From a virus: DNA of 33,689 nt. Position numbers and translations under genes: made by a program. Positions 1 to 33,689 of this stretch are shown in pieces (the first letter of the stretch is position 1; each line of letters opens with the position of its first letter). The stretch spans positions 1-33,689 of IMG/VR virus record IMGVR_UViG_3300024262_001784; one strand, given 5' to 3'. The notes under the pieces are model-generated. The model was not told the origin of the DNA and did not search any database. It was given only the letters and a program-made list of their open reading frames with translations.

Positions 1-412
1 TTCGGTTATTGTGGCTCATCTAAACAAACTTCATCCTAACGCATCCCAGTGGCGGGTTTCACTTCGGTGGAACTAAGGTGGAAGGTCGGTTACGGTTCTT
101 TGGGAAGAATACGAAAGGTAAGCCCCCAGGTCTTTGGATTTGGGTAAGGAGCCTTTCTAATAAGGGGTGACACCCGATGCCGTTAGTCAACCGACTGATA
201 CATCCGATTGGATAAGGAGTAGTTAAACTGTCAGAGCATACCAACGTGATGGCTATTTAATAGTTCCAAAGATGAATGTTGCCCGATACAACGGGTACAC
301 AGGAATCTTGAAGAACCGCACAGTAGGGCTGGTACCCCGAAACGTATGATAAGTGTTGTATTGTGTACCTCAAAGGGGTATGTATCAGTAGAGTGGGCAC
401 TTGTCGGTGGAC

Positions 413-484
413 ATAACAAATTAGCTCAGGGTAGAGCATTTCTCGTTAAAGAAAAGGTCGTGGTGTCAAAACCGCACTTGTTAT
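413..484 (+). tRNA. tRNA-Asn(GTT)-like fold embedded in the giant RNA, shortened loops
   Basis: A cloverleaf can be drawn. The acceptor helix is ATAACAA (413-419) with TTGTTAT (478-484). The D arm is GCTC (424-427) with GAGC (434-437) after a canonical T8-A9. The anticodon stem is TTTCT (439-443) with AGAAA (450-454), and the T stem is 460-464 with 471-475. The anticodon loop is CGTTAA, six bases instead of seven: it looks like an Asn loop CTGTTAA that lost U33. The T loop is also six bases (GTCAAA) and the D loop is short. The element sits between the two arms of a 7-bp helix (391-397/499-505), so it appears built into the larger RNA as a domain. It is unlikely to decode normally. A degenerate tRNA is the alternative. 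Confidence 0.5.
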
Positions 485-815
485 TCAAAACGGAAAGTCC
501 CACTCAACATCAATCTGAAAGTCGCTTAATTCTTGGCACTACGGTGAACCAAGAGCTCAGAAGCTCCCAAGGCAGATGAGTTTGATTGAAAGATGCACCT
601 AATGGTTTAGCGACCATGAACTACTCGCAAGGTAGGGGGAAATCGGAAAGTCGATTACGATTGATGGGAAAAGTTGTGTCACCAACTATAAAATGGCAGC
701 GTCGCTGACGGACTATCTTGGATAGTGGATAAGTTAAGAACCCTACTGTGGGAACAATAGGGATAATGTAACGAAAGTGTCAGTATATAAGGTGTAATCT
801 CAACCTTTTACCAAT

Positions 816-858
816 TTATCTAAATGGAACACGGTGGGTTCGAATCCCTCATAGATAA
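816..858 (+). ncRNA. tRNA acceptor/T-arm minihelix at the 3' end of the giant RNA
   Basis: TTATCTA (816-822) pairs with TAGATAA (852-858). A T arm lies just inside: stem 834-838 with 846-850 (one T-T mismatch) and a perfect canonical T loop TTCGAAT (839-845). Only 11 bases separate the 5' acceptor strand from the T stem, so the D and anticodon arms are absent. What remains is the half of a tRNA recognised by RNase P, CCA-adding enzyme and EF-Tu. A plausible role is a 3'-processing mark for the giant RNA (inference). It could instead be the 3' remnant of a decayed tRNA gene. Confidence 0.5.
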
Positions 859-891
859 CTAAAAATAAATTGAAAAAATACAAAGAAAAGC

Positions 892-921
892 TTGTCAGTT
901 CAAAAAAAAGTCGTATATTTG
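892..921 (+). promoter_or_regulatory. Bacteroidota-type promoter P1 for tRNA-like array 1
   Basis: TTG at 892-894 and TATATTTG at 914-921 are separated by 19 bases, matching the -33 TTTG / -7 TAnnTTTG architecture of Bacteroidota housekeeping promoters. It lies in an AT-rich spacer (about 873-955) that is repeated almost word for word at about 1244-1323. Transcription would begin near 928 and read the elements at 962-1232. Confidence 0.75.
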
Positions 922-961
922 TATTGTAATTAGTTCATAAACATACTGAAAAATTAAATAC

Positions 962-1034
962 GGTCCTATCGTCTAAACAAGGAGAGGACACCAAGGCTAT
1001 CTTGGTAATGGAGGTTCGAACCATCCTGGGACTA
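962..1034 (+). tRNA. Glu-like tRNA-like RNA with 5-nt anticodon loop (copy A)
   Basis: The acceptor GGTCCTA (962-968) pairs with TGGGACT (1027-1033). Bases TC at 969-970 precede a D stem GTCT (971-974)/GGAC (986-989), the pattern of tRNA-Glu. The T arm 1010-1026 has the canonical loop TTCGAAC and one G-A mismatch in its stem. The anticodon stem CCAAG (991-995)/CTTGG (1001-1005) closes a loop of only five bases, GCTAT, so there is no normal 7-base loop with U33 and a triplet. No CCA is encoded. The copy at 1433-1545 keeps the same short loop. It is therefore tRNA-shaped but probably cannot decode. Confidence 0.7.
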
Positions 1035-1038
1035 CACA

Positions 1039-1140
1039 GGAGATTTAATTGTTTCGTCCAATTTGAGGACACTTTCTGAAGAGTTTTAAGAAAATATAGA
1101 AAGAAACACGGGTATCGATTCCCGTAACAACTAAATCCCT
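1039..1140 (+). ncRNA. tRNA-like RNA with extended acceptor helix and large anticodon-loop insert (copy B)
   Basis: The two ends pair over about 15 positions (1039-1053 with 1126-1140), twice the length of a normal acceptor stem, with two A-C mismatches. Inside are a D arm GTCC (1056-1059)/GGAC (1067-1070), an anticodon-type stem CTTTC (1072-1076)/GAAAG (1099-1103) with a 22-base loop, and a T arm ACGGG (1108-1112)/CCCGT (1121-1125) whose loop TATCGATT has eight bases. The related copy at 1550-1638 has an 8-base anticodon-arm loop and the same 8-base T loop. It starts four bases after copy A, so the two were probably transcribed and duplicated as a pair. No usual anticodon can be assigned. 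Confidence 0.55.
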
Positions 1141-1156
1141 TATTAAAATGTCATAC

Positions 1157-1232
1157 CGCCCGTTCGTCTAGTCAGGTTCAGGACGCTAGGTTTTCATCCT
1201 AGAAATCATGGGTTCGAATCCCATACGGGTGA
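1157..1232 (+). tRNA. tRNA-Glu (anticodon TTC)
   Basis: This is a full canonical cloverleaf. The acceptor is 1157-1163/1225-1231 with one G-T pair, the D stem GTCT (1166-1169)/GGAC (1181-1184), the anticodon stem CTAGG (1186-1190)/CCTAG (1198-1202), the loop TTTTCAT with anticodon TTC at 1193-1195, and the T arm ATGGG/CCCAT around TTCGAAT. The discriminator is A1232 and CCA is not encoded. It is the normal member against which the shortened Glu-like elements nearby can be compared. Confidence 0.92.
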
Positions 1233-1262
1233 CAAAATAAAGTAAAAAATACAAAGAAAAAC

Positions 1263-1291
1263 TTGTCAGTTTAAAAAAAGTCGTATATTTG
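1263..1291 (+). promoter_or_regulatory. Bacteroidota-type promoter P2 for tRNA-like array 2
   Basis: TTG at 1263-1265 and TATATTTG at 1284-1291 are separated by 18 bases. The surrounding spacer (about 1244-1323) is a near copy of the P1 spacer (about 873-955), so promoter and leader were duplicated with the array. It would drive the elements from 1331 to the initiator tRNA at 1819. Confidence 0.72.
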
Positions 1292-1330
1292 TATTGTAAT
1301 TAGTTCATAAAAATATTGAAAGTTAAACAC

Positions 1331-1414
1331 GGCCTTTTCGTCTAACGGGTTCTTCGGAACATTAAGGATACCAGGATTTCCTGGAAATGTGTGGTTCGAG
1401 TCCCACAAAGGCTA
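1331..1414 (+). tRNA. Glu-like tRNA-like RNA with 4-nt anticodon loop (copy F)
   Basis: The acceptor GGCCTTT (1331-1337) pairs with AAAGGCT (1407-1413), and the discriminator is A1414. The D stem GTCT (1340-1343)/GGAT (1366-1369) encloses a 22-base loop that holds its own GTTC-TTCG-GAAC hairpin (1349-1360). The anticodon stem CCAGG (1371-1375)/CCTGG (1380-1384) is capped by just ATTT (1376-1379), four bases. The T loop TTCGAGT is canonical, but the T stem pairs best with T1392 bulged out. The element at 1648-1732 shares both the 4-base loop and the bulged T. It cannot present an anticodon. Confidence 0.7.
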
Positions 1415-1416
1415 CA

Positions 1417-1432
1417 AGTTACTTCGGTAACT
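1417..1432 (+). other. UUCG-capped spacer hairpin
   Basis: AGTTAC (1417-1422) and GTAACT (1427-1432) form a perfect 6-bp stem capped by the extra-stable TTCG loop. It exactly fills the gap between two tRNA-like elements and may act as a rigid linker or processing block in the shared transcript (inference). Confidence 0.75.
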
Positions 1433-1545
1433 GGTCCTATCGTCTAACAGGAAGTCAACTCCCTATCTCTTATAAGGGTATGGATTAAGTTGATAAGGAC
1501 GCCAAGGTTATCTTGGTAATGGAGGTTCGAACCCTTCTGGGACTA
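1433..1545 (+). tRNA. Glu-like tRNA-like RNA with 5-nt anticodon loop and D-loop hairpin insert (copy C)
   Basis: The acceptor GGTCCTA (1433-1439)/TGGGACT (1538-1544), TC and GTCT/GGAC D stem (1442-1445/1497-1500) match copy A. The D loop is about 51 bases and contains a nested hairpin (TCAACT 1455-1460 with AGTTGA 1488-1493, and CCCT with AGGG inside). The anticodon stem CCAAG (1502-1506)/CTTGG (1512-1516) closes GTTAT, five bases. The T arm 1521-1537 with loop TTCGAAC is well paired. Relative to copy A, the acceptor, anticodon stem and T loop are kept while the D loop has changed freely. Confidence 0.7.
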
Positions 1546-1549
1546 CACA

Positions 1550-1638
1550 GGAGATTTAATTGTTTCGTCCAATTTGAGGACACTTTCTAAACATAGAAAG
1601 AAACATGGGTATCGATTCCCATAACTTTTAAATCCCTT
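1550..1638 (+). ncRNA. tRNA-like RNA with extended acceptor helix (copy D)
   Basis: This is a near copy of the element at 1039-1140. The ends pair over about 15 positions with a small TT/TT internal loop and an A-C mismatch. The D arm is GTCC (1567-1570)/GGAC (1578-1581). The anticodon-type stem CTTTC (1583-1587)/GAAAG (1596-1600) closes the 8-base loop TAAACATA. The T arm ATGGG (1605-1609)/CCCAT (1618-1622) keeps the 8-base loop TATCGATT, while its stem sequence differs from copy B by a compensated base pair (ACGGG/CCCGT against ATGGG/CCCAT). That covariation supports a folded RNA. Confidence 0.58.
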
Positions 1639-1647
1639 ACTAAATAT

Positions 1648-1732
1648 GGCCCTTTCGTCTAACGGAGCACTTAACTGTGTGTAGGACATCAGGTTATCCT
1701 GGAAATGCGTGGTTCGAGTCCCGCATGGGCTA
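1648..1732 (+). tRNA. Glu-like tRNA-like RNA with 4-nt anticodon loop (copy G)
   Basis: The acceptor GGCCCTT (1648-1654) pairs with 1725-1731 with one T-T mismatch, and the discriminator is A1732. The D stem GTCT (1657-1660)/GGAC (1684-1687) carries a 23-base loop. The anticodon stem TCAGG (1689-1693)/CCTGG (1698-1702) closes TTAT (1694-1697), four bases. Compared with the normal Glu loop TTTTCAT, this is what remains if the TTC anticodon is removed. The T loop TTCGAGT is canonical and T1710 is bulged in the T stem, as in copy F. Confidence 0.72.
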
Positions 1733-1746
1733 CTAATAAGATATAT

Positions 1747-1819
1747 TGCGGGGTGGAGCAGTGGTCAGCTCGATGGGCTCATAACCCATAGGTCGTAGGT
1801 TCGAACCCTACTCCCGCTA
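1747..1819 (+). tRNA. Initiator tRNA-Met (anticodon CAT)
   Basis: This is a canonical cloverleaf with initiator hallmarks. Position 1 (T1747) and its partner T1818 are unpaired, the rest of the acceptor (1748-1753/1812-1817) is paired, and the anticodon stem ATGGG/CCCAT ends in three consecutive G-C pairs around the loop CTCATAA. The D stem is GAGC/GCTC, and the T arm GTAGG/CCTAC encloses TTCGAAC. The discriminator is A1819 and no CCA is encoded. An initiator-type tRNA is less usual in phages than elongator tRNAs. It closes the second array and is followed by a T run (1822-1829). Confidence 0.9.
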
Positions 1820-1851
1820 CATTTTTTTTCGGTTTAGTAATTATTTTTAAA

Positions 1852-1879
1852 GAAGTCAGTAATTAATTTTACTGGCTTC
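1852..1879. terminator. Bidirectional intrinsic terminator hairpin
   Basis: An 11-bp stem (1852-1862 with 1869-1879, one G-T pair) with loop TTAATT lies between the end of the tRNA array and the stop of the converging minus-strand gene at 1888. T-rich sequence follows on the plus strand, and a TTTAAAAATAA tract follows on the minus strand. It likely ends transcription from both sides. Confidence 0.7.
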
Positions 1880-1887
1880 CCTTTCTT

Positions 1888-4089
1888 TTAACCGTAAATG
1901 TTTACAATTCCCTTACTTAAAGCAATTTCTTTTATTTTATCCACGACTTCTTTAGATGTTCCCTTTCTTTCCATCATTTTAAATTTTGGGAAGAATCGTA
2001 TAAGATGTATAGGGACATCTTTCATTCCATTATCAACTATCCATTGATACATATCATTTATAGTATATGGATCATCTGTCAAATCTTCGATAATAAGGTT
2101 AGTTATCTCAATATGTACCCCACTATCAAAAAGTGTTTTAATAGTGTTTAAAACATGCCCCAACTCACCCTTAGTGACTTTCTTGTGTATATCAGGGTCA
2201 AAAGTTTTCAAATCTATATTAGCCGCATCTATATAAGGTATAAGTTCCTTTAATGGTTCTGGATTTATATATCCATTTGAAACCATTACAGTTTTTATAT
2301 TATTATCCTTAGCAATTTTTGCAATATCTAACATATATTCAAAATATATGGTAGGTTCAGTATATGTAAATGCAATCAAATCTAATCCACGATTTTTACA
2401 ATCATTTACTATGTCTATTGGTTCAATATTTTGGTGTTTTTCATTTTTAATTTGTGATATACCATCATTTTGACAATTACCACAATGGAAATTACAACCA
2501 TTACAACTTAATGAATATATCATTTTTCCTGGATGGAAATGTCTTAATGGTTTCTTTTCAATTGGATCAATTGCACCTATAATACCAGGGTTATTATATC
2601 CCAATGAATATAATTCTCCATCAATATTTTTTCTTGATATACAATTACCAATTTTACCATCAGATATTTTACAATAATGTGGACATAAATTACATACCAC
2701 TTTATTATTATCTAATTTTTCATAATAAGAAGCTTCCTTTAATAATTCATTTTCATTAAATACAATTGCTTCATAAGTGTAAAGATTTGCATCTTTCCAA
2801 CCGTCCCATCCTAAATTTGCTTTTGTTTGTGAACATTGTCCTAAAAATTCTTCTTTACTCCATCCTGTTTCTGTTGCAACCTGTGGTAGAAATGTTCCAC
2901 TCTTTCCATCCTTTTCAATATAAATTCCATGTTTACCCAATTCAATTTCATTGATTGAATTAATTTTTTTTAATGGTGTTAATACTGATATTTCTATTTC
3001 TAATTCATTTAATTCGTTTTCATGAACTTTTTGAAATCTATTATCTTGTGTAGATGATATTGTCATATTTTTAACTACATCACATAAATGATAATTTGCA
3101 CCAAATAATCCAATACATCCTCTCAATTCACCACCTTTCTTTTTAAGAGTTACAAAACTACCCATATTTGTTTTTAAATTATCCGATAATTCATCACGAT
3201 GTATTTCTGGAACAATTCCATATCTAATATATGATTCTAATGTATTTCTTGATATTTTCATTAAATCAATTTTATCAGAATATTTCAATTCAAATTCTTT
3301 TTCATTTTTAGTAAATACAATAGATGAATAACCAACAACACTATCTTTATTATTTGTAACATGCCCAGAATTTTTATACAACATCATTGTACTTTTAATT
3401 CCTTTTAATTGTGTAAGTATATTTACCAAAATAATGATAGATGACCAACCACACATTTTAGTTACTAATTCGTTCATTTTAATATCACTAAAAATATAAT
3501 TTTTCAAATTATCTAAATTTAAATCCATTATTGTTTTAATTGAATCATAATCAACTTTTATAGCATCATCATATGATGGATAATGTGAAAGATCTGAACT
3601 TATAACAAATAAATTTTTACTATTAAAATATGGTTTTAATGTTTCGGATATTTTTATTAAATTATCTATATTGGTTTCTCCAACCATTAATGGGATTATT
3701 GGTGTATCTGGTAATTTTTCTTTTAAAAATGGTAATTGAATTTCTAAATTATGATCATCTTTAAATATATCAATGTCTTTAAAAAACAATTCTTTATTTT
3801 CTAATTCATTACAGATTTCTTGGTTTATTAATAACCCATAATAATCCATATCATTTAATATTGATATACCATTAAATGTTGTTTTATGACTTGTTGCTAT
3901 AATGAACACATTATCATAATTATCTATTTGGTTAAAACCAGTTGCTGCAACTTTTCCTGAATAATAATATCCAGCATGGGGAGATATTAAAGCAACAACA
4001 TTTTCTAATTCTTTTTGTATTGAATCATTTAATAAATCCGTGACTTTAATATTTCCAATAAATTGATTGGTTATGTCACTTAATATCAT
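1888..4089 (-). CDS. AmmeMemoRadiSam fusion: MEMO1-like + AMMECR1 + radical SAM enzyme
   Basis: One 733-residue chain carries the three proteins of the AmmeMemoRadiSam system. Residues about 1-262 are MEMO-like (SPHAGYYYSG with H38, SH at 67-68, SSDLSHY, MCGWSS with C213, matching the His/His/Cys metal site of MEMO1). Residues about 270-455 are AMMECR1-like with the LRGCIGL signature at 322-328. Residues about 460-733 are the system's radical SAM enzyme: an auxiliary set C466, C469, C473, C483, then the SAM-cluster motif C532-x3-C536-x2-C539 followed by QN. In cells these are usually separate genes, or protein B fused to A; the reaction is unknown, so no substrate can be named. All key residues are intact. 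It is last in a minus-strand run and its ATG overlaps the upstream stop by one base. The gene converges on the tRNA-like arrays. Family assignment is firm; a function in the phage is not known. Confidence 0.92.
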   Translation of the reverse strand: MILSDITNQFIGNIKVTDLLNDSIQKELENVVALISPHAGYYYSGKVAATGFNQIDNYDNVFIIATSHKTTFNGISILNDMDYYGLLINQEICNELENKELFFKDIDIFKDDHNLEIQLPFLKEKLPDTPIIPLMVGETNIDNLIKISETLKPYFNSKNLFVISSDLSHYPSYDDAIKVDYDSIKTIMDLNLDNLKNYIFSDIKMNELVTKMCGWSSIIILVNILTQLKGIKSTMMLYKNSGHVTNNKDSVVGYSSIVFTKNEKEFELKYSDKIDLMKISRNTLESYIRYGIVPEIHRDELSDNLKTNMGSFVTLKKKGGELRGCIGLFGANYHLCDVVKNMTISSTQDNRFQKVHENELNELEIEISVLTPLKKINSINEIELGKHGIYIEKDGKSGTFLPQVATETGWSKEEFLGQCSQTKANLGWDGWKDANLYTYEAIVFNENELLKEASYYEKLDNNKVVCNLCPHYCKISDGKIGNCISRKNIDGELYSLGYNNPGIIGAIDPIEKKPLRHFHPGKMIYSLSCNGCNFHCGNCQNDGISQIKNEKHQNIEPIDIVNDCKNRGLDLIAFTYTEPTIYFEYMLDIAKIAKDNNIKTVMVSNGYINPEPLKELIPYIDAANIDLKTFDPDIHKKVTKGELGHVLNTIKTLFDSGVHIEITNLIIEDLTDDPYTINDMYQWIVDNGMKDVPIHLIRFFPKFKMMERKGTSKEVVDKIKEIALSKGIVNIYG

Positions 4090-4604
4090 TAATTGATTTT
4101 AATTTTTGTTGATATAGATACTTTTGCAGCATCTTCAGTTTCTATCATTCTCATATTACTAATTAGTAAATATATTACTATATCTCTATTTTGTAATTCT
4201 TGAATAACAATGTTTCTAATTGATTCTTCAATTACTTCTACTATATTCAAACCCATTTCTTCCATTTCCACTGGAGTATGTGGGAAATCTATAGTGAATG
4301 TATAATCTTCAACAATTGTTGAATCCTTCGTTATTGTATAATTATGGAGTTCTTTTAAAGCTTTTAAATTTAATGGTAATAAAGATTTTTGCAAAACATC
4401 ATGATTTGGGTCTAATCTGAATTGTTCTTCTAATTCCATAAAATGTTCACCATATTCAGCAATTTTAAGTTTATCCTTTTCTTCTATATCAAGAACATCT
4501 AAAATAGGTGTCCATTTTTTTATTATAAGTTCTTGTTCACTTATTTCTGGTTCTTCTGGTTTAATAGACATATCATCACCAAATATTGAAAATTTATTTT
4601 TCAT
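4089..4604 (-). CDS. Unknown protein, paralogue of the gene at 4854-5429
   Basis: I do not recognise a named family in this 171-residue acidic protein. It has a WTPILD motif near residue 31, followed by an acidic helix-rich stretch (IAEYGEHFMELEEQ) and a C-terminal half predicted to alternate strands and helices (NRDIVIYLLISNMR). The gene at 4854-5429 shares the motif order (W-x-PILD, IALYAEQHMKLD, SLLP, a C-terminal VYMVVSSM block), so the two are diverged paralogues. A similar tryptophan-proline-leucine motif sits near the N-terminus of T4-type major capsid proteins, which makes a head-associated role conceivable, but this is weak. The stop codon overlaps the start of the AmmeMemoRadiSam gene. 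Confidence 0.8.
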   Translation of the reverse strand: MKNKFSIFGDDMSIKPEEPEISEQELIIKKWTPILDVLDIEEKDKLKIAEYGEHFMELEEQFRLDPNHDVLQKSLLPLNLKALKELHNYTITKDSTIVEDYTFTIDFPHTPVEMEEMGLNIVEVIEESIRNIVIQELQNRDIVIYLLISNMRMIETEDAAKVSISTKIKIN

Positions 4605-4644
4605 TGTATGTTTTTATTTTTTCTTATATATAATTAAACATGGG

Positions 4645-4851
4645 TTACTGTGTTAAATGTTCAATATAATCAAATTTAAAATGTGGACTCATTGTTTTAG
4701 ATTCAACTATTTCTATATTGTCACATTTATCAAATTCTAAGTTTAATACCTTGCATAATATTTTAAGTAATTCTTCCTTTTTACATGTATCTAAAACATA
4801 TGATGGTATCCAATTTAATAATTCTTCTCTACTATATGTATATGTTTTCAT
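4645..4851 (-). CDS. Small unknown protein, related to the N-terminus of the gene at 19907-20491
   Basis: This 68-residue protein starts at ATG with an A-rich leader and is followed closely by the 4604 gene. It aligns along its length with the first ~63 residues of the protein at 19907: both have an aromatic start (YTYSREELLNW against YEFTNEDLKNW), an L-x-F-x-x-C-x-N/D block (LEFDKCDNIEI against LDFNLCSNMDI) and an aromatic end with a Pro. This marks a small domain used at least twice by the phage. Function unknown. Confidence 0.75.
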   Translation of the reverse strand: MKTYTYSREELLNWIPSYVLDTCKKEELLKILCKVLNLEFDKCDNIEIVESKTMSPHFKFDYIEHLTQ

Positions 4852-4853
4852 TT

Positions 4854-5429
4854 TTAATCCAATATTTTTATTCTTGATGATAATATCATTTTAGGTGAAA
4901 ATGTTTCTTCAGATATTACTAACATAGAACTCACTACCATATAAACTAATACTCTTTTACCTCTTAATTGACTTATAAGTTCTTCAACTAAAACACTTTC
5001 CAATCTTTGTACAATTTCAATTCCTGGTGATGTTGTAAAACAACGAAGTGATTCAATTTCTTCTCTATTAATACTTGATGATACTTGATAAGTTTCAACC
5101 AATCTCGGATTATCTACAATTTCAAAATTATCCAATTTAGATAATATTTTAAGACTAATAGGCAATAAACTTGCACCAATATTATTAGCAATATTTGTTG
5201 GGTTATGGTTATAACTATCTAATTTCATATGTTGTTCAGCATATAAGGCAATTTTAACACGTTTTTCATTATTTGTTATATTTAAAGAATCTAATATAGG
5301 TTTCCATTTTTTAGTGGCCATGACTGGTTCATATCTATTTGGTAAATCTGGAAAACTTGTTCCTTCAATACCATTTTTTAAATCATCTAATATTGGTGTC
5401 CATTTATTTATTTTATCGTAATCTTCCAT
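4854..5429 (-). CDS. Unknown protein with two W-x-PILD motifs
   Basis: This 191-residue protein has a duplicated motif: KWTPILDDL at about residue 9 and KWKPILDSL at about residue 42. An amphipathic region (KIALYAEQHMKLD) and a beta-rich C-terminus (KRVLVYMVVSSMLVI) follow. It is the longer paralogue of the protein at 4089-4604. It is separated from the downstream 68-residue gene by two bases and from the upstream Dam gene by 15, so one transcript is likely. No enzymatic motif is visible. A structural or assembly role is possible but unproven. Confidence 0.8.
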   Translation of the reverse strand: MEDYDKINKWTPILDDLKNGIEGTSFPDLPNRYEPVMATKKWKPILDSLNITNNEKRVKIALYAEQHMKLDSYNHNPTNIANNIGASLLPISLKILSKLDNFEIVDNPRLVETYQVSSSINREEIESLRCFTTSPGIEIVQRLESVLVEELISQLRGKRVLVYMVVSSMLVISEETFSPKMILSSRIKILD

Positions 5430-5444
5430 AATTTCTATTTATTT

Positions 5445-6263
5445 TTAGTAATTCATTATTAATAGTTCTTCACCATTAGTTTGTTTCACACCTGCTTTTG
5501 CCGCGGCTGCTTTTTTAAATTCTTTCATTTCCCATCTATATTCATCTTTTGGAAACCATTCACTTAGTTGTGGAAAATCGTAATAACTCAATGAAAATCT
5601 ACCTTCCATGTCTTTTAATACATTTGCCAATCTTTCATGTGTGTCCAAACCAAATTCATGATTTGCATAATATTTTTCACCTAATTTATAATATGGTGGA
5701 TCAGCATAAATATATGTCTTTTCATTATCGTATTTTTTAACACAATCCTCAAAATCTAAATTTTCAGTTACAGTGATTAAATCAAAATATTTTTGCCATT
5801 TTGGATTTTTCAACTTATCTTTAAATGTATCAAATTTTGATTTGTATTTACCTTTTAAATCTATAAATTTTCCTTTTGTTGGATTTGTTCCACTCCACAC
5901 TTGTGTAAGTAAATAAATATATTTAGATGCAATGTGGTAATCTGGTTTTGATAAATCTATCTGAAAATCATCACTAAATAATTCATTTTGAAATTTATAA
6001 AACAATTCTTCTTTCTGAGATGGATATTCTTCAATAATACTACTAAATTTATTATAATCCTTAACACAATTAAATACATTAACATTCAATTTATTAAAAT
6101 CATTATAAACTATTTTTTTTAAATTAGGATAATTTTCTAATTTCATATTATAAAAAACCCAATACATTCCTCCAAAAATTTCAACATAAGTTTCTATATC
6201 ATTTGGAATGAATGGTATTATAAATTTGGAAATCCTGGATTTCCCTCCAATGTATGATATCAA
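5445..6263 (-). CDS. dam: DNA adenine-N6 methyltransferase, Dam/D12 class
   Basis: At 272 residues it has the usual length of Dam-type enzymes, which transfer a methyl group from SAM to N6 of adenine in a short DNA site (GATC for many family members; the target is not readable here). Visible motifs are YIGGKSRI at residues 4-11 (SAM-binding motif X), the VEIFGGMYWV block (motif I), VYNDFNK, and the catalytic DPPYY near residue 189. The only start that fits this N-terminus is TTG at 6261-6263, preceded by an A/G-rich leader. The frame upstream has no ATG before a stop. Likely roles are protection from host restriction, or modification linked to replication or packaging. It heads the minus-strand run that ends at 1888. 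Confidence 0.88.
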   Translation of the reverse strand: MISYIGGKSRISKFIIPFIPNDIETYVEIFGGMYWVFYNMKLENYPNLKKIVYNDFNKLNVNVFNCVKDYNKFSSIIEEYPSQKEELFYKFQNELFSDDFQIDLSKPDYHIASKYIYLLTQVWSGTNPTKGKFIDLKGKYKSKFDTFKDKLKNPKWQKYFDLITVTENLDFEDCVKKYDNEKTYIYADPPYYKLGEKYYANHEFGLDTHERLANVLKDMEGRFSLSYYDFPQLSEWFPKDEYRWEMKEFKKAAAAKAGVKQTNGEELLIMNY

Positions 6264-6306
6264 ATCGTTTTCTTTTTCTTTCTTATATTTTTTTTTACCA
6301 CAAAAG

Positions 6307-6336
6307 TTTTATATATCATTATTTTTCTTATCTTTG
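6307..6336 (+). promoter_or_regulatory. Repeated promoter element, copy 1
   Basis: This 29-base AT-rich element ends in TATCTTTG (6329-6336), a match to TAnnTTTG. It recurs almost exactly at 6584-6613, and both copies lie about 25-30 bases before a small membrane-protein gene. The upstream -33 box is weak (GTTT). Confidence 0.6.
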
Positions 6337-6363
6337 TAAAATGTTTAACTAAAAAGGAAAAAA

Positions 6364-6567
6364 ATGAAAAGTCTTATTAAACTTGTAATTCTCATTATTG
6401 TTGTTATTTTTGCTTTGTCTTACCTTAAAAATGATAAAAACGATAAAATTTCAGAAAAAGTAAAAATCGAAAAAACAAAAGAAGATGTGAAAGACATTGG
6501 TGATAAATCAATAAAATGTATTAAAAAAGCTGGTAAAACTGTTATTGATTGGTGTAATGAAGAATAA
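6364..6567 (+). CDS. Small single-span membrane protein
   Basis: This 67-residue protein begins MKSL and then has an uninterrupted hydrophobic helix (about residues 5-20, LVILIIVVIFALSYL), followed by a highly charged Lys/Glu/Asp-rich tail with two cysteines (about residues 52 and 64). The topology suggests an N-terminal membrane anchor with the tail on one side of the inner membrane, or an uncleaved signal. AAAAAGG precedes the ATG. It is preceded by the element at 6307-6336 and sits directly ahead of another membrane gene. Function unknown; small membrane proteins like this in phages often affect lysis or exclusion, but nothing here identifies that. Confidence 0.7.
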   Translation: MKSLIKLVILIIVVIFALSYLKNDKNDKISEKVKIEKTKEDVKDIGDKSIKCIKKAGKTVIDWCNEE

Positions 6568-6583
6568 TATTTACTATATAAAT

Positions 6584-6613
6584 TTTTATATATCATTATT
6601 TTTTCTTATCTTT
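6584..6613 (+). promoter_or_regulatory. Repeated promoter element, copy 2
   Basis: A near-identical copy of 6307-6336 with one extra T in the T run and TATCTTTA in place of TATCTTTG. It lies just upstream of the ATG at 6638, which supports that start over an earlier in-frame ATG at 6545 that would run through this element. Confidence 0.55.
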
Positions 6614-6637
6614 ATAATAAATTTAATATATAAAACT

Positions 6638-6874
6638 ATGTTTATAACAATTTGGACTATCTTCGGTATTTTAACATTCGGTTTAACGGCAACCAATTAT
6701 TACAATGATTGTAATGAATCACTTTCTTTATTAGATATGGATGATGATCAAAGAGAAAATATTAATATTTTTATGTCAATAATAATATCTACATTATATG
6801 GCATACTTGGTCCTATTGGATTGATATTAATAGGTACTATTATGTTATCAAAGAAATTATCAAGAATTTTTTAA
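6638..6874 (+). CDS. Small two-span membrane protein
   Basis: With the ATG at 6638 this is a 78-residue protein. It has one hydrophobic segment at the N-terminus (MFITIWTIFGILTFGLTA), a short acidic loop (LLDMDDDQREN) and a second hydrophobic segment (about residues 48-68, including GILGPIGLILIGTIM), ending in a basic tail. A longer in-frame start at 6545 exists, but it overlaps the preceding gene and the repeated promoter element, so I reject it. The shared promoter repeat suggests co-regulation with the single-span protein at 6364. Function unknown; no holin or antiholin signature can be assigned with confidence. Confidence 0.62.
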   Translation: MFITIWTIFGILTFGLTATNYYNDCNESLSLLDMDDDQRENINIFMSIIISTLYGILGPIGLILIGTIMLSKKLSRIF

Positions 6875-6988
6875 TTTATCCACAAACAGTATCTATTATT
6901 TTAGATGTAACTAAATAAGGGATTTTTTTTAATATATTATTACAATGACCATTTGTTTTAATGGAATTAACTATAATTTTGTGTTTAC

Positions 6989-7162
6989 TTATTCACAAAT
7001 ATCTTCACCAGATTGATCATGTAATTTCAATTCAAATTCTTCCCACCCATCGCCACCATCACCTGGTGATATTTCTATCCCACAGTGGATTAAAATGTCG
7101 TTTAATTTATCGACTATTGAAAATACATCATCATCATAATATATTTTTACTTTACCTTTCAT
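6989..7162 (-). CDS. Small acidic unknown protein
   Basis: This 57-residue protein is read on the minus strand from ATG at 7160-7162 to TAA at 6989-6991. It begins MKGKVKIYYDDD, continues through a predicted helix (VFSIVDKLNDIL), and has a Gly/Asp-rich turn (SPGDGGDGWEEFEL). The regular strand-helix-strand pattern and codon use typical of this genome make it more credible than the overlapping plus-strand frame. A 13-bp inverted repeat (7175-7202) lies just upstream. No family is recognised. Confidence 0.6.
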   Translation of the reverse strand: MKGKVKIYYDDDVFSIVDKLNDILIHCGIEISPGDGGDGWEEFELKLHDQSGEDICE

Positions 7163-7174
7163 TATTTTTTAATA

Positions 7175-7202
7175 TAATTTTACTATATTTATAGTAAAAT
7201 TA
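7175..7202. promoter_or_regulatory. Perfect 13-bp inverted repeat between divergent genes
   Basis: The arms 7175-7187 and 7190-7202 are exact reverse complements separated by TT. The repeat lies 13 bases before the start of the minus-strand gene at 7162 and about 100 bases before the plus-strand gene at 7302. It could be an operator for a dimeric repressor or a hairpin in either leader. It lacks a downstream T run, so it is not an obvious terminator. Confidence 0.6.
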
Positions 7203-7275
7203 ATGATATAAGTTTAATATATGCAAGTATGAAAATGTTTATTTAATTATAAAAAACAATATGATAAAAAAATCA

Positions 7276-7283
7276 TATAAATA
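7276..7283 (+). promoter_or_regulatory. T4-late-like promoter box TATAAATA
   Basis: This is an exact match to the T4 late promoter core, 19 bases before the ATG at 7302. AT-rich DNA yields chance matches, but a second exact copy stands in the same place before the gene at 30176, and related TATATAA boxes precede several other genes. Confidence 0.5.
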
Positions 7284-7301
7284 ATAAACAAAAATATCAA
7301 T

Positions 7302-7586
7302 ATGGAACATTTAACAGTATTTAAAATTATTACAGATAACGAATTTATACCATTAGCAAATTACGAATTCATTGATGATAGAAAACATTACAAAATAAAT
7401 TGCATCAAAGAAACATCAGATGGTGGGTGGTATTTTTCAACAGAAATAAGTCAAGATGAAATACAAGAAATTTTCGAACAACCTTATGCTAGATTGAAAA
7501 GTGAAACAGGTACATTTAAAATTACAGATTTAGAAAAAAAGTTTTTGAAATTTATAGGGTCAAGAGAATCTCTTTTTAAAGTTTAA
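7302..7586 (+). CDS. Small unknown protein
   Basis: This 94-residue mixed-charge protein opens MEHLTVFKIITDNEFIPL and has several predicted strands, including a GGWYFSTEIS block near residue 46, then a helix-rich end. It has no signal peptide or membrane segment. It is preceded by an exact TATAAATA box, hinting at late expression, and it overlaps the converging minus-strand gene at 7576 by 11 bases. No family is recognised. Confidence 0.65.
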   Translation: MEHLTVFKIITDNEFIPLANYEFIDDRKHYKINCIKETSDGGWYFSTEISQDEIQEIFEQPYARLKSETGTFKITDLEKKFLKFIGSRESLFKV

Positions 7587-9681
7587 AATTTCCTTTTTCG
7601 TAAGGTTTTATATAATTAGGATTTGTGACACTATTAGACTTAAATATATCTTCCCATCCAATATTTCTTGAACCATATTGTTCTTGATGTGATATTTGAT
7701 TATTTTTAGTTATATCATAATCCCTTATATTTAATGTAAATGTTTCAAAATTTCCAACAACCCTTTTAGAGTATAAATTTTCATTTGCACTTTTAATTTT
7801 CATTAACATAACATTTTTACCTAATGATGCAACATCAAAATACTCACTCAAAATGTCTTTTATATCAACAAACGATAAATCCATTTTTCTTGGCGTTTGT
7901 GGATAATTTGCAATAAAAATAGCATCCTTTTTCATCAAACCAATTATCTGTTCAATTGTAGATTTTAACATAATTTCACTAGATTGGACATTCAAAACAT
8001 TAGAAGCATAAACAACATCATATTGATTATCTAAAGCATCTACATCATGAAATTCAGAATTGAAATTTCTACCAAAATCATGTGATTTAACATTATATCC
8101 TTTTTCTTTCAATCTAAGAGCATGTAATGGATATTTACCAGATCCATAATCTAAAATTAAATCATTTTGATTTGCATATTGTAATACAAATTTGGGTACA
8201 ATTGCATTATTACTAACTGCACCTGGATTTTTTGAAGTTCTACTTGTCTTATTTGCTATTTCCATTTCTTCAATAGTATAAGATTCGTTCATTTTTAATT
8301 TGTCCCAGTAATCTTTATATCCTATCATTTTTGAATCATAATCATATTTTTTATACCAACTAAGAGATCTCAATTTACTTTCATCATAATTGAACCCTGT
8401 ATAATCAGGTTGAACAAACATCCACTTGTGGTGGTATATTTGATCTCTTTTTGGTTTATCTCTAAGCCTAATATTTCCATTACTAACTTTATAAGAACTA
8501 TCTACTATTGGTTCATCTGATGTATCAAAATCTTTAGATTCAATAAAACTCATTGAGTTATCTTTTTTATTCCATTTTATAATAGTATAATTAAAATCTT
8601 TAGGTAACAATGATTTATTTTCTTTTAAAATATCACTTGGTAAATATGATTCATAATTTTTATGCATATAAACATCATTACCCATTTTCTTACCAAATTC
8701 AAATGATTTATCCATCATTCTATCTAATTCTATGTATCTAATATAGAATTCACTAAAATCTATTTCTATATCTTCCAAATCTGTATTTAATATATAATAT
8801 TGAAAATCAGACTTTGATAATCTATAATAATTTACTACATCACCTAACACTTTACTTGGTTTAAAATTACTTAATACTAATCTCAATTTTTTATTTATAT
8901 CAACTTTAATATTATCTATTTGTTTATGTTTTTCTACTTCCTTTTTAAATCCAGGAAACCATGAATCTATATAATCTATATAAGATTCTTTATTTTTAAA
9001 TGTATATTTTGATTCTACACCTTTTTCATATTTTAAAAACCCTTTAAATGTAGGTCTTTTCATACTTCTTTTTCTATCCATATTTGTTAAATTATTTGGA
9101 TCAAATAATTCCCTATCATAATATTTTCCATTAGATATAAATTTATAAATATCTTCTAAAGTATTGAAACCTTTTTTAAACTCATTAAAATCATATCCAA
9201 GAAACTTGAAAATTTCTTCATTATCTTGTGATAACATCATCTTTTTAGTATTACTCTTTGATATAGATTTATAATATAATCCATCTTTACCATATCTTAA
9301 ACCAAAACCCTTAGATATTTTACCCAAAAGATTACCTACTGGATCATAAGAATAATAAACAATTGCAGTATTCCATATTTCTGGATCAATAGTAATTAAA
9401 TCAACTTGAAAATTATCATAATCAAATGATATTGCATCATCATTAACAATAACACCTTCAGGATTAATTTTATTATTAACAATATCAATTAAACCATTTG
9501 CATCCTTAGTTTTAACTAAAATATCTAAATCACCGTGAGTTTCTTTTTCACTATAAAATTTGGTCATAGTAATATGATACCCATTGAAATAATTCTTTAT
9601 TTCATTGAATATCCTATATAAATCCTTTGTGGATTTTCTTTCGGTTTCTATCCCAATTTTATTTAGTGCCGTTCCTCCCAT
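7576..9681 (-). CDS. Nucleotidyltransferase-methyltransferase fusion protein
   Basis: This is a 701-residue protein with two recognisable ends. The N-terminus has the Pol-beta-type nucleotidyltransferase pattern: MGGTALNKIG, then HGDLDIL with D51 and D53, and a third acidic residue in FQVDLITID (D94). The C-terminal third has a Rossmann SAM-binding site LILDYGSGK (motif I, residues 508-516), an acidic second-strand end (VKSHDFG) and YDVVYASNVLNV (motif IV-like). The middle is helical and unassigned. The substrate is not evident: transfer of a nucleotide and a methyl group onto RNA, DNA or a protein would all be possible. The phage's strange tRNA set makes an RNA substrate attractive, but that is only inference. 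It follows the gene at 9688 with a six-base gap. Confidence 0.7.
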   Translation of the reverse strand: MGGTALNKIGIETERKSTKDLYRIFNEIKNYFNGYHITMTKFYSEKETHGDLDILVKTKDANGLIDIVNNKINPEGVIVNDDAISFDYDNFQVDLITIDPEIWNTAIVYYSYDPVGNLLGKISKGFGLRYGKDGLYYKSISKSNTKKMMLSQDNEEIFKFLGYDFNEFKKGFNTLEDIYKFISNGKYYDRELFDPNNLTNMDRKRSMKRPTFKGFLKYEKGVESKYTFKNKESYIDYIDSWFPGFKKEVEKHKQIDNIKVDINKKLRLVLSNFKPSKVLGDVVNYYRLSKSDFQYYILNTDLEDIEIDFSEFYIRYIELDRMMDKSFEFGKKMGNDVYMHKNYESYLPSDILKENKSLLPKDFNYTIIKWNKKDNSMSFIESKDFDTSDEPIVDSSYKVSNGNIRLRDKPKRDQIYHHKWMFVQPDYTGFNYDESKLRSLSWYKKYDYDSKMIGYKDYWDKLKMNESYTIEEMEIANKTSRTSKNPGAVSNNAIVPKFVLQYANQNDLILDYGSGKYPLHALRLKEKGYNVKSHDFGRNFNSEFHDVDALDNQYDVVYASNVLNVQSSEIMLKSTIEQIIGLMKKDAIFIANYPQTPRKMDLSFVDIKDILSEYFDVASLGKNVMLMKIKSANENLYSKRVVGNFETFTLNIRDYDITKNNQISHQEQYGSRNIGWEDIFKSNSVTNPNYIKPYEKGNFKL

Positions 9682-9687
9682 TTTAAT

Positions 9688-10302
9688 TTATAAATCAAAT
9701 CTTAAATTTTGTATTAATCTTTCTTTAATATTTTCATCTAAATATCTAAAAATACTATTATAAAGATATTTACCACCATTACCATATCCTATTTCACCTT
9801 CAACTAATTCTCTAAAATATCTGATTGCTATTCTATTGTTTAATATATTTCTTATTAAATTTTCATCATATATTATTTCACCAACTGTATCTTCAAGATA
9901 ACTTAATCTATCTTTCTGACCATCGTATAATATATTATAATCTTTATTTATACTTTCAGCAACAAAAAAATCATACCCTTCATCTCTATGGTATTTAATA
10001 AATACATATTTAGTACCATCTTTATATGGGTTATCTAATTTATGTCTATTAATATCAACATCTGACCAATCATCTTCTTCAAAAGGTAATATGTCTTTTA
10101 TATCTTCATTTACAAATTCATCAAAATATAAAATATTTTCATTCTTCTTCTTTTTTCTTCTATCAAACGTGGAATTACAAATTGCGTAAGCTTGTTTACT
10201 TTTCTTATCTTTAGATGTTAATGTTCCTTCTTCTTTGAACAAATCAGGGATACATCTTTTTATAAACTTTTTCTTTCTTTCACCTTTTTTTGGAGTAGGC
10301 AT
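9688..10302 (-). CDS. Phage protein with MPTPKKGE-type N-terminal domain
   Basis: The first ~50 residues of this 204-residue protein match a small domain common in phage proteins: MPTPKKGERKKKFIKRCI, a middle turn, then KQAYAICNSTFDRRKKK (conserved Cys before a basic end). Directly after it comes NILYFDEFVNED, which resembles the leader motif of the short proteins downstream (hydrophobic, EF, V-N-E). The remaining ~130 residues are acidic and unassigned, with a VFIKYHRDEGYDFFVAES stretch. The MPTPKKGE domain often accompanies head-gene proteins, so a virion-associated role is likely but not certain. A TATATAAAA-type box precedes it on the minus strand. Confidence 0.7.
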   Translation of the reverse strand: MPTPKKGERKKKFIKRCIPDLFKEEGTLTSKDKKSKQAYAICNSTFDRRKKKKNENILYFDEFVNEDIKDILPFEEDDWSDVDINRHKLDNPYKDGTKYVFIKYHRDEGYDFFVAESINKDYNILYDGQKDRLSYLEDTVGEIIYDENLIRNILNNRIAIRYFRELVEGEIGYGNGGKYLYNSIFRYLDENIKERLIQNLRFDL

Positions 10303-10343
10303 AGTGATAGTTTTCTTTTTATATATTAAAATTGTATGATGAT

Positions 10344-10718
10344 TTATTGGATTTCTTCTATATCTTTTTTAAATGAATCTGGTAAGTATTTTTCCAACCC
10401 CCATTTTTTAAATGACATAACGATTGTAAGTGTTAAGGACACACTCACTAAAAATGGTACGGTTATACCCATCAATTTTAAAAAACTAATATATTTTTTT
10501 CTAAGTTCTTTCTTTGTTATTTCTCCTTTATTATATTTCTTAATGGATTTAACAAAATCTATAAATTCATCTCTATAACTTGTTAAAATATACCTACCGT
10601 TTATTTTGCCCTGTTTATAAATTTTATTCATAAAATCTCGTAAGATATAATCTTTATCTTTACTGTTTTTATGATAATCTAATCCTACTCTTGATTCAAA
10701 TAATTGTAAATATTTCAC
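10344..10718 (-). CDS. Short membrane protein with CTS-like leader
   Basis: This 124-residue protein begins MKYLQLFES, matching the window's recurrent leader (M-K-hydrophobic, LFE). The body is basic (Lys-rich, about residues 10-75), and one clear hydrophobic segment lies near the C-terminus (about residues 86-105, TVPFLVSVSLTLTIVMSF). If the leader is a T4-style capsid-targeting peptide cut after LFE, this would be a basic packaged protein. The membrane segment is odd for that and could act during ejection. It abuts the stop of the upstream gene at 10718. Function unknown. Confidence 0.62.
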   Translation of the reverse strand: MKYLQLFESRVGLDYHKNSKDKDYILRDFMNKIYKQGKINGRYILTSYRDEFIDFVKSIKKYNKGEITKKELRKKYISFLKLMGITVPFLVSVSLTLTIVMSFKKWGLEKYLPDSFKKDIEEIQ

Positions 10719-11185
10719 TATCTCAATTTTTTTATTGTTCTGAAAAGAATTGCATCACCAAATGCCCAATAATCAACAAATCCACCATCATGTGATATTT
10801 CAATTAATGCTTCTTTTTCAGATGCCTTTTCTATCATTTTTTCATCTTCAAAATCTATATCCATTTCTCTACCAATAAATCTATAAGCCTTTTTACCATA
10901 TTTTTTTTCAAAATAATCGAAATAATCAAAATATAAATATATTAATGATAATTTTCTAACCAAAAGTTCCCTTTCAAACTTACTGATATTATCATGTTGT
11001 TTTTTGTCTGATAATAAGCTTACAATATTCTTTCTAATTTCATTCAAATCTTCTTTTGATTGTAATTCAAAATCATCAAAAAATACACCTATTTTACCAG
11101 TATACGACATATCAGGATAATCATAAAAAGGTTGTTTTAATATTCGTGGATCATATTCTTCCACATTCATTTTTTCGTTTATCAT
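10718..11185 (-). CDS. Unknown protein with shared C-terminal W-x-F-x-DAI module
   Basis: This 155-residue protein has an acidic N-terminal half and ends in a block, YRFIGREMDIDF...DYWAFGDAILFRTIKK, that parallels the C-termini of the proteins at 30651-31205 and 31214-32065 (Y-x-F/Y-x-G, then YWVFKDAIVFK). All three have tyrosine-rich helical segments before it. The module therefore recurs in three late-type genes. The start overlaps the previous gene by four bases (ATGA arrangement), so translation is likely coupled. Function unknown. Confidence 0.68.
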   Translation of the reverse strand: MINEKMNVEEYDPRILKQPFYDYPDMSYTGKIGVFFDDFELQSKEDLNEIRKNIVSLLSDKKQHDNISKFERELLVRKLSLIYLYFDYFDYFEKKYGKKAYRFIGREMDIDFEDEKMIEKASEKEALIEISHDGGFVDYWAFGDAILFRTIKKLR

Positions 11186-11496
11186 ACTAATTTATAAGAT
11201 TTTGATTCAAAATCACCTGCCATAGATACTTTATCTGTGCATTCGATAAATCCTTGTTTTACTAATTCTTCCACCATTTTTTCATCTATTGTTGGATTAA
11301 TATAAAATTCATCTTTTTCAAGTTCTTTACTATCAGGTATATCAACAGATAAGTCTTCATATCTTTTATCCATATAAAGAATTTTAACTATTGTAGTATT
11401 GCCTTCTTCAACATCCAATTTGAATGGTCTTCCACCATAATTAAAATAACCTGTTTCGTAATTTTCATTTATGAATTGGGTGAATCTTTTAATCAT
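11182..11496 (-). CDS. Short protein with CTS-like leader FINE
   Basis: This 104-residue protein starts MIKRFTQFINENYE. The leader resembles T4's capsid-targeting peptide MKTYQEFIAEA and contains I-N-E, a fit to the T4 prohead protease rule (I/L)-x-E. The rest is a small mixed alpha/beta body with no recognised domain. It overlaps the next gene (10718) by four bases. A packaged internal protein is a fair hypothesis; a coincidental amphipathic N-terminus is the alternative. Confidence 0.65.
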   Translation of the reverse strand: MIKRFTQFINENYETGYFNYGGRPFKLDVEEGNTTIVKILYMDKRYEDLSVDIPDSKELEKDEFYINPTIDEKMVEELVKQGFIECTDKVSMAGDFESKSYKLV

Positions 11497-11516
11497 ACTA
11501 ATATACTAATTCTTTT

Positions 11517-11873
11517 TTAAAGTGCCATATCATTAGATACTTGGTTAACACCAGTATTTATAGAAGGATTACTTGAAACCCAACCAGGTCCAACAGGTGT
11601 ATTGATACCTTTATATGGTCCAATTATATCACTCTTTTTAACCATTTGATCAGGTGCATTTTTAAATTCACTTAATTCAACATTATGAGAACCAACATAA
11701 ACCTTTTGTTGTCCTGAACCTTTTATAGAAATGATTTTAACTGGTGTTGGTACATAATCCTTATTTCCACCAGGTACTTTGTAATTTATATAAACCTGAT
11801 CTCCAACCGCATAATCATTTGATGTTTCTAATTGGTCTTGATTAAATTCTTCATATAGTTTTAAATGTTTCAT
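11517..11873 (-). CDS. Short protein with CTS-like leader and SH3/KOW-like body
   Basis: This 118-residue protein starts MKHLKLYEEFNQ, containing L-Y-E in the leader. The body, DYAVGDQVYINYKVPGG then TPVKIISIKGSGQQKVYVGS, has the short-strand pattern of a small SH3-like or KOW-like barrel. A similar GDRVYHVNSGPGTI pattern occurs in the protein at 31214-32065. The C-terminus is Gly/Pro/Ser-rich and flexible. It is one of a run of small same-strand genes with related leaders between 10344 and 12500. Function unknown. Confidence 0.62.
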   Translation of the reverse strand: MKHLKLYEEFNQDQLETSNDYAVGDQVYINYKVPGGNKDYVPTPVKIISIKGSGQQKVYVGSHNVELSEFKNAPDQMVKKSDIIGPYKGINTPVGPGWVSSNPSINTGVNQVSNDMAL

Positions 11874-11889
11874 ATTTTTTATTTATTTT

Positions 11890-12144
11890 TCAATAGTCCG
11901 ATGTTAAGGTTTTTTCAATTCGAGAACCTATTAATATACCACTTAAGAAAATATTTGATGATGATAATCCCATTGCATTATTATTAGTGTCAAATAATGT
12001 ATGACCACCATATGATATTACTATTCTTCCACCTATGGTATCAAGATTTAAATTAATTCCTGAATCTCTTAATTCAGATAAAGTATATTTAATACCATTT
12101 ATATTATCTTGGTTTTCATTTAAATGTTCTTCAAAATTTTTCAT
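11890..12144 (-). CDS. Short protein with CTS-like leader HLNE
   Basis: This 84-residue protein begins MKNFEEHLNENQDN, very close in form to T4's MKTYQEFIAEA and holding L-N-E where T4 has I-A-E. The body (YTLSELRDSGINLN, then RIVISYGGHTLFD) looks like a compact strand-rich fold. It overlaps the upstream gene at 12141 by four bases. If the leader is cleaved in the head, a ~74-residue protein would remain. No family is recognised. Confidence 0.65.
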   Translation of the reverse strand: MKNFEEHLNENQDNINGIKYTLSELRDSGINLNLDTIGGRIVISYGGHTLFDTNNNAMGLSSSNIFLSGILIGSRIEKTLTSDY

Positions 12145-12500
12145 GTTTTTATTTCTATATTATTTTTATCAGCCCAATCATATACTTCATCAAATTTGGT
12201 ATGACTGTTTTGAGGATTGTAATCTTTGAATTCATTAAGGATAATAACTAATTCATTCCAAGCTTCTACTCCTTTTTTATCGACAATCATATTTCTATAT
12301 TCATTGATTTTTTGTTTATAACTACCAACAAACCTATCTAATGATATATCTTTCTTTTCATACATATTCCATAATTCTTTAAAATCCATCACCATGTCCC
12401 AATCAGCATTGCCTGGTATCATAGTTTCATCATCATCTATATACAATCTATATAAACCACTATTATCTTCGTTTATGAAATTTAAATATTTATCAATCAT
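12141..12500 (-). CDS. Short acidic protein with CTS-like leader FINE
   Basis: This 119-residue protein begins MIDKYLNFINEDNS, again with I-N-E. The body is Asp/Glu/Trp-rich (PGNADWDMVMDFKELWN) and mostly helical, with no signal peptide or membrane segment. It is the first gene of the five-gene run 12500 to 10344, preceded on the minus strand by a TTTATATATA box about 10 bases before its ATG. Function unknown; late, head-associated expression is suggested by leader and position only. Confidence 0.65.
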   Translation of the reverse strand: MIDKYLNFINEDNSGLYRLYIDDDETMIPGNADWDMVMDFKELWNMYEKKDISLDRFVGSYKQKINEYRNMIVDKKGVEAWNELVIILNEFKDYNPQNSHTKFDEVYDWADKNNIEIKT

Positions 12501-12519
12501 AATTGTATATATAAAAAAA

Positions 12520-14397
12520 TTAATTTGAATATGTGTATTTTAAATTACCAGAATCATATATTCTATAAATTTTTCTATCCAACATTATTTGTCTTTCTGA
12601 CTTATCCTTAGAATATCCTGCCTTTATTAAAATATCTTTTCTATATCCAAATCTATATTTTCGTTTTCTATTGACAATATAATAGTAATTTGGTAATGTC
12701 TTTCCTTTATAATCAAATCCTAATTGTTCATACAAATTTCCATTTGACCACGATCTATCGGCGTATGTTGTTATCTCCTTTGGATTGTAATTTTTAATAA
12801 AATATTTAAATAATTTATTTGCACCACCAACAACATTTGTATTCAATTTAGAACAAAATCTCAATAATTCATATTCTTCACCATTTGAAACACTATTCAT
12901 TATTTTTCTTTTTTTACCAAAAGTCATCAAACTAACTAATTCGTTTTCATAAAATAAACCCAATTTAACAAATGATCCAATAAATCCTTGTCGATGATTA
13001 TCATCAAGAAAATTCCTAACTAACTTATTATCAATTATTTCTTTTATTTTTGTTTTCCTTGCATAAATTTTATTTGTAGATTCTCCTAATTTGTTCTTTA
13101 TCATTGATTTAATTATATCTTTTTTAAATTCCCAATCATCTTCATATATGTGAATTAATTGAATTCCTTGTTCTCCACACAATTCTGTTTTATTTAAATG
13201 ATAATTTTTTTCTTTATATAATTCATTGTGCCAATATAATCCATTAAATTCAAATGCTAATTTCAATTCTGGAAGATAAATGTCTAATTCATAAGGTGAT
13301 ATTATATATCTACTATTTAATATAACATTACCATTATAATTGTCTATTATGAAATCTTTTAAAGAATTTTCATTTTCAGAAAATGAATTTATTGGGTTAC
13401 AAATAGTGCATAAATTTTTATTTTGTAAATGTCTATTATATAATAATTGATAAGATGTATCAAATATATTTTCACAAATATTACATTTTACTTTAATAAT
13501 ATCGTTATTTATATCATCTATACCCATACCATATTTATTATGTATATTACATATTTTCCTTTTTTTAACTTTTTCTTTATAATTATTAGATTGGGAATAA
13601 TATTCTACACCATATCTTTCTAAATTTGTTTCTTTTTGTTTTTCCTTAAATTCATCTAACAACATATAATGTTCAACTCCATATTTATTATAAATTGATA
13701 ATTTTAATTTTTTAACAAATTCTTCTAATTTCATTGGGTTATCAACTCCATATCTTTCTAAATTAGTTTCTTTTTGTTTTTCCTTAAATTCATCTAACAA
13801 CATATAATGTTCAACACCATATCTTTCTAAATTAGTTTGTTTACTTTTTTCTTTAATAATATTCGACTTAAGTGGATGATCAACTCCATATCTTTCCAAA
13901 TTAGTTTGTTTACTTTTTTCTTTAATAATATTCGACTTAAGTGGATGATCAACACCATATCTTTCTAAATTGGTTTTTTTACTTTTTTCTTTAAAATTAT
14001 CTGTTTGAGTTATCCAATCTTGTCCATATTTTTTTTGATTTACTTTTTTTATTTTTTCTTTAATTTTATCCGATTGTGTTAAATATTCAACTCCATATTT
14101 TTCTAAATTAATTTTTATCTTTTTATCCTGAACAAAATTCAATTGTGAAACATTATCAACCCCATATTTACTTTGTATAGATAATTTTCTTTTTAAATTT
14201 ATACAATCTTTATTATTACAATAATATTTATTTGTTCCATTATCTGTCGATTTATTATATGATTGATATCTTATATCTTTTTTGTTTCCACAATTGTCAC
14301 ATTTCACAGTTACATATTTATGACTATTTAAGGATAAATCTTTAATATATATTAGTTTTTTTCTAATTAATATTTCTTTTGTAATTAACATAAACAT
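12520..14397 (-). CDS. Hef-like homing endonuclease with tandem YGV repeats
   Basis: This 625-residue protein has three parts. An N-terminal zinc-knuckle-like region holds C-x2-C pairs (CDNCGNKKD, YYCNNKDC). Next comes a long array of ~23-residue repeats of the form TNLERYGVxxxxxSxxxKEKxK. The nuclease domain has LDIYLPELKLAFEFNGLYW (D...E of a Vsr/PD-(D/E)XK-like fold), then IQLIHIYEDDW. The last ~170 residues (NHRQGFIGS, YELLRFCSKLNTNVVGGANKLF, TYADRSWS) are conserved with the gene at 15913. The match is to Hef-like phage homing endonucleases: they cut DNA lacking the gene and spread by repair. It flanks the glycosyltransferase at 14513 on one side while its paralogue flanks the other. Two ATGs six bases apart could start it. 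Confidence 0.75.
   Translation of the reverse strand: MFMLITKEILIRKKLIYIKDLSLNSHKYVTVKCDNCGNKKDIRYQSYNKSTDNGTNKYYCNNKDCINLKRKLSIQSKYGVDNVSQLNFVQDKKIKINLEKYGVEYLTQSDKIKEKIKKVNQKKYGQDWITQTDNFKEKSKKTNLERYGVDHPLKSNIIKEKSKQTNLERYGVDHPLKSNIIKEKSKQTNLERYGVEHYMLLDEFKEKQKETNLERYGVDNPMKLEEFVKKLKLSIYNKYGVEHYMLLDEFKEKQKETNLERYGVEYYSQSNNYKEKVKKRKICNIHNKYGMGIDDINNDIIKVKCNICENIFDTSYQLLYNRHLQNKNLCTICNPINSFSENENSLKDFIIDNYNGNVILNSRYIISPYELDIYLPELKLAFEFNGLYWHNELYKEKNYHLNKTELCGEQGIQLIHIYEDDWEFKKDIIKSMIKNKLGESTNKIYARKTKIKEIIDNKLVRNFLDDNHRQGFIGSFVKLGLFYENELVSLMTFGKKRKIMNSVSNGEEYELLRFCSKLNTNVVGGANKLFKYFIKNYNPKEITTYADRSWSNGNLYEQLGFDYKGKTLPNYYYIVNRKRKYRFGYRKDILIKAGYSKDKSERQIMLDRKIYRIYDSGNLKYTYSN
13606..14180 (-). repeat. 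Tandem 69-bp coding repeats in the endonuclease gene
   Basis: Units of 23 codons recur here. Two adjacent copies around 13840-13990 are almost identical in DNA (TNLERYGVDHP units), and another pair of units (YGVEHYMLLDEF) is repeated around 13640-13840. The near-identity in DNA implies recent unequal exchange or slippage, while more distant units have diverged. Confidence 0.85.
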
Positions 14398-14512
14398 TTA
14401 ATTATTTTTTAGTTATATAGGGTATATATAAAAATGTTTAATTCATAAATCATCAAAATCCTTTTAAATTTTTATATTTTTATATAAAAAAAATAAAATC
14501 AAGTAATTAAAT

Positions 14513-15712
14513 ATGAAAAAAATTAAAGTATTAGCAATAAATAGTGATAATGACGGAATCGGTTATTATAGGGTATTAAATCCACATAGTTATTTGAATA
14601 GTGACGAAGTTGAAGTAGAAATAAGATTATTATCCGATGGTACATTAAACTTAGCTTATGAACCATATGTTAGTCAATTCGATATTATATTTTACAATAA
14701 GAGCTTACAATTCCCAAAACCAGAAATGGGACAAATATTTGTTAACATTGTAAATAAATACAATATAAAAATTGTTTTTGACATAGACGATTATTGGATT
14801 TTAAGTCCTACCCACCTTAATTATAAACAATGGAAAGATTCTGGTTCTATGAAACAAATTGAAAAACTTATAGAAATTGCACATGCTGTTACAACAACAA
14901 CACCATTATATGCAAAAAGAATAAGTGAAGTTAATCCAAATGTTTATGTATTGGAAAATGCTTTAAATCCTACTGAATATCAATGGGATCATAGAAATAA
15001 AATACCATCAGATAAAATTAGATTCTTATGGGGTGGTGGTATATCACATATGCCTGATTTAAGATTACTTAAAAAATCATTCGAAATGTTCGATAAGGAC
15101 TTTCTTGAAAAATCACAATTATATTTATGTGGGTTTGATCTTAGAATGAGAACACCTAAAGGTACTATTAAAGGCAATCCGAAAGATAATCAATGGACAT
15201 TCTTTGAACACATATTTACAAATAATGGTAGATGGATAACAGATAAAACCCATAAAGATTTTCTAAATGAATATGATGATACAAATTACGGTATAAGAGA
15301 AGATGTTAGACATGAATTTTATCAAAGAAGATGGACAAAACCGATTTTAACATATGGAACAATGTATCAGGAAGCTGATGTTGTTTTAGCACCTTTGAAA
15401 AACAATATGTTATTTAATTATTACAAAAGTCAATTAAAAGTTATTGAAGCAGGAACTTATAAATTACCAATTATTGCAAGTAACTATGGGTCATATACAC
15501 TGGATATAGAAGATGGTGTAGATGGGTTTTTAATTGATGAAAATAAACCATCAATGTGGTATGAAAAAATGAAATGGTTTGTTGATAACCCATCTGCTGT
15601 TGTTGATATGGGGGAAAAATTATATGAAAAAGTTACTAGTAGATATAGTATGGATATTGTCAATCAGAAAAGAATTGATGTATATAAAAAAATAGTATCC
15701 AATCTTACCTAA
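14513..15712 (+). CDS. GT-B-fold glycosyltransferase (GT4-like)
   Basis: This 399-residue protein has two Rossmann-like halves. The N-terminal half includes IGYYRVLNP, IVFDIDDYW and a TTTTPLYAKR block. The C-terminal half includes IRFLWGGGISHMPD (sugar-nucleotide side), a central acidic stretch, then the family's E-x-G-T/x-P pattern in KVIEAGTYKLPIIASNYGS and a typical YEKVTSRYS ending. Such enzymes add a sugar from a nucleotide-sugar donor; acceptor unknown. Nearby GT2 and GT25 genes suggest a pathway decorating virion proteins, host surface glycans or modified DNA bases. It is divergent from the endonuclease at 14397 and followed by the HTH-endonuclease cassette, so this GT gene sits between two related mobile genes. 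Confidence 0.82.
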   Translation: MKKIKVLAINSDNDGIGYYRVLNPHSYLNSDEVEVEIRLLSDGTLNLAYEPYVSQFDIIFYNKSLQFPKPEMGQIFVNIVNKYNIKIVFDIDDYWILSPTHLNYKQWKDSGSMKQIEKLIEIAHAVTTTTPLYAKRISEVNPNVYVLENALNPTEYQWDHRNKIPSDKIRFLWGGGISHMPDLRLLKKSFEMFDKDFLEKSQLYLCGFDLRMRTPKGTIKGNPKDNQWTFFEHIFTNNGRWITDKTHKDFLNEYDDTNYGIREDVRHEFYQRRWTKPILTYGTMYQEADVVLAPLKNNMLFNYYKSQLKVIEAGTYKLPIIASNYGSYTLDIEDGVDGFLIDENKPSMWYEKMKWFVDNPSAVVDMGEKLYEKVTSRYSMDIVNQKRIDVYKKIVSNLT

Positions 15713-15757
15713 AATTGGTTTTTATTATTTACTATATATAATTAAAAATATAAATTT

Positions 15758-15916
15758 ATGTTATTAAATATCAAAAAAGCAAGTGAATTAATCGATGTAT
15801 CAAAATCCACATTAAGAAGATGGGAAAAAAATGGAAAAATATCATCTTATAAAACCATTGGTGGACATCGTAGATATGATATAAATGATTTAATGAAATT
15901 AATTATTAAAAAATGA
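15758..15916 (+). CDS. Solo MerR/IS607-type helix-turn-helix protein
   Basis: This 52-residue protein is nothing but a winged HTH: IKKASELIDVSKSTLRRWEK, then GKISSYKTIGGHRRYD. It is the same block that opens IS607-family serine recombinases and MerR-like regulators. The catalytic recombinase domain is absent. The next gene, a Hef-like endonuclease, starts within its stop codon (ATGA overlap at 15913-15916), so the two are translationally coupled. A TATATATAATTAAAA box lies about 10-25 bases upstream. Plausible roles are a repressor of the cassette or a DNA-targeting partner of the nuclease; both are inference. It could also be a relic of an IS607 element whose tnpA lost its catalytic part. 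Confidence 0.8.
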   Translation: MLLNIKKASELIDVSKSTLRRWEKNGKISSYKTIGGHRRYDINDLMKLIIKK

Positions 15917-17577
15917 TAATAACTAAAAATGTAAATATTTTAATAACTAAGAAAAATTTAGAATATTATAAAAATCTTGGATACGATACAGAATTAAAAA
16001 ATATTATTAATATTAAGATATCTGATTTACAAAAAGGTAGTAATAAAATTATTGTTGTTAAATGCGATATTTGTGGTAATGAAAGAAATTTAAAATATGG
16101 TTATTATATAAAAAATATTTTAAAAAATAAAAAATATTATTGTAATAAATGTAAATTTATTTTAACTAAGGAAACAAATTTAAAAAAATATGGGACAGAA
16201 TATTCAATAACATCTAATGATGTTCAAAAGAAAATAAAAAAAACAATTAAAGAAAAGTATGGAGTTGAAAATATTAGTCAAATAAATTCAGTAAAAAGAA
16301 AAATTAAAAAAACCAATTTAGATAAATATGGTGTTGATAATCCAATGAAATCTGATATAATAAAACAAAAGAAAATAGATAATATTTTTAAAAAATATGG
16401 AGTTTCTAATGTTTTTCAAATGGATTCTGTAAAAGAAAAATTGAAAAACACCAATTTAGAAAAATATGGAGAAGAATATAACATAAATTCAAATTTCATA
16501 AAAAGAAAAATTAAAAATACCATAAATAAAAATACTTTAAAAAAATATAAAAAATATAATATATTATCAATAAATAATGATAATAAAAAATATACTTTTA
16601 AATGTGATTGTGGAGAAAATCATAATTTTGATATAAATATTGATTTATTTTATAATAGAAAACAGATAAACACAAAATTATGTACAATATGTAATTCTGT
16701 AAGTTCACAGAATTCAGGGTTAGAAATTCAATTACAAGAATTTATAAAAGATAATTACAATAATATTATATTAAATGATAGACATTTAGGTAAAGAATTA
16801 GATATTTACATTCCTGATTTAAAATTGGCTTTAGAATTCAATGGATTATATTGGCACAATGAGTTACACAAAGAAAATGATTACCATTTAAAGAAAACTG
16901 AATTATGTGAAGAAAAAGGAATACAATTAATACACATTTATGAAGATGATTGGTTATATAAACAAAATATTGTTAAATCTATGATTTTAAATAAGTTAAA
17001 TAAATCTACAAATAGAATTTATGCAAGGAAAACGAAAGTTAGAGAAATAAATGATAATAAGTTAGTTAGAAAATTTCTTGATGAAAATCATCGACAAGGA
17101 TTCGTGGGTTCATCTGTTAAATTAAGTTTATTCTTTGATAATGAATTAGTTAGTTTAATGATATTGGGTAAAAGAAGGATTGTAATGGGTAAGAAAGGAT
17201 CACAAGAAGGTGATTATGAATTATTGAGATTTTGTAGTAAATTAAACACTAATGTTATAGGTGGTGCAAATAAGTTATTTAAATACTTTATTAGAAATTA
17301 TGAACCAAAAGAAATAACGACATATGCTGATCGTTCTTGGAGTCAAGGTGGGATATATAAACAATTGGGATTTGAATATCAGGGTAAAACAAAACCTAAT
17401 TATTATTATATTATTGATGGTATAAGAAATTATAGATTTAATTTCAGAAAAGATAAAATTGTTAAAGAAGGGTTTGATTCTAATAAAACAGAAAGACAAA
17501 TAATGTTGGATAGAAAAATATATAGGATATATGATTCTGGTAATCTAATATATAAAAAAATAGTTGAAAATGGATAA
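15913..17577 (+). CDS. Hef-like homing endonuclease, paired with HTH gene
   Basis: This 554-residue protein is a paralogue of the one at 12520. It has an N-terminal region with C-x2-C pairs (CDICGNERN, YYCNKCK), four or more diverged YGV-type repeats (KYGVDNPMKSDII, KYGVSNVFQMDSV), a second C-x2-C (LCTICN), and a nuclease core GKELDIYIPDLKLALEFNG followed by IQLIHIYEDDW. The conserved C-terminal region (NHRQGFVGSSVKL, ELLRFCSKLNTNVIGGANKLF, TYADRSWSQGG) is shared with 12520. The nuclease residues are intact. The ATG overlaps the upstream HTH stop, and the 3' end overlaps the next glycosyltransferase start, so the cassette is inserted with no spare DNA. Confidence 0.75.
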   Translation: MIITKNVNILITKKNLEYYKNLGYDTELKNIINIKISDLQKGSNKIIVVKCDICGNERNLKYGYYIKNILKNKKYYCNKCKFILTKETNLKKYGTEYSITSNDVQKKIKKTIKEKYGVENISQINSVKRKIKKTNLDKYGVDNPMKSDIIKQKKIDNIFKKYGVSNVFQMDSVKEKLKNTNLEKYGEEYNINSNFIKRKIKNTINKNTLKKYKKYNILSINNDNKKYTFKCDCGENHNFDINIDLFYNRKQINTKLCTICNSVSSQNSGLEIQLQEFIKDNYNNIILNDRHLGKELDIYIPDLKLALEFNGLYWHNELHKENDYHLKKTELCEEKGIQLIHIYEDDWLYKQNIVKSMILNKLNKSTNRIYARKTKVREINDNKLVRKFLDENHRQGFVGSSVKLSLFFDNELVSLMILGKRRIVMGKKGSQEGDYELLRFCSKLNTNVIGGANKLFKYFIRNYEPKEITTYADRSWSQGGIYKQLGFEYQGKTKPNYYYIIDGIRNYRFNFRKDKIVKEGFDSNKTERQIMLDRKIYRIYDSGNLIYKKIVENG

Positions 17578-18319
17578 TCATTTTACAATTTTAATTCCAT
17601 CTTATAATAATATAAGATGGATAAAAGACACATTAGAAAGTGCAATTAATCAAGATTATGAAAATTTTGATATAATATTTATTGATGATAATTCAGATGA
17701 TGGTTCATATGAATTTGTAAATGAAAATTATAAAGATGTTAAAAATTTGAAAATCATTAGAAACAATGAAAGATTATATGCACTTTATAATACAAAAATG
17801 GGTGTAGACTTATCTAAAGACAAATCAATTTGTGTTATTTTAGATGGCGATGATAAATTAAAAGATAATAAAGTTTTAGAATTTTTAAATAATATATATT
17901 CAATCAATATGATATATGATACATGGATGACTTATGGATCATATGAAACATCGAATGGTGATAAACCAAAACACTTACGTAGCTTTACATATGATGAAGT
18001 AGTGAACAATAAATTTAGAGAAACTGAATGGTTGGCAACTCATTTGAGAACATTTAGAAAAGAATTGTTTCTTAAAATCAAAGATAAAGATTTAAAGGAT
18101 GAAAATGGTGAATACTTTGAAATAACTGGTGATTTAGTGCAACAATTTCCGATGTTAGAAATGTCAGGATATCATTCGTTATATATAGATAAAGTCTTAT
18201 ATACTTATAATCTAAATAATCCAATTTCTGATGATAAAAAAAGAAATTTACAATATGAAACTGATTTAGTTATTCGTAAAAAAACTAAATATAATAAAAT
18301 AAAGAGTTTATATGATTAA
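17570..18319 (+). CDS. GT2-family glycosyltransferase
   Basis: This 250-residue protein has the GT-A signature: FTILIPSYNNIRWIKDTLES, IIFIDDNSDDGS, and the metal-binding D-G-D in CVILDGDDKL. It belongs to the GT2 superfamily, which transfers a sugar from an NDP-sugar by inversion. The donor and acceptor cannot be read. I take ATG 17570 rather than the in-frame TTG at 17564, because MDNHFTILIPSYN is the standard GT2 start. It overlaps the endonuclease stop by eight bases and the GT25-like gene by eight bases, so these genes are tightly packed and probably cotranscribed. Confidence 0.83.
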   Translation: MDNHFTILIPSYNNIRWIKDTLESAINQDYENFDIIFIDDNSDDGSYEFVNENYKDVKNLKIIRNNERLYALYNTKMGVDLSKDKSICVILDGDDKLKDNKVLEFLNNIYSINMIYDTWMTYGSYETSNGDKPKHLRSFTYDEVVNNKFRETEWLATHLRTFRKELFLKIKDKDLKDENGEYFEITGDLVQQFPMLEMSGYHSLYIDKVLYTYNLNNPISDDKKRNLQYETDLVIRKKTKYNKIKSLYD

Positions 18320-19901
18320 ATTAAATGAATTTGTTGATAAAGTTTATTGTTTAAATTTAGATAGACGAACAGATAGATGGGTAAAAGTATCTGAAGAATT
18401 TAAACGTTTAGAAATAGATGTTGAAAGATTTTCTGGTATTGATGGTAAAGATATATATGATTCTAATACCAGTAAATATCATATGGGATTTAATGGTGCA
18501 TTAAAAAGTCATAGGAAAATATTAAAAGATGCTATTGATAATGAGTATGATAAAATATGTGTTTTTGAAGACGATTTAATATTTTGTAAAGACTTTAATG
18601 AAAGATTCGATTATTACATTGTTAATATTCCAAACGATTGGGACATGATGTATTTAGGATGTGTTTTTCATAATTGTCCAGAACCAAGTATGGTTAAACC
18701 ACATATATATAAAAATGAAAAAAATTATGGTTGTTTTGCAATGATTATAAATAAAGATATGATAAAATATATTTATGAATTAACAGAACCAGAAATAGAA
18801 CCTATAGATGAATATATATCAAGAATAGTTAAAAATTTTAATGTATATTCTTTTATACCATTTTTTGTTAAAACAACAAAAACATTATCAGATATTTCCG
18901 AATCTAATTTAGAATTTGAATATGATTTTGTAAATAAATATTTCAGTGATGAATTAATATTACCAAAAAAAGAATCAAAAGGTATAAATAATTTTGTTGA
19001 TAAAATTTATTGTATAAACTTAGATAGACGAACAGATAGGTGGAAATTGATTAGTGAAGAATTTAAACGTTTAGAAATAGATGTTGAAAGATTTAGCTCT
19101 GTTGATGGTAATACAATACCATCAACAGAATTAATAATAAGACATGAAGATTTGAAATCAAATATAAAGGGGGCACAAGGTGCATTAAAGAGTCATAGAA
19201 AAGTATTAAAAGACGCTATTGACAATGATTATGATAAAATATGTGTTTTCGAAGATGATTTAATATTTTGTAAAGACTTTAATGAAAGATTTGATTATTA
19301 TATTAAAAACGTCCCAACAAATTGGGATATGATGTATTTAGGATGTCATTATCATAATTGTGAAAATCCAGATTTTATTATGAAATATATTTATAAAAAC
19401 AATAGAAATTATGGTTGTTTTGCAATGATTATAAATAAGGATATGATTAAAAAAATTTATGATTATACTAAGGAAGAAACTAAAACAATTGATGATTATA
19501 TATCAGAAATGATAAAAAATAACAATTGTTATTCATTTATACCATTCTTTGTTAAAACAACAAATACTGTTTCTGATATTGGTGTTTCAAATGAATCTTA
19601 TGAATATGATGTAGTTAATAAATTTTATAGTGATTATGCACATGAATTTAATATAATTGGTAAGTTTAAAATTGAAGATAGTTTTATTAATAAACCACCA
19701 CCACCAAAAAATCCACCACTAAAAGAATCATCTATTTTAAAATCATTTGTTAATTCAAATAGAGATTTTTTAATCTTTCAAAATGGTAGACAAGTTTTCG
19801 ACTCTAAAAATAATAAGAATAATATATATGTATCTGATAACTATTTTAAAATATATGGGAAACAATTTGGATATAATGGTATACAAATAAAAAACAAATA
19901 A
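18312..19901 (+). CDS. Tandem double GT25-family glycosyltransferase
   Basis: This 529-residue protein is an internal duplication of one GT25 (LOB1/LPS-type) domain: residues about 5-215 and 222-435. Each half has VYCLNLDRRTDRW or IYCINLDRRTDRW, VERFSxxDG, GALKSHRK, YDKICVFEDDLIFCKDF (E-D-D metal motif), WDMMYLGC and NYGCFAMIINKDMI. Both acidic motifs are intact, so both halves may be active. The repeats differ at scattered sites but are strongly alike in DNA. A Pro-rich linker (KPPPPKNPPLKE) at about 455-468 leads to a ~60-residue unassigned tail that could bind the target. GT25 enzymes act on lipooligosaccharide or on protein hydroxylysine; the acceptor here is unknown. Confidence 0.82.
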   Translation: MIKLNEFVDKVYCLNLDRRTDRWVKVSEEFKRLEIDVERFSGIDGKDIYDSNTSKYHMGFNGALKSHRKILKDAIDNEYDKICVFEDDLIFCKDFNERFDYYIVNIPNDWDMMYLGCVFHNCPEPSMVKPHIYKNEKNYGCFAMIINKDMIKYIYELTEPEIEPIDEYISRIVKNFNVYSFIPFFVKTTKTLSDISESNLEFEYDFVNKYFSDELILPKKESKGINNFVDKIYCINLDRRTDRWKLISEEFKRLEIDVERFSSVDGNTIPSTELIIRHEDLKSNIKGAQGALKSHRKVLKDAIDNDYDKICVFEDDLIFCKDFNERFDYYIKNVPTNWDMMYLGCHYHNCENPDFIMKYIYKNNRNYGCFAMIINKDMIKKIYDYTKEETKTIDDYISEMIKNNNCYSFIPFFVKTTNTVSDIGVSNESYEYDVVNKFYSDYAHEFNIIGKFKIEDSFINKPPPPKNPPLKESSILKSFVNSNRDFLIFQNGRQVFDSKNNKNNIYVSDNYFKIYGKQFGYNGIQIKNK

Positions 19902-19906
19902 ATAAA

Positions 19907-20491
19907 ATGAGATACGAATTTACAAATGAAGATTTGAAAAACTGGTTTTATGATGAAAAACTAAAAGAATTTAATTTAATTTATATGGTGAAGGAAATTT
20001 GTGAAATTAATAATTTAGATTTCAATTTGTGTTCAAATATGGATATAGAACGATCTGCGTTATATGCACCAAGATTGGTTTTCGAGTATAATATAAAAAA
20101 TAATATAAATGAAATGAAAGAAGAACTTAAAATAACAGGAAAAGGGGCACTTCACGGTAAAGAATTTGGAACATTAAAATTAAATGATGACGAAAAAGAA
20201 TCATATTTTAAAGAATTTATCACACCTGATAATGTGAAAATTAAAAAAATATTTTATGATCCAGAATTAAAACAATACTGTGTTGATGGTCAATGGGTAA
20301 TACCGTTTGAGTATGATTCAAAAATTCAGGGATCATTAGATGATGCATTAACTGAAATAAAAGAATTAAAATCATTTTTTATAAATAATCAAAGTTTTGA
20401 ACCAGCGTCTATGGTTAGGGATATTCAAAAAACTTTAATAAATCTTAAAGAAGTAGTATCAAAATTGGAAGAAATGAGGTTAAAGTGTTAA
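19907..20491 (+). CDS. Unknown protein with shared N-terminal domain and coiled-coil end
   Basis: The first ~63 residues of this 194-residue protein are the same small domain as the protein at 4645-4851 (YEFTNEDLKNW, LDFNLCSNMDI). The middle (KIFYDPELKQYCVDGQWVIP) looks like a small strand-rich segment. The last ~60 residues are heptad-like (LTEIKELKSFF, then KTLINLKEVVSKLEEM), probably a coiled coil for oligomerisation. The stop overlaps the bS21 start by seven bases, so the bS21 gene is read from the same message and its SD sequence lies inside this coding region. Function unknown. Confidence 0.72.
   Translation: MRYEFTNEDLKNWFYDEKLKEFNLIYMVKEICEINNLDFNLCSNMDIERSALYAPRLVFEYNIKNNINEMKEELKITGKGALHGKEFGTLKLNDDEKESYFKEFITPDNVKIKKIFYDPELKQYCVDGQWVIPFEYDSKIQGSLDDALTEIKELKSFFINNQSFEPASMVRDIQKTLINLKEVVSKLEEMRLKC
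20476..20480 (+). promoter_or_regulatory. Shine-Dalgarno GAGGT before the bS21 gene
   Basis: GAGGT stands four bases before the GTG start of bS21. Most genes in this window have only A-rich leaders, as expected for Bacteroidota translation. In Flavobacterium, rpsU itself is reported, as I recall, to keep a strong SD so that ribosomes lacking bS21 translate it preferentially; this site fits that autoregulation. Confidence 0.6.
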
Positions 20492-20679
20492 TTATACCCG
20501 TAAAAAATTCTAAAGATTTAGAAAGAGCTTTGAAAAAATTAAAAAACAAAGCTAGAGATACTGGTTTGGTAAAAGAAATCAGGAACAGAATGGAATATAA
20601 AAAACCATCTGTAGTGAAAAGAGAAATGATACAAAAAGCAATTTATGTAAATAAACGTAGAATTGATCTTGAAAATTAA
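20485..20679 (+). CDS. rpsU: Ribosomal protein bS21
   Basis: This 64-residue protein is an unmistakable bS21: MLIIPVKNSKDLERALKKLK, TGLVKEIRNR, KKPSVVKREMIQKAIY, basic throughout. bS21 binds the 30S platform near the 3' end of 16S rRNA and affects start-site choice. The Bacteroidota-type features are the MLIIPVK start and a tyrosine at position 54; as I recall, Tyr54 helps hold the anti-SD sequence out of action in Bacteroidota ribosomes. The start is GTG, with GAGGT four bases upstream, and it overlaps the previous stop by seven bases. Phage-encoded bS21 is known from large phages and could replace the host copy to redirect ribosomes to phage messages (inference). Identification is secure. 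Confidence 0.95.
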   Translation: MLIIPVKNSKDLERALKKLKNKARDTGLVKEIRNRMEYKKPSVVKREMIQKAIYVNKRRIDLEN

Positions 20680-20691
20680 AAATAATAATAA

Positions 20692-20943
20692 ATGAAAAAT
20701 TATAAAATTATAAAATATAGAAACGGAATAGGAAAAGAATTCTATTGTGTTAAAAAAAGAACATATTTCTTCTTTTGGACATTTTTGAAATTTGCAAAAA
20801 ATGTTAATATCAATGTATTTGGACAATTGACAAGTGAAGCTTATATGTTTGATTCATATGAAAGAGCTGAAAATTTAGTAAATAGAATTAAAGAAAACGG
20901 TATATCCGAAATAATTAAAGGAGAATTAGTATCAAAACTATGA
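20692..20943 (+). CDS. Small basic unknown protein
   Basis: This 83-residue protein begins MKNYKIIKYRNGIGKEFYCVKKRT, has an aromatic stretch (YFFFWTFLKFA) too short and irregular to be a sure membrane span, and ends in a helix (YERAENLVNRIKENGI). It follows bS21 by 12 bases and overlaps the methylase start by four bases, so it is part of the same plus-strand operon. No family is recognised. Confidence 0.65.
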   Translation: MKNYKIIKYRNGIGKEFYCVKKRTYFFFWTFLKFAKNVNINVFGQLTSEAYMFDSYERAENLVNRIKENGISEIIKGELVSKL

Positions 20944-21575
20944 TAATAAAAAGTATAAGTTACGATCAAACTGAAATAATAAAAAATATAATTGATCTTC
21001 ATATTGAAAAAGGTGTTATAGATTGTGACCCAACATATTCAACTGGTGTGTTTTATAAAAAGAGTGGAATCGTTGCACCTGAATATAAATTTGATTTATA
21101 TCCTCAATCAGAAGAAGTTGTGAAATCGAATTCTATAAGTTTGCCTTTGGAAAATGAATCATTAGATAGTATTATGTTTGATCCCCCATTTGTGGTTAGT
21201 AAAGGTCCATCCTTGAAAAACCCGAAAAAAGGAAGCAATATAATATCAACTAGATTTTCAAGTTATGAGAGTATTCCATTATTGTGGGATTATTATACTA
21301 AATCTTTAAATGAATTTTATAGAATATTAAAACCGAAAGGGATGTTAATATTTAAGTGTCAAGATACTGTGAGTGGTGGTAAAAATTATTTTTCCCATAG
21401 TTATGTTATGAATAAGGCACTTGAAATAGGTTATTACCCTAAAGATCTTTTTGTGTTGATGGCTAAAACAAGATTGATTAGTGGTAATATGAAAAATCAA
21501 CAACATGCTAGGAAATTTCATAGTTACTTTTGGGTATTCCAAAAGAAACAGGTAAATGTACCTTATGATATGTAA
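20940..21575 (+). CDS. DNA methyltransferase (N6-adenine/N4-cytosine type)
   Basis: This 211-residue protein has a SAM-dependent amino-methyltransferase layout. There is an N-terminal CDPTYSTGVFYK block, then DSIMFDPPFVV with the catalytic D-P-P-F, and a C-terminal part with FYRILKPKGMLIFKCQD (class-typical strand after helix). A similar arrangement occurs in phage methylases with DPPY/F motifs. The motif I glycine loop is unusually cryptic, so the subclass (alpha or beta) is uncertain and a non-DNA substrate cannot be excluded. Together with the Dam-type enzyme at 5445 it gives the phage two methylases. It starts within the upstream stop. Confidence 0.72.
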   Translation: MIIKSISYDQTEIIKNIIDLHIEKGVIDCDPTYSTGVFYKKSGIVAPEYKFDLYPQSEEVVKSNSISLPLENESLDSIMFDPPFVVSKGPSLKNPKKGSNIISTRFSSYESIPLLWDYYTKSLNEFYRILKPKGMLIFKCQDTVSGGKNYFSHSYVMNKALEIGYYPKDLFVLMAKTRLISGNMKNQQHARKFHSYFWVFQKKQVNVPYDM

Positions 21576-21588
21576 AAAATAAATTATT

Positions 21589-21759
21589 ATGAGAGAAACA
21601 GGATTTTATTGGGTCAAACCAAAAAGTGATGATTGGGAAATTGCTTATTATGAAACAGATGATGGGTGGTATATGGTACATTGTAATGATAGTAGTTTTG
21701 AAAGTTATAAAGATAATGAATTTTTAGAAATTGATGAAAAAATAATAAAAAAGAAATGA
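21589..21759 (+). CDS. Small acidic unknown protein
   Basis: This 56-residue protein starts MRETGFYWVKPKSDDWEIAYYE. It is rich in Trp, Tyr and acidic residues in alternating strands (DDGWYMVHCND), ending in a charged helix. The pattern is that of a small beta-sheet protein common in phage accessory operons. It begins 14 bases after the methylase stop and its stop overlaps the ATG of the next gene (ATGA), which supports it being translated. Function unknown. Confidence 0.62.
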   Translation: MRETGFYWVKPKSDDWEIAYYETDDGWYMVHCNDSSFESYKDNEFLEIDEKIIKKK

Positions 21760-21974
21760 AAGACAAAGATAAAGATGATTGGTTTGATATGTGTGATTGT
21801 GGTGATGATTGTAATTGTAGTATAGAACCAACTGAAATGGAAAAAGAATTATACTATTTAGAATTATTAAATAGAAGAATAGATGTAGCTGATGGATTAC
21901 TTTTATTAAGAGATAGTCAAAACAATCCACTTTACACGGCACAATGGGTTAAAGAAAATATTTTAAAAATATAA
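21756..21974 (+). CDS. Small protein with Cys cluster
   Basis: This 72-residue protein has a very acidic N-terminus with four cysteines close together (DMCDCGDDCNCS, about residues 12-23), which could bind a metal. A helix (MEKELYYLELLNRRIDVA) follows, then an end NNPLYTAQWVKENILKI. That end matches the C-terminus of the next gene (GDPYFSDDYIKEKILNI), so the two share a short module. It starts in the upstream stop codon. Function unknown. Confidence 0.65.
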   Translation: MKDKDKDDWFDMCDCGDDCNCSIEPTEMEKELYYLELLNRRIDVADGLLLLRDSQNNPLYTAQWVKENILKI

Positions 21975-21983
21975 TAAAAGAAA

Positions 21984-22193
21984 ATGGATTTAAATAGAAA
22001 TATAATTAAGAAAATTAAAAATGCTAATGTTGAAGAACAAAAGAAATATCTATATGAACACCGAAAAGATATGAAAAAAACAAGGCAAGAATTCACCGAT
22101 TTATTGGGGAAATTGACAACTGAAAATGGTGATCCATATTTTAGTGATGATTATATCAAAGAAAAAATTTTAAATATTAAAATCAATGAATAA
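21984..22193 (+). CDS. Small basic protein sharing a C-terminal module with its neighbour
   Basis: This 69-residue, Lys-rich, mostly helical protein (MDLNRNIIKKIKNANVEEQK) has a C-terminal DPYFSDDYIKEKILNI resembling the end of the protein at 21756. It overlaps the thymidylate synthase start by eight bases, so the synthase is probably translationally coupled to it. No family is recognised; a phage structural or replication accessory role cannot be told apart. Confidence 0.65.
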   Translation: MDLNRNIIKKIKNANVEEQKKYLYEHRKDMKKTRQEFTDLLGKLTTENGDPYFSDDYIKEKILNIKINE

Positions 22194-23250
22194 TGTAGAT
22201 AAACAATTTAAAGAACTTATTAACCTTATCTTAGATAATGGTGGTAATAAAATGGATAGAACAGGTACAGGAACAAAATCTGTATTTGGGCATCAAATGA
22301 GATTTAATATGGATGAAGGATTTCCATTGTTAACATTGAGAAAAATTCACACAAAATCTCTTGTTCATGAATTACTATGGTTTTTAAGTTCTTTTGATTG
22401 GAAATATGCAAAATTTGGTAATACAAATATAAAATACCTATTAGATAATGGTGTAACATTTTGGTCAGAATGGCCTTATGAAGATTATAAAAAGAAAATG
22501 GAATACCACAATCTACCAGAATTAACATTAAAAGAATTTGAACAAAATATTAAAAATGATGATGACTTTGCTTTAAAATTTGGAAGTATTGGACCTGGTT
22601 ATGGTGAACAATGGTTGAACAGTGGTTCTTTAGATATTGAAAAAATCATTGATGATAAAAAACAAAGATTTAGAGTAAATGGCGTAAATCAAATTGATAA
22701 TGTTATTAATGATCTTAAGAAGAATCCAGATAGTAGAAGAATTATCGTAAACTCATGGAATCCATTAAGATTGGATGAAATGTTATTACCACCTTGTCAT
22801 ATGTTTTTCCAATTTTATACAATTAGAATGACACCAGAAGAAAGACTTGAAAGATTTAACAAATGGGTAGAAGAAAATGGAAAGGATAGTAATATGACTA
22901 TGGATGAACACAATTTTCCAACAAGATTAGTATCATTGCAAATGTATCAGAGATCAGTGGACACAGGACTTGGTTTACCGTTTAACATAGCATCTTATTC
23001 ATTGTTGCTACATATGATTTCACAAATTGTTAATATGATACCACATGAATTCATATGGACAGGTGGTGATACTCACATTTATAATAATCATGTTGAACAA
23101 TTGGAAGAAATTCTAAAAAGAGAAAGTTTTGAATTACCAACGTTGAAACTAAACCATAATATTAAAAGTATTTATGATTTTAGGTACGAAGATATTATAA
23201 TTGAAAATTATAAATCACACCCAAATATAAAGATGGAAGTAGCAGTTTAA
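22186..23250 (+). CDS. thyA: Thymidylate synthase ThyA
   Basis: It methylates dUMP to dTMP with methylene-tetrahydrofolate, supporting phage DNA synthesis. Landmarks in the 354-residue chain are RTGTGTKSVFG (residues 25-35), HELLWFL, SRRIIVNSWNP, the catalytic cysteine in LPPCHMFFQF (C204) and GLPFNIASY with N267. The asparagine at that site fits dUMP rather than the dCMP used by hydroxymethylases. It is longer than the usual ~264-316 residues. The largest extra segment (about 212-246, MTPEERLERFNKWVEENGKD) falls between the active-site strand and the RLVSLQMYQRS block, and more extra sequence lies around 100-130. Core motifs are complete, so it should be active. Confidence 0.95.
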   Translation: MNNVDKQFKELINLILDNGGNKMDRTGTGTKSVFGHQMRFNMDEGFPLLTLRKIHTKSLVHELLWFLSSFDWKYAKFGNTNIKYLLDNGVTFWSEWPYEDYKKKMEYHNLPELTLKEFEQNIKNDDDFALKFGSIGPGYGEQWLNSGSLDIEKIIDDKKQRFRVNGVNQIDNVINDLKKNPDSRRIIVNSWNPLRLDEMLLPPCHMFFQFYTIRMTPEERLERFNKWVEENGKDSNMTMDEHNFPTRLVSLQMYQRSVDTGLGLPFNIASYSLLLHMISQIVNMIPHEFIWTGGDTHIYNNHVEQLEEILKRESFELPTLKLNHNIKSIYDFRYEDIIIENYKSHPNIKMEVAV

Positions 23251-23253
23251 AAA

Positions 23254-24630
23254 ATGAAAATAACAGATTATAACATTGGGTTTATAAATCCACCGTCACC
23301 CTTTTTAACAGATGAAAGAGTATTTATGTCTCTTGGAATACTACGAGTTGCAACATCATTGAAAAAACATACGGATAAAGTTTTCTTCCTTGACTTATCA
23401 GGAGAAAAAAATCATAATGATTTAATAGATGATTTTATAAAAAGAAATTCTATTGATATTATTTGTTTTACCGCAACTACCCCACAAATAAGATGTGTTT
23501 ACGAATTGTGTAAACATGTTAAATCAAAACACGATGTGAAAATAATTTTAGGTGGACCACATATAACACTAATGAGTTCATCTGCAAATAATTCAACAGA
23601 TGACATTAAAAAAAAATCTTCTGATCATATTGATAGAATATTAAAATACGTTGATACTATAGTGGTAGGAGATGGTGAATTTTCTATTCTTAAAGCTATA
23701 ACATCAAACGATACTATCATAAATTCCGAATTAGATGATGAATTATTTTTATCAAATGAAAAATATGATAAATTAGAAATAGATAGAAGTTTTTTAGATA
23801 TTGATAGTTATAAATATACAATAGATGGGAATAAATCTATAAATATAATATCACAAATGGGTTGTCCTTTTCAATGTGGGTTTTGTTCGGGTAGAGGTTC
23901 AAAATCATTTAATAGGGTTAGATATAGGAGTACTGATAATATAATTAAAGAAATTGATTTCTTATATAAAAATCATAATTATACAGGATTCATGTTTTAT
24001 GATGACGAACTCAATTTAAATAAGTATAGATTTGAAGAACTATTAAAAAAATTAATAAAATACCAAAAGGATAATAATGTTAAATTTAATCTCAGAGGTT
24101 TTACCAGAAGTGATTTACTTACAGAAAAACAAGCCGAATTAATGTTAGAAGCTGGATTTAAATGGTTATTAATTGGTTTTGAATCTGGTTCTGATAAAAT
24201 ATTAAAAAACATTAAAAAAGGATGTACTGTTAAACAAAATACAGAATGTTTTAAGATTGCACGAAAATCAGGATTAAAAGTAAAGGCTTTAATGTCAGTT
24301 GGTCATCCAGGTGAAACAATTGAAACAGTTAATGATACCATAAAATGGTTAAGAAAAGTTAAACCAGATGAAACCGATATCACAATTATATCCATATACC
24401 CTGGATCTAATTATTTTAACAAATCTGTAAAATTATCTGATGATTTATTAAAATATGAAAATGGTGGAGGCGATAAACTTTATATCAGAAATATAGACTT
24501 TTTGAAGGATGTAAATTTTTATAAAAGTAAACCAGGTTCATATGTTTCATATGTTCACACTGATGATTTATCAGAAGAAGATATAGTTCAATGTAGATAT
24601 AAAATAGAAAAGGCAATACAAGAATTTTAA
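23254..24630 (+). CDS. B12-binding-type radical SAM protein
   Basis: This 458-residue protein has an N-terminal Rossmann-like cobalamin-binding-type domain (IGFINPPSPFL, SLGILRVATSLKKH, ILGGPHITL). A radical SAM barrel follows, with its cluster motif MGCPFQCGFC (C204-x3-C208-x2-C211) and the later FRYDDELN-like and LLIGFESGSDKIL segments usual for this superclass. Members include methyltransferases and ring-forming enzymes, so the exact reaction cannot be told; a histidine ligand for B12 is not obvious. It follows thyA by three bases and is probably cotranscribed. Candidate substrates are a base, a tRNA or a peptide, all inference. Its 3' end overlaps the converging GT2 gene by four bases. 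Confidence 0.82.
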   Translation: MKITDYNIGFINPPSPFLTDERVFMSLGILRVATSLKKHTDKVFFLDLSGEKNHNDLIDDFIKRNSIDIICFTATTPQIRCVYELCKHVKSKHDVKIILGGPHITLMSSSANNSTDDIKKKSSDHIDRILKYVDTIVVGDGEFSILKAITSNDTIINSELDDELFLSNEKYDKLEIDRSFLDIDSYKYTIDGNKSINIISQMGCPFQCGFCSGRGSKSFNRVRYRSTDNIIKEIDFLYKNHNYTGFMFYDDELNLNKYRFEELLKKLIKYQKDNNVKFNLRGFTRSDLLTEKQAELMLEAGFKWLLIGFESGSDKILKNIKKGCTVKQNTECFKIARKSGLKVKALMSVGHPGETIETVNDTIKWLRKVKPDETDITIISIYPGSNYFNKSVKLSDDLLKYENGGGDKLYIRNIDFLKDVNFYKSKPGSYVSYVHTDDLSEEDIVQCRYKIEKAIQEF

Positions 24631-25802
24631 AATAATTTTATTGTTATATAATGATTATCAAAATCAAACCATCTTAAATTAGTAAGTTTTAAATACTCAA
24701 CTATGGAAACCATTAAATTGTTTTCTGGTTGATCAATTTTCTTATATGATATTTGTATAATTACCTGAATTTTACCAATATATTTTTTAATATTTTCATA
24801 TATTTTGAAAAATTCATAATATTGTTCAGGGGAATCAAATAACACCAAACAATAATCTACATCATCTCTGTAATCGTTATAATAAATATTATGATCAAAA
24901 TATAATTCATTTAATTGTTCTTGTTTGAATAAAGACAATTTATATGGTGTTATAAATAAAACATTTTTTGAAGTAGTATCATAATTTATATCGCAATCCA
25001 AGAACGCTGTACTTTCAATAAAAATATCATTAAAAATTCTTTTTATACTATTCACTTCCTTTGTTCTCCGATCTTTCAATAATTGATCTATTTCTTGAGT
25101 TCTTATTGTTAAATCATTGTATTCATTTATAGTTCTACTAATTGATTTTTCTCTTGTGTTATAACCATATAATGCTCTTGGCAAATGTAACAATTTGCCC
25201 ATTTCTTCTAATTTAAACAATTGTAATAAATCAACAATTATCAATCTATTATCCAAATCACCTTTAAAATCCAATCCATTTATATTTCTCCATGAACGAT
25301 TATACCCATGTCCACCAAAATAATCACTTGTGCCGTGTTTTATAATATCATTATCATATGGATTATTGAAAATATAATCCATATGACTTTTGTAATTTTC
25401 ATAATTAATATAAATTGAACCTTTATATTCACCATTCACGTAATTTCTAATATCAGTGGTCATACAAATAACATCTAAATATTTAGAATAAAAATAATTA
25501 TATACTTCTAATGTTTTGGGGAAAATATGATCGTCTCCATCTACAGTTATTACAATATCACCAATCGCATAAGTATGTGGATTCCACCATACTTCTTTTT
25601 TTGATTTTTGTTCTACGTATCGGATTCTTTTATCTCTAAGTGGTAAGGATTTAACTAATTTGGTAGTTTCTTCATTGTGACTAAAATCATCAGTCACAAC
25701 CCATTCAAAATTTGTATGTGTTTGATTTAAAACACTATTACAAACTTCATCGATATATTTTGGAGATTCATTGTAAAATGATGTAACTATACTAAATTTC
25801 AT
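24627..25802 (-). CDS. GT2-family glycosyltransferase with C-terminal extension
   Basis: The first ~240 residues of this 391-residue protein form the GT-A domain: FSIVTSFYNESPKYIDEVCN, WVVTDDFSHNEET, and the metal motif in IVITVDGDDHIF. A HGTSDYFGGHGYNRSWR segment lies where the acceptor site is expected. The last ~150 residues (from about NVLFITPYKLSLFKQEQLNE) are not catalytic and could bind an acceptor or a partner. Its ATG is the last base of a 16-bp hairpin that also contains the stop of the preceding gene, so its translation may be controlled by that structure. Confidence 0.82.
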   Translation of the reverse strand: MKFSIVTSFYNESPKYIDEVCNSVLNQTHTNFEWVVTDDFSHNEETTKLVKSLPLRDKRIRYVEQKSKKEVWWNPHTYAIGDIVITVDGDDHIFPKTLEVYNYFYSKYLDVICMTTDIRNYVNGEYKGSIYINYENYKSHMDYIFNNPYDNDIIKHGTSDYFGGHGYNRSWRNINGLDFKGDLDNRLIIVDLLQLFKLEEMGKLLHLPRALYGYNTREKSISRTINEYNDLTIRTQEIDQLLKDRRTKEVNSIKRIFNDIFIESTAFLDCDINYDTTSKNVLFITPYKLSLFKQEQLNELYFDHNIYYNDYRDDVDYCLVLFDSPEQYYEFFKIYENIKKYIGKIQVIIQISYKKIDQPENNLMVSIVEYLKLTNLRWFDFDNHYITIKLF

Positions 25803-25836
25803 TAAACTTATAGATTTAAAAAATCTATAAGTTTAA
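25802..25836 (-). promoter_or_regulatory. Hairpin joining a stop codon to the next start codon
   Basis: Arms 25802-25817 and 25821-25836 are perfect reverse complements (16 bp, 3-base loop). On the minus strand, the stop of the 26393 gene lies at one foot and the A of the GT2 ATG at the other. There is no T run after it, so termination is unlikely. Blocking or coupling of translation fits better. Confidence 0.7.
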
Positions 25837-26393
25837 GATTTTACAAAAGTTTGTTCTTTAAGTCTCTTATGGAAATTATTCTTTATATTATTATATAAAT
25901 CATTATTTATAACTTCAATTATATCATAATAATTATTTTTTATTCTTATCGGTTTATTTTTAAATTGTCCTCTTTTATAAATGAACCAAGACTTATCACC
26001 GTCTATTTCATCAAAATAAATATGAAATTTTTCTTTACTTGTAACAACCTCATATGAAAAATAAGTATCCATTTTCTTTAAATACTTTCTATTCATTTTA
26101 TAAACATGTTTGATATTTCTTGATTTAATACCCATATTCAATAAAATATATTTTAATCCTAATGGAATATTAGATGATATTAATTCTATTTTACCTAATA
26201 TATTATTAAGAAAATAATTTTTCATATCTATTTTAATTTGATACCAATCTACTGTGGGTGTAATTATCAATAGTAATATAGGGACAATCAAAAACAATAA
26301 GAATAAAATTGCATTCCAATTTTGATCACCATAATCGGTATATTTTGGTGAATTCCAAGAATTGTATGATAATAATATAGATGTTAAATTCAT
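25833..26393 (-). CDS. Membrane-anchored unknown protein
   Basis: This 186-residue protein has an N-terminus rich in Ser, Asn and Tyr, then a strong hydrophobic segment (about residues 28-48, NAILFLLFLIVPILLLIITP), and a ~135-residue basic, aromatic region (IKIDMKNYFLNN, YDIIEVINNDLYNN). One membrane span with a large charged domain is the likely topology, probably facing the cytoplasm. The GT2 gene just downstream suggests co-expression with glycan work, but nothing proves a functional link. Confidence 0.68.
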   Translation of the reverse strand: MNLTSILLSYNSWNSPKYTDYGDQNWNAILFLLFLIVPILLLIITPTVDWYQIKIDMKNYFLNNILGKIELISSNIPLGLKYILLNMGIKSRNIKHVYKMNRKYLKKMDTYFSYEVVTSKEKFHIYFDEIDGDKSWFIYKRGQFKNKPIRIKNNYYDIIEVINNDLYNNIKNNFHKRLKEQTFVKS

Positions 26394-26425
26394 ATTGATT
26401 TCTTTTAAACAAAAATAAGAATAAT

Positions 26426-27514
26426 TTATATAATTAAAAAATAATAATGTAAAATATTTTTTAATATAAAAATAATATTTTTATTGTATTTAATTCTAAC
26501 CAATCTTATTTTATTATTTTTACAATAATCATCTTTAATTTTATCACGTTTCTTTATTTTATAAAAATAATCATATCCACCAAAATAATCAATAGGTTCA
26601 AAATGTTGAATACCATCATATTCAATACATAAATTATAATCAGGTATATAAAAATCAAATGATAAATGTCTATTATTTAAACAATCTGTAAATTTTTTTT
26701 GACGATCATATTCTATATTATTTTCATCTAAATATAATTTTATAGTCATTTCTCCTTTACTTTCTTGACAAATAGGACAACCACTTCCTTGAATATGATT
26801 TGATGGAGTTTGTTCAAAAATCCCATGAACAGGACAAATAATTTTGGTTTTTGTTCGACTATTGATATAAGTTGTATATTCATATTTATTATCATGTACA
26901 ATATTAGATTTTAATATAAATTCATTCAATGTTAATTTACTTTGTTCTATTGAACATTTTACACACCCACTTCCTGATAAATGAGAATTAGGAGTTTGTT
27001 CAAAATCACCATGAATAGGACAACCAATTATCACTTTTGTTTTTGTATTTTTATAATTGGATTTAGAATAATTATATTTATTACCATGTATAATATTAGA
27101 TTTTAATATAAATTCATTCAATGTTAATTTACTTTGTTCTATTGAACATTTCAAACATATATGACCTTTTAAATGATTTTTTGGTGTTTGTTCAAAAATA
27201 CCATGAACAGAACAACCAATTTTTACTTTTGTTATGTTATTCTTATATTTAACCAATGAATAATCGTATTTATATCCATGTATTTTCTGTGAATCTTTTA
27301 TAAAATCAGTGTTTTTTATTTTATCACTTAAACACAACACACATCCTCCATTTTTACTTCTTAAATGATTATGAGGAGTAATTTCGAATTTACCATGTTT
27401 ATAACAAATTAATTTGATATTCGTTTTCATATTTTTATAATCAACCATACTATAATCAAATTTGTCGTCAAATTTTAATTTCGACTTATTTATAAATTTT
27501 TCCGTATTTAACAT
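26426..27514 (-). CDS. Zinc-knuckle-repeat endonuclease (DUF723-type repeats plus Vsr-like domain)
   Basis: Residues about 1-245 of this 362-residue protein hold four ~57-residue repeats. Each has H-x-x-KYDYS-type helices and a four-ligand set, C-x2-HG-x-FEQTP...H...C-x2-C, for example CSVHGIFEQTPKNH. They resemble DUF723 units. The C-terminal part is a Vsr/PD-(D/E)XK-like nuclease: FDFYIPDYNLCIEYDGIQHF supplies D, E and D-G-x-Q-H, and then KRDKIKDDYCKNNKIRLVRI follows. Proteins of this type act as phage homing endonucleases. A close relative lies at 28211, and the GT2 gene at 27564 sits between the two, in the style of a gene flanked by mobile nucleases. Confidence 0.72.
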   Translation of the reverse strand: MLNTEKFINKSKLKFDDKFDYSMVDYKNMKTNIKLICYKHGKFEITPHNHLRSKNGGCVLCLSDKIKNTDFIKDSQKIHGYKYDYSLVKYKNNITKVKIGCSVHGIFEQTPKNHLKGHICLKCSIEQSKLTLNEFILKSNIIHGNKYNYSKSNYKNTKTKVIIGCPIHGDFEQTPNSHLSGSGCVKCSIEQSKLTLNEFILKSNIVHDNKYEYTTYINSRTKTKIICPVHGIFEQTPSNHIQGSGCPICQESKGEMTIKLYLDENNIEYDRQKKFTDCLNNRHLSFDFYIPDYNLCIEYDGIQHFEPIDYFGGYDYFYKIKKRDKIKDDYCKNNKIRLVRIKYNKNIIFILKNILHYYFLII

Positions 27515-27563
27515 AAACTTATTATTAATTTAATCGTATATATTAAAATAAAAATTGATAAAA

Positions 27564-28199
27564 ATGAAGTTTTCAGTTATTCTCGCGTCATATTTAGGAC
27601 AATATCCAGGAGCAGCCACCAATAGAGAAGTTAAATTTATAAGAGCTGTAAAAAGTTTTTTAAAACAAACTCATGAAGATAAAGAACTTATAATAGTATC
27701 AGATGGTTGTGAAATTACCGTAAAACTATACGAAGAAAATTTTAAAGAACACTCCAATATTAAGCTAATTAAATTAAATAAACAACCTTTATATTCTGGA
27801 AATATGAGAAATGTGGCATTCGATTTATGTGATGGTGATGTTATTACATATTTGGATAGTGATGATGCATTAGGTAAAAAACATCTGGAAATAATTGCTG
27901 AACAATATGATATTGAAAAAGACGATTTTGTGTATTACGATGATTATATGGTTTTAAATAAAGAATTTTCTAAATTATACATCAGAAAAGTTGAAACAAG
28001 ATATGGTAGTATTGGAACATCTGCTATAAGTCATAAAAATCCTAAAAATATGAAAAAAGGCGACCAATTGCGCTGGTCCTCAGGGTATGGCCACGATTTT
28101 TTATTTATGTTTAAATTAAATTCAATAAGTAACTATTTTAAAAAATTGGAAAAAATGCCACAATATTTGGTGTGCCACTATCATTTGGGCGACTTTTAA
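27564..28199 (+). CDS. GT2-family glycosyltransferase
   Basis: With the ATG at 27564 this is a 211-residue GT-A protein. It begins MKFSVILASYLGQYPGAATN, has FIRAVKSFLKQTH and LIIVSDGCE, and carries the metal-binding D-x-D in ITYLDSDDALG. A TTG nine bases earlier is in frame but gives a poor start. Near the C-terminus the DNA briefly turns GC-richer (about 28055-28110), coding for GDQLRWSSGYGHDFLF. Acceptor unknown; it belongs with the other glycosyltransferases at 14513-19901 and 24627. It is flanked on both sides by zinc-knuckle endonuclease genes. Confidence 0.83.
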   Translation: MKFSVILASYLGQYPGAATNREVKFIRAVKSFLKQTHEDKELIIVSDGCEITVKLYEENFKEHSNIKLIKLNKQPLYSGNMRNVAFDLCDGDVITYLDSDDALGKKHLEIIAEQYDIEKDDFVYYDDYMVLNKEFSKLYIRKVETRYGSIGTSAISHKNPKNMKKGDQLRWSSGYGHDFLFMFKLNSISNYFKKLEKMPQYLVCHYHLGDF

Positions 28200-28210
28200 A
28201 GTCCTGATTA

Positions 28211-29320
28211 TCAATCGGTTATATTTAATAATTCGTCTAATTTGTCATTAATATTTTCATTATATTTAATTCTTATTAAATGAATATTATTTTCTTTACA
28301 ATATTCATTTTTTATTTTATCATGTTTTTTTAATTTTTTAAAATTGTCGACACCACCGAAAAATTCTATTGGGGTATAATGTTGTTCACCATCGTATTCT
28401 ATGCAACAATTATATTCTGGCAAATAAAAATCAAATGGTAAAGTATTTTTATTTCGACATTTATCAAACCTTTTTTGTCTTTTAAATTTTATTTTTAAAT
28501 TATTTAAATATTTTACTATATCATTTTCACCTTTGCTTTCACCACAAAAAGGACATCCATATTTTTTACTAGTGTGATTATTAGGTAACTGTTCAAATAT
28601 CCCATGTTTAGAACAAATTATTTTTACCTTTGATAATCCATTTTTATAATCCACCAAAGAATAATCATATTTATCACCATGAATTTTTTTTGAATTTTTA
28701 ATAAAATCTTTTGTTGTTAATTTATTCAACCCAGTACAAATTCTACACCCCTTACCCATCATGTGACTATTTGGTAATTGTTCAAATTCACCATGAATAA
28801 GACAAATTATTTTTACTTTTGTTCGACTATTCTTATAATTAACCAATGAATAATCATATTTATCACCATGAATTTTTTTTGAATTTTCAATAAATTCATG
28901 TAATGGAAAAGTTTTATTTAAATTTGAACATTTCATACAACCTTGATAATTTAAATGTCTAGATGGTTGTTGATCAAATTCACCATGAATAGGACAGATT
29001 ATTTTTACTTTTGTTTTATTGTTTTTATATTCAACTAATGAATAATCATATTTATTATTATGTATAATAGTTGATCTTTTTATAAATATTTCATTTGTTA
29101 AAAATTTAGATTTTTTAAAACATTCATTACATATTTGTCCTGTCAAATGGTTGTTTGGTAATTGTTCAAATTCACCATGAATAGGACAAATTATTTTTAC
29201 TTTTGTTCTAGCATTTTTATAATTAACTAATGAATAATCATATTTATTTTTATGAATAATAATTGATCTTTTTATAAATATTTCGGTTGTTAATAATTTT
29301 CCCATTTTAAAAATCTTCAT
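28211..29320 (-). CDS. Zinc-knuckle-repeat endonuclease, downstream of an RHH gene
   Basis: This 369-residue paralogue of the gene at 26426 has about four DUF723-like repeats (IHKNKYDYSLVNYKN, CPIHGEFEQLPNNHL, C-x2-C), then a nuclease domain with LPFDFYLPEYNCCIEYDGEQH and KKHDKIKNEYCKENNIHLIRI. Catalytic-type residues D, E and the D-G-x-Q-H string are present. The ATG at 29320 lies inside the last codons of the ribbon-helix-helix gene (14-base overlap in another frame); a second in-frame ATG at 29305 gives the more typical MGKLLTTEIF start. It is probably a homing endonuclease. The repeats are very similar to one another, which suggests recent expansion. Confidence 0.74.
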   Translation of the reverse strand: MKIFKMGKLLTTEIFIKRSIIIHKNKYDYSLVNYKNARTKVKIICPIHGEFEQLPNNHLTGQICNECFKKSKFLTNEIFIKRSTIIHNNKYDYSLVEYKNNKTKVKIICPIHGEFDQQPSRHLNYQGCMKCSNLNKTFPLHEFIENSKKIHGDKYDYSLVNYKNSRTKVKIICLIHGEFEQLPNSHMMGKGCRICTGLNKLTTKDFIKNSKKIHGDKYDYSLVDYKNGLSKVKIICSKHGIFEQLPNNHTSKKYGCPFCGESKGENDIVKYLNNLKIKFKRQKRFDKCRNKNTLPFDFYLPEYNCCIEYDGEQHYTPIEFFGGVDNFKKLKKHDKIKNEYCKENNIHLIRIKYNENINDKLDELLNITD

Positions 29321-29471
29321 TTATTTGATATCCAGAATTATTAAGATGTTCTTTTAGTAACCAGTTTATAAGTTTAGATTTATTTTTAACTTCTAATTCT
29401 TCTAATATATTTCTATCTATTGTAATTGTAATTGATTTCTTTTTATCTATTTCGTTCATTGTGGGTCTCAT
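29307..29471 (-). CDS. Small ribbon-helix-helix DNA-binding protein
   Basis: This 54-residue protein is read on the minus strand from ATG at 29469-29471 to TAA at 29307-29309. The layout is that of an Arc/MetJ-type RHH: a basic N-terminus, a strand KKSITITIDRNI, then helices (LEELEVKNKSKLINWLLKEHL). RHH dimers bind operators and are typical autorepressors. Its 3' end overlaps the endonuclease gene at 29320, so the pair is coupled like the HTH-endonuclease pair at 15758-17577. It may repress the endonuclease or assist it; neither is shown. Confidence 0.72.
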   Translation of the reverse strand: MRPTMNEIDKKKSITITIDRNILEELEVKNKSKLINWLLKEHLNNSGYQINEDF

Positions 29472-29578
29472 AACATTAAATCCTTTATTAGTATATAGTA
29501 AAATGTGAAGGTCAAAAACACCTTATTTATACATTGTTTTTATTTTTTTTTATAACTTTTTTCAATAAATTATATATA

Positions 29579-29752
29579 ATGAATATGGGAAGAAAAAAAT
29601 TAGAAGAAAAAGATAAGAAAAAGAATTTAACAATATCTATTGATAATGAAATTTATGAAAATTTAAATCAATATGTGGATGATAAAAATATAAATAGATC
29701 TAAATTAATTGAAAAATTATTGATAGAATATATAAAAAATAAAGATACTTAA
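29579..29752 (+). CDS. CopG-type ribbon-helix-helix protein
   Basis: This 57-residue protein starts at ATG 29579 (or 29585, MGRKKLEEK). It is basic at the N-terminus, with a strand NLTISIDNEIYENL and helices with N-x-SKLIEKLLIEYI, a textbook CopG/Arc-like RHH fold. Longer starts upstream encode a Phe-rich run and are unlikely. A TTATATATAAT box overlaps the start. It is divergent from the RHH gene at 29471 with about 107 bases between them, so either protein might control both. The target is unknown. Confidence 0.8.
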   Translation: MNMGRKKLEEKDKKKNLTISIDNEIYENLNQYVDDKNINRSKLIEKLLIEYIKNKDT

Positions 29753-29800
29753 CCAATGTACCCTTTAAAAAGTTATATATAATTAAAAATTATTTTAAGT

Positions 29801-30136
29801 GTGGGATTTATTTATCTTTTAGAGAATTCAATTGGTAATGAAGTAAATTATAAAATTGGATTTACTACAGATTTGATTAGAAGATTAGGAGAATTACAAA
29901 CAGCGAATCCAGGTCATATGGATTATATAGATTATTTTGAAACAAAATGGAATCAAAAATTAGAGTTTGCTGTTCATAGAACATTTAGAACTAATAACAC
30001 CAAAGGAGAATGGTTCAAATTATCGGAAGAAGATATTAGTAAATTTCAAGGAATATGTGAAAAACTTGAAAATAGTTACGATTTTCTATATGAAAATAAT
30101 TACTTCTTTAAAAAAGACAATTTAAATAAACTTTAA
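29801..30136 (+). CDS. T5orf172-family protein (GIY-YIG related)
   Basis: This 111-residue protein matches T5orf172: GFIYLLENSIGNEVNYKIGFT, then DLIRRLGELQTANPGH, an E-F-A-V-H-R-T-F-R segment and GEWFKLSEEDI near the end. This family is a shortened GIY-YIG-like fold seen in phages and may be a nuclease or DNA-binding module. Its conserved motifs are present (YLL...KIGFT, R in LIRRL, HRTF, GEWF). The start is GTG at 29801; no ATG precedes it in frame. A TTATATATAATTAAAA box lies just upstream. The role is likely DNA-related but not defined. Confidence 0.82.
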   Translation: MGFIYLLENSIGNEVNYKIGFTTDLIRRLGELQTANPGHMDYIDYFETKWNQKLEFAVHRTFRTNNTKGEWFKLSEEDISKFQGICEKLENSYDFLYENNYFFKKDNLNKL

Positions 30137-30150
30137 TCACCTTTAATACA

Positions 30151-30158
30151 TATAAATA
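30151..30158 (+). promoter_or_regulatory. T4-late-like promoter box TATAAATA
   Basis: An exact match to the T4 late promoter core, 18 bases before the ATG at 30176. The distance from the ATG is almost the same as for the box before 7302. Chance is possible in AT-rich DNA, but the matched placement is suggestive. Confidence 0.5.
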
Positions 30159-30175
30159 AAAAAATAATTTAGATT

Positions 30176-30661
30176 ATGAACATAACTGTACATCCAAGTG
30201 ATATTATAAAAAGGTGCCTGTGGAACGAATATAAAAGGTTTTGCCTAGTTGGTAAAACAGATGAAGAAATTGATGAATTTATTATTGAAGACAATCCATT
30301 CGTTATATCTGAAGACGACTCCTATGTAATAGGGTTATTGAAGGTAGTTGAAACCGATAATCTCGTTCATAGATTTAAAATTCACATTGAAGATTTACTC
30401 AAAGTTAGAAGTAATCTTTTCGATAACAAATTATATATCAATAGAAATGTTGTTTTGAATGAAGTTAAAGATTTTAAAAATAGATTTCCTGAATCATTTA
30501 ATCCAGACTTTATGTATAAAAAAGCTATTGATGAATTAAATGAAAAGATTGATGAAATTTATCAGAAATTAGAAGAATTAACGGTATATACTAAAATTCT
30601 CAATGATAAAACATATAATTTTGTTTCATCTAATGATGTGAAATCTCTAGTTAATTTTTAA
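30176..30661 (+). CDS. Unknown protein with helical C-terminus
   Basis: The first half of this 161-residue protein (MNITVHPSDIIKRCLWNEYK, YVIGLLKVVETDNLVHRFKI) looks like mixed strands and helices; the second half is heptad-like (KKAIDELNEKIDEIYQKLEEL), probably a coiled coil. It has no signal peptide or catalytic motif. It is preceded by TATAAATA, suggesting late expression. It converges on the minus-strand gene at 30651 with an 11-base overlap. The phage-encoded pattern (short, coiled coil, late box) fits a virion or assembly accessory, but there is no direct support. Confidence 0.7.
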   Translation: MNITVHPSDIIKRCLWNEYKRFCLVGKTDEEIDEFIIEDNPFVISEDDSYVIGLLKVVETDNLVHRFKIHIEDLLKVRSNLFDNKLYINRNVVLNEVKDFKNRFPESFNPDFMYKKAIDELNEKIDEIYQKLEELTVYTKILNDKTYNFVSSNDVKSLVNF

Positions 30662-31205
30662 AAACAATAGCATCTTTAAATACCCAATATGTAATTAAAC
30701 CAAAGTCATTATTAGAAACCTTTTTTATACTTTTTGGTAAGTCTATGGTTTTTCTATATTTTAATCTATCCAATTGTGGGTTTTCTTCAAATAAATCAGA
30801 TAGTTTACCTTTATAATAATAAACTTCTTTTAATGGGTAATATTTATAAAAATGGAAAAAAGCTAATTCCACTATTACATAATAAGCATATTTTTTTAAA
30901 GATATCAATTTTTGAAAATCATTCTCATCATTGTAAGTTTCAAATTCGTCTTTTAAATGTTCTTTATGATCACTCACGGTATCGAATGTTACAACATCAG
31001 GCAACCAATCTTTTGATTGTCTCTGTTCTAACATTTTTTTTGTTATGTGTTTATATTTTGGTTTCCAATTTTCATCACCGATTATTTCATAATCCCATGT
31101 TTTGGTCTTTATATCCCATTTTTTTCTAACATCGCCTTTCTGTAAAATCTTAACTTGTTTCCATGCTTGAGTCGCAACGTCCCATTCTCTTCTATATTTT
31201 ACCAT
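30651..31205 (-). CDS. Unknown protein with W repeats and shared C-terminal module
   Basis: The N-terminal part of this 184-residue protein contains two related tryptophan motifs, REWDVATQAWKQ and KKWDIKTKTWDY, a short internal repeat. The C-terminal ~60 residues (VYYYKGKLSDLF, then YWVFKDAIVFK) match the ends of the neighbouring 31214-32065 protein and of the 10718-11185 protein. It follows 31214 after eight bases, so the two are likely cotranscribed and derived from one ancestor. Late and structural-type company suggests a virion role; function is not known. Confidence 0.72.
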   Translation of the reverse strand: MVKYRREWDVATQAWKQVKILQKGDVRKKWDIKTKTWDYEIIGDENWKPKYKHITKKMLEQRQSKDWLPDVVTFDTVSDHKEHLKDEFETYNDENDFQKLISLKKYAYYVIVELAFFHFYKYYPLKEVYYYKGKLSDLFEENPQLDRLKYRKTIDLPKSIKKVSNNDFGLITYWVFKDAIVFKN

Positions 31206-31213
31206 TAATATAT

Positions 31214-32065
31214 TTAAATTGTTTTGAATACGATAGCATCTTTGAAAATCCAGAAAAATAAAACACCACTATTAAAAACAGCATCATCTTTTATATTTTC
31301 AGGAATATCAATTCTATCTTTTTGTCTTATATCCCATAACTCATTATGTGGAATTTGACCATTAAATCTATATACGTCTTTACCTGGTATTCTATCCATC
31401 AAATGATTGTAATACAATTCCATAACATAAGTCATATTAAGTTTCTTACTTTTTAAAGCTTTCTTAAATGGATTCAAATCTTCATCATTAACATTATCTA
31501 CACTATTTCTAAAGTTTAAAATATCATCAAGTGAAACTAACATTTCCATTTCTCCTTCATTGAAAAATTCTGTAAGATTCATAGTCATCAATTCATCTGC
31601 TGTTATATCATCCATGAAAAAATCATCGTCATCGTCATCGTCATCGTCCTCATCTTCTTCCTCTTCTATTTCTTCATCCTCATCATCATCGTCAGTTTCT
31701 ACCTTAGTTTCTATAGTTTCTATCTTTTTCTTTGGTGGTTCGATATTTCCTCTACCTTCAACATTTTTATGTTCTGATTCAGGGAAAATATCATCTATAG
31801 GTTCTTCATCTATCAATTTTAATAAACCATTTTTTACTACGGTATCTACATGATATTTACCATGTGTATTACTATTATCCATATCAAATTTGATATTTAT
31901 CACACCATTGTCTAATTCTGTTATTGTACCAGGTCCAGAATTAACATGGTATACTCTATCACCCTTTTCAATATAGTTATTTTCAGTAATTTCTGATAAA
32001 GTATAATCTTCTATCTTGTATTTCGGATCTTTATATTTTTCGAATAATTTAAAATTTTTAAACAT
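31214..32065 (-). CDS. Acidic protein with CTS-like leader, SH3-like domain and shared C-terminal module
   Basis: This 283-residue protein begins MFKNFKLFEKYKD (L-F-E in the leader). There follows a probable SH3-like segment (GDRVYHVNSGPGTITE), then a run of about 35 mostly Asp/Glu residues around 125-155, then a helix-rich part. The C-terminus (VYRFNGQIPHNEL, FFWIFKDAIVFK) parallels those of 30651-31205 and 10718-11185. Such acidic runs occur in scaffolding or DNA-mimic proteins, but that is only suggestive. A TATATAAAA-type box precedes the gene on the minus strand. It may be processed like T4 internal proteins if the leader is real. Confidence 0.7.
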   Translation of the reverse strand: MFKNFKLFEKYKDPKYKIEDYTLSEITENNYIEKGDRVYHVNSGPGTITELDNGVINIKFDMDNSNTHGKYHVDTVVKNGLLKLIDEEPIDDIFPESEHKNVEGRGNIEPPKKKIETIETKVETDDDDEDEEIEEEEDEDDDDDDDDDFFMDDITADELMTMNLTEFFNEGEMEMLVSLDDILNFRNSVDNVNDEDLNPFKKALKSKKLNMTYVMELYYNHLMDRIPGKDVYRFNGQIPHNELWDIRQKDRIDIPENIKDDAVFNSGVLFFWIFKDAIVFKTI

Positions 32066-32109
32066 TATCTATTTTATATTTTTTTTATATATTAATTTCT
32101 AAAATTGAT

Positions 32110-32331
32110 TTACCATTCATCAGGATCAAGTTCTGCCAAAACATCAACTATTCTATCCATTAATGAATCGCTGAATACATAATAAACAACATTATGTTCA
32201 CCATCAAATATAGCTTCTTTCCATAATAATCCATTATATAACAACAATCTTATTCCTCCAGGTGGCAAAACCATTGTTTCACCACTTGGTAATCCAACTA
32301 TTGTTTTATATTTTTTTGTACCATAACTCAT
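32110..32331 (-). CDS. Small unknown protein with Gly/Pro turn
   Basis: With ATG at 32329-32331 this is a 73-residue protein starting MSYGTKKYKTIVGLPSGETM. That start follows the upstream stop by about one base, so I prefer it to a longer start within the upstream gene. The PPGGIRLLLYNGLLWKEAIF segment and the acidic end (AELDPDEW) look like a small beta-rich fold. It appears coupled to the structural-type gene upstream. Function unknown. Confidence 0.68.
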   Translation of the reverse strand: MSYGTKKYKTIVGLPSGETMVLPPGGIRLLLYNGLLWKEAIFDGEHNVVYYVFSDSLMDRIVDVLAELDPDEW

Positions 32332-32332
32332 T

Positions 32333-33689
32333 TTAATCCCATTTATCTTTTGGGAAATTATCAGCATATAATCTCCTATTTGAATTATCAGCCAAAATTA
32401 ACTTATTTTCATCAGTAATTATAATTTGATTTAATAAATTATTAATTTTTTCTTCTGGTATTACATCATTAAAGACTCTCAAATTTGTATATTTAATATC
32501 AGAACCAATTAATTCAATATTTTCACTATGACTGAAATCAAGTGGTTCTATACTAAGACTATTAGAATATAATAATTCAAATACAGTACTAATATTGTGA
32601 ACTTCTTGGTTATCGATAGGTTTATATCCCATATCAGTTAAATATGTATACCCTGTAGAATCATTTGATGATACCGTAGCTAATTCATAAGTGTCTGGAT
32701 TACACATTTTTATATTATAATCACCAGGTCTCTTATAAATTTGCATAGATAATTCTCTTTGTCTTTGATCCATATTAATTACCAACCCATACCAAATATT
32801 TGTTTTTAGATTTACATCTAATTGATAATAACTTTCATTTATTTGGAAAATAATTCTATTTTTATGATACCAATATCTATAACCAACTTTATTTGTATCA
32901 TCATAATTATTTAATAAATTGAAATTTTTAGTATCATTTATATGATAATGTAATATTGCAGATTTATATGTTAATGGATCATCTTCATTATATTTATTAT
33001 TAAAATTAAACCAAGATATAAATGATCTATTTTCAGCTCCATCTAATACTTTGTCAAATTTCTGATATGTAACACCAACCTTACCAGCTATATCTTTAAA
33101 GTTATAATAATAATCAGCAAAATCTATATTACCATTATATAAATCTTCATCAACAATAATAACATCCTTATTAATAGTGTTCCTTATTGTTTCATTGGTA
33201 ATAGGTTTAGTTTGTTCTTTATTAGCAATTTTATTTTGTTCTTCAGTAACTTCGGGACCAAATAATTCATCCATAGTTGTATTCTTGGTTAAATTTTCAA
33301 TCTTAGTTTTTGATTCCTGAGAAAGATTCCTGATATTTGCTTTTTGTTCGTATTTTTCCAAAATAACTTTCCAATAAATTCCAGCATTCATTATTTCTCT
33401 GAATACTTGTGCATGTTTTACTCTATATAACCTATTTAGTTCACAGAAAAATATAATATCGTTTTCGGCAGGTCTTCTATCAATACCAAATTGATTTTTA
33501 AATTCATCCTTAATAATATGTATTTCAAATGTGTCAAGTAAATCAAGATTCCATTTACTCATTTTTATTGTATTATCTGGAAATTTATTTTCAGGTACTA
33601 ATACTTTGACTGTTTTAACATCTATTATATTATATAACTGATATTCGTGTAATGACATATCTATTCCACCTTCATCTGGATCAGTTAAG
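32333..33689 (-). CDS. Large probable virion protein, 5' boundary at window edge
   Basis: The frame reads 441 residues from ATG at 33658, but it remains open to the window's end (the preceding codons encode TDPDEGGID), so the true start may lie outside; GGTGG eight bases before the ATG also makes 33658 credible. The N-terminus (RRPAENDIIFF, LNRLYRVKHA, GIYWKVILEKYE) resembles the end of T4 gp14-like neck proteins in pattern, but only loosely. The middle is linker-like and the C-terminal ~250 residues (WFNFNNK, YHKNRIIFQI, WYGLVINMDQRQRELSMQIYK) look like a concanavalin/LamG-type beta sandwich. A head-neck or decoration role is plausible. Confidence 0.6.
   Translation of the reverse strand, partial: LTDPDEGGIDMSLHEYQLYNIIDVKTVKVLVPENKFPDNTIKMSKWNLDLLDTFEIHIIKDEFKNQFGIDRRPAENDIIFFCELNRLYRVKHAQVFREIMNAGIYWKVILEKYEQKANIRNLSQESKTKIENLTKNTTMDELFGPEVTEEQNKIANKEQTKPITNETIRNTINKDVIIVDEDLYNGNIDFADYYYNFKDIAGKVGVTYQKFDKVLDGAENRSFISWFNFNNKYNEDDPLTYKSAILHYHINDTKNFNLLNNYDDTNKVGYRYWYHKNRIIFQINESYYQLDVNLKTNIWYGLVINMDQRQRELSMQIYKRPGDYNIKMCNPDTYELATVSSNDSTGYTYLTDMGYKPIDNQEVHNISTVFELLYSNSLSIEPLDFSHSENIELIGSDIKYTNLRVFNDVIPEEKINNLLNQIIITDENKLILADNSNRRLYADNFPKDKWD

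Follow-up and report, generated by a model that had tools for sequence, protein, structure and literature searches.

A tRNA-like array beside GOLLD

The window, the whole 33.7-kb metagenomic IMG/VR virus contig analysed here, carries GOLLD, a giant RNA that forms cages, and, directly 3' of it, an array in the order P-A1-B1-Glu-P-C1-A2-B2-C2-Met, where P denotes a promoter (Table 1). The conserved 3' region of GOLLD exceeds the RF02032 gathering score, an assignment that concerns the neighbour of the array and not the elements themselves. The full GOLLD reaches further upstream, at least to about position 16, with positions 16-784 being 82% identical by blastn to a second contig, L049. As in other phage tRNA arrays, the cluster is dense and includes a normal tRNA-Glu and tRNA-Met; it differs from them in that six of its eight members cannot decode.

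Table 1. RNA features and predicted promoters at the GOLLD end of the window
Feature	Position	Strand	Basis
GOLLD RNA, conserved 3' region	348..806	+	Rfam RF02032, 172.7 bits, E 4.6e-47
tRNA-like domain within GOLLD, 6-nt anticodon loop CGTTAA	415..483	+	RF00005, 38.4 bits
Predicted promoter P1, Bacteroidota-type, TTG-N19-TATATTTG, 40 nt before A1	892..921	+	motif count; same place in L049
A1, Glu-type tRNA-like element, 5-nt loop gctat	962..1034	+	cloverleaf scan, RNA folds
B1, tRNA-like cloverleaf	1038..1140	+	fold z -3.31; homologous to B2 and L049 B
Normal tRNA-Glu(TTC), 7-nt loop, C1-G72	1157..1232	+	ARAGORN; RF00005, 59.4 bits
Predicted promoter P2, Bacteroidota-type, TTG-N18-TATATTTG, 39 nt before C1	1263..1291	+	96% identical to P1 over 49 nt
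C1, Glu-type element, 4-nt loop attt, D-loop hairpin, bulged T in T stem	1331..1414	+	scan, folds
A2, Glu-type element, 5-nt loop gttat, 51-nt D loop with hairpin	1433..1545	+	RF00005, 31.4 bits
B2, second B cloverleaf copy, arm CUUUCUA AACA UAGAAAG	1549..1637	+	fold z -4.60
C2, Glu-type element, 4-nt loop ttat, bulged T in T stem	1648..1732	+	scan, folds
Normal tRNA-Met(CAT), closing the array	1747..1819	+	ARAGORN, Rfam

Cloverleaf scanning and RNA folds reproduced the four Glu-type elements of the original prediction, with loops of 5, 4, 5 and 4 nt in 5' to 3' order, and the normal tRNA-Glu(TTC) expected in the same cluster is present. The elements form two duplicate pairs, A1/A2 and C1/C2. 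Their anticodon arms read CCAAG gctat CTTGG (A1), CCAAG gttat CTTGG (A2), CCAGG attt CCTGG (C1) and TCAGG ttat CCTGG (C2), so that the 7-nt loop with U33 and TTC or CTC that decoding requires of a tRNA-Glu is lacking. All four display a 7-bp Glu-type acceptor stem, a D arm GTCT/GGAY and a 5-bp anticodon stem. The stretch from the D stem to the T arm is exactly 3 nt shorter than in the neighbouring tRNA-Glu, with 23 nt instead of 26 between GGAY and GGTTCGA. The T arms, whose loops had been described as canonical, keep the TTCRANN loop but not in every case the regular stem, as C1 and C2 carry an extra bulged T and A1 has one mismatch. Acceptor stem and T arm, on which an RNase P signal would depend, are both present, and of the features used for charging the body identity residues are retained and the anticodon identity is gone. 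A pattern that captures three of the four elements occurs in none of 100 window shuffles; the single A and C elements fold only mildly better than shuffled sequence (z -0.6 to -2 in the window).

The family proved larger than the four members proposed, since two further cloverleaves, B1 and B2, had been missed. Both have a long acceptor stem, a D-like arm GTCC/GGAC and an 8-nt T-like loop, without an anticodon, and the anticodon-like arm of B2 closes a 4-nt loop. They fold far better than shuffles (Table 1). An A element always lies 5' of a B element and Glu or a C element always 3' of it. ARAGORN called only the two normal tRNAs in the window, leaving out A1, A2, C1 and C2, and the Rfam tRNA model reached A2 but not A1, C1 or C2. 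Intron-containing and split tRNAs were rejected, as loops in the window fall below normal length and hold no insert to remove, and so was a tmRNA, for which we found neither a tag frame nor a match with ARAGORN or Rfam. Directly 3' of GOLLD, at 815-857 (+), a GTTCGAAT T-loop lies inside a 7-bp acceptor-like stem, TTATCTA/TAGATAA, with neither a D nor an anticodon arm present, possibly a mini tRNA-like end. We did not count it among the parts of the array because no L049 equivalent was seen and it gave no folding signal.

Promoters were searched with the motif TTG-N18-21-TAnnTTTG, which we take to be the Bacteroidota promoter type. On the + strand of positions 1-1900 it occurs twice against 0.04 expected, a count reached by 2 of 1000 shuffles; over the whole window it is unenriched (6 vs 6.2). 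P1 is followed first by A1 and P2 first by C1, a placement that speaks for RNAs made for their own sake, and the set is probably transcribed.

Conservation of the array in a second phage

The contig L049 (76.6 kb, from a different metagenome) was reached by pattern search. Its order, GOLLD-P-A-Glu-P-C-A-B-C, is that of the window on the same strand with only B1 absent, and its predicted promoters lie at places equivalent to P1 and P2. The L049 GOLLD, at 13281-13746, scores 147 bits, just under the cut-off, and the proteins shared by the two phages are 29-72% identical. The A anticodon arm follows CCAAG-GYTWT-CTTGG, with a 5-nt loop, in all four copies of the two phages, and the D loops of these copies vary from 11 to about 100 nt. 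All four C copies retain the T-stem bulge (T, T, A and G). Among these copies, T50-A64 and C50-G64 exchange in the T stem, and the C anticodon stem is altered on both sides, from CCAGG/CCTGG to CTAGG/CCTAG. The L049 B element, homologous to B of the window, folds with a z of -5.2. Judged from the two sequences, such changes are those expected of an RNA under selection and not of decay, in agreement with the suggestion that the short loops are kept.

The A1/A2 and C1/C2 duplicates could nevertheless be read as decaying tRNA-Glu genes spread by duplication within a tRNA cluster, since such clusters turn over fast and a pseudo-tRNA inside a mycobacterial GOLLD gene has been reported to be unexpressed (PMC6582537). 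Against this, order, loop length, bulge, compensatory stems, promoters and acceptor ends are all kept between the window and L049, which makes decay unlikely, with a very small probability in our estimate. Core identities between the two phages are 56/62 (90%) for A2, 52/62 (84%) for A1 and 54/63 (86%) for C1. The A values are close to the 61/65 (94%) of the normal tRNA-Glu, so that decay is very unlikely.

Across IMG/VR, the A-arm pattern matched only L049 besides three coincidental matches, and a strict pattern of the window elements had no match. Searches by blastn against named phages recovered mainly stretches of normal tRNA-Met and tRNA-Glu, the best matches being the uncultured huge phages LR756501 and LR745206, whose Glu genes are normal by ARAGORN in the fetched stretches.

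Wider relatives and the host tRNA-Glu signature

A wider pattern, with the D arm fixed, an enlarged D loop required and the anticodon arm left free, returned 47 IMG/VR stretches with 38 distinct fitted elements, 21 of them with 7-nt loops and 17 without. Looser relatives with an inserted D-loop hairpin and a remodelled anticodon arm are present in about 12 phage families. In most of them G18G19 is followed by the D-loop hairpin, and the anticodon arm has a loop of 4-6 nt, a loop of 8 nt or is remodelled to 22-31 nt. The original description of 4- and 5-base loops was therefore too narrow, as loops of relatives span 4-31 nt and some arms are wholly remodelled. Some phages carry the elements in tandem: two each in L021 and L022, three in L141, and four or five in those of L151 and L174. 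Predicted promoters lie 15-70 nt upstream of non-decoding elements in L049 and in the phages of L151, L174, L170, L141 and L166. ARAGORN labels the relatives 'tRNA-???', His, Asn or Trp. In the L151 phage (L426, reverse complement), the 5' leaders of several Glu-like elements appear to form hairpins ending directly at G1, for example AAGTGT...ACACTTC before GGTCTGT, and RNase P access may be affected.

Some elements could be unusual decoders whose altered loops read non-standard codons in particular phage genes; the 8-nt loops of L022, L040, L166 and L170 might act as +1 frameshift suppressors. Such a role appears very improbable to us, as loops of 4 and 5 nt, like those of the window, leave no normal way of presenting a triplet, the arms of other relatives run to 22-31 nt, and the D-loop hairpins are expected to hinder use by the ribosome.

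A set of 20 non-decoding elements was hand-assembled from pattern matches and trimmed to stems and T loop, with anticodon stems picked by best pairing and acceptor and T-stem geometry fixed. Pairing is intact in 98.8% of its stem cells, and its covariation score of 0.741 compares with 0.187 for shuffled sequences and at most 0.21 for slid controls. All 5 anticodon-stem pairs and 5 of the 7 acceptor pairs have changes on both sides. All 20 elements carry G1-U72, A73 and C74, and the choice of elements did not depend on positions 73-74; conservation of the D helix is partly ascertained because the pattern required TCGTCT and GGAC. Relatives exist in other phages, where random decay of these loci would have spoken against the original proposal; stem pairing, compensatory change and synteny with L049 argue against tRNA pseudogenes. 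Chromosomal matches to the wider pattern were either chance hits in coding sequence or Glu genes, and the latter had 7-nt loops with two exceptions: one carries an insert resembling an archaeal tRNA intron, the other a run of N.

The elements were compared with chromosomal tRNA-Glu from 41 sampled Bacteroidota genomes, which gave 44 rows that include some duplicates. Here G1-U72 occurs in 35 of 44 rows and A73C74 in 43 of 44; every row has a variable loop of 4 nt, and many have the anticodon arm CCAGG-TTTTCAT-CCTGG. The C2 loop TTAT is thus this loop without its TTC, as had been proposed. With Bacteroidota tRNA-Glu(TTC) the elements share the acceptor GGYCC..GG(A/G)CT with G1-U72 and A73 C74, the D helix GTCT/GGAC, G18G19, the 4-nt variable loop and, in C, the CCAGG/CCTGG arm; they differ in having neither an anticodon nor a 7-nt loop, in their D-loop hairpins and in the C T-stem bulge. 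Their D helix is of the Glu type, with U11-A24 and U13-G22, and the G18G19/T-loop elbow residues are found in most copies. The looser relatives likewise retain G1-U72, A73 and the Glu-type D helix. In contrast, the decoding tRNA-Glu of both the window and L049 has C1-G72 and a 5-nt variable loop. By these sequence features, the non-decoding elements are nearer to the host tRNA-Glu body than the phage's own decoding tRNA-Glu is.

Specificity for Glu holds at the window locus but not for phages generally. A TAGCTC-type tRNA control pattern also yielded short-loop elements, although some of these calls come from the scanner misreading normal tRNA-Gly, and we rejected a 'Glu-only' phenomenon. As phages carry short-loop genes of other isotypes, the class does not have to be explained by a target specific to Glu, and the short loops across phages may have more than one cause. 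Glu-type genes with 5-6 nt loops were also seen in L059, L071, L080, L116, L119, L014, L078, L079 and L104, several of them within otherwise normal phage tRNA arrays, and ARAGORN calls them His, Glu, Leu or unknown. A further homologous set, unrelated to Glu, occurs in L312, L322, L349 and L364, some of these contigs apparently coming from isolate genomes; its tRNA-like genes share CCGCCA(T/C).., an encoded ACCA and 5-6 nt anticodon loops.

Association with GOLLD and candidate roles

With near-identical contigs collapsed into families by judgement, GOLLD (E <= 0.001, same contig) accompanies enlarged-D-loop Glu-like elements in 7 of 12 families, whereas 6 of 41 control phage contigs contain it (Fisher p 0.005). 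The numbers are small, one carrier, L124, was also found via GOLLD itself, and the controls differ in lineage and size. In most carriers GOLLD lies within about 1 kb of an element, and in L022 and L124 no more than about 10 nt separate its 3' end from the start of a non-decoding element. The distance is 22 kb in L021 and over 6 kb in L141, and GOLLD was not found in the recovered contigs of L026, L165 and L166. GOLLD has been described before near tRNA islands and with tRNAs in its linker (PMC12286853, PMC6582537). The elements share a locus with GOLLD and its internal (pseudo-)tRNA but are separate from it, lying up- or downstream with promoters of their own and lacking an anticodon. In open-access full text we found no description of anticodon-less tRNA-like arrays beside GOLLD.

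In line with this enrichment and proximity, the elements might be partners of the GOLLD cage, co-expressed with it and bound to it or held inside. GOLLD itself carries an internal tRNA-like domain, and an analogous arrangement has been proposed for the tRNAs in its linker. We consider this reading improbable, given the three carriers that lack GOLLD in the recovered contig, the long distances in L021 and L141, and the imperfect match of the controls.

The elements could alternatively serve as processing or stability tags, tRNA-shaped cut sites that free GOLLD, the B RNAs and the normal tRNAs, with the anticodon lost since cutting does not need it. Mitochondrial tRNA punctuation and mascRNA at the end of MALAT1 are processing sites of this shape, and mascRNA, the tRNA domain of tmRNA and plant-virus tRNA-like structures all pair an acceptor with a T arm but have no regular anticodon arm. 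The elements share that shape and those arms; they differ in not ending a longer coding or long non-coding RNA, in lacking a tag frame and in giving only weak tRNA matches in Rfam. RNase P and tRNA 3' enzymes recognise just the parts that are kept, namely the acceptor stem, the T arm and A73C74, and the abutment on GOLLD in L022 and L124 and the fixed neighbours of B would suit cut sites. However, a role as processing mark is weakened by the placement of A1 and C1 directly after their promoters, where only a short leader has to be removed; anticodon stems and D-loop hairpins, needless for pure cut sites, are also kept, and the normal tRNAs of the same operons would suffice. Overall, we regard such tags as rather unlikely.

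That the elements are tRNA-Glu-like bodies without an anticodon is well supported, and their function as mimics is inferred. A conserved, promoter-driven, GOLLD-adjacent cluster looks like a set of working non-translating mimics rather than broken genes. We hypothesize that the elements derive from a host-type tRNA-Glu that gave up decoding and was maintained in that state. In sequence they have their own predicted Bacteroidota-type promoters and retain the acceptor G1-U72, A73 and C74, the Glu-type D helix and, in most copies, the elbow residues, with the anticodon deleted or its arm remodelled and a D-loop hairpin often added. RNase P and 3' tRNA enzymes would excise the RNAs, which would gain CCA and adopt the L-shaped tRNA fold. 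The mimics may then occupy or titrate a host factor whose target is the tRNA-Glu body and acceptor end; GluRS, a defence enzyme directed at tRNA and other proteins that bind tRNA-Glu are candidates, and the C1-G72 acceptor end would set the phage's own decoding tRNA-Glu apart. For a tRNA without decoding ability, escape from anticodon nucleases would by itself be a poor reason to exist.

We tentatively favour stable, non-decoding mimics occupying a host tRNA-Glu-binding factor, without regarding this as probable. The broader proposal of a dedicated class of Bacteroidota-phage mimics, promoter-driven and coupled to GOLLD, that captures or blocks a host tRNA-binding factor seems somewhat unlikely as it stands. 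Phage tRNA genes are nearly always taken as translation helpers, and conserved, promoter-driven, anticodon-less tRNA bodies would mean that some are made for a non-decoding purpose. Such elements would be missed or mislabelled by tRNA finders, and their link to GOLLD would give a starting point for working out what that RNA cage does.

Two protein features of the window are also worth recording. A 733-aa protein at 1888-4089 (-) adjoins the RNA array and joins Memo (PF01875), AMMECR1 (PF01871) and radical SAM (PF04055) domains, that is, a fused AmmeMemoRadiSam system in a single phage polypeptide; used as a query for relatives, the Memo/AMMECR1 protein returned none. Paralogous proteins at 12520-14397 (-) and 15913-17577 (+) match DUF7487 and PHROG homing/HNH endonuclease families.
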